From positions 1 through 64,000 of the forward strand of contig CANQON010000008.1 in assembly GCA_947625505.1 (NCBI GenBank): a stretch of 64,000 nucleotides of DNA, written 5' to 3'. The notes beneath the pieces are model-generated. The model did no database searches. It had not been told where the DNA came from and saw nothing but the letters and a program-made list of their open reading frames with translations. Positions within the stretch are counted from its first letter, which is position 1; every line of letters begins with the position of its first letter. Positions 1 through 64,000 of the stretch are shown here, in pieces. The stretch is from an uncultured Bacilli bacterium. Lineage in GTDB: Bacteria > Bacillota_I > Bacilli_A > RF39 > UBA660. The translations under genes were made by a program, and so were the position numbers.

Positions 1-39
1 TCGCAATTTAATTATAATACATTTTTCGAAAAATAAAAA

Positions 40-71
40 GACTATTAACAAATTTTACTTTGTCAACAGTC
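40..71 (-). terminator. Rho-independent terminator downstream of the 158..1030 ORF
   Basis: On the minus strand GACTGTTGACAAA/TTTGTTAATAGTC (13 pairs with some G-U) followed by TTTTTATTT. Confidence 0.6.
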
Positions 72-73
72 TG

Positions 74-97
74 AGATTTCATTTACAAATGAAATCT
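74..97 (+). terminator. Rho-independent terminator of a plus-strand gene left of the window
   Basis: AGATTTCATTT-AC-AAATGAAATCT perfect 11-bp stem followed by a T run. Confidence 0.65.
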
Positions 98-157
98 TTT
101 TTTCTACTAATAAACTTATTAATATCTATTCCACATACAACTGATATTTATCTAAAA

Positions 158-1030
158 TTAGAGACTATAATCATCATATCTTGAATTTAATAAATCTTTT
201 AAATTATCACCAGTGATACTTTTCATATGTATGCTTTCATCTAATGGTTTTATATTAATATTTTCAATTAAATTATTCACATTAAATTGGAAATAAAGAA
301 GATATTTAATAGTTTTATAATTTTTATCTACAAAGTCGATTTCTAAACAAACCTCACTTGCCCCATTATTTAAATATCCTTTCATACAATTATAAAAATT
401 AACTTTTTTAAGTTTATAATTAAAAAAGCCACATCTATTTTTTATTTCTCTTTTTAATTCGTTAAGTCCTGATATTCTTAACTGATTATAATTGACTACA
501 CAATCATCAGATAAATAGCTATATATACTAGAGAAATTTTTATTTCTTAAATTAACTCCTATATCGTTAATAATTTTATATTTATAAGATTCATGACTGT
601 TTTCAAACTTTAAATATGGTGTTGAAACCACATTGGGTTTACTGCTTATTGCATCTGATTTATCGCAAGAAAAAATTTCATTAAACTCATCATTATAACT
701 ATAATATTCTTTTTCTCCATTAACAAATATAATTAAAAAATACTTTTTTAAATTATCTATTTCTGATTGATCTATTTTATGTAACTTAGGATAATACTTA
801 TTAAAAAGTGATTTTATTTCATTACTCTTTGAATCAGATAAAACATATTCTTCAGGTGTTGAATATACTTTTACCTCTTTAGAGCCATATGTAAAATCTA
901 ATCTTACAATATTTTTTAAACAAAAATTTCTGTATGAATTATAAAAACCAAAGTCTGATGTATTATTGAAAACATATACAGATGCAATTATATTTAAAAT
1001 ACTTTCGTCCATTTTTAATAACAACTCCAT
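158..1030 (-). CDS. Hypothetical protein
   Basis: 290-aa ORF; no family recognised. Confidence 0.6.
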   Translation of the reverse strand: MELLLKMDESILNIIASVYVFNNTSDFGFYNSYRNFCLKNIVRLDFTYGSKEVKVYSTPEEYVLSDSKSNEIKSLFNKYYPKLHKIDQSEIDNLKKYFLIIFVNGEKEYYSYNDEFNEIFSCDKSDAISSKPNVVSTPYLKFENSHESYKYKIINDIGVNLRNKNFSSIYSYLSDDCVVNYNQLRISGLNELKREIKNRCGFFNYKLKKVNFYNCMKGYLNNGASEVCLEIDFVDKNYKTIKYLLYFQFNVNNLIENINIKPLDESIHMKSITGDNLKDLLNSRYDDYSL

Positions 1031-1133
1031 TCTACTAAATTCGCTTACTTTTTTAGAATTTAAAAATCTTTTTAAATATGCTCGATATTATAATATTAGT
1101 ATCATCTATATAATTAATTAATTAATTCATTTA

Positions 1134-1346
1134 TTACACTTTCATCATAATATGAAAAAGAGAGGCTGTTTCATCGTTACATATAATTCTATTATAAACA
1201 TAATTTGCCATGTTATCACTACTTTCATATATCATTATACCATGAAAATATAATATATTTTTATCCCTTAAGGCAAATACATAAATCAAAGTGCCTATAT
1301 CTCTTATTTTAGTTTTTTTAAAAAAACTCGCATTTCCCTTATTCAT
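1134..1346 (-). CDS. Small hypothetical protein
   Basis: 70-aa ORF in an AT-rich intergenic region; weak support. Confidence 0.3.
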   Translation of the reverse strand: MNKGNASFFKKTKIRDIGTLIYVFALRDKNILYFHGIMIYESSDNMANYVYNRIICNDETASLFHIMMKV

Positions 1347-1455
1347 AGGTTTTGCGAGTTATTTACCACTATTACAAGCTTATTCAAATTAATATTTTAA
1401 GTATAAATACAGATTATTTATCATCAATATAATTAATATATAAAAACATATTTTT

Positions 1456-2067
1456 TTAATGTTTTTTCATTATTTCTTCAAATTCTTCATTAGTTCTAGC
1501 GACTGATTTTCTGTAATCTTCACTACTAAAATAATCAGTCACTGCTTTATCATATTGTCTATTAATTTCATCCATTCGTTCTACTTCAGCTTGATTTCTT
1601 TTAAATTGATCATTCAATTCAGATCTAGCATTTTTTAATGCAATTCTAGAAAGTTTTAGAGCCAATTCCTCTCTCTTCATCTCTCCTAATAAGAAAAATT
1701 CTTTTAAAGAAACTTGTTCTCCACTTGCTTTACAAAAATCTTCTAACTCTCTTTCTGCTTCTTTAATTTCAGCAACCGCTTTTTGCATACTAAAATTATC
1801 ATTATAATCAACTATTTTAACACTAAAATAACGTTTCTTTACTTCATCAAAATGATTATCACGTAAGTCGCAAGCTAACAAATAAAGTCCTTCCCAATAT
1901 TTTTTTTCAGCATCTGAAAGTTTTCTAAAACTGTCAAAATCACCCATATATGTATCAGCTACAGCATCATATATTTCTCTTTCAAGAGCTATTTGTTGTT
2001 GATTCTGCTCTAATGGTTCCACCTTTTCTTTTTCTTGTCTTTTTTTAAAGATATCAAATAATTTCAT
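1456..2067 (-). CDS. Hypothetical charged/coiled-coil protein
   Basis: ORF track start at 2088; AAAGGG Shine-Dalgarno sits before the inner ATG at 2067 (MKLFDIFKKR). Confidence 0.6.
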   Translation of the reverse strand: MKLFDIFKKRQEKEKVEPLEQNQQQIALEREIYDAVADTYMGDFDSFRKLSDAEKKYWEGLYLLACDLRDNHFDEVKKRYFSVKIVDYNDNFSMQKAVAEIKEAERELEDFCKASGEQVSLKEFFLLGEMKREELALKLSRIALKNARSELNDQFKRNQAEVERMDEINRQYDKAVTDYFSSEDYRKSVARTNEEFEEIMKKH

Positions 2068-2256
2068 AATAAATTTCCCTTTCGCCATTTAATAATTATT
2101 TTTTAAATAATGGTAAATTTGATTGTCATAATACTTTTAATGTATATATGTATATCTTTAATAGTATCTATATTAGCATTCAATCACATCTGGTCAAAAT
2201 AATAACTAAATGTTACATCCTAATAATACTATGATTTTAAAAAAAGTTCAATATTA

Positions 2257-2571
2257 TTATTCACTCAAGTCTGCTTTAATATTAGCTATCATTCCAATTA
2301 ATGTGTCTTTTTTTAATTTATTCAAATCAAAGTTTTCACTATTTACAGCTACTGGTATACTCACAACTCCAGTATCTAAATATATTATTTTAAATTCAAC
2401 ATAATTATCAGCAATATATGCTTTAACATCTTTAAAATTTATTACTTGTCCAATAATAAACGAACAGGGTTCATCATCACCTGTCATAATTATTCCATCA
2501 GGCATCATTTTTAGACTCATAGAAACCATTATTTTACCTATTTTTTCTATATGAGCGAAAAAAGATAGCAT
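2257..2571 (-). CDS. Hypothetical protein (true start probably the internal Met of MVSMSLKMMPDG)
   Basis: 104-aa ORF; the annotated 5' end overlaps the secA terminator hairpin, so the start is likely downstream. Confidence 0.5.
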   Translation of the reverse strand: MLSFFAHIEKIGKIMVSMSLKMMPDGIIMTGDDEPCSFIIGQVINFKDVKAYIADNYVEFKIIYLDTGVVSIPVAVNSENFDLNKLKKDTLIGMIANIKADLSE

Positions 2572-2586
2572 TCAAATGCTATCTTT
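2561..2586 (-). terminator. Terminator after secA
   Basis: AAAGATAGCATT...AATGCTATCTTT stem, minus-strand T run after it. Confidence 0.65.
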
Positions 2587-2646
2587 ATAGTTTTTTTTTG
2601 CGATTTTTTAAAATCTTTAAATCCTCGCAAACCCTTATTTTACGGG

Positions 2647-5133
2647 CTATTTACCGCAACAGTTCTTATACTTCTTTCCACTTCCACATGGACATGGTTC
2701 ATTACGTCCTATTTTATTAACACGTTTTGGAGTAGCTTTCTTTACTTTATTTAAGTCTTGATTAGCTACACCTTTAGCAACTTCCTTACGTTCTGTATTA
2801 TGTCTTATTTCTGCTTTTAATAAATAAACTGTTGTTTGTCTATCTATTTTAACAAGTAATTCATCAAATAATTCATATCCTTCACTCTTATAAGCACGTA
2901 ATGGATTTTCTTGTGCATATCCTCTTAAGTGAATACCTTCACGTAGATGAGCCATAGTATTGATGTGTTCCATCCAGAACATATCTATAACACGTAGTGA
3001 AATAGCTTTTTCAAAGTCGTTAATTATTTCTTCTGGTAATTCTTCTATTTTAGCATTGAATTTATCAACAACTTTTTTATAAATATTTTCTGTAATAGTA
3101 TCAATATTAGAATCTTCAAAATCTTCTTCTGTAAGATTTACTTCAACTTCATTTTTAAAGTATTCTATCATTTCACTTACATCTTCATGATCAAACTTAC
3201 CATCTAAAACATGTTCAAAAACAACATCGCCAACATAGTTTTTAAATGTCTCTAAGATAGAGTCATGAATTGAATCATTATCTAATATGATATTACGTTT
3301 TTCATATATTATTTCACGTTGTTCATTTATAACATTATCATATTCAAGTAATGTTTTACGAATATCAAAGTTATTACCTTCAACTCTCTTTTGAGCTGAT
3401 TCAATAGATTTAGCTAAAGCACTATTACGTATAGCAGCATCTCCAGAAAATCCTGCACGAGCTAAAATATTTTTAGCACGATCTGCTCCAAATCTTACCA
3501 TTAAATCATCTTCAAATGATACACAGAATTGACTAAAACCTGGATCTCCTTGACGACCTGAACGTCCACGTAATTGGTTATCAATACGTCTAGATTCATG
3601 TCTTTCAGTACCTATAACACAAAGTCCTCCAAGTTCTTTAACTCCTTCTCCTAACTTAATGTCGGTTCCACGTCCTGCCATATTAGTAGCAATAGTAACA
3701 GCACCTTTTTCACCTGCATGCGCTATTATCTCTGCTTCACGAGCATGATTTTTAGCATTTAATACTTCATGAGGTATTTTAGCTTTTTTTAATCTTTCAC
3801 TAATTAATTCACTTGTTTCAACAGCTATAGTACCAACTAATACTGGTTGCCCTATAGCATGTCTTTCTTTTATTTCATTAACAATAGCTTTATATTTACC
3901 TTCTTTAGTAGCAAATAATAAATCCTTACAATCTTCACGAATAACAGGTTTATTTGTCGGAATACATATAACATACATATTATAAATATCACGTAGTTCT
4001 TCTTCTTCTGTTTTAGCTGTACCTGTCATACCTGCTAATTTCTTATACATACGGAATAAGTTTTGGAAAGTAATGGTTGCTAAAGTCTTTGTTTCTTCAT
4101 TAATAGTTACTCCTTCTTTAGCTTCAATAGCTTGATGTAAACCATCAGAATAAGTACGTCCTTCCATTAAACGTCCTGTAAATGGATCAACTATAACAAC
4201 TTTATCGTCCTTAACAACATAATCAATATCTTTATGCATTGCATAGTTAGCTTTTAATGATTGATTAATAAAGTGTACTAAACTAGTATTTTCAATATCA
4301 TATAAGTTATTAACATTAAACGTTTTTTCAGCTTTTTCTATTCCTATAGGATCTAGAACAGTAGCTTTTGTTTGTTCATCATAAACATAGCCTTTATTTT
4401 CTTTTAAGCCTTTAACAAATTTATCTGTTTGAATATATAAATTTGTTGATTGCATGTGTCCACCAGATATAATTAATGGTGTTCTAGCTTCATCTATTAA
4501 TACAGAGTCTACCTCATCGATAATAGCAAAGTTAAGAGGCCTAGCAACACGATCACTAGCTCTTATAACCATATTATCTCTTAAATAGTCAAAACCAATT
4601 TCATTATTCGTAGAATACAATACATCACAGTTATAAGCTTCTTTTTTCTCTGTTGTTGTACTTTCACGATAGTTAACACCAACTGTTAATCCTAAGAAAC
4701 GATATATTTCTCCCATCCAATTAGCATCACGTTCAGCTAAGTATTCATTTACAGTAATAATATGTACTCCATCGCCTGTTAAAGCATTTAAATAAGCAGG
4801 CATTGTTTCTGTTAAAGTTTTTCCTTCACCAGTTTTCATTTCTGCTATATTACCATAGTGTATAGCAAATCCACCTACAACTTGTACAAAGAAAGGTTTC
4901 TCTCCTATAACACGATAAGCAGCTTCTCTAGCAGTAGCAAATGCTTCTATTTTTATGTCTTCTAATGTTTCGCCATTAGCAAGTTTTTCTTTAAATTCAT
5001 CTGTTTTACTTTTTAATTCTTCATCACTAAGAGCACTATATTCTTCATCTAAAGCTACTACTTGCTCAGCCATAGCTTCAAATCTTTTTAATTCTTTATA
5101 CTCATGATCAAATAATCTTTTAAATAGATTCAT
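2647..5133 (-). CDS. secA: Preprotein translocase ATPase SecA
   Basis: MKTGEGKTLTE, DEVDSVLIDEARTPLIISG, GRGTDI motifs and C-terminal SEC-C IGRNEPCPCGSGKKYKNCC. Confidence 0.98.
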   Translation of the reverse strand: MNLFKRLFDHEYKELKRFEAMAEQVVALDEEYSALSDEELKSKTDEFKEKLANGETLEDIKIEAFATAREAAYRVIGEKPFFVQVVGGFAIHYGNIAEMKTGEGKTLTETMPAYLNALTGDGVHIITVNEYLAERDANWMGEIYRFLGLTVGVNYRESTTTEKKEAYNCDVLYSTNNEIGFDYLRDNMVIRASDRVARPLNFAIIDEVDSVLIDEARTPLIISGGHMQSTNLYIQTDKFVKGLKENKGYVYDEQTKATVLDPIGIEKAEKTFNVNNLYDIENTSLVHFINQSLKANYAMHKDIDYVVKDDKVVIVDPFTGRLMEGRTYSDGLHQAIEAKEGVTINEETKTLATITFQNLFRMYKKLAGMTGTAKTEEEELRDIYNMYVICIPTNKPVIREDCKDLLFATKEGKYKAIVNEIKERHAIGQPVLVGTIAVETSELISERLKKAKIPHEVLNAKNHAREAEIIAHAGEKGAVTIATNMAGRGTDIKLGEGVKELGGLCVIGTERHESRRIDNQLRGRSGRQGDPGFSQFCVSFEDDLMVRFGADRAKNILARAGFSGDAAIRNSALAKSIESAQKRVEGNNFDIRKTLLEYDNVINEQREIIYEKRNIILDNDSIHDSILETFKNYVGDVVFEHVLDGKFDHEDVSEMIEYFKNEVEVNLTEEDFEDSNIDTITENIYKKVVDKFNAKIEELPEEIINDFEKAISLRVIDMFWMEHINTMAHLREGIHLRGYAQENPLRAYKSEGYELFDELLVKIDRQTTVYLLKAEIRHNTERKEVAKGVANQDLNKVKKATPKRVNKIGRNEPCPCGSGKKYKNCCGK

Positions 5134-5235
5134 AAGTGTCCTCCTTTATCTCAAAATTTGGGTACAGATATATTATATCAATTATTAAATTAAAATAATA
5201 GTAAAACATTTAAATTTTCCTTAAAATATCAAAGA

Positions 5236-5257
5236 AAAATAGGCATTAGCCTATTTT
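5236..5257 (-). terminator. Terminator after hpf
   Basis: AAAATAGGC-ATTA-GCCTATTTT stem overlapping the hpf stop codon. Confidence 0.55.
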
Positions 5258-5787
5258 GTTTCAATAATTCCATAATTGCCATCTTTTCTTCGATATAATA
5301 CATCAACATTACCTGTTTCCATATTAGTAAATACGAAGAATTCATGTCCTACTAAGTTCATTTGAAGAATAGCTTCTTCTTCACTCATAGGTTTCATTTC
5401 TATTTCTTTTCTTTTAACAATAACTTTGTCGTCTTCTTCTGGTTCAGGTAAAGATTCAAAACTTAAATCAAATCCTTTAATAGCTTCTTTATCTACACGT
5501 TTCTGCATTCTTGTTTTATTTTTTCTAATTTGTCTTTCTAACTTATCTGACACTATATCAATAGCAGCGTATAGATCAGTTTGACGCTCCTCACCACGAA
5601 GAACAACTCTTTGGATTGGAATAGTAACTTCAACGATTTGTTCAATGCCAACTATTCTAATTACTACTTTAGCCGTAATATCTTCTGGATTTTCAAAATA
5701 CTTATCTAATCTCCCAATTTTTTCTTCAATGTAATTTCGAATAGCATCGGTTACTTCTACTTTCTTTCCATGAATATTAAATTTCAT
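5251..5787 (-). CDS. hpf: Ribosome hibernation promoting factor, long form
   Basis: MKFNIHGKKVEVTDAIRNYIEEKIGRLDKYF plus conserved C-terminal domain; start moved from 5841 to 5787 based on the GGAAGGG SD. Confidence 0.93.
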   Translation of the reverse strand: MKFNIHGKKVEVTDAIRNYIEEKIGRLDKYFENPEDITAKVVIRIVGIEQIVEVTIPIQRVVLRGEERQTDLYAAIDIVSDKLERQIRKNKTRMQKRVDKEAIKGFDLSFESLPEPEEDDKVIVKRKEIEMKPMSEEEAILQMNLVGHEFFVFTNMETGNVDVLYRRKDGNYGIIETK

Positions 5788-5874
5788 AATATCATTCCCT
5801 TCCAATTTCATTATAACATAAATATATACTTTGATAAACAAAAAAATGTAGATAAATCTACATTAATAGTTTAA

Positions 5875-6087
5875 TTAGACAAGCGTTTTAATTTCTTCAA
5901 CATTTTTAGCTTGTAGGCCTTTTGCGGTATTAATTAATTCAAAATTTACATATTGTCCTTCTAATAAGGATCTATATCCTTTAGACTTTATGGCAGAATA
6001 ATGAACAAAGATATCTTCCTTTCCTTCTACCTCTAAAAAGCCATAACCCTTGTCATTATTAAACCATTTTACTTTACCACTTATCAT
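5875..6087 (-). CDS. Cold-shock-domain protein
   Basis: GKVKWFNNDKGYGFLEVEGKEDIFVHYSAI CSD motif. Confidence 0.93.
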   Translation of the reverse strand: MISGKVKWFNNDKGYGFLEVEGKEDIFVHYSAIKSKGYRSLLEGQYVNFELINTAKGLQAKNVEEIKTLV

Positions 6088-6174
6088 TTAATCATCCCTC
6101 CTAGATTAATTATATAACAATCTTATAAAGACAAACTAGACCTAACAGGCATACAAAAAACGACAAAATATTCT

Positions 6175-7416
6175 TTAGTCGTTTCTATTTATTTCTAATA
6201 TTTGTGTAAATTCATTATCACTTATCTTATGATATGTATTTAACTTATCATTTTTATTTATAATTTTTCTTACTAATGATAAACCATATCCATGATTCTT
6301 TCCTTTGGTACTATAGCCTAATTGATATATATCATCAGGGTCTAAATCATGATTATAAGTATTAGTAATAGAAGTGATAATAGATTTATCTTCCATATAC
6401 ATTTCAATAAAGATATACTTATCATCTAATGTTTCTACTTCTTCAATAGCATTATCTAAAAAGATTCCTAATATCTTACATATATCCAATACTAGTTCAT
6501 CACTATATTCTTTCATATCAACTATACGAATAGCTTGTTCAACATCTAATTCACATTCAATATCTTTATTAGCCATAACTAACATTTTAGAGTATATTAG
6601 TCCTCTTATTCCTCCACTAGGTAATATACTAGTTTCATGCATAATATTAGCATTATCTTTAATTTTATTATTTAAAATAGTATCAATAAAATTAATTACT
6701 TTCTTATTAGATGTCATATTTCGAATTGTTAATAATTGATTCTTATTTTCATGATTATCAACACGATAATTATTTAACACTTGTTCTAATTCTCTAAGAC
6801 TTAAAATATTGCTATTATATCGATTAAATATATTATAATATTCAGATCGCATTTTAATGTATAAGTATGTAGATATAGTAGCAATCATAGAAATAACAAT
6901 AATAATTGTTAATAAAAAGGCATTGTTATAATAATGGCTAAAAGTAACAAAATTGCATAAAAGTAAACTTAATATAAACAAAATGATAACATGTTCATTA
7001 TTTAATTTTAGAATATAATTTTCGATTCTTGTGTATAACTTTTTAAAATATTTAATTTTAAAGATGATTGATGTGCAAAACAAAGAAACGATACACATTA
7101 TTAAAAGTTTAGTGTGCATAACTTTTGTTAAAGATATATTGATAATAAAATATGTTAATTCAAATAATAAAGGTAAAGTTATAACTCTCTTTATACGCGT
7201 ATTAAATAAGTATTTAAAGATAATAATAGATATAACTAACATGTTAATTAACTTAATAATTAAAAAATCATGTAGACTATTTATAGATAATAATATTACC
7301 ATAATAATGGAATATATAATTACATTTAATCTTTTCAAATTATTATCTATAAAACTATGTGATATATAAAGTAAAACCATCGTAATTAAGATGGTTTCTA
7401 TTATCTTTTCTAACAT
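6175..7416 (-). CDS. GHKL-type (AgrC/ComD-like) sensor histidine kinase
   Basis: Multiple N-terminal TM segments, DNAIEE N-box and GYGLSLVRKI G-box. Confidence 0.8.
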   Translation of the reverse strand: MLEKIIETILITMVLLYISHSFIDNNLKRLNVIIYSIIMVILLSINSLHDFLIIKLINMLVISIIIFKYLFNTRIKRVITLPLLFELTYFIINISLTKVMHTKLLIMCIVSLFCTSIIFKIKYFKKLYTRIENYILKLNNEHVIILFILSLLLCNFVTFSHYYNNAFLLTIIIVISMIATISTYLYIKMRSEYYNIFNRYNSNILSLRELEQVLNNYRVDNHENKNQLLTIRNMTSNKKVINFIDTILNNKIKDNANIMHETSILPSGGIRGLIYSKMLVMANKDIECELDVEQAIRIVDMKEYSDELVLDICKILGIFLDNAIEEVETLDDKYIFIEMYMEDKSIITSITNTYNHDLDPDDIYQLGYSTKGKNHGYGLSLVRKIINKNDKLNTYHKISDNEFTQILEINRND

Positions 7417-7508
7417 ATTTATACCATACTTTCTATAAATCGATATTCTACTTTTCTGTCATAATGATATACTTTAGTCATTTTAAGTTATTTATAAAAA
7501 AAAGAAAA

Positions 7509-8120
7509 TTAGTGATAATTTTCTTTTATCGTTTGTCTTGTACGCGCGACTGCTAAAGCATTATCTGGTACATCATCAGTTATCGTTGAACCAGCAGCAA
7601 CGACAGAATTTTTACTAAGAGTTAAAGGCGCTAATAAATTAGCATTACAACCAATAAAAGCATTGTCTTCAATTTTTACTTTTTCTCTTTCACCTACTCC
7701 AGAATCTACTTTTTTATTTACAGTGATAGCTCCACATCCTATGTGGATATCATTTTTTAATTCAGCATCACCAACAAATGATAAATGTGGGATTTTATTA
7801 CCATTACCTATTACATTAGCTTTTAATTCTACAAAGCTACCTAATCTATTATTATTACCAATATCATTATTTTCTCTTATATTGGCATAAGGACCTATTT
7901 GATTATTGTCACCTATTTTACTATTTACAATATAAGATGTATATATAATATTATTCTTACCTATAATTGAATCTTTAATATAACTACTCATATATATTGT
8001 AGTATTATCTCCTATAACTGTATTACCTTCAATAACTGTATTAGGATAAATAGTACAATTATCTCCTATCTTTACTGTATCAGCAATATAGGTATTATTC
8101 TTATCAATTATATTGATCAT
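7509..8120 (-). CDS. GlmU C-terminal-like left-handed beta-helix acyltransferase (no uridylyltransferase domain)
   Basis: Hexapeptide repeats, IYPNTVIEGNTVIGDN, HLSFVGDAE, VAAGSTITDDVPDNALAVARTRQ. Confidence 0.8.
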   Translation of the reverse strand: MINIIDKNNTYIADTVKIGDNCTIYPNTVIEGNTVIGDNTTIYMSSYIKDSIIGKNNIIYTSYIVNSKIGDNNQIGPYANIRENNDIGNNNRLGSFVELKANVIGNGNKIPHLSFVGDAELKNDIHIGCGAITVNKKVDSGVGEREKVKIEDNAFIGCNANLLAPLTLSKNSVVAAGSTITDDVPDNALAVARTRQTIKENYH

Positions 8121-8181
8121 TTAATCACATCCTTTTAAATTATACCAAAAATTGGTAAAGAGTTCTAGTATAAATGAAAAA

Positions 8182-8199
8182 AGATGCTATTTAGCATCT
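8182..8199 (-). terminator. Terminator of the S10-spc-alpha operon after rplQ
   Basis: AGATGCTA-TT-TAGCATCT followed on the minus strand by a T run; overlaps the rplQ stop. Confidence 0.6.
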
Positions 8200-8543
8200 C
8201 CTTCAACTAATTCTAAAATAACCATTAAAGCATCGTCACCACGACGTTCAGTTAACTTTAAAATTCTAGTATATCCACCATCACGATCAGCATATCTTTG
8301 TGCTAAATCGTCAAAAATTTTATTAACAGTTTCAGCATCATTATGTAAAATTGCTAAAGCATTTCTTCTAGATACTAAAGAACCATTTTTACCATAAGTA
8401 ATTAGTTTATCAACTAATCTTTTAACTTCTTTAGCTCTTGTTTCAGTTGTTTCAATTCTTTCGTTGTTGATAACATCTCTAGCTAAATTAGCTAACATGC
8501 TTCTTCTGTGCTTATTAGTACGTCCTAATTTTCTATAAGCCAT
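8187..8543 (-). CDS. rplQ: 50S ribosomal protein L17
   Basis: [20 protein letters not shown]. Confidence 0.98.
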
Positions 8544-8560
8544 AATATTCCTCCTAACTA

Positions 8561-9520
8561 TTAATCGTTGTCACGGAATTTAAGTCCCATTTCTTTAATT
8601 TTATCGATTACTTCTTTTAAAGATTTCTTACCTAAATTACGAATTTTCATCATTTCTAATTCTGATTTAGATGTTAAGTCTCCTAAAGTAGTAATACCTG
8701 CTCTCTTTAAGCAGTTATAAGCTCTTACAGAGAAATCTAAATCATCAATAGATGTTTCTAATTTCTTTAATTTACTATCTTCTTGTTTAGCATTCATAAT
8801 ACCAGTAATATCTGATATTTCACTTAAGTTAGTTACAATATTTAAATGCTCAATCATAATTTTAGCAGCTAAAGCCATAGCTTCTTCTGGTCTAATTGAT
8901 CCATTAGTAAATACTTCCATAATTAATTTATCGTAGTTAGCATCTTGTCCAACACGAGCGCTTTCTACTTCATAACTAACTCTTTCAATTGGTGAGTAAA
9001 GTGCATCAATTGGAATGAACCCTTTTTTCTCATTTTCAACAAATGATTTATTTTCTGTTGAAGGAACATATCCTCTACCATTAGCAATAATTAATTCCAT
9101 ATCAAGTTTTCCACCTTTTGCTATTGTAGCAATTTCTTGATCCTTAGAAATAATTTCTACATCACTATTAGTTTCGATATCAGCAGCTGTAACAACGCCT
9201 TCCTTATCAGAATATAATTTAACAGTTTGAACTTCTTGTGAGTTATTTTTAACAACAACATTCTTTAAATTTAAGATAATTGTTGTAACATCTTCAACAA
9301 TTCCATCCATAGTTTGGAACTCATGCATTACACCATCAATTTTAACAGCAACGATAGCGCTACCAGGCATACTTGATAACATAATTCTTCTTAATGAGTT
9401 ACCTAATGTTGTACCAAAACCTCTTTCTAAAGGTTCTAATTCAAATTTACCGTAATTTTTATTTTCAACATACTCTGTAATTTTGTATATTGGTTTTTCA
9501 AAATTTAACATTTTCCTCAC
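8561..9520 (-). CDS. rpoA: RNA polymerase alpha subunit
   Basis: [27 protein letters not shown]; alpha-[14 protein letters not shown]. Confidence 0.99.
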
Positions 9521-9532
9521 TCCTTTTCTATA

Positions 9533-9916
9533 TTATCCACGAGGACGCTTTGGTGGACGGCATCCATTATGTGGAATTGGTGTAACATCAGTTATAGATG
9601 TAATTTCTAAACCTGCTGTTTGAAGTGAACGAATTGCTGTTTCTCTTCCTGACCCTAAACCTTTTACATATACTTCAACTTTTCTCATACCCATATCGTA
9701 TGCAGCTTTACCTGAAGCTTCAGCTGACATACCAGCAGCAAATGGAGTTGATTTCTTTGAACCTTTAAATCCTAAAGTTCCAGCAGAAGCCCAACTAATT
9801 GCATTACCATCATTATCGGTAATTGTTACAATTGTATTATTGAATGTTGAATGGATATAAGCTCTACCTTCTGGTACACTCTTTTTAACTTTTCTTTTTC
9901 TTGCTTTATACGCCAT
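9533..9916 (-). CDS. rpsK: 30S ribosomal protein S11
   Basis: Conserved sequence, ending [15 protein letters not shown]. Confidence 0.99.
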
Positions 9917-9940
9917 TGTTTAACCTCCTTTTAGTTACAA

Positions 9941-10306
9941 TTATTTCTTCTTATTAGCAACTACTTTTCCTTTACCTTTACGAGTACGAGCATTTCTATT
10001 AGTTCTTTGTCCTCTTACAGGTAAACCTCTTTTATGACGAATTCCTTGATAAGAATTAATCTCCATTTTAGTCTTAATATTCATGTTAACTTCACGACGT
10101 AAATCTCCTTCAGTCATGTATTTGTTAACTTCATCACGAATAGCATTTAATTCATCATTAGTTAAATCGCCAGCTCTTTTATTAATATCTACTTTAGCAT
10201 CTGCTAAGATCTTGTTAGATAAACTTCTACCAATACCATAGATATATGTTAATGCTATTTCAATTCTCTTATTATTTGGTATATCTACACCTTTAATACG
10301 TGCCAT
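9941..10306 (-). CDS. rpsM: 30S ribosomal protein S13
   Basis: [26 protein letters not shown]. Confidence 0.99.
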
Positions 10307-10321
10307 AAAACACCTCCTATA

Positions 10322-10435
10322 TTAACCTTGTCTTTGTTTATGTTTTGGGTTTTCACATATTACCCTAACTGAACCTTTACGTTTAATTACCTTGCATTTT
10401 TCACATATTGGTTTTACTGATGGTCTTACTTTCAT
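10322..10435 (-). CDS. rpmJ: 50S ribosomal protein L36 (absent from the ORF track, 37 aa)
   Basis: Manual translation: [37 protein letters not shown]; Zn-ligand (C+) form; canonical position between infA and rpsM. Confidence 0.97.
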
Positions 10436-10447
10436 TAAAATCCCTCC

Positions 10448-10663
10448 CTACTTTCTATAGGTTATACGACCAAGTGTTAAATCGTAAGTTGATAACTCAA
10501 CCATTACTGTATCACCAGCTAAAATTCGAATCATGTTCATTCGCATTTTACCTGAAACTTGTGCCGTAATCACATGTTTATTTGCTAACTCTACTTTAAA
10601 TTTATAGCCTGGTAATACTTCCAATACTTTACCTTCCATTTCGATAACATTGTTCTTCGCCAT
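10448..10663 (-). CDS. infA: Translation initiation factor IF-1
   Basis: [26 protein letters not shown]. Confidence 0.98.
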
Positions 10664-10667
10664 ATTA

Positions 10668-11414
10668 TCACCTCTTTGTCAATATTGTATATCCTTCATC
10701 TGTTACTAATACTGTATGTTCAAAGTGTGCTGATGGCTTTCCATCAGCTGTTATGACCGTCCAATCATCATCTAATAGGTATACATCTGCTGTACCTAAA
10801 TTAAGCATAGGTTCGACAGCAATAACCATACCTGATTTTAGGACAGGTCCAGTATTCCTTTTTCCATAATTAGGAACATCTGGTTCTTCATGTAAATGAT
10901 TACCGACACCATGTCCAACTAATTCTTTAACTACTCCTAAGTTATGTTCTTCAGCATACGCTTGTACAGAAGCTCCTATATCACCAACATGAGCACCTGC
11001 TTTAACTTCTTTTAATCCTTCATATAGAGCTTTTTCTGTATGCTCTAATAAGTATTTCTTTTCATCAGATATATTTCCTACAGCATATGTCCAAGCACTA
11101 TCACCATGATAGCCTTTATAACAAGCACATATATCTAATGTAACAATATCTCCATCACGAAGTTTTCTTTTACTAGCTATACCATGTACAACCTCTTCAT
11201 TAATAGAAATACATATATTAGCAGGATATCCCTCATAATGATAACATGATGGAGTAGCTCCTCTTTTTATAATGTAATCGCGAGCTAGTGAATCAATTTT
11301 CTCAGTAGTAATACCAGGTTTTAAATAAGGTATTAAATACTTATGAGTATCTCCAACGATTTCACCAGCTACACGCATTAATTCTATTTCTCTTGGAGAT
11401 TTAATCGTAATCAT
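10668..11414 (-). CDS. map: Methionine aminopeptidase type I
   Basis: [12 protein letters not shown] and FEHTVLVT motifs. Confidence 0.98.
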
Positions 11415-12070
11415 TTTACTTCTCCTAAGACTTTTTCAACTTGTTCATGAGTATAATCCATACCTTGATTTCCATCTACATGATATACAACACCTAATCT
11501 ATCATAAAAATCAATTAATGGTGAAGTCTTTTCAATATATGTATTATAACGATCTAAATAAGTTTCCTCATTGTCATCTTCTCTTTGTACAAGTTTTGTT
11601 CCACACTTATCACAAATACCATCAACTTTAGGAATTAAATTCTCATTGTTGATATTATAAACAGCCTTACAATTTGGACAAGATCTTCTTCCTGCTATTC
11701 TTTGAGCAGCAATCTTTTTATCGATATCTATAACAATAACGATTCCTAAATCTTTACCTAATTCTTGTAACATTGTTTGATAAGCTTCAGCTTGCGATAC
11801 ATTTCTTGGAAATCCATCTAAAATGTATCCATTATTACAATCTTCTTTTTGAATTCTTTCTTTTAGAATATTAATTATTAATTCATCACTAACAAATATT
11901 CCATTACTAATCTTATAATTAATATCACGTCCTAGATCAGAATCTTCACTTGCCTTTTCTCTTAAGATATCTCCTGTTGAAATATGTGGCATATTGTATT
12001 CATCTTTTAACTTAGCAGCTTCTGTTCCTTTACCAGCAGCAGGAGCAGCTATTAAAATAATACTTTTCAT
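11411..12070 (-). CDS. adk: Adenylate kinase with zinc-binding lid
   Basis: APAAGKGT P-loop, DGFPR, CPNC...CDKC lid. Confidence 0.98.
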   Translation of the reverse strand: MKSIILIAAPAAGKGTEAAKLKDEYNMPHISTGDILREKASEDSDLGRDINYKISNGIFVSDELIINILKERIQKEDCNNGYILDGFPRNVSQAEAYQTMLQELGKDLGIVIVIDIDKKIAAQRIAGRRSCPNCKAVYNINNENLIPKVDGICDKCGTKLVQREDDNEETYLDRYNTYIEKTSPLIDFYDRLGVVYHVDGNQGMDYTHEQVEKVLGEVK

Positions 12071-13326
12071 TATCTTCTCCCTTTTCTTCCTCTTACATAA
12101 GTACGACTAACTAGTTGACTTTCTAATTGCTTATAAGTTTCTAGTGCAACACCTACAACGATTAATAATCCTGTACCACTAATTGAGATACTTGTATTTA
12201 ATGTTGAGAATGCTTCGAATATAATTGGAAGTCCAGCTAATAATGCTAGGAATAAAGCACCAACAATGGTAATTCTTTTTAAGATTGTTTTAATATATTT
12301 TTCGGTATCTTTACCAGGTCTTACACCAGGAATATATCCACCATTTTTATTTAAATTATCTGCCATTTCTTCTGGTTTTAATTGCATAAATGTATATAAG
12401 TATGCAAACCCAATAATTAATAACATATAAATAGCAAATCCTACTGGTGTAGTATAATTTAAATATTTATTAACAAATAATGCATAATCATTATTCTTAA
12501 TAACAGCAGTTAATATTTGTGGAATTGACATAATTGCTGATGCAAAGATTACAGGTATAACTCCTGCACCATTTAATTTAAATGGTATATAAGTTTGTTT
12601 ACCTAATACACTTGTTGATTTATTAGCATATTGAATTGGTACACGTCTTTCAGCACATTCCTCAAAGACAACTCCTACAATGATTCCTAAGAATACAACA
12701 ACAAATAATACAAATGTTAAGATACCCAAGAATCCATTACCATTAGTGATTAATTCATTCCATAAACTAACAAACATATTTGGTAAAGTAGTAATAATAC
12801 CAGCCATGATAATCATAGAAGTACCATTACCTATACCTTTCTTAGTAATCTGATCACCAATCCACATTACTAAAGCAGTACCTGCTGTTAATACTAATGA
12901 ATATAGTAAATAATCAACTGTTGTTCCTGTTTTAATGTATGATACTGAATATAATAAACCTTGTAAGAAAGCCAAAATAATACCTACAACTCTTGTAATT
13001 TGGTGTAGTTTATTTCGACCTACTCCACCTTGTTTATTTAATTCAGCTAAATAAGGAATAATATCCATACTTAATAATTGTATAACAATAGATGCAGTAA
13101 TATATGGCATTACACCTAATGCAAATATAGATGCTTTTTCAAATGCTCCCCCGCTCATAGCATTGACAACTTCTAAAAATTTTAAGTTGCTTGTATCTAA
13201 ATCTACACCTGGTACAACTATTGTCGTACCAATTTTAAATACGAATAGGGCAGCAAAAGTAAATAGAATCCTTTTACGAATATCTTTGTTTTTTGGATTA
13301 AATAGTTGCTTAATTTTTGCAAACAT
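12070..13326 (-). CDS. secY: Preprotein translocase subunit SecY
   Basis: SecY motifs; start placed at the MFAKIKQLF ATG (13326) preceded by GAGGAGG. Confidence 0.97.
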   Translation of the reverse strand: MFAKIKQLFNPKNKDIRKRILFTFAALFVFKIGTTIVVPGVDLDTSNLKFLEVVNAMSGGAFEKASIFALGVMPYITASIVIQLLSMDIIPYLAELNKQGGVGRNKLHQITRVVGIILAFLQGLLYSVSYIKTGTTVDYLLYSLVLTAGTALVMWIGDQITKKGIGNGTSMIIMAGIITTLPNMFVSLWNELITNGNGFLGILTFVLFVVVFLGIIVGVVFEECAERRVPIQYANKSTSVLGKQTYIPFKLNGAGVIPVIFASAIMSIPQILTAVIKNNDYALFVNKYLNYTTPVGFAIYMLLIIGFAYLYTFMQLKPEEMADNLNKNGGYIPGVRPGKDTEKYIKTILKRITIVGALFLALLAGLPIIFEAFSTLNTSISISGTGLLIVVGVALETYKQLESQLVSRTYVRGRKGRR

Positions 13327-13327
13327 A

Positions 13328-13771
13328 TTAAACCTCCTCTGCTTTTCCACCCATTTTTTCTATTTTTTCAACAGCACTTGCTGAAAATTTATGTGCTTTT
13401 ACAGTTAATTTCTTTGTTAATTCACCATTACCTAATACTTTAATACCAGATAATTGTTTCTTAACTATTCCCATTTCTTTTAATAATTCTGGAGTTACTA
13501 CAGCTCCATCCTCAAATTTATCTAAATCACTTACATTAATAGTAGCATATTCAACTTTAAATTTAGCGTTAGAGAAACCTCTCTTAGGTAGACGTCTGAA
13601 TAATGGTAATTGTCCACCTTCAAATCCAGGTCTTACTCCTCCACCACTTCTAGCATTTTGTCCCTTGTGTCCTTTACCAGCAGTTTTTCCATTACCAGAT
13701 GATGTACCACGTCCAACTCTTTTAGCTACGCGTACAGCACCTTCTGGTTGTTCAATTGAATGTAATTTCAT
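13328..13771 (-). CDS. rplO: 50S ribosomal protein L15
   Basis: [28 protein letters not shown]. Confidence 0.98.
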
Positions 13772-13772
13772 A

Positions 13773-14390
13773 TTATATTAAATCCTCAACTTTCTTACCA
13801 CGTAATTTTGCTACTTCTTCTGCAGTCTTTTGAGATTTTAATGCTTCAAGGGTTGCATATGCCATATTAATTTTTGTATTTGATCCTAATGATTTAGATA
13901 AGATATCTTTAACACCAGCCATTTCAAGTACTGAACGAACTGGTCCACCAGCTTTTACTCCAGTACCTTTAGCAGCAGGTTTTAACATAACTTTACTAGC
14001 TCCACATACACCAATAGCTTCATGTGGAATAGTTCTTTCTTCTACTATTGAAACTCTTGTAACGTTTTTAGTAGCTGCTTGAGATGCTTTCTTAATTGCA
14101 TCAGGTACTTCATTAGCTTTACCTGTACCTAATCCAACTCTACCTTTATGGTCTCCAACTACAACAACAGCTGAAAAACGGAAATGACGTCCACCTTTAG
14201 TTACTTTTGTAACACGTCCAATAGAGATTACTTCTTCGTCATACATTTTTTGTTGTCTTGGTTGTCTTGGTTGACGTTTCTCTCTTGGTTGACGGTTTTG
14301 TCTATTATTTTTTCTTTCATGAGTTTCATTTGCTTCTGTTGTCTCTGTTTCTTCAACAACTTCTTCAACCTTTTCGATTTCTTGTTCCAT
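13773..14390 (-). CDS. rpsE: 30S ribosomal protein S5 with long low-complexity N-terminal extension
   Basis: S5 core from about [21 protein letters not shown]; about 48-aa acidic-then-basic N-terminal tail. Confidence 0.97.
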
Positions 14391-14403
14391 CGTTATCCTC
14401 CTT

Positions 14404-14766
14404 TTAGAATTCTAGTCCGTTTTCGCGTGCTGCTTCAGCTAATGCTTTTACACGACCATGATATTGGTATCCACCTCTATCAAAAACTACTTTTGTTATT
14501 TTTGCTTTCTTAGCTCTTTTAGCTAATAATTCTCCTACTTTTGTTGCTGCTTCAACGTTACCACCATTTGTAAGCTTCAACTCTTTATCAATAGAAGAGG
14601 CACTAGCTAAAGTTACACCATTTTCATCGTCAATGATTTGAGCAAAAATATTATTATTTGATCTAAATACGTTTAGTCTTGGTACAGATACAGTACCAGA
14701 TACTTTAGCTCTAACACGACTGTGTCTTGCTTGACGCGCTTCATTACGAACGACCTTTTTTATCAT
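14404..14766 (-). CDS. rplR: 50S ribosomal protein L18
   Basis: Conserved L18 sequence and synteny. Confidence 0.98.
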
Positions 14767-14785
14767 AGTTACTCTCCTTTACTAA

Positions 14786-15319
14786 TTATTTAGAAGCTTT
14801 CTTTCCTTCTTTACGACGAATATGTTCGTCAGTATAACGAATACCTTTTCCTTTATATGGTTCAGGTTTTCTTATCTTTCTAACGTTAGCTGCAAATTCT
14901 CCAACTAATTGTTTATCAAAACCTTTAATTAAAAGTTCTGTATTACTTGGAGTTTCTACTGTAATACCTTTTGGTACTTCTACGTTTACTGGATGAGAAT
15001 ATCCAGCAGTTACTACTAATGTATTTCCTTTAACTTGGAAACGATAACCTACACCAACTGATTCTAGTTTTTTTTCAAAACCATGAGTTACACCATCAAT
15101 CATATTTTTGATATTAGCATTAGCAGTTCCATGAAATGCTTTATAAGCATCATTTTCTCTTAATACTTTAACTTCAGTATCATTTACTTCAACAGTAATA
15201 TGTTCATTAACTTCAGTAGAAAGTTCACCTTTTGGTCCTTTTACTGTAACAATATTACCATCAACTGATACTGTTACTCCTGTTGGGATTTTAATTATTC
15301 TATTACCAACACGACTCAT
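14786..15319 (-). CDS. rplF: 50S ribosomal protein L6
   Basis: MSRVGNRIIKIPTGVTV; PEPYKGKGIRY. Confidence 0.98.
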   Translation of the reverse strand: MSRVGNRIIKIPTGVTVSVDGNIVTVKGPKGELSTEVNEHITVEVNDTEVKVLRENDAYKAFHGTANANIKNMIDGVTHGFEKKLESVGVGYRFQVKGNTLVVTAGYSHPVNVEVPKGITVETPSNTELLIKGFDKQLVGEFAANVRKIRKPEPYKGKGIRYTDEHIRRKEGKKASK

Positions 15320-15332
15320 AAAATCATCCTTT

Positions 15333-15749
15333 CTACCAAATGTAAGCTAAAACTTCTCCTCCAAGAGATTTTTCTCTAGCATCCTTGTCTTTCATAAGAC
15401 CTTCTGAGGTTGATATAATAGCAATACCTAACCCATTTAATACCCTTGGAACATCTTCAGCTTTAACATATACACGTAATCCTGGTTTAGAAATTCTCTT
15501 TAATCCAGTAATAACGCGTTCTTTATTTTCACCATATTTTAAAGTTAATACTAAAATATCTTGAACATTATTTTTCTTAACTTTATAGTCAGCAATGAAT
15601 CCTTCTTCTTTTAATATTCTAGCTATTTCAGCTTTAATTTTTGAAGATGGAACTTCAACTTCTTTATATCGCATTTGATTAGCATTACGAATTCTTGTAA
15701 GCATATCTGCGATTGGATCTGTTACCATATACTTCCCTCCTTTTACCAA
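15333..15749 (-). CDS. rpsH: 30S ribosomal protein S8 (start probably at [16 protein letters not shown])
   Basis: [39 protein letters not shown]. Confidence 0.98.
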
Positions 15750-15928
15750 CTAGATTTTTTCATTCCTGGGATTTGTCCTTTATAAGCTAGTTCCCTGAAA
15801 CAAATTCTACAAATTCCGTATTTCTTTAATACTGCATGTGGTCTTCCACAACGTTTGCAGCGAGTATATCTACGTACTTCAAATTTAGGTTCACGACTAG
15901 CTTTAATTTTCATACTTTTCTTAGCCAT
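15743..15928 (-). CDS. rpsN: 30S ribosomal protein S14 type Z
   Basis: 61 aa with CKRCGRPH...CRICF zinc motif. Confidence 0.98.
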
Positions 15929-15948
15929 AATTTCCTCCTAATATTTTA

Positions 15949-16488
15949 TTATTTTTTAAATGGCATACCGAAACCTTTTAATAGGTCAAAAGCTTCTTCA
16001 TTTGTTTTAGCTGAAGTAACAAAAACAATATCCATACCACGTACTTTAACAACATCATCGTATTCAATTTCCGCAAATATTAATTGTTCTGTAAGACCTA
16101 ATGTATAGTTTCCTCTTCCATCAAATGCTTTGGTAGATATACCTCTAAAGTCTCTTACACGTGGAAGTGTAATACTAATTAATTTATCTAAGAAGTTATA
16201 CATATTTTCCCCACGTAGAGTTACCTTACAACCAATTGCTTGTCCTTCTCTTAATTTAAATCCAGCAATTGACTTCTTAGCTTTAGTTGCTACTGGTTTT
16301 TGTCCCGTAATAATTTCAAGATCATGCATAGCAGCTTCTAATAATTTAGAATTACCTGTAGCATCTCCACAACCAATATTAACAACTATCTTTTCAAGTT
16401 TTGGTACTTCCATAACATTTTTATAACTATATTTTTCTTTTAAACTAGGTACGATTTCAGTATCATATTTTGCTTTTAGGCGGTTCAT
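15949..16488 (-). CDS. rplE: 50S ribosomal protein L5
   Basis: Conserved L5 sequence. Confidence 0.99.
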
Positions 16489-16508
16489 ATAATATACCCT
16501 CCTTCCAA

Positions 16509-16823
16509 TTAATCAAGACTAGCATTAGATTTTTTTGTTACTCTAACCTTCTTGCCTTTTTTATCTGTAGAATGTCCTATTCTAGTGCGTTTTCCAGTTT
16601 TAGGATCAACTAACATAACGTTTGAAGCATGAATTGGAGCTTCCATTTCTACAATGCTTCCAGCACCTTGTCCATTTGGTTTAACATGTTTCTTAACAAT
16701 GTTAACACCTTCAATAACAACTTTATTTTCGTTTCTTAAAACGTTTGTAATTTTTCCTTCTTTACCTTTATTGCTACCAGAAATGACAACTACTTTATCT
16801 CCAGTTTTAAAGTTCATTTTCAT
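16509..16823 (-). CDS. rplX: 50S ribosomal protein L24
   Basis: KOW motif [18 protein letters not shown]. Confidence 0.98.
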
Positions 16824-16835
16824 TCCTCCAAACTT

Positions 16836-17204
16836 TTATAACACTTCTTTAGCAAGTGATATAATTTTCATAAAATCTTTGTCACGTAATTCACGTGCTA
16901 CTGGCCCAAATACACGAGTTCCAACAGGACTCTTATCATCTTTAATAATAACAGCAGCGTTATCATCAAATTTAATATAAGATCCATCTTCTCTTCTTAG
17001 ACCGAATTTAGTTCTAACGATTACAGCTTTAACAACTTTACCTTTTTTAACTGTACCATTAGGTGTTGCGCTTTTAACAGTAGCAACCACTATATCTCCA
17101 ATATTACCTGTTTTTACCTTTGATCCTCCAAGAACACGAATTACTAATAATTCTTTTGCTCCTGAGTTATCGGCAACTTTTAAACGGCTTTCTTGTTGAA
17201 TCAT
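16836..17204 (-). CDS. rplN: 50S ribosomal protein L14
   Basis: [28 protein letters not shown]. Confidence 0.99.
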
Positions 17205-17231
17205 ATATTAATCCTCCTTCGTCACTCTTGC

Positions 17232-17492
17232 CTATAAAATAACGGCTTTTTCTACAACTTCCACAACACGGAAGTGTTTAGTTTTTGATAATGGTCTCGT
17301 TTGTACAATTCTTACAGTATCGCCTTTTTTAGCGATATTCTTCTCATCATGTGCAGCATATTTTTTAGAATATTTAACTCTTTTTCCATAAAGGTTAGCA
17401 TTTTTATAAGTTTCAACTAAAACAGTAACTGTTTTATCATTAGCATCACTTACAACTTTTCCAACTAACTCACGTACTCTTTTTTCTTCCAT
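17232..17492 (-). CDS. rpsQ: 30S ribosomal protein S17
   Basis: [35 protein letters not shown]. Confidence 0.98.
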
Positions 17493-17504
17493 TGTATCCT
17501 CCTA

Positions 17505-17711
17505 TTATTTTTCAGATAGTTCTCTTTCACGTAAAATTGTTTTCATACGTGCAACTAACTTTCTTAATTCTCTAATTCTTGAAGGTTTCTCTAGATTACC
17601 TGTAGCTTGTGAAAATTTTAAGTTAAATAATTCTGCTTTGCTTTCTTCGATTTTTGCGATTAATTCTTCATCAGATAATTTTCTAATTTCTTGATTAGTC
17701 ATTAGATTCAC
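17505..17711 (-). CDS. rpmC: 50S ribosomal protein L29
   Basis: [24 protein letters not shown]. Confidence 0.97.
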
Positions 17712-18123
17712 CGCTTTCTTTCTTTACGAACTTGCATTTGATAGGAAGTTTATGCATAGCAAGTCTAAATGCTTCACGTGCAACAGCTTCATCTACCTCT
17801 CCAATTTCGAACATGATTTTTCCTTCTTTTACAACTGCAACCCATGCATCATGAGAACCTTTACCTTTTCCTTGACGAGTTTCAAGTGGTTTCTTTGTTA
17901 AAGATAAATGAGGGAAAATGTTTATCCAAACTTTTCCTCCACGTTTCATATAACGTGTCATTGCAACTCTGGCAGCTTCGATTTGACGATCTGTAATCCA
18001 AGCTCCTTCCATTGCCATTAATCCGTATTCACCAAAGCTTAGCTTTGTATTTCCTCTTGCTTTTCCTTCATAAGGAAGACGGTGTGGATTACGGAATTTA
18101 GTTCTTTTTGGAATTACTGCCAT
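17695..18123 (-). CDS. rplP: 50S ribosomal protein L16
   Basis: [38 protein letters not shown]. Confidence 0.99.
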
Positions 18124-18775
18124 CTACATTACCTCCCTTATTTTTTTCAGGAAGTATTTCACCCTTACAAATCCATACTTTAACACCGATTTTACCATAA
18201 GCTGTATCAGCTTCTTTACAAGCATAATCGACATCTGCTCTTAAAGTATGTAGTGGAATAATTCCTTCAATATAACCTTCAGTACGAGCCATATCAGCTC
18301 CACCTAAACGACCAGATACTGAAGTTTTAATTCCTTTAGCTCCAGCCTTCATTGTATTTCTTACTGCTCTCTTTTGGGCAATTCTAAATGATACACGACC
18401 CTCAATTTGTTTAGCAATATTTTCAGCAACTAATGCTGCATCTAAATCAGGGTTCTTTACTTCTTTAATAGAAATTTGAACATTTTCATCAACTAATTTA
18501 GATAATTCTGCTTTTAACTTTTCAATTTCGTCGCCACCGTGACCAATTACAACGCCTGGTTTAGCAGTATTAATAATAACTTCTGTTCTTTTGTCATTTC
18601 TTTCGATAAGAACACTAGAAACAGAGGCATCTTTTAATTTTTTTGCTAAAAACTTACGAATTTTATTATCTTTATCAAGGTATTCTGCAAAATTTTTGTT
18701 ATCAGCATACCATTTAGATTCCCAAGTTTTGTTAACACCAATTCTAAGTCCTATTGGACTAACTTTTTGACCCAC
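18098..18775 (-). CDS. rpsC: 30S ribosomal protein S3
   Basis: [24 protein letters not shown]. Confidence 0.99.
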
Positions 18776-18792
18776 AAGTGTTCCTCCTTTAC

Positions 18793-19128
18793 TTAGTTTC
18801 TCTCACTTACGATAATTGTAATGTGACTTGTTCTTTTCTTAATTGGATCTACGTGTCCACGAGAACCAAACTTCATTCTTTTTAATGTTTGTCCTTCATT
18901 TACGAATGCTGTTTTAACATATAATTTAGACTTATCTAAACTATTATTATTTTCAGCATTAGCTACAGCTGAAGTTAAAACTTTACGAATTAATCTTGCA
19001 GCTTCTTTATTTATATTTCTTAATATTTTATCTGCTTCTTCTACGTCTTTACCACGTATTAAATCTATAACTAAACGGGCTTTACGAGGTGGGATTCTAA
19101 CTCCCTTTGCAATCGCTCTAGCTTCCAT
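18793..19128 (-). CDS. rplV: 50S ribosomal protein L22
   Basis: [17 protein letters not shown]; conserved. Confidence 0.98.
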
Positions 19129-19148
19129 TTTAGTCCTCCTTCCTTGGT

Positions 19149-19421
19149 TTATTTAGCTTCTTTGTCATCGCCATGACCACCAAATTTACGTGTTGGAACA
19201 AATTCACCTAATTTGTGTCCTACCATATCTTCTGTTACATATACAGGAACAAATTCTTTTCCATTATGTACAGCGAATGTGTTACCAATAAATTCAGGGA
19301 ATATTGTTGAACGGCGTGACCAAGTTTTAATAACTTCTTTTTTATCAGCACTATTATTATTTTTTACTTTTTTCATTAGACTTTCATCAACGAAAGGTCC
19401 TTTTTTAAGACTTCTTGCCAT
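19149..19421 (-). CDS. rpsS: 30S ribosomal protein S19
   Basis: [19 protein letters not shown]. Confidence 0.99.
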
Positions 19422-19435
19422 TTATACCATCCCTT

Positions 19436-20269
19436 CTATTTAGCTTTACGACGACGAACTATTAAGCTGTCTGATTGTTTTTTACCTTTACGAGTCTTGT
19501 AACCAAGTGCAGGTTTACCCCAAGGTGTAACAGGTCCTTTACGTCCTACTGGAGCACGACCTTCACCACCACCATGTGGGTGATCATTAGGGTTCATAAC
19601 AGATCCACGAACTGTAGGTCTAATACCCATATGTCTTTTACGACCAGCTTTACCAACATTTACTAATTCAGCGTCTTCGTTTCCAACTTCACCTATTGTA
19701 GCACGGCAAGTACTCAATACTTTTCTTACCTCACCACTAGTTAAACGAAGTAATGTATAATTTCCTTCACGGCCTAAGATTTGAACACTTGAACCAGCTG
19801 AACGAGCTAATTGTCCACCCTTACCAGCTTTAAGTTCAACATTATGAACAAATGTACCTTCAGGAATATTTGCAAGTGGAAGTGAATTACCAACTTTAAT
19901 ATCAGCATTTTCTCCACTTTCAACTTTATCTCCTACTTGTAATCCCTTTGGAGCAATAATATATCTTTTTTCTCCATCAGCATAATTAATAAGAGCTATA
20001 TTTGATGTTCTATTTGGATCGTATTCAATTGAGGCTACTGTACCAACAACACCATCTTTATCTCTTCTAAAATCGATAACACGGTATTTTCTCTTTTCGC
20101 CACCACCTTGGTGTCTAACAGTAACTCTACCTTGATTATTACGACCACCATTTTTCTTTAGTGTAACCACTAATGATTTCTCTGGTTTTACTTTAGTTAA
20201 TTCACTATTATCTAAAGTAGTCATACCACGTCTACCATTAGTTGTTGACTTATAACTTTTGATTGCCAT
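19436..20269 (-). CDS. rplB: 50S ribosomal protein L2
   Basis: [40 protein letters not shown]. Confidence 0.99.
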
Positions 20270-20290
20270 ATGTATAATCCTCCTTTAGAT

Positions 20291-20569
20291 TTAGTTTAGT
20301 TCAATTGAACTACCTTCGGCTAATTTAACAATAGCCTTTTTTACTCTGTTAGTACGTCCTGAATAACGTCCAACTCTTTTCTTCTTAGTAGGAGCATTTA
20401 ATGTATTAACACTTTCAACTTTAACATTGAAAACAGCTTCTACTGCTTGTTTAATTTGTGTTTTATTAGCTTTAGGATCAACACTAAATACAATTGTATT
20501 TGTTTCTGCTAAAGCTGCACTTTTTTCAGTAACGATTGGTCCTTTAATAATATCTCTATAGTTATTCAT
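20291..20569 (-). CDS. rplW: 50S ribosomal protein L23
   Basis: IIKGPIVTEKSAALAE; conserved. Confidence 0.97.
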   Translation of the reverse strand: MNNYRDIIKGPIVTEKSAALAETNTIVFSVDPKANKTQIKQAVEAVFNVKVESVNTLNAPTKKKRVGRYSGRTNRVKKAIVKLAEGSSIELN

Positions 20570-21195
20570 TATTTTAAAGCCTCCTCTACTGATTTAATAG
20601 CAGATTCAGTAGCGATTAAAACATGAGCTGATACTACATCCATAGTATTAATTTCATCAGCACTTAATAATAAGACATTATTTAAATTACGAGTTGCTAA
20701 AACAACATTGTCATCTAATTCATCTACTACAATTAAGATGTTTCTATCGACTTTTAAATTTGCTAAAATATCTTTCATTTCTTTAGTCTTGTTAGACTCT
20801 AATTTTAATGCATCAAGAACAATTAACTCACTATCAATTACTTTATATGATAAAGCAGATTTTAAAGCTAACTTTCTTTCTTTACGATTCATTTTAATAG
20901 TGTAATTCTTTTCTGTTTGTGGTCCAAATACTACTCCACCATGATACCAATGTGGTGCACGTGTAGAACCTTGACGAGCTCGTCCTGTACCTTTTTGTCT
21001 CCATGGCTTTCTTCCTCCACCAGAAACTTCAGAACGATTCTTTACACTATGAGTACCTTGACGAGCATTACTAGTTGCTAATCTAATAGCGTCATATAAT
21101 ACTGCATCATTTGGTTCAATATTCCAAATATCTTTATCTAATGTAATATTTTTAACCTTTTCACCTTTAATATTTAACACATCAATTTTACTCAT
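20569..21195 (-). CDS. rplD: 50S ribosomal protein L4
   Basis: GGGRKPWRQKGTGRARQGSTRAPHWYHGGVVFGP. Confidence 0.99.
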   Translation of the reverse strand: MSKIDVLNIKGEKVKNITLDKDIWNIEPNDAVLYDAIRLATSNARQGTHSVKNRSEVSGGGRKPWRQKGTGRARQGSTRAPHWYHGGVVFGPQTEKNYTIKMNRKERKLALKSALSYKVIDSELIVLDALKLESNKTKEMKDILANLKVDRNILIVVDELDDNVVLATRNLNNVLLLSADEINTMDVVSAHVLIATESAIKSVEEALK

Positions 21196-21207
21196 ATGTT
21201 ATACCTC

Positions 21208-21969
21208 CTAGTTTTCTTCTGGAGCAGTTTCTTCTGATCCAGATTCCTCGGTAACAGGTGCCTCAGGTGTTTCTTCAGTTTCTACTTCTTCAGTAGCTAC
21301 TTCTGTACTATAGTTAACTAAATCTTCCATTTCATTAACTTGACCATTTCCTTTAACAGCTGACTTAATAACAACTAATCCTTGTTTTGGTCCTGGTACA
21401 TTTCCTTTAATTAATATTACATTATTTTCTAAATCAACAGCTACAACTTCAAGATTTTGAATTGTTACTGTAAGTGTTCCCATATGTCCAGCTAATTTCT
21501 TTCCTTTGAAAACACGCATTGGTCTCATTGTTCCTAATGAACCTGGTCTTCTATGATAATGAGATCCATGTCCCATAGGTCCTCTTGATTGACCATGTCT
21601 TTTAATAACACCTTGGAACCCTTTACCTTTAGTAGTTCCAGTTACATCAACAACTTCACCTGGTACAAAAATGTCTGCTTTAACTTCTTGTCCAACAGTA
21701 TAATCATTGATATCTACACCTTTTATTTCTCTAAAGAAGCGCTTAGGTGTAGTTTGTGCTTTTGCTGTATGTCCAGCAGAAGCTTTAGTCGCTAACTTTT
21801 CCCTCTTTGTATCGAATCCTAATTGAATTGCTTCATAACCATCTGTTTCTTTAGTCTTAATTTGTGTTACTACATTTGGCTCAACGTAAACAGCAGTTAC
21901 AGGAATTAATTTTCCAGATTCAGTAAATACTTGAGTCATTCCAATTTTACGACCTAAGATTCCTTTCAT
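21208..21969 (-). CDS. rplC: 50S ribosomal protein L3 with acidic C-terminal extension
   Basis: [28 protein letters not shown]; ends with a Glu/Thr-rich tail. Confidence 0.98.
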
Positions 21970-21992
21970 ATACTTTTTCCTCCTATATTTTT

Positions 21993-22301
21993 TTATTTAA
22001 CTATTTTGATGTCTACACCACTTGGTACTTCTAAATGAGCTAATGCCTCAATAGTTTCCTTTGATGGATTAATAACATCAATAAGTCTTTTGTGTGTTCT
22101 TTTCTCAAATTGTTCACGAGAATCTTTATATTTGTGAACTGCTCTTAAAATAGTGATTTTCTCTACTTCTGTAGGTAGTGGAATTGGTCCACTTACTTCT
22201 CCACCATTTCTCTTTACAGTTTCAACGATTTTCGCACAAGCAGTATCTAAGCTTTTATGTTCAAATGCTCTTAACTTGATACGAACCTTAACTTTTGACA
22301 T
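21993..22301 (-). CDS. rpsJ: 30S ribosomal protein S10
   Basis: [38 protein letters not shown]. Confidence 0.99.
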
Positions 22302-22430
22302 TTTATGTCCTCCCTTCGCCTATATCTTGTATAGACTTGCTCCGTGTGAAAACCTGTACATTTAGTCAAGTATTATTTTACAACTTCACCTGGTGTATCA
22401 GCAACCTCACACATCAATGCATGCCACACA
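22302..22430 (-). ncRNA. Candidate structured 5' leader of the S10 operon
   Basis: Unusually GC-rich intergenic region after a strong promoter; hairpin GUCUAUA/UAUAGGC just upstream of the SD; ACUUG/CAAGU stem; possible GUGUGAGG/UUUUCACAC long-range pairing. Confidence 0.5.
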
Positions 22431-22436
22431 TCAAAA

Positions 22437-22465
22437 ATTATACTAAAAAAGCATTGAAAAATCAA
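22437..22465 (-). promoter_or_regulatory. Sigma-A-type promoter of the S10 operon
   Basis: TTGATT-17 nt-TATAAT on the minus strand, upstream of rpsJ. Confidence 0.75.
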
Positions 22466-22503
22466 CACTTTTTTTCTTTTTTTTATAATTTTACATTTAA
22501 AGA

Positions 22504-23001
22504 TTATCTTCTTCCTCTTTTTTTATGTTTTTTCTTAACGGGATAACCATAAGGATTAACTCCTTCTTGCATAACTACCCTTAAATTAGTTGGGCTAAAT
22601 AAATCCTTTTGAGGAGATATAGCTCGCATTTTTTTAGGATTATATGGAGTATTTCTTATTTTTTTTCTTAGTTCTACATCATGATGCTTTTCATATTTAT
22701 ATAATAGACTTTGAATAATTTTTAAATCTGTTTTAGTTGGAGGATTACCTGATCTATTTATTTTTTCTAATTGTTTATTAATTAAAACAAATATTTCATT
22801 ATCATCGTATTCTATTTGATGGAGATACTGATGCGCTAAAATAGTTAAAGGAGCACCATTTTTAAGAGTCTTTTTTCCTCCCTTAGCTTCTTTTATTATA
22901 TGATGATAAGTTAAAGGATTATCCCTTGTTATTTTAAACTTCATCCAATCATATTCTTCAACTCTATATATTTTTATTAATAAACCTAATACATCATCCA
23001 T
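22504..23001 (-). CDS. Hypothetical protein with degenerate HNH-like segment
   Basis: YHHIIKEAKGGKKTLKNGAPLTILAHQYLHQIEYDD resembles an HNH spacing pattern; basic C-terminus. Confidence 0.55.
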   Translation of the reverse strand: MDDVLGLLIKIYRVEEYDWMKFKITRDNPLTYHHIIKEAKGGKKTLKNGAPLTILAHQYLHQIEYDDNEIFVLINKQLEKINRSGNPPTKTDLKIIQSLLYKYEKHHDVELRKKIRNTPYNPKKMRAISPQKDLFSPTNLRVVMQEGVNPYGYPVKKKHKKRGRR

Positions 23002-23073
23002 AAACCCATCCCTATTATAATCATACCATATTTAAGGATACTTTTTAAAGTCTTTCTTTCATATATATTTATT

Positions 23074-23355
23074 ATGAAAAACTTTCTTTATGATATTAGT
23101 CCTCCAACATATTCCTTAAGTGCTATTGCGATTGGTTTTATATTAAGTAATGATTTAAATCCTTCTGAGCAAAATACCGTAGGTAACTGGTTTATGTTAG
23201 TAGGACAAGTATTATGTACTAATGCTGCTCAACAACAAATTATTAATCAAAATAATAATAATTCTAATAATAGTAATGAGCATATTGTTAATGATAGTAT
23301 GGATACGATTAAACGTTCTATTAATAAAATAAATAATGAAATAAAACAATTTTGA
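23074..23355 (+). CDS. Small hypothetical protein, Asn-rich
   Basis: 93-aa ORF, non-overlapping, TGA stop. Confidence 0.6.
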   Translation: MKNFLYDISPPTYSLSAIAIGFILSNDLNPSEQNTVGNWFMLVGQVLCTNAAQQQIINQNNNNSNNSNEHIVNDSMDTIKRSINKINNEIKQF

Positions 23356-23379
23356 CTATTTAACTTAATATGTTATAAT
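23352..23379 (+). promoter_or_regulatory. Promoter of gpsA (extended -10)
   Basis: TTGACT-16 nt-TATAAT with TGn immediately before the -10. Confidence 0.7.
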
Positions 23380-23395
23380 ACCAATTGGTGATTTT

Positions 23396-24367
23396 ATGAA
23401 AGTATGTGTCCTAGGAACTGGTGCCTACGGAGTATCTTTGGCCTTAATCTTAAATGAGAATGGTCATAAAGTAGAAATGTGGACAAAGTTTGAAGAAGAA
23501 GCTAACTATTTAAATCAAACAAGAGTTAGTCCAAATTTAAAGAACATTATCATTGATCCTGATATAAAAATATCTACGGACTTTAAGAAAACTGTTAAAG
23601 GAGCTGATTTAATTGTTATAGCAGTTCCTGCAGGTGTAGTTGATGATGTGTCTAAATTATTAAAGAAAGAAATAAAAGCTAATCAACATATATGTATTGC
23701 TTCTAAAGGTATTGAGCAAACAACATGTTTATTTGTATATGATGTATTAAAGCAACATGTTAATACAGATAAAGTAGGAGTTATATCTGGTCCTACCTTC
23801 GCTATTGATGTTGCTAAAAAAGTGCCTATCGGATTATCCTTAGCTAGTACAAATAAAGAAACGATTGCTGTAATAAAAGAAGCTCTACAAAATAGTCATG
23901 TTAAGCTAAGAGAAACAGATGATATACTAGGCGTAGAAATATGTGGAAGTATTAAAAACGTTATGGCTATTGCAGCAGGTATGTTAGATGGTATGGGTTT
24001 ACCTATATCTACACAAGCTATGCTAATAACAGAATCATTAAATGATATCAAAGAATTAATTGATGCCTTAGGAGGATATAAATATACTATTTTATCTTTC
24101 GCAGGCTTTGGTGACATCTTACTTACATGTACTAGTACTAAAAGTCGTAACTTCTCATTTGGTCGACTTATAGGTTCTGGTGCCTCTAAAAAAGAAATAG
24201 ACAACTATATAGAAACAACAACTATTGAAGGACTATATACATTAAAATCTATATATCAATTAATAAAAGATAAACAAGTACATATCCCTATTATCGATTT
24301 AATAAACGATATTATCTATCACGGAAAATCAGCTGAAGAATTATTACAATTTTTAATCGAGAAATAA
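23396..24367 (+). CDS. gpsA: NAD(P)-dependent glycerol-3-phosphate dehydrogenase
   Basis: VLGTGAYGVSLALILNENGH; SGPTFAIDVAKKVP; GFGDILLTCTSTKSRNFSFG. Confidence 0.97.
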   Translation: MKVCVLGTGAYGVSLALILNENGHKVEMWTKFEEEANYLNQTRVSPNLKNIIIDPDIKISTDFKKTVKGADLIVIAVPAGVVDDVSKLLKKEIKANQHICIASKGIEQTTCLFVYDVLKQHVNTDKVGVISGPTFAIDVAKKVPIGLSLASTNKETIAVIKEALQNSHVKLRETDDILGVEICGSIKNVMAIAAGMLDGMGLPISTQAMLITESLNDIKELIDALGGYKYTILSFAGFGDILLTCTSTKSRNFSFGRLIGSGASKKEIDNYIETTTIEGLYTLKSIYQLIKDKQVHIPIIDLINDIIYHGKSAEELLQFLIEK

Positions 24368-24368
24368 T

Positions 24369-25337
24369 ATGGAACAAAAAAGAAAACCAATATATCGTAG
24401 TTATGTACTTGTTATAAAGAATAATAAAGGGATTATGGAAATAGATTGGACAAAAGTTCATAACTTTAGTCAATATAAAAAAGAAAAATACAAATTAGAA
24501 CGTATTGATTTCTTTACGCGTCATTTTCTAGAAAGTAATGACTTATTAAATACTTTACTTTCAGAAAAGATTATAACTAGTGAAGATAGTTATAATGCTA
24601 GATTATGGATATATCCTGCCAAACAAAATTCTGTTACAGAATTAGTTGATGGCAAGAAAAAGAAAGTATCAAAACCTTTATATGCTCCTGAACATTTACA
24701 ATATGGTTTAGCATATAAAAGTTTTTCTCCACTATTTGATGATCAATATGTTATTCATTTATTACAATCTAAACTAAATGACTTTGATTTTATATCTAAA
24801 TTATTTAATAAATATGCTGTTCAAGGATCTTATAGTGAAAGAGCCTGTGAGAATTTGCGGGCTAAAATAGAAAGTACCAAGTTTTCTTTAGGTAGCGCTG
24901 TAGGTGCACAATATGAATATTATGAACGTATTCTTAAATCATTTTATAAACAATATCATGATATTAGTGAAATGTATGGATTACTTTTAAGTATTCGTGC
25001 CTACTCCCAAAATCATAATTGTGGTGAATTCCAAAGTAATGAAGCTATTGAATCAGCTAGAAATAATATTAGAGAATTCTATTTACGTGAAAAATATACA
25101 GTAATTAAATGTACGGATGGTATTAATGATAATCGTGATTTAGAATTTGAATTAGATAAAACAGGATACCCTAAAGTTAGTTATTTAGCTCTTCATAATC
25201 TTTTAATGTTTATAGGTACTAACTTACCTGATATATTTGGTCCCAAGGAGAAAGAAACTCCTAAGGTTAAAAAAATGTCAAAAAAGAATATGCCTGTTGA
25301 AGGACAATTATCACTTTTTGACTTATTAAAAGAATAA
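24369..25337 (+). CDS. Hypothetical protein with C-terminal beta-clamp-binding-like peptide
   Basis: 322 aa; C-terminus GQLSLFDLLKE. Confidence 0.75.
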   Translation: MEQKRKPIYRSYVLVIKNNKGIMEIDWTKVHNFSQYKKEKYKLERIDFFTRHFLESNDLLNTLLSEKIITSEDSYNARLWIYPAKQNSVTELVDGKKKKVSKPLYAPEHLQYGLAYKSFSPLFDDQYVIHLLQSKLNDFDFISKLFNKYAVQGSYSERACENLRAKIESTKFSLGSAVGAQYEYYERILKSFYKQYHDISEMYGLLLSIRAYSQNHNCGEFQSNEAIESARNNIREFYLREKYTVIKCTDGINDNRDLEFELDKTGYPKVSYLALHNLLMFIGTNLPDIFGPKEKETPKVKKMSKKNMPVEGQLSLFDLLKE

Positions 25338-25358
25338 CTTATCCTAAGATAAGTTATT
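25333..25358. terminator. Bidirectional terminator between convergent genes
   Basis: AATAACTTATC-CTAA-GATAAGTTATT perfect 11-bp stem with T run; overlaps the stop of the 25344..25745 gene. Confidence 0.75.
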
Positions 25359-25745
25359 TTTTTTATACATATATAATACTTGTTTATCCATTCCATTAGT
25401 AATACTTTCTATATCACTAAAATGATATAAATCACTTAATGTTAAAAGTTGTTCCTGACTTATGTTAACAACATAATATCTTTTTTGATAATCATTATAA
25501 TATTCGAAAGGTATAGGATTTATACTATCTAATATTAGGTTTAATGCTGTATTAACAGATTCTATAATAACATCACTTGCTAATAAACTTTTTTGTAGAT
25601 TAATATTAGGTAAAATATTTTCTCTTACTAAAACTTTATTATTATATAAACATATAAGTCTAATATTAACTAGTTCATTTAAAAGATTATCAACTTCTAA
25701 ATTACTTTGTTTTAATTTATTTTCTATTTCACTATATTCATTCAT
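25344..25745 (-). CDS. Hypothetical protein
   Basis: 133-aa ORF directly downstream of the giant 25758..29897 ORF. Confidence 0.6.
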   Translation of the reverse strand: MNEYSEIENKLKQSNLEVDNLLNELVNIRLICLYNNKVLVRENILPNINLQKSLLASDVIIESVNTALNLILDSINPIPFEYYNDYQKRYYVVNISQEQLLTLSDLYHFSDIESITNGMDKQVLYMYKKNNLS

Positions 25746-25757
25746 AATAATCCCTTT

Positions 25758-28700
25758 CTATTTTTGAATCACAGTTTCTTGATTACCAATTAAACTCTTT
25801 AAATAAGTTATTTGAGTTTTTAATTCATCATCACTTAAATTAAACTTTTTAGCTCTTTTTTTGTTTCGATCATCAAGTAAATCAAATTTATATTGTTCGT
25901 TATTAATAACCTGAATAAACGCATTAACTTGTTTTCGTTGCATATCCTTATCTGTTAGATTCATTAAATATGTTATGGTATCACGTAATAAGGCACGCAC
26001 ATCATCAGTCATAAATAAAGTATCTTTATCTATTCCTTGAATAAAGTCGCATCCACAAATATTAGACTCATACTTATCAATAATTAAAGCTAATTCATTC
26101 ATATCAAATGTATTACGATATTGCATCATCATATTCTTTAACTTACTAGCTTCGTTATTCGCAATCTTAACGCGATCAATATAATATATTTTTAATTCAA
26201 CACCATGCTTTTTAAAATCCTCATAAGCTTTAATACTATTTGCCTTAATAGATTCATCCATATCCTCATATATGACAATAGCATCTGGTTGAATACAGTC
26301 AAATCTAGGATCGATAGAGTGATTTCTTCTTTCAAAATCAAACTCATTATGTGTATGTCTTGTAAATCTAGGTATATTATCTAGTGTTGTATAGAAAGGA
26401 TCATAACTAGAAACAATATTATATCCTCTATTAGAAGTTGCTAAATCATATGGTGAATAAGTAGCAATTGATTGATTATTAATTCTCGTAAAAGCAAACA
26501 TAACACCTTTATCAGTAACAGCTGCTGTACCATAACTAGAATTAGTAATATAACTAGTACATATACCATGATTCTCCGTACTAGGATTATTATTCCATGA
26601 CAAGAAATAATCATCATCAATTATTTGCATAGATCCATAAGCACAAGTGCTATGAACAAAAATGCCAAAATCATCAGTTAATTCTATCATAGGTACTGAT
26701 TGCATATTACCATCTAAATCTTTAAATTCCTTAGTTATAGGTGCACCATTTTGTTTATCATGATAATCATGAACTAAAGAATCAAAATAAGCACTTTGCA
26801 TAATAGACTCAATAGTATAAAGATCTGCTTTATCATAATATATTGTTGTCTTATTATATAATTCTTTTAAAGTAACTACATCGGATATACTTAATATCTT
26901 CGTTAATAAAGAAATAAATTGAAGTGGAACATCGTTTTTAGCGTATTTTTGTACCTTATCATAATTAATAACATATTTCTTATTAAAAGCCACAATATCT
27001 TTTAAGGACATAGATAAATATTTATAACAATAAATATTCTTCATATCATCTATATTGGTACTTTTAGCGAACTCTTCATCACATTTTTTAATTCGTTCTT
27101 GTGAGAAATTTTCTACCGAAGAGCCATACTCTTTAAATGCATCTTCTCTTTGATAGTTATATAAAATGTAATTTAAGATATCGCGAATATCTGCATGTGC
27201 AAAATCATATCCCTTTAATTTATTATTTTTAGATAAGAATTCAATAACCGATGATATTTCTAAATCATAAACAAATTCCGTTGTTTTTTGTGATTTTATA
27301 TAATCAGATATTCTAACTAATAAATTTAAAAACTCAGGATGTATCTTAGATAACTCTACTAAATTTCTTTGAACAAATTGATACTTAGATGTCTTAATTA
27401 AGAAATGATCATTCATTTCTATTATTTGATCATTAAATAGTATTGGATTAATTGTAGATAACACAAAGGGATTTTCATCCAATAGCATTTCAAAAGTATC
27501 TATTTTTTTCTGTGATAATAAAGCATCATGACATAAACATAAAAATTTTAATTTTTCTTTTAAGGTTATGCCTTTAATTTTATCTTTAAACTTACTATAT
27601 AATTGATTACTAGCTAATAAGCTATCAACTTTACTTTCAATAAAGTTACGATCTTCATCATGTAATAAATAAATAAAATTTGATATATTTTCTGCAATAT
27701 CATTATCAATTAAGCAACTGATATCTTTTTTCAAATATTCCATTAACTTATTTTTAATTGTTTGATTAAAATAATCTTTACTAATAAAAAATAATGTTTT
27801 AAAATCAACATTTCCTATAATATATTGTACTTGTTCTTGATTATACTTAGATAAGTTTAATCTAAATTTAAACCATTCATTTTTAATACTTGAATCAACA
27901 TATAATCCCAACAATTTATCAATGGCTGATTTACTAGCTTCATCATTATGAGCTTTTAAAGATTCGAAAAAGAATACTTCTAAAGTACTCAGATTAGTAA
28001 TACGACTAATCATATCATCTATTTCACTACTTGAAAGACACTCTAAATAAATTTTAATAATCTTCTCATTATCAAACCCAAAATAATCATTATTCCAAAA
28101 TTCAATAAAATCATTTTTTTTAGCTTTTAAAGTTTCATAAACAATTTCAGGGCTCTTTTCATATAAATTCTTAATTAAATTTTTAAATGTTTCTACACTC
28201 ATCTTACTAAGTAATGTCCTCAAATCATCATATGAATAATAGCTAATTAATTTAGCCTTCATCATATCAGGGTGAAGAAAAACATATTCTAAAATATAAT
28301 TACGAATTTTTTCATTAATGTTGATAATATTACTGTCAGCAAATAAGATTAACTGACTATTATCAAAATATGGTAATATCTCATCGATACGATCTAATAA
28401 GGCATCACTTTCAGTAAAGCTTGAAAAAGGGCTTAACTCTCTAGTACGAAAGAAATCTGGATGTTCTTTTAAATAGTCAACCATAAAGTTAAATAGTTTT
28501 TCATCACTTAATAAATGTTCAAAGAAGCGTTTACTATCAATATAATTAATGAAAAACGTTTGCTCTTTCTTTGATAAATAATTAAAGAAAAAATCAGTAC
28601 TTAAATATAACTTATAATTAGGATTCTGAAGCATAAATTCTTTACACTTTTGCATATATATCTTAAGAAAGAAAGGATCATAATCATCCTCAATTTCATT

Positions 28701-29897
28701 TAAAAATACATGTGAAAAAACAGAAGCAGATGTAAAAACTATCTTGCTAGCCAAAATTTGTCTTTCATCATCACTTAATAAACGTGTAAAAGACTTTAAA
28801 TTTAAGAAACTTTTTAAATCTATTTCTTCCATATTTAGTAAACGATTTTTTAATTCTACTAAATATTGGGGATTTTTACTTTTCAAATAAATTTGATAAA
28901 TAAAATCTATTGGAAAAAAATTAGAATTCATAACAAATAATTGTTCTAATAAATCATTATCCCAATCTTTATATTCAAGGATTAATCTTGATTTCTTATT
29001 GTCTATTAAATAGTTAATTAACTTTTTTTGCATCTCTTTATTTAGTAATTTTAAATAATCACCAAATTGTCTTTCTCTACCTATCTCAATATATTCAATA
29101 CATTTTTGATAAAAAACACTTTGAGGTATTATTTCTGCAATATCTTTTAGATCAAAGCTATTAATATTATCTATATTATCAATTATTTGAAACATTTCTA
29201 AAGCTTCTAAAGCAAGCTCCTTAGGTAATTTACCAATCAATTTAACTTGTTTATCTAAAGGCCATCTAGTTATATCATCTTTAAAAGCTCCCCATAATTT
29301 ATAAGCAACTTTTTCATCTAGGTTAAAGAAATAACCTTTACTTAATTCATTATAAATAATTTCTCTAAACTTAGCATTTTGCAAGCAAAGGTCTATCAAC
29401 TCTTCTGATAATATATTTAATGTATAAATAGATAAACCTGTTACATCTAAAGAGTCAAAAAATTTATCCTCCATTTGTTTTTTTAGTATGCCATCAAAGC
29501 ACTCAAAAAAGCCTTTAAAGTTTCGGTAAAAAAGTCTAAATAAAACATCATTTTTTAATAGTTCTTCTGTCATTTCTGATGTATTTAAAAAAGCTTTATA
29601 ATCTATTTCATCTTGCGTTCTTTCAAAAAATATTTGAACGTAAATACTACGATACTCTCCTATCGAATGATTAAATTTATCAATACATGCTTTTACTACC
29701 TCAGGTAAGAGATATACCTCTTTAAAACTAGGATCACCAAAGAAAAATTGAATATTATCTAAATAGACTTGTTTTTGTTTATCTCTATCATCAGATGCTA
29801 ATAGTTCATTAAAAAATGTCCTATTTTCTTCTTTAGTATCTTCATTTTCAACGACACGTCTAAATGCTTCTCTTACAATATCTATTGATAGTTCCAT
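25758..29897 (-). CDS. Giant uncharacterised protein, 1379 aa
   Basis: Single uninterrupted ORF; helical N-terminal about 1000 aa and a compositionally distinct C-terminal region. Confidence 0.85.
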   Translation of the reverse strand: MELSIDIVREAFRRVVENEDTKEENRTFFNELLASDDRDKQKQVYLDNIQFFFGDPSFKEVYLLPEVVKACIDKFNHSIGEYRSIYVQIFFERTQDEIDYKAFLNTSEMTEELLKNDVLFRLFYRNFKGFFECFDGILKKQMEDKFFDSLDVTGLSIYTLNILSEELIDLCLQNAKFREIIYNELSKGYFFNLDEKVAYKLWGAFKDDITRWPLDKQVKLIGKLPKELALEALEMFQIIDNIDNINSFDLKDIAEIIPQSVFYQKCIEYIEIGRERQFGDYLKLLNKEMQKKLINYLIDNKKSRLILEYKDWDNDLLEQLFVMNSNFFPIDFIYQIYLKSKNPQYLVELKNRLLNMEEIDLKSFLNLKSFTRLLSDDERQILASKIVFTSASVFSHVFLNEIEDDYDPFFLKIYMQKCKEFMLQNPNYKLYLSTDFFFNYLSKKEQTFFINYIDSKRFFEHLLSDEKLFNFMVDYLKEHPDFFRTRELSPFSSFTESDALLDRIDEILPYFDNSQLILFADSNIININEKIRNYILEYVFLHPDMMKAKLISYYSYDDLRTLLSKMSVETFKNLIKNLYEKSPEIVYETLKAKKNDFIEFWNNDYFGFDNEKIIKIYLECLSSSEIDDMISRITNLSTLEVFFFESLKAHNDEASKSAIDKLLGLYVDSSIKNEWFKFRLNLSKYNQEQVQYIIGNVDFKTLFFISKDYFNQTIKNKLMEYLKKDISCLIDNDIAENISNFIYLLHDEDRNFIESKVDSLLASNQLYSKFKDKIKGITLKEKLKFLCLCHDALLSQKKIDTFEMLLDENPFVLSTINPILFNDQIIEMNDHFLIKTSKYQFVQRNLVELSKIHPEFLNLLVRISDYIKSQKTTEFVYDLEISSVIEFLSKNNKLKGYDFAHADIRDILNYILYNYQREDAFKEYGSSVENFSQERIKKCDEEFAKSTNIDDMKNIYCYKYLSMSLKDIVAFNKKYVINYDKVQKYAKNDVPLQFISLLTKILSISDVVTLKELYNKTTIYYDKADLYTIESIMQSAYFDSLVHDYHDKQNGAPITKEFKDLDGNMQSVPMIELTDDFGIFVHSTCAYGSMQIIDDDYFLSWNNNPSTENHGICTSYITNSSYGTAAVTDKGVMFAFTRINNQSIATYSPYDLATSNRGYNIVSSYDPFYTTLDNIPRFTRHTHNEFDFERRNHSIDPRFDCIQPDAIVIYEDMDESIKANSIKAYEDFKKHGVELKIYYIDRVKIANNEASKLKNMMMQYRNTFDMNELALIIDKYESNICGCDFIQGIDKDTLFMTDDVRALLRDTITYLMNLTDKDMQRKQVNAFIQVINNEQYKFDLLDDRNKKRAKKFNLSDDELKTQITYLKSLIGNQETVIQK

Positions 29898-29936
29898 ATT
29901 ATCACCATAATCTACTAATACTATTATAACAAAAAA

Positions 29937-29956
29937 AATACATCTTTCGATGTATT
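29937..29956 (-). terminator. Terminator after rpsR
   Basis: AATACATC-TTTC-GATGTATT with minus-strand T run. Confidence 0.7.
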
Positions 29957-30175
29957 TTATTTAACAAATGGTATTAATGCCATAAAACGTGCATATTTTA
30001 CTTGTGTAGCTATATGTCTTTGATGTTTAGCACATGCTCCTGTAATTCTTCTAGGTAAGATTTTACCTTTATCAGCACTTACATATTTCTTGATTACTTC
30101 AACATTTTTGTAATCAACATCTTTACCAGCACACATTTGGCATACTTTTTTCTTTTTTCTATAAAACTCTGCCAT
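29957..30175 (-). CDS. rpsR: 30S ribosomal protein S18 (zinc-ligand form)
   Basis: CQMC...[19 protein letters not shown]. Confidence 0.97.
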
Positions 30176-30190
30176 AATTATTCCTCCTTA

Positions 30191-30643
30191 TTAGTCTAGG
30201 AAGTTATCATCTATTGATACAGAATCTCCGTATTCAGCAAAAGGATCATTTTCAACACTAACACTATCTTGATAATCATATGGACTAGGGTCATTATAAC
30301 TATCATTATCTGCTTGTGACTTACTATTTTTTCCTTCTACAAATTCAAAATTATCTAAAGCAACATCCATTGTATAACGTTTATTGCCATCACGATCATC
30401 ATAACTTCCAGTTTGTAATCTACCTTCAATGGCGATTAAATTTCCTTTATCAAAATATTTAGATATTGTCTCTGCTTGTTTTCTCCAAGCAACTACATTG
30501 ATAAAGTCAGCTTCTCTTTTTCCATCTGCTCCTGTAAAATTTCTATTTACAGCAACCGTAAATCTTAAAAAAGCTGTATTTGAATTAGTATATCTTAATT
30601 CAGGTTTTGCCGTTAATCTACCTAATAATATAACTCTATTCAT
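30191..30643 (-). CDS. ssb: Single-stranded DNA-binding protein
   Basis: MNRVILLGRLTAKPELRYT; acidic tip ...DSVSIDDNFLD. Confidence 0.97.
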   Translation of the reverse strand: MNRVILLGRLTAKPELRYTNSNTAFLRFTVAVNRNFTGADGKREADFINVVAWRKQAETISKYFDKGNLIAIEGRLQTGSYDDRDGNKRYTMDVALDNFEFVEGKNSKSQADNDSYNDPSPYDYQDSVSVENDPFAEYGDSVSIDDNFLD

Positions 30644-30655
30644 ATTTCACCTCTA

Positions 30656-30958
30656 TTAGTCTTCTTTATTAATAATTAAATGTCTAACGATATCTGATGA
30701 AATACCAGCTAAACGATCAAATTCTTTAACACCTTTATCATCGTTAGCCTCAACTTGGAATACAAAATAATATCCAGATTTGAATACTTCAGAACCTTTT
30801 TTAATATCATAAGCTAAAGTTCTTTGTCCCCAAGCATCTACAGTTGTAACTGTTGAACCATTAGATTCTAAAGTAGATTTAAAACTATCAGCTACTTTTT
30901 GAATATCTTCTTCACTAAGTGTTGGTTTAACAATAATCATTATTTCGTAATTTCTCAT
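30656..30958 (-). CDS. rpsF: 30S ribosomal protein S6
   Basis: MRNYEIMIIVKPTL; WGQRTLAYDIKK. Confidence 0.97.
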   Translation of the reverse strand: MRNYEIMIIVKPTLSEEDIQKVADSFKSTLESNGSTVTTVDAWGQRTLAYDIKKGSEVFKSGYYFVFQVEANDDKGVKEFDRLAGISSDIVRHLIINKED

Positions 30959-30964
30959 TTTTAC

Positions 30965-31015
30965 ACCTCCTTATGGTCTATGGCTTCCTAAGAAGCAAGG
31001 AGTAATTGCTTACTC
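30965..31015 (-). promoter_or_regulatory. Candidate autoregulatory leader of rpsF-ssb-rpsR
   Basis: GAGUAA-GCAA-UUACUC hairpin overlaps the 5' arm of a second stem CUCCUU/AAGGAG that sequesters the SD; inner stem GCUUC-UUAG-GAAGC. Confidence 0.65.
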
Positions 31016-31022
31016 GCTTAAG

Positions 31023-31051
31023 ATTATAACAAATAAATTATTATTTGTAAA
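31023..31051 (-). promoter_or_regulatory. Promoter of rpsF operon
   Basis: TTTACA-17 nt-TATAAT on the minus strand. Confidence 0.65.
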
Positions 31052-31111
31052 TATTTTTTTATTGTATTTAAAGGCTTTTTTTGATATAATCATCACTACA
31101 GGTGATTTTTT

Positions 31112-31651
31112 ATGGGATTTATTAATAAACAAGTATTTAGTCCTAGTGACCCACTAGGTGATTATAAAAAGCGCGCTATAAATAAATATCATACATGTAA
31201 TTTTTTAGAAGATGACCATATACCTTCTATTTCTACTACTTTAAATAGAGGTGAAGTAAAAGGTAAACATGTTTTTGAAAGAATTATAACTAATGGTAAT
31301 ATTTCTTTACAAAAATTTAATCATGATTCATCTTATATTATATGGCAAGAATGCGCTCTTAGAATTGACGATAAAACTACTTTAAATATACAAATTGAAG
31401 GTGCAGATTTCTATGTTGTAACTCTACATTATGGTAGTCATGTACGTCATGATATCTTTTCTAGAGATGATGATTTAGGATTATATAATGATATTCTAAG
31501 TCTTCTATATCAAAGACAAAATAAATTTCAACATCTAAGTTCTATTCAGTTTGTAAGTCCTACATTAATTACATTAGAAAATAAAACTGATACATTTTAT
31601 ACAAAAGATTTAATAGATACTAAGTCAGGTAAAGTAAAAAGGTTAAAATAA
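31112..31651 (+). CDS. Hypothetical protein
   Basis: 179-aa ORF with TGATATAAT -10 and GGTGAT SD-like element upstream. Confidence 0.65.
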   Translation: MGFINKQVFSPSDPLGDYKKRAINKYHTCNFLEDDHIPSISTTLNRGEVKGKHVFERIITNGNISLQKFNHDSSYIIWQECALRIDDKTTLNIQIEGADFYVVTLHYGSHVRHDIFSRDDDLGLYNDILSLLYQRQNKFQHLSSIQFVSPTLITLENKTDTFYTKDLIDTKSGKVKRLK

Positions 31652-31659
31652 TTTTAACC
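31641..31659. terminator. Bidirectional terminator
   Basis: GGTTAAAAT-A-ATTTTAACC flanked by A run and T run between convergent genes. Confidence 0.7.
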
Positions 31660-31664
31660 TTTTT

Positions 31665-32762
31665 TTATACATTAAATCTAAAATAACAAATATCGCCATC
31701 TTGCATTAAATAATCTTTTCCTTCAAGACGCATTTTACCTGCTTCTTTTACAGCTTTTTCATTACCACATGCTTCTAAATCAGTATAACTTATTACTTCA
31801 GCTTTTATAAATCCTCTTTCAAAGTCTGTATGAATAATACCTGCACATTCAGGAGCTTTCATACCATCTTTAAAAGTCCATGCTCTTACTTCATCTTTAC
31901 CTGCTGTAAAGAATGTCTTTAATCCTAATAATGAATATGATGCCTGAATTAATTGATCTAATCCACTTTCTTCAATACCTAATGCATTTAAGAATTCTTC
32001 TTTTTCTTCATCACTTAAATCACTTAATTCTTCTTCTACTTTAGCACACGCTACGATAACTTTAGCGCCTTGTTTTTCAGCATATTCTTTTACCTTACTT
32101 ACATATTCATTTTCTATAGTTAAATCTGCTTCTGCTACATTAGCCATATAAATAATAGGTTTAGCTGTTAACAAATTATAAGGTTTAATAATTTTTATTT
32201 CATCTTCATTTAAGTCTATATCACGTACTGCCTTATCATTTTCTAAAGCATCTTTTAACTTAATTAATAAATCTGCTTCTTTTTTTGTTTCTTTATCTTT
32301 AGACATAGAAGCTTTTTTCCCTATCTTATTTAAACGATTATCAACTATTTCTAAATCTGCTAGTATAAGTTCAATACCGATTGTTTCAATATCTCTAATT
32401 GGATCAATATTATTTTCTACATGAATAATATTATTATCCTCAAAACAACGTACAACTTCTACAATAGCATCTACTTCTCTAATATGTGATAAGAATTTAT
32501 TACCTAATCCTTCTCCTTTAGAGGCTCCCTTAACTAATCCTGCTATATCAGTAAACTCAAATGTTGTAGGTACTAAACTTGCAGGCTCATATAATTTATT
32601 TAGAAAATCTAATCGTTTATCAGGCACAACTACTACTCCTACATTAGGTTCTATGGTTGCAAAAGGATAATTAGCTGCTAAAATCTTTTGCTTTGTAATT
32701 GCATTAAATAATGTTGATTTACCTACATTAGGTAAACCAACTATACCAGTTGTTAAGCTCAT
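31665..32762 (-). CDS. ychF: Ribosome-binding ATPase YchF
   Basis: GIVGLPNVGKSTLFNAIT; DIAGLVKGASKGEGLGNKFL. Confidence 0.97.
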   Translation of the reverse strand: MSLTTGIVGLPNVGKSTLFNAITKQKILAANYPFATIEPNVGVVVVPDKRLDFLNKLYEPASLVPTTFEFTDIAGLVKGASKGEGLGNKFLSHIREVDAIVEVVRCFEDNNIIHVENNIDPIRDIETIGIELILADLEIVDNRLNKIGKKASMSKDKETKKEADLLIKLKDALENDKAVRDIDLNEDEIKIIKPYNLLTAKPIIYMANVAEADLTIENEYVSKVKEYAEKQGAKVIVACAKVEEELSDLSDEEKEEFLNALGIEESGLDQLIQASYSLLGLKTFFTAGKDEVRAWTFKDGMKAPECAGIIHTDFERGFIKAEVISYTDLEACGNEKAVKEAGKMRLEGKDYLMQDGDICYFRFNV

Positions 32763-32849
32763 GGTATCACCTCATCCATATAAAGTTTACTATATCAAAG
32801 ATTAAAAATCAATACAAGGTTAAGACATAAAAAAAGAGAATTTCTTCTC

Positions 32850-34349
32850 TTAAAGTGTTGTAGATGCTCCAATACCTATCCTAAATCCTAATAGGTTCCA
32901 TCCTATAACAATTACTATCCAAGTAAGAGCTAAAGCAATAACAACTGGTGACATCTTACGCATTGTTCCAAAGAAACTTATATCTTCATTTTGACTATCA
33001 GCTTTATATAAGAAACCTAACATAATAATAAAGAAGATATAGAAAGGACTAAAACATTTACCAATTGAATCTCCTACTTTAAAAATCATTTGCGTAAATT
33101 CAGGAGCTATATTGGCTCTAACTAAACTACTTACTAAAATAGGTGAAGCCATAGTCCAATTATTAATTGTTGAAGGATTTAAAATAGTAATAATAGTACA
33201 AACAAGTAATGATGTTCCAACAATAAATACTCCAGACATTTGACTAGTACCTATAAGTTCAATTAATTTTAAAGATAAAACTGTTGATATATTAGTAAAA
33301 TCTAATATACTTAACATAATAGATGCAAAGAATAATCCTGCAAAAATGAATCCTGTATTTTGGAATGTCTTAGAAATAGCTTTATTATATTCACGACTAT
33401 CTTTAATATTACGTGATACTTTACCATAAACATAACTACATATTAAAGACATACATAAAATAATTACCATAAAGCCATCTTTAAATGGTGAATTATCACC
33501 TAATAAACGATATATATATCGTCCTGCACTATCATCTAGTAACCAACCAGATAATGGTAATCCAGGTATAATAGACCATATAACAATTAATAGCATAATA
33601 ACAAACGCTACTAAAGATGCTCTTAAAGCTGTTTTAGATGTAACTAATTCTTCTTCATCTTCATATCTCGCTCTTTTATTAAACTGTCTTTCTACAGCAA
33701 TAGTACCAACAATAGATAAAACAACAGTTGATACAAGCATGATAAATATCATAGACATAGGATTAAATGTATAATTATCTAAAACATTACGAGCAGCTGT
33801 CTCTGTTAAAGCACCTAATAAAACATCTTGATAATTAAATATTAACCCTGTACCATAACCTATTGTTATTCCAATAAAAGAAGTCATAATTCCTGTTTTA
33901 GCATCTTTATTAATAACGCGATATATCGCTGATACTAAAGGTAATAATACAGCATAACTATAATCACCAATAATTGTAGAACATATACTTATAAAGATAA
34001 CAGCAAAAGTAATAATACTACTTCTAACATTTTTTAATCCTCCAAATATATGTTTTAATAAACCACTAACTTCTAATATAGATACAGTAATTAAAGATAC
34101 GATAATAGCAACTAAAGGTTCAATATTACGAAAATTTCTTAATGCTGAACCAAATATATATCTTATACCATCTTTACTAAAAATATTATTAATTGTAATA
34201 GTAGTTGTCTCTAACGTTTCTGAATCTGTTAATGTTCCAGATATTCCTAACTTATTACCTATTAAACTTAATACCATAATTGTAAAGCTAATTATAAGCA
34301 TAACTGTAATAGGTCCTGGATTAAACTTTTTTATTCTTTTTTTATGCAT
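32850..34349 (-). CDS. AbgT-family transporter
   Basis: Polytopic membrane protein with AbgT-like organisation (FNPGPITVMLII..., DYSYAVLLPL, NPSTINNWTMASPIL). Confidence 0.75.
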   Translation of the reverse strand: MHKKRIKKFNPGPITVMLIISFTIMVLSLIGNKLGISGTLTDSETLETTTITINNIFSKDGIRYIFGSALRNFRNIEPLVAIIVSLITVSILEVSGLLKHIFGGLKNVRSSIITFAVIFISICSTIIGDYSYAVLLPLVSAIYRVINKDAKTGIMTSFIGITIGYGTGLIFNYQDVLLGALTETAARNVLDNYTFNPMSMIFIMLVSTVVLSIVGTIAVERQFNKRARYEDEEELVTSKTALRASLVAFVIMLLIVIWSIIPGLPLSGWLLDDSAGRYIYRLLGDNSPFKDGFMVIILCMSLICSYVYGKVSRNIKDSREYNKAISKTFQNTGFIFAGLFFASIMLSILDFTNISTVLSLKLIELIGTSQMSGVFIVGTSLLVCTIITILNPSTINNWTMASPILVSSLVRANIAPEFTQMIFKVGDSIGKCFSPFYIFFIIMLGFLYKADSQNEDISFFGTMRKMSPVVIALALTWIVIVIGWNLLGFRIGIGASTTL

Positions 34350-34357
34350 AATCCCTC

Positions 34358-34543
34358 CTAATTACTTATAACTTTCTTTAACTTTTTATTAAATTCAATA
34401 CGTGGAAACATAATACTTCGTCCACATTTCACACACTTTATCTTTATATCTGCACCCATTCTTGTAATTTCCCATTCATTACTTCCACATGGATGCTCTT
34501 TTTTCATAACAACAATACTACCTAATTTATAATTATTATCCAT
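34358..34543 (-). CDS. DUF951 family protein
   Basis: VVMKKEHPCGSNEWEITRMGADIKIKCVKCGRSIMFPR. Confidence 0.9.
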   Translation of the reverse strand: MDNNYKLGSIVVMKKEHPCGSNEWEITRMGADIKIKCVKCGRSIMFPRIEFNKKLKKVISN

Positions 34544-35362
34544 TTATATCACCTTATCATCATTACTATCGTGTACAACGACTTGTGGGAATGGAATTTC
34601 AATATTATTTTGATCAAAAGCTTGTTTTAAACGTAATCTAAATATACGTTCATAATTAAACTTATCATTATAATTAGCACCAAATACTAAACGCATAGAT
34701 ATACCACTATCGCCTAATTTTTCAACACCACATACAGTAGCAGGTGTAGGAAGTGATAACTCCTTAGTTAACTCATCACATACTTTAGTCATTACTTCTT
34801 TAACTTTATCTAAATCTGAAGCATATGATACATCAACATCAACAATACTGATATTATTTTCTAAAGTATGATTAATAACTTTATCGATATTACGATTAGC
34901 AATAATTAATACTTCTCCTGTATAAGCCATAACTCTTGTAGATTTAATACCTACATATGTAACAGTACCTTTAAAATCACCTATGGTAACAACATCACCA
35001 ACAGCAAATTGATCTTCAAAGATAATTCCTGCTCCTGCGATAATATCTTTTAAGATATCTTGAAGAGCTAAACCTGCTACTAAACTTACTACTCCTAAAG
35101 AAGCAAGTAAAGACTTAGTATCTATTCCAAAGACATCTAAAATCATAAGTAACGCTATTAAAGCAATAAAATACTTAGATATATTATCTATAAGGCCTAC
35201 CATTGTCTTTTGTCTTCTTACATCAACACGTACACCATGTATTTTAAATAAGAAGATTTTTCGAATAATCTTACGAATTATTAAATAAATAAAACATGCT
35301 ACAGCAATAATAATAATTGGTACAATTACTTTACGATTTAAAACGATCTCTATTATTTTCAT
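34544..35362 (-). CDS. MscS-family mechanosensitive channel
   Basis: LASLGVVSLVAGLALQDILKDIIAGAGIIFEDQFAVGDVV. Confidence 0.92.
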   Translation of the reverse strand: MKIIEIVLNRKVIVPIIIIAVACFIYLIIRKIIRKIFLFKIHGVRVDVRRQKTMVGLIDNISKYFIALIALLMILDVFGIDTKSLLASLGVVSLVAGLALQDILKDIIAGAGIIFEDQFAVGDVVTIGDFKGTVTYVGIKSTRVMAYTGEVLIIANRNIDKVINHTLENNISIVDVDVSYASDLDKVKEVMTKVCDELTKELSLPTPATVCGVEKLGDSGISMRLVFGANYNDKFNYERIFRLRLKQAFDQNNIEIPFPQVVVHDSNDDKVI

Positions 35363-35363
35363 G

Positions 35364-36248
35364 TTATTCCCTTATATTAAGTATATCTAATATACGATTT
35401 AAATCAGCTACATTAGTAAAACTTATTTCTATCTTATTATCTTTTATTCTAACTTTTGTATCTAATTTCTCTGTTAATAATTCAGCTACAAATAAATAAT
35501 CAGGTCTTACTGGTCTAACATGTCTTTCATTTTTTACCTTTTTATCTTCCTTCTTAGCTTGTTCTTCTATCTCACGTACAGGTATTTTTCTTTCAACAAT
35601 ATCTTTAGCCATTTCTCGTATCTTATCGTCATCTTCTAACTTACTTAAAACACGAGCATGAGCCATACTTAAGTCACCTTTATTAACTAACTCTTGAACA
35701 TCACTAGGTAATCTAAGTAATCCAAGTAAATTAGTAATATGACTTCTACTTTTACCTACTCTAGAACTTAATTCTTCTTGAGTTATACCTAATTTTTCAA
35801 TCATTGTACGATAAGCCATAGCTTCTTCAATAGCACTTAAATTCTCTCTTTGTAAGTTTTCTAATAACGCTATTTCCATCATTTGATTATCATCTAAATT
35901 ACGGATAATAGCAGGTATCTTCGTCTTACCTGCTAACTTACTAGCACGAACTCTTCTTTCACCAGCTATGATTTCATAGCCTTTAATACTTTTCTTAACA
36001 ATAATTGGTTGAAAAACACCATGTTCTTTAATTGAATTTGCTAACTCTTGCAATGCTTCATCATCAAATACTTGTCTAGGTTGATATGGATTAGCTCTTA
36101 AATCATCTAGATTTAAATCAATAATTTCTTCTCTTGTAGCAGTTTCATATACTGTTCTTTCAAAACTATCTAAATCCATATTTTCACTATTAAATAATTG
36201 TTCTAACCCTCTACCTAAAGCTCTTTTTTTAGTTTCCATTTCTTTCAA
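35364..36248 (-). CDS. parB: Chromosome partitioning protein ParB/Spo0J
   Basis: RALGRGLEQLF; NPYQPRQVFDD; GERRVRASKLAG. Confidence 0.96.
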   Translation of the reverse strand: MKEMETKKRALGRGLEQLFNSENMDLDSFERTVYETATREEIIDLNLDDLRANPYQPRQVFDDEALQELANSIKEHGVFQPIIVKKSIKGYEIIAGERRVRASKLAGKTKIPAIIRNLDDNQMMEIALLENLQRENLSAIEEAMAYRTMIEKLGITQEELSSRVGKSRSHITNLLGLLRLPSDVQELVNKGDLSMAHARVLSKLEDDDKIREMAKDIVERKIPVREIEEQAKKEDKKVKNERHVRPVRPDYLFVAELLTEKLDTKVRIKDNKIEISFTNVADLNRILDILNIRE

Positions 36249-37014
36249 TCACCTCTTTAGCCAAATTTAAGTAAGCCTCTGTTCCTCTACTTTTAGGATC
36301 ATATGCATGAATAGGCTTACCATGACTAGGAGCTTCTGATAATCTAACTAGTCTTGGAATAATTGTGTCATAAACTTTTTCTTTAAAATAACTTTTAATT
36401 TCTTCTACAACCTCTAACCCTAAATTAGTTCTATTATCTAACATTGTAAGAAGTACTCCCTCTATATCTAGACTTGGATTTAACTTCTTTTGCGCAATCA
36501 TAATAGAATTTAATAATTGCATGATACCTTCTAGAGCAAAGAACTCACATTGAACTGGAATAATAACTGAATTAGCAGCTGCTAAAGCATTAGTAGTTAT
36601 TAACTCTAATGAAGGAGGACAATCAATAATTATGTAATCAAACATATCTACAATATTTTTTAAATGTTTCTTTAATTGTAGTTGGGGAACAAAATCAGGA
36701 TTCTCCCTTGCCATATCTCCTAATTCCATATTTACTCCTGCTAAATTAATAGATGCAGGTATCATATATAAATTTTTAAAACGTGTTTTAATAACAACAT
36801 CTTTAATATCTACTTTATCTATTAGTAATTCATATATACTACAGTCTAATTCACTTTTACTAATTCCAACGCCTGTTGTCGTATTACCTTGAGGATCTAA
36901 ATCAATAAGTAAAGTCTTTTTACCTAGTAATCCTAAAGAAGCAGACAAATTGATACTAGATGTTGTTTTACCAACACCACCTTTTTGGTTAACAAATGCT
37001 ATAACTTTTCCCAT
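36229..37014 (-). CDS. parA: Chromosome partitioning ATPase ParA/Soj
   Basis: NQKGGVGKTTSSINLSASL; DPQGNTTTG. Confidence 0.97.
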   Translation of the reverse strand: MGKVIAFVNQKGGVGKTTSSINLSASLGLLGKKTLLIDLDPQGNTTTGVGISKSELDCSIYELLIDKVDIKDVVIKTRFKNLYMIPASINLAGVNMELGDMARENPDFVPQLQLKKHLKNIVDMFDYIIIDCPPSLELITTNALAAANSVIIPVQCEFFALEGIMQLLNSIMIAQKKLNPSLDIEGVLLTMLDNRTNLGLEVVEEIKSYFKEKVYDTIIPRLVRLSEAPSHGKPIHAYDPKSRGTEAYLNLAKEVIERNGN

Positions 37015-37106
37015 TATTTCACCTATTTCTAACTTCTTTTACAAATATATTTTATCACACTTTAATGCATAAAGACAAGAAAAGAGCAACCATAATTACT
37101 ATAATG

Positions 37107-38837
37107 CTATTGCTCTTTTTCTTCACTAGAAAATGGATTTAATCTTTCTAATACTTTAACATGATCTGTATCTTGTATTTTAGAACGCATACGATGTTCA
37201 ACATTATAACTTAGTTTTGCATCATTATAAAACTTAAATAATCGAACAATACGCATAAGTTTTTCTTCATCGTCAATAAGAGAAGTAACAATTGCATCAT
37301 TTTCTATCATCGAAATAACTTCTTCCATTTCTTTACTTTTCTTCTTTTCTAAAACTAAATGTTCATATACATTTAAACACATACTATGAATTAATTTATC
37401 TTGTTCATCTTTAGGTATACTATGTAATATCATTAAGAAATTACTCTCTTTTGATAAAGCTAACATATGATTAATATAATCAACACTAGGCATATCTTTA
37501 CATAAATCAAGATAATGCCCAATACCTACTTGATTTAATTTTAAAACATAAGGAATATCTTGATTATCTTTAACACTTAATCTAACATGGCGAATATAAT
37601 CTTCATCAGCATGATGATAATTAAAATAAGTATCTAGTAAATATCCTGCATTATCAAAGAAATAAGGAAAAGATAAATCTTTACTACGAGCAACATCTAA
37701 TAATTCTCTATATCTTTTTGCATTTTCATTATTACTATGATTATAACTTTCTACTTCAAAGACATCTCCTAATATTTTACCAATCATTAATAGTTTAAAA
37801 TAATCTTCAAAACGTCCATCTAAATCATTATCCATTAATATATCATATATACTTTCATGAGTAGTTAATAAATCAAATAATTCCGTATGATCTTCTTCTA
37901 ATAAAGCTAAACACTCTTCTAATTTAGTATCAATACTAAAGTCATATATCATAATAGGTTCACTAAATTGATTATTATAATTTTTATCTAAATTGCCAAA
38001 CATTGTTTGAACTTTATCATCTTTAATACTTCTTCTTAAATCATAAGCTCTACCATATGACTGATATAAAGAAAAGATAATATCAATAACTGTACACGCT
38101 ATAAAAGCATTACTATAGAAAACATCACGAGCATTTATATCATCTTCTAAAATACCCATAACAGCAACTTCAGCACTATCTAATCCCTCTTCTTTATCTT
38201 TTTCATAATATAGAAAAGCATAAGCTAAACTAAATAAATAATTAATAAAGCGTGTTTCTTCTTCAATACTACGGAAACTTACTTGAAAGTATTTAGCAAT
38301 CGTAGGATATGCTTCTTTATATACTTGTTCAAATATAAATTGTGCTTCTTCACTATCAGGATCAGATGAATATATTTCTGGGCCATTATATTTTTCAAAA
38401 ATAGTTCCAAATATATCAATAATAGTCATTATATTTTCTTCAAAATCATTATAAGTATCTACTTTAATAGGCGTATTCACACTTACACCATTTAAAAACA
38501 TTCGATGCGCTATAACATTACATTCTCTATTTTCATTTAATATCGTCCATACATCTTTACCTTTTTGTAACTCACGAACAAATTTCTCATCAACTAAAGG
38601 TAATTGATGTCTTTCATTAATCCAGGTTAAAACATTTTGTCTATAAGTCACTTCAATACTACGACGCATATCATATTTTAATATATCTAAATCTGCTTTA
38701 CTAATACCAAATTTATATGTAAAATCTCTATCCCATGGTGTATCCTCATTAAGGAAATCCATAACATAAAAGTAATCAGTTCTAAAAAATTCATACACAT
38801 TTTTAATAAAATTTATAACTCTTTGTGGATTACTCAT
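37107..38837 (-). CDS. Hypothetical protein, 576 aa
   Basis: Long intact ORF; no family recognised. Confidence 0.75.
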   Translation of the reverse strand: MSNPQRVINFIKNVYEFFRTDYFYVMDFLNEDTPWDRDFTYKFGISKADLDILKYDMRRSIEVTYRQNVLTWINERHQLPLVDEKFVRELQKGKDVWTILNENRECNVIAHRMFLNGVSVNTPIKVDTYNDFEENIMTIIDIFGTIFEKYNGPEIYSSDPDSEEAQFIFEQVYKEAYPTIAKYFQVSFRSIEEETRFINYLFSLAYAFLYYEKDKEEGLDSAEVAVMGILEDDINARDVFYSNAFIACTVIDIIFSLYQSYGRAYDLRRSIKDDKVQTMFGNLDKNYNNQFSEPIMIYDFSIDTKLEECLALLEEDHTELFDLLTTHESIYDILMDNDLDGRFEDYFKLLMIGKILGDVFEVESYNHSNNENAKRYRELLDVARSKDLSFPYFFDNAGYLLDTYFNYHHADEDYIRHVRLSVKDNQDIPYVLKLNQVGIGHYLDLCKDMPSVDYINHMLALSKESNFLMILHSIPKDEQDKLIHSMCLNVYEHLVLEKKKSKEMEEVISMIENDAIVTSLIDDEEKLMRIVRLFKFYNDAKLSYNVEHRMRSKIQDTDHVKVLERLNPFSSEEKEQ

Positions 38838-38926
38838 TTAAATACCCCCAATACGAGTGCTATTATAACGAAAATAAAAAGAATTGTAAATATTTAACAA
38901 ACAAAAAAACTGCAAAGCAGTTCTTT

Positions 38927-40735
38927 CTATTTATGACTATCGTATTTTTTTCTTTCATTAGTATTAAGAATAGCTTTACGCATACGATAATTTTTAGGTG
39001 TGACTTCAACTAATTCATCATCATTAATATAATCTAAGCATACCTCTAAACTCATTTGCTTAGGTCTTTTTAAGACAACTGTATGATCTTTGCTAGATGA
39101 ACGAGTATTAGTTAAGTTTTTACCACGTACAACATTAACAGCTAAATCATTTTCATGATTGTTTTCTCCAACAATCATTCCTTCATATACTTCAACACCA
39201 GGTTCAATAAACATTACGCCACGATCTTCAAGTCCACCTAAAGCATATGCTGTTGCAGCACCATTTTCCATAGATACTAAAACACCATTTTTACGTGTAC
39301 CAACTAAATTGCTTGCTTTAGGTTGATAATCTTTAAATGTATGATTTAAAATTCCATATCCTTTAGTCATGGTCATAAACTCTGTCATAAAACCAATTAA
39401 TCCTCTAGTAGGAATAGTATATTGTAATTTAACTTGATTTTCTAGGCTAGACATATTTTCCATTGTACCTTCACGATTACCTAAAGCTTCAATAACTGAT
39501 CCTACATATTCTTCAGGTACATCAACTTGTACTTCTTCAAATGGTTCACATAAAACGCCATCGATTACTTTTTCAATTATTTTAGGTTTAGATACTTGTA
39601 ATTCAAATCCTTCACGACGCATATTTTCAATTAAAATAGATAAATGTAATTCTCCACGTCCTGAAACAATAAATGATTCTGAGTCATTAGGTTCAACTTT
39701 TAAAGATACATCTCTTTCTGTTTCTTTTCTTAATCTTTCTTCAATTTTACGAGCTGTAACTATTTTACCTTCACGTCCACAGAAAGGACTAGTATTAACA
39801 CCAAATGTCATTTGTAAAGTAGGTTCATCAATACGTAATAAAGGTAATGCCTCTTCTTCACCTATATTACATACTGTTTCACCAACAGATATATCAGGTA
39901 ATCCTGCTATAGCGATAATATCTCCTGCTTCAGCACTATCTATTTCAATTCTCTTTAATCCTAGATATCCATATATTTTAGCTACTCTAAATTGTTTAAT
40001 AGATCCATCAACACGTACACATGATACCATTTCATTTAATTTAATTCTTCCTCTTTTTACTAAACCAATACCAATACGACCAACAAAGTCATTATAGTCT
40101 AATAAAGCAGGTTGAAATTGTAATGGAGCATCTACATCTACTTTAGGTTCTGGTATATACTCTAATATTAAATCTAATATTTTTTCCATACCAGGCTCTT
40201 GCGTATTCTTATCTGGAGATAGTGATGAAGTTCCATTAATAGCTGAACAATACGCTATAGGGAAATCTAAATCATCGATATCTGCACCTAATTCAATAAA
40301 TAAATCCATTACTTCATCAATTACTTCTTTTGGACGAGCTGAATCTTTATCTATTTTATTAACAACTACGATAGGTTTTACTCCTGCTTCCATAGCTTTT
40401 TTTAAGACAAATCTTGTTTGTGGCATTGTACCTTCATAAGCATCAACAACAAGTAATACACCATCTACCATGTTCATAATACGTTCTACTTCTCCACCAA
40501 AGTCAGCATGACCTGGTGTATCAAGTATATTGATACGTGTATCTTTATAATTAATAGCTGTTGTTTTAGCTAAAATAGTAATGCCTCTTTCTCTTTCGAT
40601 ATCATTAGAATCTAAAGCTCGTTCTTGAACGGTTTCATTATCACGAAAAGTACCAGAAGATTGTAATAGTTTATCAACTAAAGTTGTCTTACCATGATCG
40701 ACATGCGCTATAATCGCAATATTTCTTCTTTTCAT
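38927..40735 (-). CDS. typA: Ribosome-associated GTPase TypA/BipA
   Basis: IAIIAHVDHGKTTLVDKLL; start moved to the MKRRNIAII ATG at 40735. Confidence 0.97.
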   Translation of the reverse strand: MKRRNIAIIAHVDHGKTTLVDKLLQSSGTFRDNETVQERALDSNDIERERGITILAKTTAINYKDTRINILDTPGHADFGGEVERIMNMVDGVLLVVDAYEGTMPQTRFVLKKAMEAGVKPIVVVNKIDKDSARPKEVIDEVMDLFIELGADIDDLDFPIAYCSAINGTSSLSPDKNTQEPGMEKILDLILEYIPEPKVDVDAPLQFQPALLDYNDFVGRIGIGLVKRGRIKLNEMVSCVRVDGSIKQFRVAKIYGYLGLKRIEIDSAEAGDIIAIAGLPDISVGETVCNIGEEEALPLLRIDEPTLQMTFGVNTSPFCGREGKIVTARKIEERLRKETERDVSLKVEPNDSESFIVSGRGELHLSILIENMRREGFELQVSKPKIIEKVIDGVLCEPFEEVQVDVPEEYVGSVIEALGNREGTMENMSSLENQVKLQYTIPTRGLIGFMTEFMTMTKGYGILNHTFKDYQPKASNLVGTRKNGVLVSMENGAATAYALGGLEDRGVMFIEPGVEVYEGMIVGENNHENDLAVNVVRGKNLTNTRSSSKDHTVVLKRPKQMSLEVCLDYINDDELVEVTPKNYRMRKAILNTNERKKYDSHK

Positions 40736-40832
40736 AACTAACTCCTTTTTTTCACACTCCACGAATTATAGCACAACATTTTTAATATGTAAAGTTTTAT
40801 AGTTAAACAAATAAAAAGAACTATAAGTTCTT

Positions 40833-41486
40833 CTATTTATAATAATCTAATAATATTTTATGTTTTTGATGGCGATATTTCTTCACTAGTTGTTTATAAC
40901 TATGGCTATTAGCTTGATATGCGTAATAGCTATATCCTCCACCACTCTTAATATTAATAACAAAAATAAAATTATAGACATTGTTGTTTAAATCTTGGTA
41001 TACACAAAGAACATGAATTGAATCTTCCATAATTTTTCCATCAGTTCTTTTAATAATTAAAGATGTTTGAACACTTTTCTCAGCATTAGCTGCTATATCA
41101 AAAGTTGTAAATAATTTTTGATTAGCATTATCTGTTACTTCTTGTGTTCCATATATCTTTTTACCTGTATCTAAATCATAAAAACGGATATTAGCTGCTA
41201 CACCATAACCAATATTTTGTAATCTTATTTTAACATTAATATTATCATCATCATGAATTAATTCATCTATTTCTTTATTATCATTATGTCTTAATTTATT
41301 GCCTAACATAACAACAAAATATAAACATTTATCTAAGTTGTTTAGATCTTCTATTTTATGTAAAGTTAAATAAGGTTTATGCTCTGCTTTAACACGACTT
41401 ACAACTGTATAAACAGACGCTATAATTGTAGCGCACACAGGAACAATTATAGAAGCTATTGTAAGTAAAAATGTATACTCCTCCAT
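40833..41486 (-). CDS. Hypothetical membrane-anchored protein
   Basis: One N-terminal TM segment; 217 aa. Confidence 0.6.
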   Translation of the reverse strand: MEEYTFLLTIASIIVPVCATIIASVYTVVSRVKAEHKPYLTLHKIEDLNNLDKCLYFVVMLGNKLRHNDNKEIDELIHDDDNINVKIRLQNIGYGVAANIRFYDLDTGKKIYGTQEVTDNANQKLFTTFDIAANAEKSVQTSLIIKRTDGKIMEDSIHVLCVYQDLNNNVYNFIFVINIKSGGGYSYYAYQANSHSYKQLVKKYRHQKHKILLDYYK

Positions 41487-41493
41487 AACTCAC

Positions 41494-41928
41494 CTACTTT
41501 ATTATTTCTTTTAAGATATAATCCATGGTAATTTTAATATCAGGAAAACAATCAATATGATCTAACTCTTCTCTAGAAAACCATCTAATATCCGAACTTT
41601 CCTTAATATTTAATTTAGGTTCAACATCATTATTGGGAATAGCTGCATATATAATATCAACATGCATATCTCCTGTACTATGTCTATTTTTTTGTATACC
41701 TAATGGTCTAATAAAATCATCTTCTCTAGGAAATCTTTCTCCTAATAAAGTTACTTTTAAACCTGTCTCTTCATATGCTTCTCGCATAGCGCATTCTTCA
41801 GGTGTTTCATCTAATTCGATATGTCCTCCAGGTTGTGTCCATCGATGATTTTTACGATGCATTATTAATAATATTTTTTTATTTTCTGGATTAATAATAA
41901 ATACTGATGCGCAAAAATGTCTTGCCAT
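41494..41928 (-). CDS. NUDIX hydrolase
   Basis: GGHIELDETPEECAMREAYEETGL Nudix box. Confidence 0.95.
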   Translation of the reverse strand: MARHFCASVFIINPENKKILLIMHRKNHRWTQPGGHIELDETPEECAMREAYEETGLKVTLLGERFPREDDFIRPLGIQKNRHSTGDMHVDIIYAAIPNNDVEPKLNIKESSDIRWFSREELDHIDCFPDIKITMDYILKEIIK

Positions 41929-41971
41929 ACTCTATCACCATCAAAATTATAACAAAAAAAGGTATAGTTGT

Positions 41972-42685
41972 CTATTCTAGTATGTCAAGAACTTGCATAT
42001 TATTATCATTATATATAATTATTTTTTCATTACTGTCTAAAGTACACAAAATAATATCTTTATAATCATTTAATCCTCGTACTTTTAATTGCTTTTTTAA
42101 CCACACTTCATCTTTATGCATTAATTTTAAATTACTATGCATTATTTTACCATCAATAATAATATTAGCTACTAATTCTTCTTTAGGTATTTTTAATTCT
42201 AAATCATTAGGAGTTAATGATTTATAGGATGCTTTAGGTAAAAAACTCATTTCTCCATTAGCTTCCATAATACCATAAGCTATATTAGATATATCAAAAT
42301 ATCCTTTAATACGGCATTCCTCTAATAATTCATTAGTGTCAAGATGCACTTTCTTCATATTTTTTTTAATAATCTTACCATTTTGGATTATAACAGTAGG
42401 TGTTCCCATAAATAATCTTCTTAAAGTAATACTCTTCATTGTTAACCAAGAGACAAGATAAGCGACAATTCCAAAAATAATAACAGCTAAAATACCATTT
42501 ACTTCAGGAGACTCTGTATTAATTGTCATTTCAGCTGCAAAGTTACCTATTGATATGCCAATTACATAATCAAATAAGCTTAATTCTGATACTTGCTTTT
42601 TTCCTAATATTTTAGTAACAACAAAAAGAGTAAATAAAGATATAAGTGCTCTTACTGTTACTGTTCCTACAGTTGAAAAATCCAT
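41972..42685 (-). CDS. DUF421 (YetF-like) membrane protein
   Basis: TVRALISLFTLFVVTKILGKKQVSELSLFDYVIGISIGNFAAEM. Confidence 0.92.
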   Translation of the reverse strand: MDFSTVGTVTVRALISLFTLFVVTKILGKKQVSELSLFDYVIGISIGNFAAEMTINTESPEVNGILAVIIFGIVAYLVSWLTMKSITLRRLFMGTPTVIIQNGKIIKKNMKKVHLDTNELLEECRIKGYFDISNIAYGIMEANGEMSFLPKASYKSLTPNDLELKIPKEELVANIIIDGKIMHSNLKLMHKDEVWLKKQLKVRGLNDYKDIILCTLDSNEKIIIYNDNNMQVLDILE

Positions 42686-42733
42686 AATATCACCAATATT
42701 ATTATGGATTTAATAACTAAGAATATACAAAAA

Positions 42734-42752
42734 AAGATAGCTTAGCTATCTT
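42734..42752 (-). terminator. Terminator after rpmE
   Basis: AAGATAGC-TTA-GCTATCTT, minus-strand T run. Confidence 0.65.
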
Positions 42753-42966
42753 AGTTTTGTTTATCAAAACCATATTTACGGTTGAATTTTTCTACACGTC
42801 CTGCTTTAGAAGCTCCCATACCATCTTTAGTTCCTTTATAGAAAGGATGACATTGGTCACAAGCTTCAATATGTAATTCTTTCTTGTTAGACATTACTTT
42901 AAAAGTATTACCACAAGCACAAATAACATTTGTTTCAACGTATTCTGGATGAATTCCCTTTTTCAT
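42751..42966 (-). CDS. rpmE: 50S ribosomal protein L31 (zinc form)
   Basis: [34 protein letters not shown]. Confidence 0.97.
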
Positions 42967-43008
42967 TTTCTACGCTCCTTCCGCCATGACTTAAATAAGT
43001 CATAGAAA
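42967..43008 (-). promoter_or_regulatory. Candidate structured rpmE leader
   Basis: Outer stem UUUCUA/UAGAAA directly abuts the ATG and encloses hairpin AUGACUU-AUUU-AAGUCAU and the SD (GGAAGGAG). Confidence 0.55.
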
Positions 43009-43054
43009 TTTAATTCTTTCATATTGTAGCAAATATTTAGAATAAAAGCAATAA

Positions 43055-43693
43055 CTAATTTCTTTCTCTTCCAAATAATGACAATAAATCTAAGAAAATG
43101 TTAATAAAATCTAGGAATAATTGAAATGCTCCATAAATAGCTAAACTATCAGGATTCTCAACACGATACATTTTTCTTTTAATCATTTGAATATCATAAG
43201 CTATATAGGCAAAAAATATTACTAAGCTTAACAATGTAACTGCTAAATTAATACTAGGTATAAAAATACTTACAATTGATAAGATAATTAAAGCAATAAT
43301 TCCCATAAATAAAATTGTTGATATTTTAGTTAAATCTAATTTTGTTTTATATCCTATAAATCCAAATATTAATAGAACAACAGATGTAACTCCAAATATA
43401 TATATAATAGATGTTAATTCATACATTAAGAATATTGAAGCAAATGTTAATCCTGTTAAAGCTGCATATCCTAAATATAAAATAGTGTTAGTTAAAGGAC
43501 TCATTTTATGAATGCGCATTACTAGTACTAAAGCAAGAACAATTTCAGCTATCCATACTATGAAATATCCTCCTCCTGCTAAAAAGCTAATAGCAGCATC
43601 ACTACTTTGAACAAAATAACCTACACCAAATGTTAAGAATAATCCAACAAATAACCACATAAATACTTTTGAAAAGATTTGTTGCATATCCAT
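43055..43693 (-). CDS. Bax inhibitor-1/YccA family membrane protein
   Basis: Seven-TM profile; FAYIAYDIQMIKRK; start moved to 43693 (MDMQQIF) with an AGAGGTGAT SD. Confidence 0.88.
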   Translation of the reverse strand: MDMQQIFSKVFMWLFVGLFLTFGVGYFVQSSDAAISFLAGGGYFIVWIAEIVLALVLVMRIHKMSPLTNTILYLGYAALTGLTFASIFLMYELTSIIYIFGVTSVVLLIFGFIGYKTKLDLTKISTILFMGIIALIILSIVSIFIPSINLAVTLLSLVIFFAYIAYDIQMIKRKMYRVENPDSLAIYGAFQLFLDFINIFLDLLSLFGRERN

Positions 43694-43697
43694 AATA

Positions 43698-44120
43698 TCA
43701 CCTCTTTTCATCTAATATAATTATATCATATTTATCTTTAATTTTAAAAATCCAACGCTTAGTTAATATATCATTATTATTTATAATATAAATACGTTCT
43801 TTGGTATAACTACGTATTAACGCTAACAAATTATTTAACTCATCTAAATTATTTTTATTAATATTTAATTCCTTTAAATCTAAATAGATCATATCAGCTC
43901 TAACAAGTATATTTTGAATATATCTATCTCTTATTTTTATATTATTTTTAATATCATTAATGATATCTATTAGTCTTGTATCTTGATATTTGTAAACATA
44001 AGTGCTACTAATATTATTACCAAAAGATAAAGTAATATGAGCTTTATAATTAACCTTAATACTTATCACAATAATAATAATTAAAATTATTAAAAGAAAA
44101 ATTATTTTTTTCATTTTCAC
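43698..44120 (-). CDS. Hypothetical protein with N-terminal signal/TM
   Basis: 140-aa ORF. Confidence 0.55.
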   Translation of the reverse strand: MKMKKIIFLLIILIIIIVISIKVNYKAHITLSFGNNISSTYVYKYQDTRLIDIINDIKNNIKIRDRYIQNILVRADMIYLDLKELNINKNNLDELNNLLALIRSYTKERIYIINNNDILTKRWIFKIKDKYDIIILDEKR

Positions 44121-44128
44121 CTCAAAAA

Positions 44129-44146
44129 AAGTAGCCTAAGCTACTT
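44129..44146 (-). terminator. Terminator after murA
   Basis: AAGTAGC-CTAA-GCTACTT, overlaps the stop codon, minus-strand T run. Confidence 0.65.
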
Positions 44147-45401
44147 CATTATATTCTTCTAATTCTATTTTTGCACCTACAGCTGATAATTTTCCAATAA
44201 TATTTTCATATCCTCTTAGGACATGTTCAACATTTTCTATAATGGTTTCTCCTTCAGCTTTAAGTCCTGCTAAAACAAGACAAGCTCCTGCTCTTAAATC
44301 AGTAGCATTAACTACTTTACCTGTTAACTTAGTAGGACCTATTACATGAATCTTTTTATCATCAATCGTTATATTAGCACCCATATCATTTAGATAAGGA
44401 ACATTCTTAAAACGATTTTCATATATTGTTTCCTCTAATACAGATTCTCCTTCTAACTGTGTTAATAAAGTAGATAATGGTTGTTGAAGATCTGTTGGGA
44501 AACCTGGATAACCTAATGTCTTGACGTTAATAGCTCTACCACCATTAATTTGCGAAATTGTTACTGATGACTCATCTACTTTCATATCACATCCTGCTTC
44601 TTTAAGTTTTTGAATTAAAGAATCTACATGTTCAGGTATGACATTATTTATGGTTAAATTATCTCCCATTAAAGCTCCAACAATGATATAAGTACCTGTT
44701 TCAATACGATCAGGAATTACTTCTGTAAAGGCTTTGCCTAAATATTCTACACCCTCTATATATATCGTACTAGTACCTGCTCCTGTGATTTTAGCACCCA
44801 TACTATTTAAGAAAGTGGCTATATTGACAATTTCTGGCTCACGAGCAGCATTTTCAATTACGGTTTCTCCTTTAGCTCGTACAGCTACTAAAATAGTATT
44901 AATAGTTGCTCCTACACTAGGCATATCTAAATAGACATGTCCACCAACTAATTCATCAGCAGATATTGTAAACTTATTATTTTCTTCAATTACTTTAGCA
45001 CCTAAAGCACGATATCCTTTTAGAGTTTGATCAATAGGACGTGCTCCTATAGCGCATCCCCCTGGAAAATACATTTCTACATACTTATATTTTCCTAGTA
45101 TGGAAGACATAAAATAGTAAGATGCACGTAACTTTTTAGCAATAGATTCTGGTATTTCTTTATTAACAATATGTGATGCATCAATTGTTATACGTGATTC
45201 TTCTCTTTTAATATCAGCTTCAAGATACTCTAATATTTCTTGTAAAGCATCTACATCAGAAATATTAGGTATATTATCTATAACAACTTCTTCATCACAT
45301 AAAATAGCGGCTGGTATTAATGCAACAGCACTATTTTTAGCACCACTTATATTAATAGTTCCACTTAGCTTATGTCCACCCTCTATTTTAATTCTTTTCA
45401 T
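44136..45401 (-). CDS. murA: UDP-N-acetylglucosamine 1-carboxyvinyltransferase
   Basis: GGHKLSGTINISGAKNSAVALIPAAIL; PGGCAIGARPIDQ; GFPTDLQQP. Confidence 0.97.
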   Translation of the reverse strand: MKRIKIEGGHKLSGTINISGAKNSAVALIPAAILCDEEVVIDNIPNISDVDALQEILEYLEADIKREESRITIDASHIVNKEIPESIAKKLRASYYFMSSILGKYKYVEMYFPGGCAIGARPIDQTLKGYRALGAKVIEENNKFTISADELVGGHVYLDMPSVGATINTILVAVRAKGETVIENAAREPEIVNIATFLNSMGAKITGAGTSTIYIEGVEYLGKAFTEVIPDRIETGTYIIVGALMGDNLTINNVIPEHVDSLIQKLKEAGCDMKVDESSVTISQINGGRAINVKTLGYPGFPTDLQQPLSTLLTQLEGESVLEETIYENRFKNVPYLNDMGANITIDDKKIHVIGPTKLTGKVVNATDLRAGACLVLAGLKAEGETIIENVEHVLRGYENIIGKLSAVGAKIELEEYNEVA

Positions 45402-45435
45402 ACATACCTCCTTATATACTATATGATTAAAAGTA

Positions 45436-46284
45436 TTATATGTGTCTAGTGCCTAGTAATTCTACTTTTTCTCTTATAGCTTTTTTAATACTTGCTTCTC
45501 CTGCTTTAATAATTTTTCTAGGATCATATACTTCTTCGTCATTCTTTAACTTATCACGAACTGCCAAAGCCCATACTTGTTGTAATTCTGTATTAATATT
45601 TAATTTACATATACCACAAGATATAGCTTTTCTTATTTGATCATCATATATACCACTTCCTCCATGAAGAACTAATGGTATATTACATTTTTCTTTAATT
45701 TCTTCCATACGATCAAAAGCTAAAACAGGATCTCCATGATAAGGGCCATGAACACTACCTAAAGCAGGCGCTAAAAAATCAATACCTGTCTCATTAGTAA
45801 AACGCACACAATCATCTACTTCAGCATAAAGTATTCCATGATTAGCACTATCTTCACTGCCTCCCACATGTCCTACTTCTGCTTCTACAGATACATTTCT
45901 TTCTTTAGCATAATCTACTACTTCTTTTGTAATACGAATATTTTCATCTAAATCATACATTGAAGCATCAATCATAACAGAAGTAAATCCTGCATCAATA
46001 GCTTCTTTACATACTTGAAAACTACTTCCATGATCTAAATGAATAACAACAGGTATGGTAATATTCAAATATTCCATTAAATCTTTTACTAGATTAACAA
46101 CTGTTTTAAAGCCTCCCATATATTTAGTTGCTCCTTCACTAACACCTAAAATAACAGGTACCTTAATATCTTCACATTCTTCTAAAATAAATCTTGTCCA
46201 TTCAAGATTATTAATATTAAATTGCGCTACAGCATATTTATTATCTTTAGCCATATTTAAGATTCTAGTCATATTCTCTAGCAT
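45436..46284 (-). CDS. fba: Class II fructose-bisphosphate aldolase
   Basis: HLDHGSSFQVCKEAIDAGFTSVMIDAS; LVLHGGSGI. Confidence 0.95.
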   Translation of the reverse strand: MLENMTRILNMAKDNKYAVAQFNINNLEWTRFILEECEDIKVPVILGVSEGATKYMGGFKTVVNLVKDLMEYLNITIPVVIHLDHGSSFQVCKEAIDAGFTSVMIDASMYDLDENIRITKEVVDYAKERNVSVEAEVGHVGGSEDSANHGILYAEVDDCVRFTNETGIDFLAPALGSVHGPYHGDPVLAFDRMEEIKEKCNIPLVLHGGSGIYDDQIRKAISCGICKLNINTELQQVWALAVRDKLKNDEEVYDPRKIIKAGEASIKKAIREKVELLGTRHI

Positions 46285-46361
46285 ACTATCACCTAATTAA
46301 AATATATTATTTATAAATATAAAAGTCAATAAACTTACTATTAATATCACTTATTTAGACA

Positions 46362-47318
46362 TTAATTATACATTAAATTTTTCTCAGGAGAAAGTAATAC
46401 TCGTATAAGTCTTTTTTGGGTATCTATTTCATCTATTGACTCACGAAAATTATATATTCCTTCTAAATGAAATTGTTCTAATATTTCATTACATATATCT
46501 GATATTACACTATCATCAATTGTATCTAATCTAATAAGTTTTTTAATATTACCACTATTAACTCTTTTTCTTGAACCTACAAATTTATCTAAACTTAATA
46601 GTTGTGTAGCATTATCATCATAGAAATATCTAATAGAAGCATTAAATCCTTTATGATTAGGTAAACTTCTCTCTATTAATGCTTTACCTACATCATTATA
46701 ATCTCGTGTAATACGAGTATATGTTACATCACTATGATTAGCTCGTACTTTAAATAAACGTAAATTCTCTTCTTTAGTCATTGGTATAAGACTAGATTTA
46801 AAACTTACAATAAGAACATTAGTCATTGATGCTTCATGTAATTCTTCTTTTTGATAAACAAATCCTTCTTTACTTACATGTTCAACTATCATTTCTTTAT
46901 CTAATGGACAGTTATAATCTGTAATACTTCCAATAGCTAATTCTTTATTAATAATGATTAACATATCATCCCCATCAGGAAAAATATTATAGATAGTTTT
47001 CCCTCTTGTAAATATATTAGCACCATCATCATATTTTTCATTGCACACCATAGTTAATCCCATATCACTATTATCCGTTATTTGGTATTCACCAAAGACT
47101 GTTCTAACGTAGCAAACACCTTTCTTATATGTGATATTAGTAATATCATTACCTCTTAAAATATCAAAAATATTAAATAAATGAAGTTGGAAGTATGGAT
47201 TATTAGCTATCTTTTCACTAAAGTTCATACCACTTTCTAATAAATACTCAATCAATAATCTATTAGATAAGGAATATGTAATATTAGGTGCACAAATTTT
47301 TGTTTCGGCCTTTGCCAT
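46362..47318 (-). CDS. Hypothetical protein
   Basis: 318-aa ORF; family not recognised. Confidence 0.7.
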   Translation of the reverse strand: MAKAETKICAPNITYSLSNRLLIEYLLESGMNFSEKIANNPYFQLHLFNIFDILRGNDITNITYKKGVCYVRTVFGEYQITDNSDMGLTMVCNEKYDDGANIFTRGKTIYNIFPDGDDMLIIINKELAIGSITDYNCPLDKEMIVEHVSKEGFVYQKEELHEASMTNVLIVSFKSSLIPMTKEENLRLFKVRANHSDVTYTRITRDYNDVGKALIERSLPNHKGFNASIRYFYDDNATQLLSLDKFVGSRKRVNSGNIKKLIRLDTIDDSVISDICNEILEQFHLEGIYNFRESIDEIDTQKRLIRVLLSPEKNLMYN

Positions 47319-47380
47319 AATTACACCTCCAAATCAAAATTACATTAATATAACATATTTTTTATAAGTGTGTCAACCAA

Positions 47381-47896
47381 TTATTTTAAATATTTATTTA
47401 GAGTGTCAACTACATATGAATGATATTCTACCTCTGTACTTTCCTCTCCTTCTAATAAACATAAGGGAGGAAATAGGACACACCACCAGTTATCTCCTAA
47501 GCCATTACCTAAAGTAATTACAAGGGAATTATATTCTCCTTCTTTGTATGTAATACCCTTATATTCTTTTTCAGGAAAATAATTCATTCCATAATTTATA
47601 CGATAATTAGTAGTATATTGATTGACAATTTTTCTCACATTAGGAATACTATCTTTTATAACTAAATCAGCATCCTTTATATTATCAACATGATCTAATT
47701 TTTGATATAAATACTTTTCAACATCTTTTCTTATTTCTTGTTTTAAGTCTTGGTCATTATTATCATTAGAATTAGCAATTACCCTAATTCTAATAGCATC
47801 CTCTGGTATTAAATCATTATTTGTTACCACATTTGATATTGTAACAAGAAGTACTACTAAAACTAATATAAATAAACAATTCTTCAAGTATATCAT
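47381..47896 (-). CDS. spoIIR: Stage II sporulation protein R-like
   Basis: AIRIRVIANSNDNNDQDLKQEIRKDV and GLGDNWWCVLFPPLCLL signatures; N-terminal signal. Confidence 0.88.
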   Translation of the reverse strand: MIYLKNCLFILVLVVLLVTISNVVTNNDLIPEDAIRIRVIANSNDNNDQDLKQEIRKDVEKYLYQKLDHVDNIKDADLVIKDSIPNVRKIVNQYTTNYRINYGMNYFPEKEYKGITYKEGEYNSLVITLGNGLGDNWWCVLFPPLCLLEGEESTEVEYHSYVVDTLNKYLK

Positions 47897-48003
47897 CTCC
47901 TAATATATATTGAAGATTAAATATAACTTTTATACATATTTTTATACTTTTAGTTCATAATAACAAAAAAAGATTTAGAATTATCTAAATCTTTCTTAAT
48001 TAA

Positions 48004-48417
48004 CTATAATAAGATTCCAACTACTATGTTGAATGCAAATCCAGCTAATCCACCGATACCTGCCATTTTAGCATCACCTGGTTTAGAAGATTTCCAACAG
48101 AAGTATAAGATCCATCCAACAATTGGAATAAAGAATCCTAATACTGCCCATCCAATTGATCCTTTTTGATTAACTGCTGGTTGCATCATAGGACCTGGCA
48201 TTGGTTGTTGTCCCATCATTTGTCCAGGCATAGGTTGTTGACCCATCATAGGTTGTTGCACTGGTCCAGGAACAGGTCCTGGTACAGGTTGTTGTACTGG
48301 TTGTTGCATTACTTGCCCTTGAACAGGCATATCAACAGTTAAATTAGGATTACCACAGTTAGGACAAGTTGTGAACTTATCATCTACTTGGCAACCACAC
48401 ATATTACACTTTTTCAT
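48004..48417 (-). CDS. Zinc-ribbon protein with Pro/Gln/Met-rich linker and C-terminal TM segments
   Basis: CNMCGCQV...CPNCG; MMGQQPMPG repeats. Confidence 0.75.
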   Translation of the reverse strand: MKKCNMCGCQVDDKFTTCPNCGNPNLTVDMPVQGQVMQQPVQQPVPGPVPGPVQQPMMGQQPMPGQMMGQQPMPGPMMQPAVNQKGSIGWAVLGFFIPIVGWILYFCWKSSKPGDAKMAGIGGLAGFAFNIVVGILL

Positions 48418-48435
48418 ACTATCCTCCTATTCTTT

Positions 48436-49023
48436 TTATTTAACATACATACATGCTCTTTTTTTGAAATAAATAAATACGCATACTCCGTAAGCAATAA
48501 GTAAAGCTCCTAATACGATAAAAACAATACCAAAAGCAGCTCCTAATGCAGCAAATGCTTCTACTTCAGCTGCTAAAGCTCCAAATCCTACCATAAATAG
48601 AATACCTAATAATACAAGGATTCCTCCACCTACGGCTTCTAAGACTCCTTGAATCATTGCTAAAATTCTTCCAACTTTACTTCTTATATATAAGAAATAA
48701 ACAGTAGCAGCAGCAAAAACTACAGAAATTAATGTACCAACAGAAAATTCATTAGTAAATAAACTTATAAGATTAGACACTGCTCCTAACCCTAGTAAAA
48801 CCATATATACCATTGCAAATGTCATAGGCATACTACCTTGTGCAGGAGCACCCATCATAGGTTGTTGACCCATCATTTGTCCTTGCATAGGTTGTACTGG
48901 TACTTGTTGTGGCATAGGTTGTACTGGTGCAGGATTTAAAGATACTAAACTAGGACTACCACAATTAGGGCAGTTAGTATAGTTATCAGCAACTTGGCTA
49001 CCACAAGCATTACATTTTTTCAT
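48436..49023 (-). CDS. Zinc-ribbon membrane protein, paralog of the previous gene
   Basis: CNACGSQV...CPNCG; MQGQMMGQQPMMG linker; 4 TM-like segments. Confidence 0.75.
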   Translation of the reverse strand: MKKCNACGSQVADNYTNCPNCGSPSLVSLNPAPVQPMPQQVPVQPMQGQMMGQQPMMGAPAQGSMPMTFAMVYMVLLGLGAVSNLISLFTNEFSVGTLISVVFAAATVYFLYIRSKVGRILAMIQGVLEAVGGGILVLLGILFMVGFGALAAEVEAFAALGAAFGIVFIVLGALLIAYGVCVFIYFKKRACMYVK

Positions 49024-49147
49024 TTTTCAACACTCCTTTATTTTCTTCATTATACTATATTTTTCAACATTTTGAAACTATTTATTAAGAAATATTAAAA
49101 AAGTGTCAAATTTTAGTGTTCCTATTTACTATATAAACAAGAAAAAA

Positions 49148-49168
49148 AATAAGGGATACTCCCTTATT
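49148..49168 (-). terminator. Terminator after rlmH
   Basis: AATAAGGGA-TAC-TCCCTTATT, minus-strand T run. Confidence 0.7.
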
Positions 49169-49616
49169 TATGATAAGACTCATTATTATTAATTTTAAAA
49201 GAACGATAAATTTGTTCTAATAATATTACTCTAAATAATTGATGAGGAAATGTCATTTTGGAAAAAGATATAGCTAAATTACTTCTTTTTTTAATATCAT
49301 TATGTAAGCCATTAGATCCTCCAATAACAAAAATAATATTAGAATTAATAGTTAATAAATTATCTAATTCTTTAGCAAGTTCTAAAGAACTATATTCTTT
49401 TCCTTCTATTTCTAGAGTAATAACATAATCTTTATCTTGAATATATCTTTCTATTTCTACTTTTTCTTTTAATAAGCAATTGTCTTCATTATCACTAAAA
49501 TCTTTACACTCAATGATATCTATTTTCGTATACTTACTAAGTCTTTTTAAATACTCATTAATCGCATCTCGATAAAAGGCTTCTTTTATTTTACCTACAC
49601 ATATTATTTTTATCAT
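49164..49616 (-). CDS. rlmH: 23S rRNA pseudouridine-1915 N3-methyltransferase
   Basis: MIKIICVGKIKEAFYRDAINEYLKRLSKY; FVIGGSNGL; MTFPHQLFRVILLEQIYR. Confidence 0.95.
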   Translation of the reverse strand: MIKIICVGKIKEAFYRDAINEYLKRLSKYTKIDIIECKDFSDNEDNCLLKEKVEIERYIQDKDYVITLEIEGKEYSSLELAKELDNLLTINSNIIFVIGGSNGLHNDIKKRSNLAISFSKMTFPHQLFRVILLEQIYRSFKINNNESYHK

Positions 49617-50374
49617 AATTCTAATAACTCCGTAGCTTCCTTTTGACTTGCTACACCAATATTATCGAATGTGATATTCTTCTTTTCTAAAATATGTTTT
49701 AAATTTAAATAAGCAATATCTGGTGTATTATTTTCTTCACTAAGATGCGCTAAAAAGACTTTTTTAGTATCCTTACCTATAAATTTAGCTAAGTAATTAG
49801 CTGAATCTTTATTAGATAAGTGGCCTTCATCTCCCAAAATACGGATTTTAACATGATGAGGATAATGTTCATTATTCATTAATAACTCTACATCATGATT
49901 ACTTTCCATAATATATAAAGTACGATTAGATAATAATTTATGATACTTCTCACTTATATAGCCTGTATCAGTCATATAAACAACTGATTTACCATCTGAT
50001 TCAAATATATATCCCCTAGAATCTTTCGCATCATGTGAGGTTGGAATCGTTATAACTTTTAAATCATCTAACTCTATATCCCCATCAAGATTAATATAAT
50101 CTTTAATATTTAAATTAGCTTCTTTATAAATATTATCTGTTAGATATACAGTAGGATGATACTTTTTCCAAAAAACATTAATACCTGATACGTGATCACT
50201 ATGGGCATGAGTAACAAAGACGCTATCAATTAATTTAGGATCAATATTATAAGCTTTTAATTTTTTTTCAATACTAAGGGAAGAAGTACCTATATCTACT
50301 AAAATATGATGTTTATTAGTTTCAATATAAGTACAATTTCCTTTACTACCACTAGCTAAAACGGATACTTTCAT
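49613..50374 (-). CDS. Metallo-beta-lactamase fold hydrolase, WalJ/YycJ-like
   Basis: MKVSVLASGSKGNCTYIE; THAHSDHVSG; start moved to 50374. Confidence 0.88.
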   Translation of the reverse strand: MKVSVLASGSKGNCTYIETNKHHILVDIGTSSLSIEKKLKAYNIDPKLIDSVFVTHAHSDHVSGINVFWKKYHPTVYLTDNIYKEANLNIKDYINLDGDIELDDLKVITIPTSHDAKDSRGYIFESDGKSVVYMTDTGYISEKYHKLLSNRTLYIMESNHDVELLMNNEHYPHHVKIRILGDEGHLSNKDSANYLAKFIGKDTKKVFLAHLSEENNTPDIAYLNLKHILEKKNITFDNIGVASQKEATELLEL

Positions 50375-50375
50375 A

Positions 50376-52382
50376 CTACTTCGATAAGTAAGGACGTGGA
50401 TTAACAACGTGATTAGTATCATTCTTACCTACTCTTATTTCAAAGTGAACATGAGGTCCTGATGCATCACCTGTCATACCAACATATCCTATCGTTTGTC
50501 CACGAGCTACTACTGATCCTACTTTAATTCCTTTAGCAAATCCACTCATATGAGCATATAATGAATAATAACCATTATTATGATTTATAATAATATAATT
50601 ACCATAACTATAATGTCTAGTTCTTGTTACTACTGTTCCATTATTAGAAGCATATACAGGTGCTCCCTTCTTATTAGAAATATCTAATCCATAATGGAAT
50701 CCTCCTGCTCCTTTATCATATCTACTTCCACGATAACCAAATGGTGAAGCAATGGAATATGAATTAGTAGGCCATAACCAGTTTCTAACACTACCAATAC
50801 TAGGAACATTTCTTGTACCTACACGTATAATTTGATTCTTTGTAGGTTTAATTGTTTCATTACTAATTGAACCTGCTTCGGCATATAAGGAAACGCCATT
50901 TACTTTATGTATTGTTTGGGAAGTACGAACAATACCTTTTTCGCCTTTTTGTTCAACATATTCTGATCCTACTGTCATAGATGAATCGTATCTTTCAATA
51001 GTATCATAATTAACAACATGATCTTCTACTTGGAATTCCTCTACAACAAGGTTTATTTTAGGATTTAATTTAGTAATGGTAATGGGTTGTCCATCATAGA
51101 AAATACTATCTAAACTAGTAAATGATGGATTAGATAAGAAAAACTCTTCAACACTTATCTTATTACGATAAGCTAAATCTTCTACAGTATCTTTGGCTGT
51201 TGCATATACTGTTTTCGTATCTATTTCATCACCATATAATAAATATGAAGATAATTCTGATTTGTCTGTGTATATTTTCTCTTTAACAGATATATTTGTT
51301 TTCTTAAAAGTAATATCATCTTCTAGATAGATATTATCAATTCTCGTTCCTGTTGTTGTAATTTCTTTTTGCGTATCATTCATATAAGCTTGATAATTAT
51401 CTTCGCCAACGAAAACATTAGTTATATCGTTAATAGCGTCATTAAATATTTTTTCATCGGTTACATATATTAAAATATCATCATTATTCTCTTTACTTAT
51501 TTGTTGATAATCAACATTAGCTAAAGCTCCATATAACACATTATCTGTTAATGTTACATTGCCACTTCTTTTAATACGGAATTGATATCCCTCTATTGTA
51601 CAAGGCTTATGTTCGATAATAGCGTCATAAACATCTTCTACTTTCATATATGTAGGATCATATGTTGTTATTTTCTTAATACTAATTCCTAAAGGTTCAT
51701 ATATATCTTTAGTATGTAAATAAATATTATTATCTTCTACATAATCTAGCATCGTAACATATTTACTATTAGTTACATCGATTAACTTATTATTATGATA
51801 TTCTTCTATAGCGTTATACTCACTACTAGTTAAACTTAAATTAGAACGATTATCATATAAATACTCTGTAAGATTTTTTTCATAATTACGAATATTAGAA
51901 TCAAATCTTTCTTGTAATAAATTATAATTAACTATTCCTTTAGTAGTTAAAGATGTTCCATCAATATATATAGGAGAAAATGAACCATATAGTATTTTTA
52001 ATTCATCATAATTACCTATTAGATTTCCTTCATCGTCAACATATTTATGCAATTTTAAATAATTATTTTCTAAATTATTCTTACTAACATATTGCTGATA
52101 ATAAGCATTACCTTTTTTAATTGTTTTTTCTATAGCTTTATTAACTATATCTATAGTATCAGTTTGAGCTTGATACTCAATAACCTGATTTTGAATTATA
52201 TTTCCTTGTCTTGATATATGATGTTCTAACTCTTCTTTAGACTTAATTACCCCTATTCTTTCATCATCTAAATATACTTGATAAAAAGTATATGGCTGAT
52301 ACTTCTTACCATAGTCAAATTGTAAGAAAAAGACCATGATACCACAAAGAAACACAACAACATATACTGCATATTTTTTCAT
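50376..52382 (-). CDS. M23 metalloendopeptidase with LysM-like and G5 domains
   Basis: N-terminal TM; G5-like segment; HYGLDISNKKGAPVYASNNGTV...GPHVHFEIRV. Confidence 0.9.
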   Translation of the reverse strand: MKKYAVYVVVFLCGIMVFFLQFDYGKKYQPYTFYQVYLDDERIGVIKSKEELEHHISRQGNIIQNQVIEYQAQTDTIDIVNKAIEKTIKKGNAYYQQYVSKNNLENNYLKLHKYVDDEGNLIGNYDELKILYGSFSPIYIDGTSLTTKGIVNYNLLQERFDSNIRNYEKNLTEYLYDNRSNLSLTSSEYNAIEEYHNNKLIDVTNSKYVTMLDYVEDNNIYLHTKDIYEPLGISIKKITTYDPTYMKVEDVYDAIIEHKPCTIEGYQFRIKRSGNVTLTDNVLYGALANVDYQQISKENNDDILIYVTDEKIFNDAINDITNVFVGEDNYQAYMNDTQKEITTTGTRIDNIYLEDDITFKKTNISVKEKIYTDKSELSSYLLYGDEIDTKTVYATAKDTVEDLAYRNKISVEEFFLSNPSFTSLDSIFYDGQPITITKLNPKINLVVEEFQVEDHVVNYDTIERYDSSMTVGSEYVEQKGEKGIVRTSQTIHKVNGVSLYAEAGSISNETIKPTKNQIIRVGTRNVPSIGSVRNWLWPTNSYSIASPFGYRGSRYDKGAGGFHYGLDISNKKGAPVYASNNGTVVTRTRHYSYGNYIIINHNNGYYSLYAHMSGFAKGIKVGSVVARGQTIGYVGMTGDASGPHVHFEIRVGKNDTNHVVNPRPYLSK

Positions 52383-52389
52383 AAATCAC

Positions 52390-53733
52390 CTATATTTCTT
52401 CAATTTCTGTATTAGCTACATTAACAAATGTACTTGTAGCTCTTTGAAATATTAATGGAATATCTTTTAAAGGACCATTACGATGCTTACGGATAACTAA
52501 TTCCATTAAACTGTCTTCTTTTTCCTTTTCTTCATCACTACAATGTAAGAAAGCTACTAAGTCAGCATCTTGTTCAATAGCTCCTGATTCACGTAAGTCA
52601 CTAAGCATTGGCTTTTTATCTGTTCTTTGCTCAATACCACGTGATAATTGTGATAAAGCAATAACAGGTATTTCAAGTTCCATAGCCATTGTTTTTAAAG
52701 CACGAGAGATATCCGCTACTTCCTGTTGTCTATTTTGACCCATGCTCCCTCCTTTAGTAGCACTTTGAATTAATGTTAAATAATCAATTATTACAACATC
52801 TAAGCCATCTGTAGAACTTTTTAAACGACGACATTTAGAACGAATTTCGGCTACTGTTTGTCCTGCATTATCATCAATAAATATCTTAGAATCAGCTAAA
52901 CGACTTATAGCTTCATTTATTTTTTTCCAATCATTATGTTCTAAATTACCTGTTTTTAACTTATCTCCTGTTACTTGTCCAACAGAAGATAACATTCTTG
53001 TTACTAATTGTTCTGCACCCATCTCCATATTAAAGATTGCTACGGACTTTTTAGCATTAATAGCCATGTTAGTAGCCATATTAAGTGCTATAGCTGTTTT
53101 TCCCATACCTGGACGAGCAGCTATAATAATTAATTGATGAGGATGCCATCCTGAGGTAATTTTATCTAAATCATAAAAGCCAGATGGAATACCCGTTATT
53201 TCATTTTTATTAGCAGCTAATTCCTCTAAATCAGATTGAGCTTTAACTAAAACTTCTTTAATAGGTTTAAATTCACTTGTTTTTAAACCTTGTGATACAT
53301 CAGTAATTCTTTTACTTGCTTCATATAAGAAATCACCTATATCATGTCCTTGGGTATAGCTATCTTTAACAATAGATGTTGCTTCATCAATTAATTTTCT
53401 TAAGATAGATTTTTCTGAAACAATCCTAATGTATTCATCAATATTAGCTGTTGTAGGAACACTCTCAATCATTTCAGCTAAATAGTTAATACTTCCTACT
53501 TCATTTAACCAATTACGATTACTTAATTCCTCACTAACAGTTGTTAAATCAACAGGTATTTTTCGCTCATTAACAGCTTTAATACATTCAAAAATCTTAC
53601 TATGAGAATCTAAATAAAAATCATCACTAACTAATTCATCTAAAGCTTTTTGTAAAGCTTTTTTAGTTAAAAACATTGAACCTAATACCGATTGTTCAGC
53701 ATCTATATTATGTGGTATTGTTTTATCTGGCAT
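52390..53733 (-). CDS. dnaB: Replicative DNA helicase
   Basis: PHNIDAEQSVLGSM; AARPGMGKTAIALN. Confidence 0.97.
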   Translation of the reverse strand: MPDKTIPHNIDAEQSVLGSMFLTKKALQKALDELVSDDFYLDSHSKIFECIKAVNERKIPVDLTTVSEELSNRNWLNEVGSINYLAEMIESVPTTANIDEYIRIVSEKSILRKLIDEATSIVKDSYTQGHDIGDFLYEASKRITDVSQGLKTSEFKPIKEVLVKAQSDLEELAANKNEITGIPSGFYDLDKITSGWHPHQLIIIAARPGMGKTAIALNMATNMAINAKKSVAIFNMEMGAEQLVTRMLSSVGQVTGDKLKTGNLEHNDWKKINEAISRLADSKIFIDDNAGQTVAEIRSKCRRLKSSTDGLDVVIIDYLTLIQSATKGGSMGQNRQQEVADISRALKTMAMELEIPVIALSQLSRGIEQRTDKKPMLSDLRESGAIEQDADLVAFLHCSDEEKEKEDSLMELVIRKHRNGPLKDIPLIFQRATSTFVNVANTEIEEI

Positions 53734-53745
53734 AATATACCTCCA

Positions 53746-54192
53746 TTATTTTACTAATTCAACTTTTATTTTAGCAATTACAGACTTATGTAATTCTATA
53801 TCAACATTATGATATCCTAAAGAAGATAAAGACGTATTTGTCTTTATTTGCTTTTTGTCTATATTATACCCCTTATTATTTAATTCTGTGGCAATTTGTT
53901 TAGCGCTAACGCTACCAAAAACACGATCTTGTTCTCCCGTTTTAACTTGAAACTTTATCTTTTCTTTTTCTAATTTAGCTTTAATCTTTTCACACTCTTC
54001 AATATGTTTCTCTAACTCGGCCTTTTTTTGTGCTTTTTCTTTATTTAAACGATCAACGCCTGTTTGTGTTGCAGGTACAGCTTGTTTATTTTTAATCAAA
54101 AAGTTGGCATATCCATCAGCTATATTAATGATTTCACCCTTTTTACCTTGTTTTTTAATATCTTCTAATAGTATTACTTTCATTTTATTCAC
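53746..54192 (-). CDS. rplI: 50S ribosomal protein L9
   Basis: MKVILLEDIKKQGKKGEIINIADGYANFLI (start probably the second Met). Confidence 0.97.
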   Translation of the reverse strand: MNKMKVILLEDIKKQGKKGEIINIADGYANFLIKNKQAVPATQTGVDRLNKEKAQKKAELEKHIEECEKIKAKLEKEKIKFQVKTGEQDRVFGSVSAKQIATELNNKGYNIDKKQIKTNTSLSSLGYHNVDIELHKSVIAKIKVELVK

Positions 54193-55150
54193 CTATCGCT
54201 TTCTTTAATGCCTTTTCTAATGCTTTTATTGTAGTATTTTCTACTTGAACTGCGGCATTAGTCGCATGTCCTCCTCCACCTAATTTTTTCATAATAGAAC
54301 ACACATCTATATCTCCCATACTTCGAGCACTAATTCCTACAACTTTTTTACCTAACTGTCCAATAGTAAAACTAGCTTCTACATATTCAAATTTAAGTAG
54401 AGATTCGGATATTTCTGCTAATTCGGCAGGTGTAGACTCTGTCGCATTAAGTAGACATATTGCCATATTCTTTTTATAAATATAACTACTCTTAATAAAG
54501 TCGGCTTTTCTTAAAAATTCATCTTTTGTTTCTTTAAGTAAATTTTGTTTAACAATAGGATCTGCTCCTTGTGATACTAAGTAAGCAGCTGCTTCAAAAG
54601 CTCTTTCAGTTGCTTTAATATTAAAATTATTAGTATCAATTACCATACCTGTTAACATTATAGATGCTACTACAGGACTAATACTAAAATGTGTAAATTT
54701 ACTAAAGAAAGCTATTAATTCTACAACACTAGATAATGAAGAATCAATATAAAAAATCTCTGTATTTTTAATATAATCATTCATCTTGATATGATGATCT
54801 AAAACAACTACTTTACTTACTTCACTTATTATATCAGGATAATATAAACGTTCTTGTTTATGCGTATCAACAATAATTAATAATGAATTATCTTTAATAT
54901 ATTCTTTATAATTCTTTTTATTAATATAATTATAATTTGGAACAAGTGAAACAGCTTGTTTAACATTAGAATTAATATCTTTATCTTCAATATTTAAAAA
55001 TACATAAGCTTCTTTATCCATACTTTTTAATATTGAACATAGTCCCAAACTAGATCCTAAAGCATCTAAATCTGGGTCAGAATGACTTATAATAATTACA
55101 TTATCACTTTCATTTATTAATTCCAATAATCCATTAAATAAACTTTCCAT
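54185..55150 (-). CDS. DHH-DHHA1 phosphoesterase at the gdpP locus, lacking the GdpP N-terminal region
   Basis: ISHSDPDLDALGSSLGL; VLDHHIKM; GGGGHATNAA; upstream of rplI-dnaB. Confidence 0.88.
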   Translation of the reverse strand: MESLFNGLLELINESDNVIIISHSDPDLDALGSSLGLCSILKSMDKEAYVFLNIEDKDINSNVKQAVSLVPNYNYINKKNYKEYIKDNSLLIIVDTHKQERLYYPDIISEVSKVVVLDHHIKMNDYIKNTEIFYIDSSLSSVVELIAFFSKFTHFSISPVVASIMLTGMVIDTNNFNIKATERAFEAAAYLVSQGADPIVKQNLLKETKDEFLRKADFIKSSYIYKKNMAICLLNATESTPAELAEISESLLKFEYVEASFTIGQLGKKVVGISARSMGDIDVCSIMKKLGGGGHATNAAVQVENTTIKALEKALKKAIGE

Positions 55151-55256
55151 AAGTCCTCCAATCCAATATCTATTATACTATAAAAAGATACAATCGACAA
55201 ATAAAATACCTATAAAATAAGTTATAAAAATATTACAAAATTTAAATTATAAAAAA

Positions 55257-55278
55257 ACCACACCATATGGTGTGGTTA
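55257..55278 (-). terminator. Terminator after the LPxTG surface protein
   Basis: 22-nt perfect palindrome AACCACACCATATGGTGTGGTT followed on the minus strand by TTTTTTT. Confidence 0.8.
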
Positions 55279-55284
55279 AAAACT

Positions 55285-57528
55285 TTATTTACATTTTTGC
55301 TTTTTTAATCTGCTTGCTAAAATAATCATAATAGTAAAAGAAATAATAGATAAACTAAAATATTTCATAATATTATCGCCTGTGTTTGGTAATACATTCT
55401 CTTCAATCAAAGTATTATTTACCTCAACTATTGATAATGTTCCTTTAGTTATCTTTCCTTCGTTATTAACATAGTTTACCTTATATCCAGAATTATCACT
55501 TTCCACTACAGTATAATCTAATCCTTCAGGTAAAAGTTTAGCACTAATAGTTTCGTTTGCTTTTATTTTAAATGTTGCAACACCGTCTTCAAAATTCATA
55601 TCACCATATTGGCCACTAATTTTTTCACTAAGAGTTACAGTTATAGTAAATTCACGATTTAAATTGGCATTCTTACCTGTAATTTTCTTTGTAACTGATA
55701 ATCCTCCAGTGGTTTCAACACGACCAATATTAAGAATACCATTACTCATTATAGCACCTGCTCCATATATGCCATTTGAACTATTTTCTGATATCATAGT
55801 TGTTGCTTCTTTTTTAGCTTTTTCTATATCATCATTGCTTAGATTTGATACAAGTGTTACAAATTTTTTAGAAGTATCAATTTGTCCTCCTGCAATATAA
55901 TTTCCATCTAAATCTGTCCAATGATATAATCCATCACCTAAAGATAGATAAGACACATATAATGAAGGGTGACGATTTTGAAAAATTGATGTTTCAGTAA
56001 CTAATAATATATCAGCCCCACCATTAGCTCTATTTCCATAGATAGCACTACTTTCAAGTCCATTTATAAATACTTTAGATTCAGGGCAAACACCAATTCC
56101 TCCAGCAAAGATACCTTTATCACTATCTCTACCAGCAATAAACATTTCTTGACTAATAGAGTTATTTGTTACAATAACATTTTTTAGATTTAATGTACAT
56201 CCTTCACCATTATAGATTGCTCCTCCTGCAAATTCTGTATCACTAACAAGAGATGTATCTATATCAGTCCCTGTATTTTTATTGTTAGTAATATTTCCAC
56301 CTGAGATAGTAGCTTGGGAAGGTTTATCATTTTGGTAAGCTATATATATAGCTCCTGCATTAGCTGTTGCTGTATTATTTGTAATAGTACCATTATCCAT
56401 GTTTAATATTGTATTTTCAGTGATATAAATAGCTCCCCCACGAACAGCTTTATTATTCTTTAATACGATATTATTTTTTAAATTAACGATAGAATCATTA
56501 TAAGCAAGTACAGCTCCTCCACGGTAATTTGCAGAGTTTTTAATACCTGTTGTTACTTCGTTACCACTGATTTCGCCTCCAAAGGCATTTAATACTGATT
56601 TGCTAAGATGAAAAGCTCCACCATCACCAGTAGCTTTATTGTTAGAAACAAATCCACCATTCATGTTAATTGTACTATCATTATACGCACATATAGACCC
56701 ACCTTGACCATTAGATGTATTACCTGTAATTAAAGTATTACCTGCTATTTCTAAAGTTGAATGATCAAGTGTAATAGCTCCTCCAATATCTGATGCATTA
56801 TTGTTTTTAATAGTTGCACTGCCACTTAATTTAATAATAGAATTTGAAGCCCAAATAGCTCCTCCGCTTGCTGAAGTATTACCGCTAATTTCTCCACCTG
56901 TCATAGTGAAATTTGTATTATTTTCTAATCCAATAGCACCACTAGGGTTACCACTATTATTTTTGATTAATCCACCTGTCATTGTTATAGTGGCATTACT
57001 AGCATGAATAGCTCCACCCATCCAAGTAGATTGATTATTTTGGATAATTGCTCCATCTGCAATAGTAAGTTTACTACCATCAACTTGGAAGAAACCTAAT
57101 GATAAAGCATTAGCTGTATCATCTAATGTGATATTTTGAACAGTTAAATCACCATCACCATAAATGATAAATCCCCAGTCTAAAGTTTCTTTCCATGTTA
57201 ATGTATAATTTTGACCTTCTGTTGATGCCAAAGTAATCTTTTTAGTTATTTCAAGAGTACTATTTAAATCCATATTACTAAGTAAATAAATAATTTCTCC
57301 ATCTTGAGCCATATTTATAGCTGTAGTTAACGAATTGTATGGCTTCAATCGTGTACCATCAGCGTCCGATGTTCCAGTATTAGATACATATATTGTGTTT
57401 ACTTCATTATTAATCTTTTTTACGCTAGCATTTAGCTTATAAGAATTAAAAGTTTTTGGTGCAACTGAAAAAGTTAAAAGCAATGCTAATAATAAAACTA
57501 AAGTCATTATTCTTGATTTTATTTTCAT
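55285..57528 (-). CDS. LPxTG-anchored surface protein with parallel beta-helix (GGAI...NN) repeats and one CnaB-like domain
   Basis: Signal peptide; repeated GGAI/ISGN motifs; C-terminal LPNTGD + TM + KKQKCK. Confidence 0.88.
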   Translation of the reverse strand: MKIKSRIMTLVLLLALLLTFSVAPKTFNSYKLNASVKKINNEVNTIYVSNTGTSDADGTRLKPYNSLTTAINMAQDGEIIYLLSNMDLNSTLEITKKITLASTEGQNYTLTWKETLDWGFIIYGDGDLTVQNITLDDTANALSLGFFQVDGSKLTIADGAIIQNNQSTWMGGAIHASNATITMTGGLIKNNSGNPSGAIGLENNTNFTMTGGEISGNTSASGGAIWASNSIIKLSGSATIKNNNASDIGGAITLDHSTLEIAGNTLITGNTSNGQGGSICAYNDSTINMNGGFVSNNKATGDGGAFHLSKSVLNAFGGEISGNEVTTGIKNSANYRGGAVLAYNDSIVNLKNNIVLKNNKAVRGGAIYITENTILNMDNGTITNNTATANAGAIYIAYQNDKPSQATISGGNITNNKNTGTDIDTSLVSDTEFAGGAIYNGEGCTLNLKNVIVTNNSISQEMFIAGRDSDKGIFAGGIGVCPESKVFINGLESSAIYGNRANGGADILLVTETSIFQNRHPSLYVSYLSLGDGLYHWTDLDGNYIAGGQIDTSKKFVTLVSNLSNDDIEKAKKEATTMISENSSNGIYGAGAIMSNGILNIGRVETTGGLSVTKKITGKNANLNREFTITVTLSEKISGQYGDMNFEDGVATFKIKANETISAKLLPEGLDYTVVESDNSGYKVNYVNNEGKITKGTLSIVEVNNTLIEENVLPNTGDNIMKYFSLSIISFTIMIILASRLKKQKCK

Positions 57529-57541
57529 ATTATTTCCCTTT

Positions 57542-60500
57542 CTAATTTAATCTTTTTTCTAAAACTATTCCAATGAAAGAAGAAATAATAGTTAAACTAA
57601 ATATTATAATAAACTTCATTATTGAATCATTAGTCTCAGGTATATTAATATTTCTTTCATTTGATACAACAGTTTCTATATTATCTTCTACTATTCCTTT
57701 ATTATCTATATAAACTGTATGATAATTATCTTGGTTGGCCTCTAGTTCTATAACTTCATAACTTGTACCATATGGTATATCTTTAATTATTATTTGTTGA
57801 TTACCCTTTAAAGAGACCTCACATTCATAAGAATTATCATCTTTTAAAGTGAAATTAAGAATTCCATCTTGCTCAGAATCGGTATAAGCATAAGAAGTGC
57901 TAAAAGGAACATCAGAGTTTGGTGTTAATATTACTTTAAAATGCCATTCCCTATTTGATTCTGTATTAGATCCTTTTAACTCCTTTTTAATCGTTAAATT
58001 ATGCGTTGAATATTTATTATTATAGAAATTAACTTCATGTATTTTATTTTCTAATATACCTTCAGCATTGTTTTCAATAATTGTAATGTAATTATCTTGA
58101 TTGGCTTCTATTTCTTCTACCTTATAGTGTGTTCCTTCTGGTAAATCTTTTAATGTTATTTCTTCACCATGATGTAGAATTATATTGCTTTCATACTTAT
58201 TACCAACTTTATTTAATTTAATTTTACCCGTTGTTTTACTAGTTTCATCAGTAATAGTTGATAATTCATATACATATTCACTATCTAATTGTTTTTCTTT
58301 AGGAGATTCAAATGTTATTTTAAAATGCCATTCCTTATCTTTCTCTCCTAAATTTCCATTAACAAATTTTCTTATTACTAAATCATGTTTTGATAACTTA
58401 ATATTCTTATATGAAACATTTGTATTTTTTGATAAAATGTCTCTTTCATTACCTGAACTATTAGTTATATAACCATCTTTATTAGCTTCTTTTTCTTGAA
58501 TACTATAATTTGTATTTTCAGGTAAACCTTTTATATTAATTGTTTGTCCATGTTTTAATGTTATAGAGCCTTTACTACTTCCATCTGGTTGTTTTACAAA
58601 TTCAATTAATCCAGTTTTATCACCATCATATAGATATTCATTTAATAAAGCTATATGATCATCAGGTGTTAATGTAATCTCAAAGGTCCATTCTTTTTCT
58701 TTATCTCCTGCTCCACCTAATACTTCTTTATTAATTGTTAAAGAATATTTTGCTGGTTTTTTATTAACGAATTTTACCATAAAGGATGCATCATTAACTA
58801 ATACACCTCTACTTGTTCCTTCTGTCCAAGTAATATAACCATCCTCATTAGCTTCTTTTTCTATTACCTCATATTTTGTTCCTTCTGGTAATTCACTTAT
58901 CGTTAATGATTGACCATGCTTTAGCTTTATATTAGCTTCACTTGTCCCATCAGAATTGTGCTTTAACTCAACTCTTAAATCACTAACTGGCGCTATAGTT
59001 GATTCGGTATTTCCACCAATTATAGGATAACTATCTAATAACTTAACACCATCTTCTGGCGTTAATTTAACTACAAAGTTCCATTCTTTAGATTTATCTG
59101 CATCATTACCTCTTACTTCTTTATAAATAGTAAGACTATGTTGTGATTGCTTAATATTAGTGAAAATAATACTATCTTTATTTTCGTTAACATTTAATGT
59201 TCCTTCATTAGGACCATCTACTCTTGTTGTATAGCCATCTTGATTAGCCTCTAACTCTTCAACATTATAATGTGTTCCTTCTGGTAAATCTTTAATAGTT
59301 ATAGTTTCTCCATGTTTTAGCGTTACTTCTCCAACATAAATGCCATTACCATTATCAACAAAAGATATTTTACCAATCTTTGAGCCTACATAAGAATAAT
59401 CTTTATCTAAGATAACATATTCTAAAGGTTCTAAAGTAATTTTAAATATCCATTCTTTTTCTTTATCGCCCCAAGCACCCTCTACCATCTTAGCTATAGT
59501 AATATCATGCTTACTTAACTTAGAATTAGTAAAGCGAATTTTTTCATTTTCTTTTGTTAAGACACCTTCACTATTAGTTGTTTGCATTGTGTAATAATCA
59601 TTTTTATTAGCCTCTTGTTCAATTACTTTGTATTGTGTCCTTTCTGGAATTCCTTCTATTGTGACACTTTCGCCATGTTTTAAAGTAATTTCTCCTTCAT
59701 AACTACCATCATGATTATCTGTTAAAACTAGTTCTCCATCGCTATGAGGATCAACACCATTAGCTACATGTCCACCAACATAATGGTAACTCTTATCAAA
59801 TATAACATCTTCATCAGGAATTAAAACAATTTTAAAATGCCAATCTTTACTCTTGTCTCCTGCCCCACCTGTTACAATTTTTTCAAGCGTTAAATCATGT
59901 CTTGAATATTTTATATTAGTAAATTTAGCGTTGACACTATCTTTTCCATTAGTTGTTCCTTCAGCATTTTCTTTTAATGTTATATAACCATTTTTATCAG
60001 CATCTTGCTCAACAATTTCATATTTTGTATCTTCTAAAATATCTTTAATTGTTATTGATTCATTATGCTTTAATGTAATTGTTCCAGTATAACTACCATC
60101 ATGGTTATCCATGAACTCAATACTTCCTGTTTTACTACCTACAAAAGAGTAACTTTGTGCGAATGGACTTCCTTCTTTAGGAGTTAATTTTATTTCAAAT
60201 GTCCATTCTTTTTCTTTATCACCTAAAGCACCTAATACTTCTTTTGATAAAGTGAAATCACTCTTTAAATAATTAGAATTTTCAAACTCAACAAAAGCTT
60301 CATCATCTTTTAAAACACCTTTTGCGTTTTTACTTGTTGTTACATAGTCATTTTCATTTGCTTCTTTTTCAATTACTTCGTAATTAGTTCCATAAGGAAG
60401 ATTTTTAATAGTAACTTTTTGACCATGCTTTAATGATATATTAGCTTTATAATTACCATCTTCATCTTTAGTAATATCAATATAATCAATATTAGGAGAT

Positions 60501-63500
60501 TCAACACCATCTATACTTGAGCTAACTACAGAATATTTATTTGCTAAAGATTCAACCTCTTCATTATTAAATATTAATTCAAAATTCCATGCCTTATTAG
60601 TATCTCCATTAGATCCAACAACCTTTTTACTAAGTGTTAAATCTACAGGAGCAAGGAATTTATTGAAATAATCTATTTCATCTGGATAGTTAGCATTAAC
60701 ATCTCCAACTACTTTTCTACCACTAATCGTACCTTTATCTTTTTCTTTTAAATTTATATGATCAAAGAAATATCCTTCTTGTTGATCAGTTGTTGTAATA
60801 TTTTCTTCTATCTCATAAGATTGACCAGATTTTAAACCTGTGAACATTAGTCCTTCATTGCTTTTTAATTTGAATTGCGCTACATTAGGAGTTTGATTAT
60901 CCCAATCATTTTGATCCCAATCATCAGGTTTTATTTCTGGCTTATTATCATCACTATATCCAAAATATACTTTTTGAGTTAAGAAACTAGAATTTGTTGC
61001 ATATGGAGATGATAATTCACTAGAACCAAACAAATAAGAATTTAGATGTGAGATTACAAATTCATCTAAAGATGCATATCCTTCTGCACTTCCACTCCAT
61101 TTATTATTTTCAACCTCAGATACAGGTATTAAATATGCTTTCTTTACCCAGAAATCAATTGAGCCTAAGGTATGATCATCATCATATTTTTTATATTTAT
61201 TTAATTCTGTCTTCAAATTACTATCTATTGTATCAGGATTCTCAACATATGTTGTAATACCTGATTGAGTTAATTCCACACCATCTTCATTATCAGGTGC
61301 TGAATATAATCTAAAGACATTATCATCAATAGATCTTTTAGCCTTATTTATTCCAATATAGATATAATAACTTCTATTATTCTTACGATAAACAGTTAAG
61401 TTGTTATTAGAGTTTTGTAATAATCCTCTATTATCTGTTAATACATCAATCGTACTAATACGTAATTGCCATTCATTTGAATAAGGATTTTTATACATTT
61501 TTAAAACTTCAAAATCCCCTTCACGATTGTCCATTTTCATGGAAAAACTAAACTCTTTATTTTCATCTACTTTTTGTTTACCATATTCACTAGTTTCTAC
61601 TTCTTTAGTAACAAATAGTAATGAATCGTTAACTTCAATTCGACCATTATTTCCTAAATAAGAATTAATAATAACATCGCTATCATTTGAACTACTTCCA
61701 GATGTTTGACTAATTGTAGGCAAATAAGAATTATATGCTGTTCCAGTTTTATTAGAAGATTTAGCTCTTAAACTTTGAGCCATATCACCAACACGTAATC
61801 CCCCTGGACGTGTTGCAATTACCCAATTACCATCTTCAGGTTTTGCCACAGTTGGCTCAAATTGAATCCACGAATCACTATCTTCATTATACCAAGCTAA
61901 ATAGTTACCAGCTTCAATACTACCACCAGCAATACCAGAGCCAAACTCTTTTCCCAACCTTGATACAGCAACATGAACAGGGTCTTTTTTATCTGGTAGA
62001 TAATAATCTAATATTACATAATACCATTTGTTTGAATCCAATGTAGAAGCATCAGTTATTTTTTGATGTGAACTTATAAAAGCATTTAATGATGCATCAT
62101 CTAATAATGGTACATCTTTATAAGTTCCATTTTCTTCTAAATCAGAATCATCTTCATTTAAATTATATAATGGTAAAGGATTTTGATACATATAAAATCT
62201 ATTCTCACTATTTGGCGAGAATGATAATAATGCATCTCCTCTTGTACGTTCCTCACTTGTATCTGTTACATAATCTGTATAAGTTGTATTACTATAATAA
62301 TTTGAGTAGAAATATACAATATCTCCTACTTTATTTTTCTTTAAATATTCAGGTGAGATTTTACCTATATCTATATCTAATCCATCATCTGTAAAAATAG
62401 AATCCTGTAATCCAACGCCATAGAACAATCTAAATGGTGTAGTGTTTATTTTATTATCTAAATTCGTACTATAAGATGAAACACGTCCATCACTACCTAT
62501 TTCAATATTTGCTACTTCAATAGGCAAAGCACTAACAGGTATGTTAACATAAAGAGCTTGATCAAAGCCTAAATCAATAGCAGCATCATTATCTTCTGTC
62601 TCAAAATTTTCAGTATCCTCTACCCATATACGAATATCACTTAATTTATAATTAACATTGGTATCTTTGTAGCAAGGATTATGTATATCATCGTTTCTGT
62701 TGTTATCTAGAAAACGATATAATGTATAAATTGTTTTCTTTTGTTGATCTGTCATTTTTCCTTCTTCTAGAAGGTTAGGGACATACTTTCTAACAATATC
62801 ACTACTTACATAATATGTATCGCCATTTTCCCAACTACCACTCTCTCCTAAGAAATTGCCATCTTTATCATACCAACCCATTTCAAAAGGAAGAGATAAA
62901 TCATTACTTTTATGATCTTCTCCACGATGTGTAGCATTAAAATTATAATCATAAATTGCTGTTTTAGTAATACCATAAACCTTACCAAATAGTAGTAATC
63001 CCATATCATAAGTATTGCCATCTATTGTGATAGAATTGCTTTTAATTTCTGTATATTGTCCTAATGGATCCATATATGTCATTGAGTCTTCTATACCAAT
63101 GTCATTAATGCCACTAATAGGTTTAAAAGCTGTTGACACGATATCTTTAACAATTTGATCAAATGTTTCAGATATAGAATCTGATACATCATTTCCTGTG
63201 GTCGTATAATAAGCTTTAGTAACATAATTAAAATCAATATCACTATTGCTTAATCCATATGGATTAACATCTTTATCTTCTGGATTTAGATTTTCAAAAG
63301 TCATTGGCGTTCTACCATTTATTAAATAAGCATTATTATGACTATAACCAATAGGTACTGTAGCCTTATATGTTTGATCATTAATAGTTGCCGATCCATC
63401 GTTCATGTCTGCCCAAAGACCTTTTGCTTCATTATATGACACATATGTGTTGATTTTATTTCTATAAGTAAATGAACTACTATTATTTTTAAACTCCCCA

Positions 63501-64000
63501 TATGCTTTTATTGCGTCATTTATTCCTAATATAACTTGAGCGCCAAATGAATAAGGTTCATAAACTAAATCGTTTTCTGTTAAATTATCTAAATCAGAAC
63601 TTTCTTTTATATATCCTTTTTCTTGTAGCCATTTAAGATTAAAATAGTTATTAGGATCCATAATTACAAATCCAGTACTTATATTGTAGCTAGCTGTTCC
63701 ACTAAACCATTCACCATCATTTGGTAGTTTAATATCTTCTGGATTTGACATATCTACTGAAATAGTAAAGAATTTACACTCTTCATGAAATTTCTTTTCA
63801 ACAGCAGATTTCATGTAAGAACTATTTAAAAGAGTTGTTAATATAATAGAAGCATGTGTAGATCTTACTTCATCGGCAAAAACTTTTAATTTTTCTTCTC
63901 CCAATACACCAGGATTATTACCATCTGTACTTAATTTACCATCACCATAACCAACTTGTTCTAATGTTGGAGTACCATTTTTGTCAATTAAATCGATAAA
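57542..64000 (-). CDS. Giant surface protein, partial (5' end beyond window): VWA-like N-terminal part, eight CnaB-like repeats, degenerate sorting signal
   Basis: Frame remains open from 63904 (a TTG chosen by the ORF caller) to 64000: FIDLIDKNGTPTLEQVGYGDGKLSTDGNNPGVL-GEEKLKVF; C-terminal IPETND + TM + EKRLN. Confidence 0.85.
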   Translation of the reverse strand, partial: FIDLIDKNGTPTLEQVGYGDGKLSTDGNNPGVLGEEKLKVFADEVRSTHASIILTTLLNSSYMKSAVEKKFHEECKFFTISVDMSNPEDIKLPNDGEWFSGTASYNISTGFVIMDPNNYFNLKWLQEKGYIKESSDLDNLTENDLVYEPYSFGAQVILGINDAIKAYGEFKNNSSSFTYRNKINTYVSYNEAKGLWADMNDGSATINDQTYKATVPIGYSHNNAYLINGRTPMTFENLNPEDKDVNPYGLSNSDIDFNYVTKAYYTTTGNDVSDSISETFDQIVKDIVSTAFKPISGINDIGIEDSMTYMDPLGQYTEIKSNSITIDGNTYDMGLLLFGKVYGITKTAIYDYNFNATHRGEDHKSNDLSLPFEMGWYDKDGNFLGESGSWENGDTYYVSSDIVRKYVPNLLEEGKMTDQQKKTIYTLYRFLDNNRNDDIHNPCYKDTNVNYKLSDIRIWVEDTENFETEDNDAAIDLGFDQALYVNIPVSALPIEVANIEIGSDGRVSSYSTNLDNKINTTPFRLFYGVGLQDSIFTDDGLDIDIGKISPEYLKKNKVGDIVYFYSNYYSNTTYTDYVTDTSEERTRGDALLSFSPNSENRFYMYQNPLPLYNLNEDDSDLEENGTYKDVPLLDDASLNAFISSHQKITDASTLDSNKWYYVILDYYLPDKKDPVHVAVSRLGKEFGSGIAGGSIEAGNYLAWYNEDSDSWIQFEPTVAKPEDGNWVIATRPGGLRVGDMAQSLRAKSSNKTGTAYNSYLPTISQTSGSSSNDSDVIINSYLGNNGRIEVNDSLLFVTKEVETSEYGKQKVDENKEFSFSMKMDNREGDFEVLKMYKNPYSNEWQLRISTIDVLTDNRGLLQNSNNNLTVYRKNNRSYYIYIGINKAKRSIDDNVFRLYSAPDNEDGVELTQSGITTYVENPDTIDSNLKTELNKYKKYDDDHTLGSIDFWVKKAYLIPVSEVENNKWSGSAEGYASLDEFVISHLNSYLFGSSELSSPYATNSSFLTQKVYFGYSDDNKPEIKPDDWDQNDWDNQTPNVAQFKLKSNEGLMFTGLKSGQSYEIEENITTTDQQEGYFFDHINLKEKDKGTISGRKVVGDVNANYPDEIDYFNKFLAPVDLTLSKKVVGSNGDTNKAWNFELIFNNEEVESLANKYSVVSSSIDGVESPNIDYIDITKDEDGNYKANISLKHGQKVTIKNLPYGTNYEVIEKEANENDYVTTSKNAKGVLKDDEAFVEFENSNYLKSDFTLSKEVLGALGDKEKEWTFEIKLTPKEGSPFAQSYSFVGSKTGSIEFMDNHDGSYTGTITLKHNESITIKDILEDTKYEIVEQDADKNGYITLKENAEGTTNGKDSVNAKFTNIKYSRHDLTLEKIVTGGAGDKSKDWHFKIVLIPDEDVIFDKSYHYVGGHVANGVDPHSDGELVLTDNHDGSYEGEITLKHGESVTIEGIPERTQYKVIEQEANKNDYYTMQTTNSEGVLTKENEKIRFTNSKLSKHDITIAKMVEGAWGDKEKEWIFKITLEPLEYVILDKDYSYVGSKIGKISFVDNGNGIYVGEVTLKHGETITIKDLPEGTHYNVEELEANQDGYTTRVDGPNEGTLNVNENKDSIIFTNIKQSQHSLTIYKEVRGNDADKSKEWNFVVKLTPEDGVKLLDSYPIIGGNTESTIAPVSDLRVELKHNSDGTSEANIKLKHGQSLTISELPEGTKYEVIEKEANEDGYITWTEGTSRGVLVNDASFMVKFVNKKPAKYSLTINKEVLGGAGDKEKEWTFEITLTPDDHIALLNEYLYDGDKTGLIEFVKQPDGSSKGSITLKHGQTINIKGLPENTNYSIQEKEANKDGYITNSSGNERDILSKNTNVSYKNIKLSKHDLVIRKFVNGNLGEKDKEWHFKITFESPKEKQLDSEYVYELSTITDETSKTTGKIKLNKVGNKYESNIILHHGEEITLKDLPEGTHYKVEEIEANQDNYITIIENNAEGILENKIHEVNFYNNKYSTHNLTIKKELKGSNTESNREWHFKVILTPNSDVPFSTSYAYTDSEQDGILNFTLKDDNSYECEVSLKGNQQIIIKDIPYGTSYEVIELEANQDNYHTVYIDNKGIVEDNIETVVSNERNINIPETNDSIMKFIIIFSLTIISSFIGIVLEKRLN
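57650..60655 (-). repeat. Eight tandem CnaB-like (DUF7601-type) domain repeats of about 120 aa
   Basis: Each repeat: (L/F)T(L/I)xK...EWxF...LKHGxxxTIxxLPxGTxYxVxExEANxDxY...FxN; 19-nt exact DNA identities between repeats 2, 4 and 6. Confidence 0.85.

What the first reader, a model, noticed from the sequence alone, without database searches (positions are those of the whole stretch)
57650..60655. Eight tandem CnaB-like repeats, each keeping an isopeptide-type Lys/Glu/Asn triad
Repeats start at roughly 60655, 60275, 59925, 59520, 59150, 58755, 58405 and 58010. Each has a Lys on the first strand (LTLSK, FTLSK, LTLEK, ITIAK, LTIYK, LTINK, LVIRK, LTIKK). Each has a Glu in Yx(V/I)xE (YEVIE, YEIVE, YKVIE, YNVEE, YEVIE, YSIQE, YKVEE, YEVIE). 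Each has an Asn on the last strand (FENSN, FTNIK, FTNSK, FTNIK, FVNKK, YKNIK, FYNNK, VSNER). In established CnaB/SpaA domains this Lys-Glu-Asn arrangement forms spontaneous intramolecular isopeptide bonds. The array could therefore form a covalently stiffened stalk of about 1000 residues. Bond formation itself is inference.
Basis: partly seen in the sequence, partly recalled or inferred. Interest (0 to 1): 0.72.

Follow-up and report, generated by a model that had tools for sequence, protein, structure and literature searches.

The report
Isopeptide-locked stalk of giant adhesin
The repeats form the rod of a very large wall-anchored surface protein from an uncultured gut bacterium, and every repeat keeps the three amino acids that in related, experimentally solved proteins weld the domain shut with a self-made covalent bond; it is a clear but ordinary example of a known kind of bacterial adhesin.

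Summary
All eight repeats, with all 24 triad residues as written, lie at 57653-60646 (- strand). They are Pfam DUF7601/DUF5979 domains (E 2e-186), not Pfam Cna_B, although the fold is CnaB-like. In 73 tandem pairs of relatives the only strictly invariant columns are one domain's triad (K7, E94, N126). AlphaFold2 gives a confident two-domain model (pLDDT 97.4). Its nearest solved structures are isopeptide pilins: PitA, Spy0128, PitB, Cpa. The Lys and Glu align exactly with the experimental Lys610 and Glu680 of Cpa (4BUG). A 2025 survey already lists DUF7601 as a predicted isopeptide domain and DUF5979 as a proven one.

I predict about ten welds from head to wall in one fibrillar adhesin. In six relatives the last repeat lost its Lys, and five also lost the Glu.

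Bond formation remains inference. Verdict: new member of a known kind, modest interest.

The parts
57542..64000 (-). Part of the giant adhesin gene inside the window (2152 codons and stop); the frame continues to the contig end at 65039, at least 2487 residues in all
63068..63070 (-). D657 of the head: candidate catalytic Asp of a split CnaA-like domain; its candidate Lys (K59) lies beyond the window end
   Evidence: invariant in 53 of 53 heads; D657 lies in one of the two search patterns, which biases its count; order as in RrgA/GBS104/Mfa5 (PMC7835359)
62300..62302 (-). N913 of the head: candidate bond Asn of the same split CnaA-like domain
   Evidence: invariant in 53 of 53 heads
60647..61627 (-). 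Ninth CnaB-like domain with a long insert, before the eight; K at 61604-61606, E at 60803-60805, N at 60662-60664
   Evidence: triad invariant in 14 sequences; AF2 pLDDT 90.5 together with repeat 1; partial DUF7601 hit at 60710-60925
60263..60646 (-). Repeat 1 (LTLSK / YEVIE / FENSN)
59900..60262 (-). Repeat 2 (FTLSK / YEIVE / FTNIK)
59510..59899 (-). Repeat 3 (LTLEK / YKVIE / FTNSK)
59141..59509 (-). Repeat 4 (ITIAK / YNVEE / FTNIK)
58748..59140 (-). Repeat 5 (LTIYK / YEVIE / FVNKK)
   Evidence: in the AF2 model, pLDDT 97.4
58388..58747 (-). Repeat 6 (LTINK / YSIQE / YKNIK)
   Evidence: in the AF2 model
58004..58387 (-). Repeat 7 (LVIRK / YKVEE / FYNNK)
57653..58003 (-). Repeat 8, wall-proximal (LTIKK / YEVIE / VSNER); keeps all three residues here
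57545..57643 (-). C-terminal sorting signal: IPETND, hydrophobic stretch, short charged tail
   Evidence: sequence; same layout in relatives

Best explanation
The eight repeats plus one upstream insert-bearing domain are the stalk of a single-chain, wall-anchored fibrillar adhesin of at least 2487 residues with a vWA (MIDAS) head. After secretion each stalk domain folds as a CnaB-like sandwich. In its hydrophobic core the conserved Glu promotes attack of the first-strand Lys on the last-strand Asn, giving a Lys-Asn isopeptide bond with loss of ammonia. The split domain that holds the vWA head probably makes an equivalent Lys-Asp-Asn bond (K59-D657-N913). A sortase joins the C-terminus to the wall. 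Under pull, force passes from first to last strand through the bonds, so the rod resists stretching and proteolysis while it carries the head outward to its ligand. Shown: domain identity, triad conservation, fold class, head and anchor sequences. Inferred: bond formation, sortase anchoring, mechanical role, adhesion and its ligand.
For: DUF7601/DUF5979 match, E 2e-186 and 5e-51. The triad columns are the only invariant ones in 73 tandem pairs. PDB profile hits are isopeptide pilins, with K and E on the experimental Lys610/Glu680 of Cpa (PMC12617251). AF2 pLDDT 97.4 with K, E and N on first strand, strand 89-94 and last strand; nearest folds PitA, Spy0128, PitB, Cpa. Ninth domain with invariant triad. 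Head MIDAS and K59-D657-N913 invariant in 53 of 53, as in RrgA/GBS104/Mfa5 (PMC7835359). Sorting signal and six sortases in the genome. Signal-peptide-like start in the paralog on C13.
Against: No side-chain distance and no mass could be measured. The signal peptide of this copy is off the contig. The sorting motif IPETND departs from LPXTG. Six relatives have a last repeat without the Lys, so the fold tolerates loss of the bond. No adhesion ligand is known.
Confidence: 0.88

Rival explanations
1. The protein is the tip subunit of a sortase-assembled pilus, like PitA or RrgA, rather than a free-standing fibrillar adhesin; the isopeptide-locked stalk then only spaces the head from a polymeric shaft.
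For: The nearest solved structure is the PI-2 tip pilin PitA; the genome has a pilus-like operon with sortases on contig C3.
Against: No backbone pilin or sortase lies beside it in the window, and none of the six sortases is on this contig. Nine stalk domains already give great length, and several such paralogs sit at unrelated chromosomal places.
Confidence: 0.12
2. The repeats are ordinary CnaB-like Ig domains in which the triad is a structural relic and no bond forms.
For: Bond formation is unproven here. Last repeats lacking Lys (and mostly Glu) are tolerated in six relatives.
Against: Lys, Glu and Asn kept as the only invariant columns at about 40% identity have no obvious packing reason. 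Where the Lys is gone the Glu usually goes too (171 both kept, 1 Glu lost, 3 Lys lost, 6 both lost; Fisher p 1e-8), though the tree fits a single origin, so this is weak.
Confidence: 0.06

Closest known systems
Pfam DUF7601 (PF24547), predicted isopeptide domain of the 2025 survey (PMC12617251)
   Same: All eight repeats score over its cut-off; same Lys/Glu/Asn order as its model B8QYD3 (Lys190, Glu263, Asn305).
   Different: Nothing essential; this is an eight-copy array in an uncultured Bacilli genome.
DUF5979 domain of Cpa/Spy0125 (4BUG; Lys610, Glu680, Asn715)
   Same: Repeats match the family and Lys and Glu align residue for residue; the bond is experimental there (PMC12617251 Table 1).
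   Different: Cpa is a pilus-presented adhesin with a thioester domain; here the head is vWA and the domain is repeated.
PitA, tip pilin of pilus islet 2, Streptococcus oralis (7W6B, 7VCR)
   Same: vWA protein with a CnaB-like stalk; top hit by fold and among the top hits by profile.
   Different: Shorter (782 resolved residues) and part of a pilus; here about nine stalk domains and no adjacent pilus genes.
RrgA / GBS104 / Mfa5 heads (PMC7835359)
   Same: vWA with MIDAS between a Lys and an Asp and Asn, in the same order.
   Different: No significant sequence match to their structures; the shared arrangement is inferred from order and conservation.
Mobiluncus mulieris giant adhesin (PMC10619420)
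   Same: Giant surface adhesin built of tandem cross-linked Ig-like domains.

Membership tests
DUF7601 / CnaB-like isopeptide domain | Sequence match over the curated cut-off | tested here: met
   Eight repeats at 75-94 bits, cut-off 27
DUF7601 / CnaB-like isopeptide domain | Lys on first strand, Glu in the penultimate sheet region, Asn on last strand | tested here: met
   Sequence, alignment, AF2 strands
DUF7601 / CnaB-like isopeptide domain | Transthyretin-like (CnaB) fold | tested here: met
   Foldseek hits PitA, Spy0128, PitB, Cpa, E 4.5e-15 to 1e-9
DUF7601 / CnaB-like isopeptide domain | Covalent Lys-Asn bond actually formed | not testable with these tools
   Needs mass spectrometry or a crystal structure; model coordinates not available
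Pfam Cna_B (PF05738) | Match to the Cna_B profile | tested here: not met
   The only Cna_B hit in this genome is on contig C3, not here
vWA fibrillar adhesin / RrgA-GBS104-type head | vWA with complete MIDAS | tested here: met
   D111, S113, S115, T259, D297 invariant in 53 of 53; Pfam VWA_2 26.1 bits, just below its cut-off of 27
vWA fibrillar adhesin / RrgA-GBS104-type head | Split CnaA-like domain around the vWA, with Lys-Asp-Asn | tested here: inconclusive
   K59, D657, N913 invariant in 53 of 53 and in the right order, but no structural model of the head and no sequence match to the solved heads
vWA fibrillar adhesin / RrgA-GBS104-type head | Signal peptide and wall sorting signal | tested here: inconclusive
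   IPETND, hydrophobic stretch and charged tail present; the N-terminus of this copy is beyond the contig end, paralog C13 has a signal-peptide-like start
Sortase-assembled pilus tip subunit | Encoded with a backbone pilin and a pilus-type sortase | tested here: not met
   None beside it in the window and no sortase on this contig

The most novel reading that the evidence does not exclude
In this adhesin family the stalk is covalently welded throughout except, in some relatives, for the wall-proximal repeat, where the Lys and usually the Glu have been given up. That repeat could act as the one extensible, force-yielding joint (a mechanical fuse) at the base of an otherwise inextensible rod.
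Probability: 0.1. Interest if true: 0.5.

Novelty: new member of a known kind. Interest (0 to 1): 0.3.

Why it matters
It is a clean, sequence-backed case of a long adhesin stalk in which every domain is predicted to be covalently cross-linked, in an uncultured gut lineage that carries several such paralogs per genome. The relatives whose last repeat has naturally lost the Lys and Glu give ready-made controls for asking what a missing bond does to a stalk. The principle and the domain family are already published.

Tried and rejected
Pfam Cna_B as the family: rejected, no hit here. The weak Ribosomal_L2_C, NifT and rplB hits on the repeats are below their cut-offs and rejected as chance. Matching the head to solved vWA adhesins by sequence led nowhere. 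A first iterated profile swelled with insertion columns and was dropped. A first head alignment was selected with a pattern that required the Lys, so it was redone without it. Measuring Lys-Asn distances failed for want of coordinates. Lys/Glu co-loss as strong proof of joint function: considered and marked down, since the tree fits one origin. Papers on the 'Lapin' genomes were not found.

Full report
WHAT IS THERE. The finding lies on the - strand in one open frame that the window cuts at 64000. The contig goes on to 65039, where the frame is still open; the longest ATG start gives 2487 residues. Residue numbers below count from the contig end (residue 1 = contig 65038-65036). They are 117-131 residues long and 33-47% identical to the fifth; 13 columns are invariant, the triad K7, E94, N126 among them.

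IS IT MORE THAN CHANCE. Yes. DUF7601 scores E 2e-186 and DUF5979 5e-51 over the protein, and each repeat scores 75-94 bits against a cut-off of 27. I collected related loci (49) and aligned 73 tandem pairs. The strictly invariant columns are exactly three: K7, E94 and N126 of the first domain. The second domain's equivalents are nearly invariant; exceptions are last repeats, discussed below.

WHAT THE DOMAIN IS. A profile of the eight repeats finds, at E up to 0.01, only pilins and pilus adhesins in the PDB: group A streptococcal T-antigens, PitA, Cpa, PitB/FctA and Spy0128, best E 2e-16. In the alignment to 4BUG (Cpa) the conserved Lys and Glu fall on chain positions 344 and 414. With the 266-residue offset set by Lys610, the Glu is residue 680, the catalytic Glu listed in PMC12617251 Table 1 (counted by hand; table). 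That paper lists DUF5979 as a proven and DUF7601 as a predicted isopeptide family (B8QYD3: Lys190, Glu263, Asn305).

STRUCTURE. AlphaFold2 of repeats 5-6 gives pLDDT 97.4 and pTM 0.87; K7 is in the first strand (2-10), E94 ends strand 89-94, and N126 is in the last strand (119-127). Foldseek puts PitA first (E 4.5e-15), then Spy0128, PitB and Cpa. TM-scores are modest (0.4-0.5), as is usual when two-domain rods with different hinge angles are compared. Coordinates are not released to the session, so the decisive side-chain distance is not measured.

A NINTH DOMAIN. Directly before repeat 1, at 60647-61627, lies a 327-residue domain with the same ends (LLFVTK, YEIEE, YFNKF) and a long insert. 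In 14 aligned sequences, some only 24-29% identical over the construct, its K8, E275 and N322 are invariant. The model (pLDDT 90.5, folded together with repeat 1) places them on the first strand, strand 270-276 and strand 316-324. The fold search returns the same pilins, though repeat 1 is part of that query and contributes to the match.

THE HEAD AND THE ANCHOR. Upstream, mostly beyond the window end, is a vWA domain. In 53 heads from this genome and from Bacilli, Clostridia and Actinomycetota relatives (median 33% identity) the MIDAS residues D111, S113, S115, T259 and D297 are invariant, and so are K59, D657 and N913. In RrgA, GBS104 and Mfa5 the vWA is inserted in a CnaA-like domain whose Lys lies before, and whose Asp and Asn lie after, the vWA (PMC7835359; PMC12617251 Table 1 for GBS104). 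The invariant residues here have that order, so a tenth bond of the Lys-Asp-Asn type is likely but not shown. D657 lies in one of the two search patterns, which biases its count; K59 and N913 do not. The C-terminus carries IPETND, a hydrophobic stretch and EKRLN. The genome has six sortases, none on this contig.

NATURAL LOSS. In six relatives (after removing near-copies) the last, wall-proximal repeat has lost the Lys (S, S, S, G, H or T in its place), and in five of them the Glu is V or I as well. Across 181 non-redundant repeats with both positions readable, 171 keep both, 1 lacks only the Glu, 3 lack only the Lys and 6 lack both (Fisher p 1e-8). The tree puts the six last-repeat losses in one group, so this is probably one event and only weak support for joint function. 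The window's own last repeat keeps all three residues.

RELATIVES AND HISTORY. The genome holds at least four more DUF7601 array proteins (contigs C13, C51, C3, C4), besides the single domain in the gene at 55285-57528. Repeats 2 to 8 of the window match the repeats of paralog C51 in the same order; repeat 6 is 72% identical to its C51 counterpart and repeat 3 is 66%, against at most 49% between neighbours within the array. The array therefore predates that duplication and has not been homogenised since. The domain is patchy: 24 of 193 genomes sampled in the order and 25 of 396 in the phylum sample. Forty of the 49 named related loci are from MAGs labelled 'Lapin' (French for rabbit), so the window may well come from a rabbit-gut bacterium of the Bacilli; that is inference from record titles.

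VERDICT. A well-supported new member of a known kind: a vWA fibrillar adhesin with a nine-domain CnaB-like stalk, predicted to be isopeptide-locked throughout. The bond itself is unproven.

Noticed in passing
55285-57528: A second surface-protein gene lies 13 bases downstream: Chlam_PMP-type repeats, one DUF7601 domain with its own triad, and an LPNTGD signal. In the closest relative L026 the giant gene is followed directly by the DHH gene, so this gene looks like a local insertion or loss.
   Followed up: partly
57626-57643 and the C-termini of the relatives: The sorting signals of this family depart from LPXTG and share xPxTxD (IPETND, IPDTLD, VPSTLD, IPNTLD, NPFTVD, NPHTLD, SPNTLD), while other surface proteins of the same genome keep LPXTG. 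A dedicated sortase is possible.
   Followed up: no
L026-L074: 40 of 49 loci with a related head come from MAGs labelled 'Lapin', in Bacilli, Clostridia, Eggerthellaceae and Atopobiaceae. This may point to spread of one adhesin family among different bacteria of one host's gut, but the search patterns came from this genome.
   Followed up: no
L028, L073: One contig (CANRKS010000004.1) carries at least five tandem genes for vWA heads of 1142-1268 residues that go straight into a sorting-like signal, without the repeat stalk.
   Followed up: no
25758-29897: A 1379-residue protein without any Pfam match, near the ribosomal-protein operon.
   Followed up: no
L003 (contig C3) 516-7670: A pilus-like operon elsewhere in the genome: three proteins with LPXTG-type signals, one of them with a Cna_B domain, and two sortases.
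   Followed up: no
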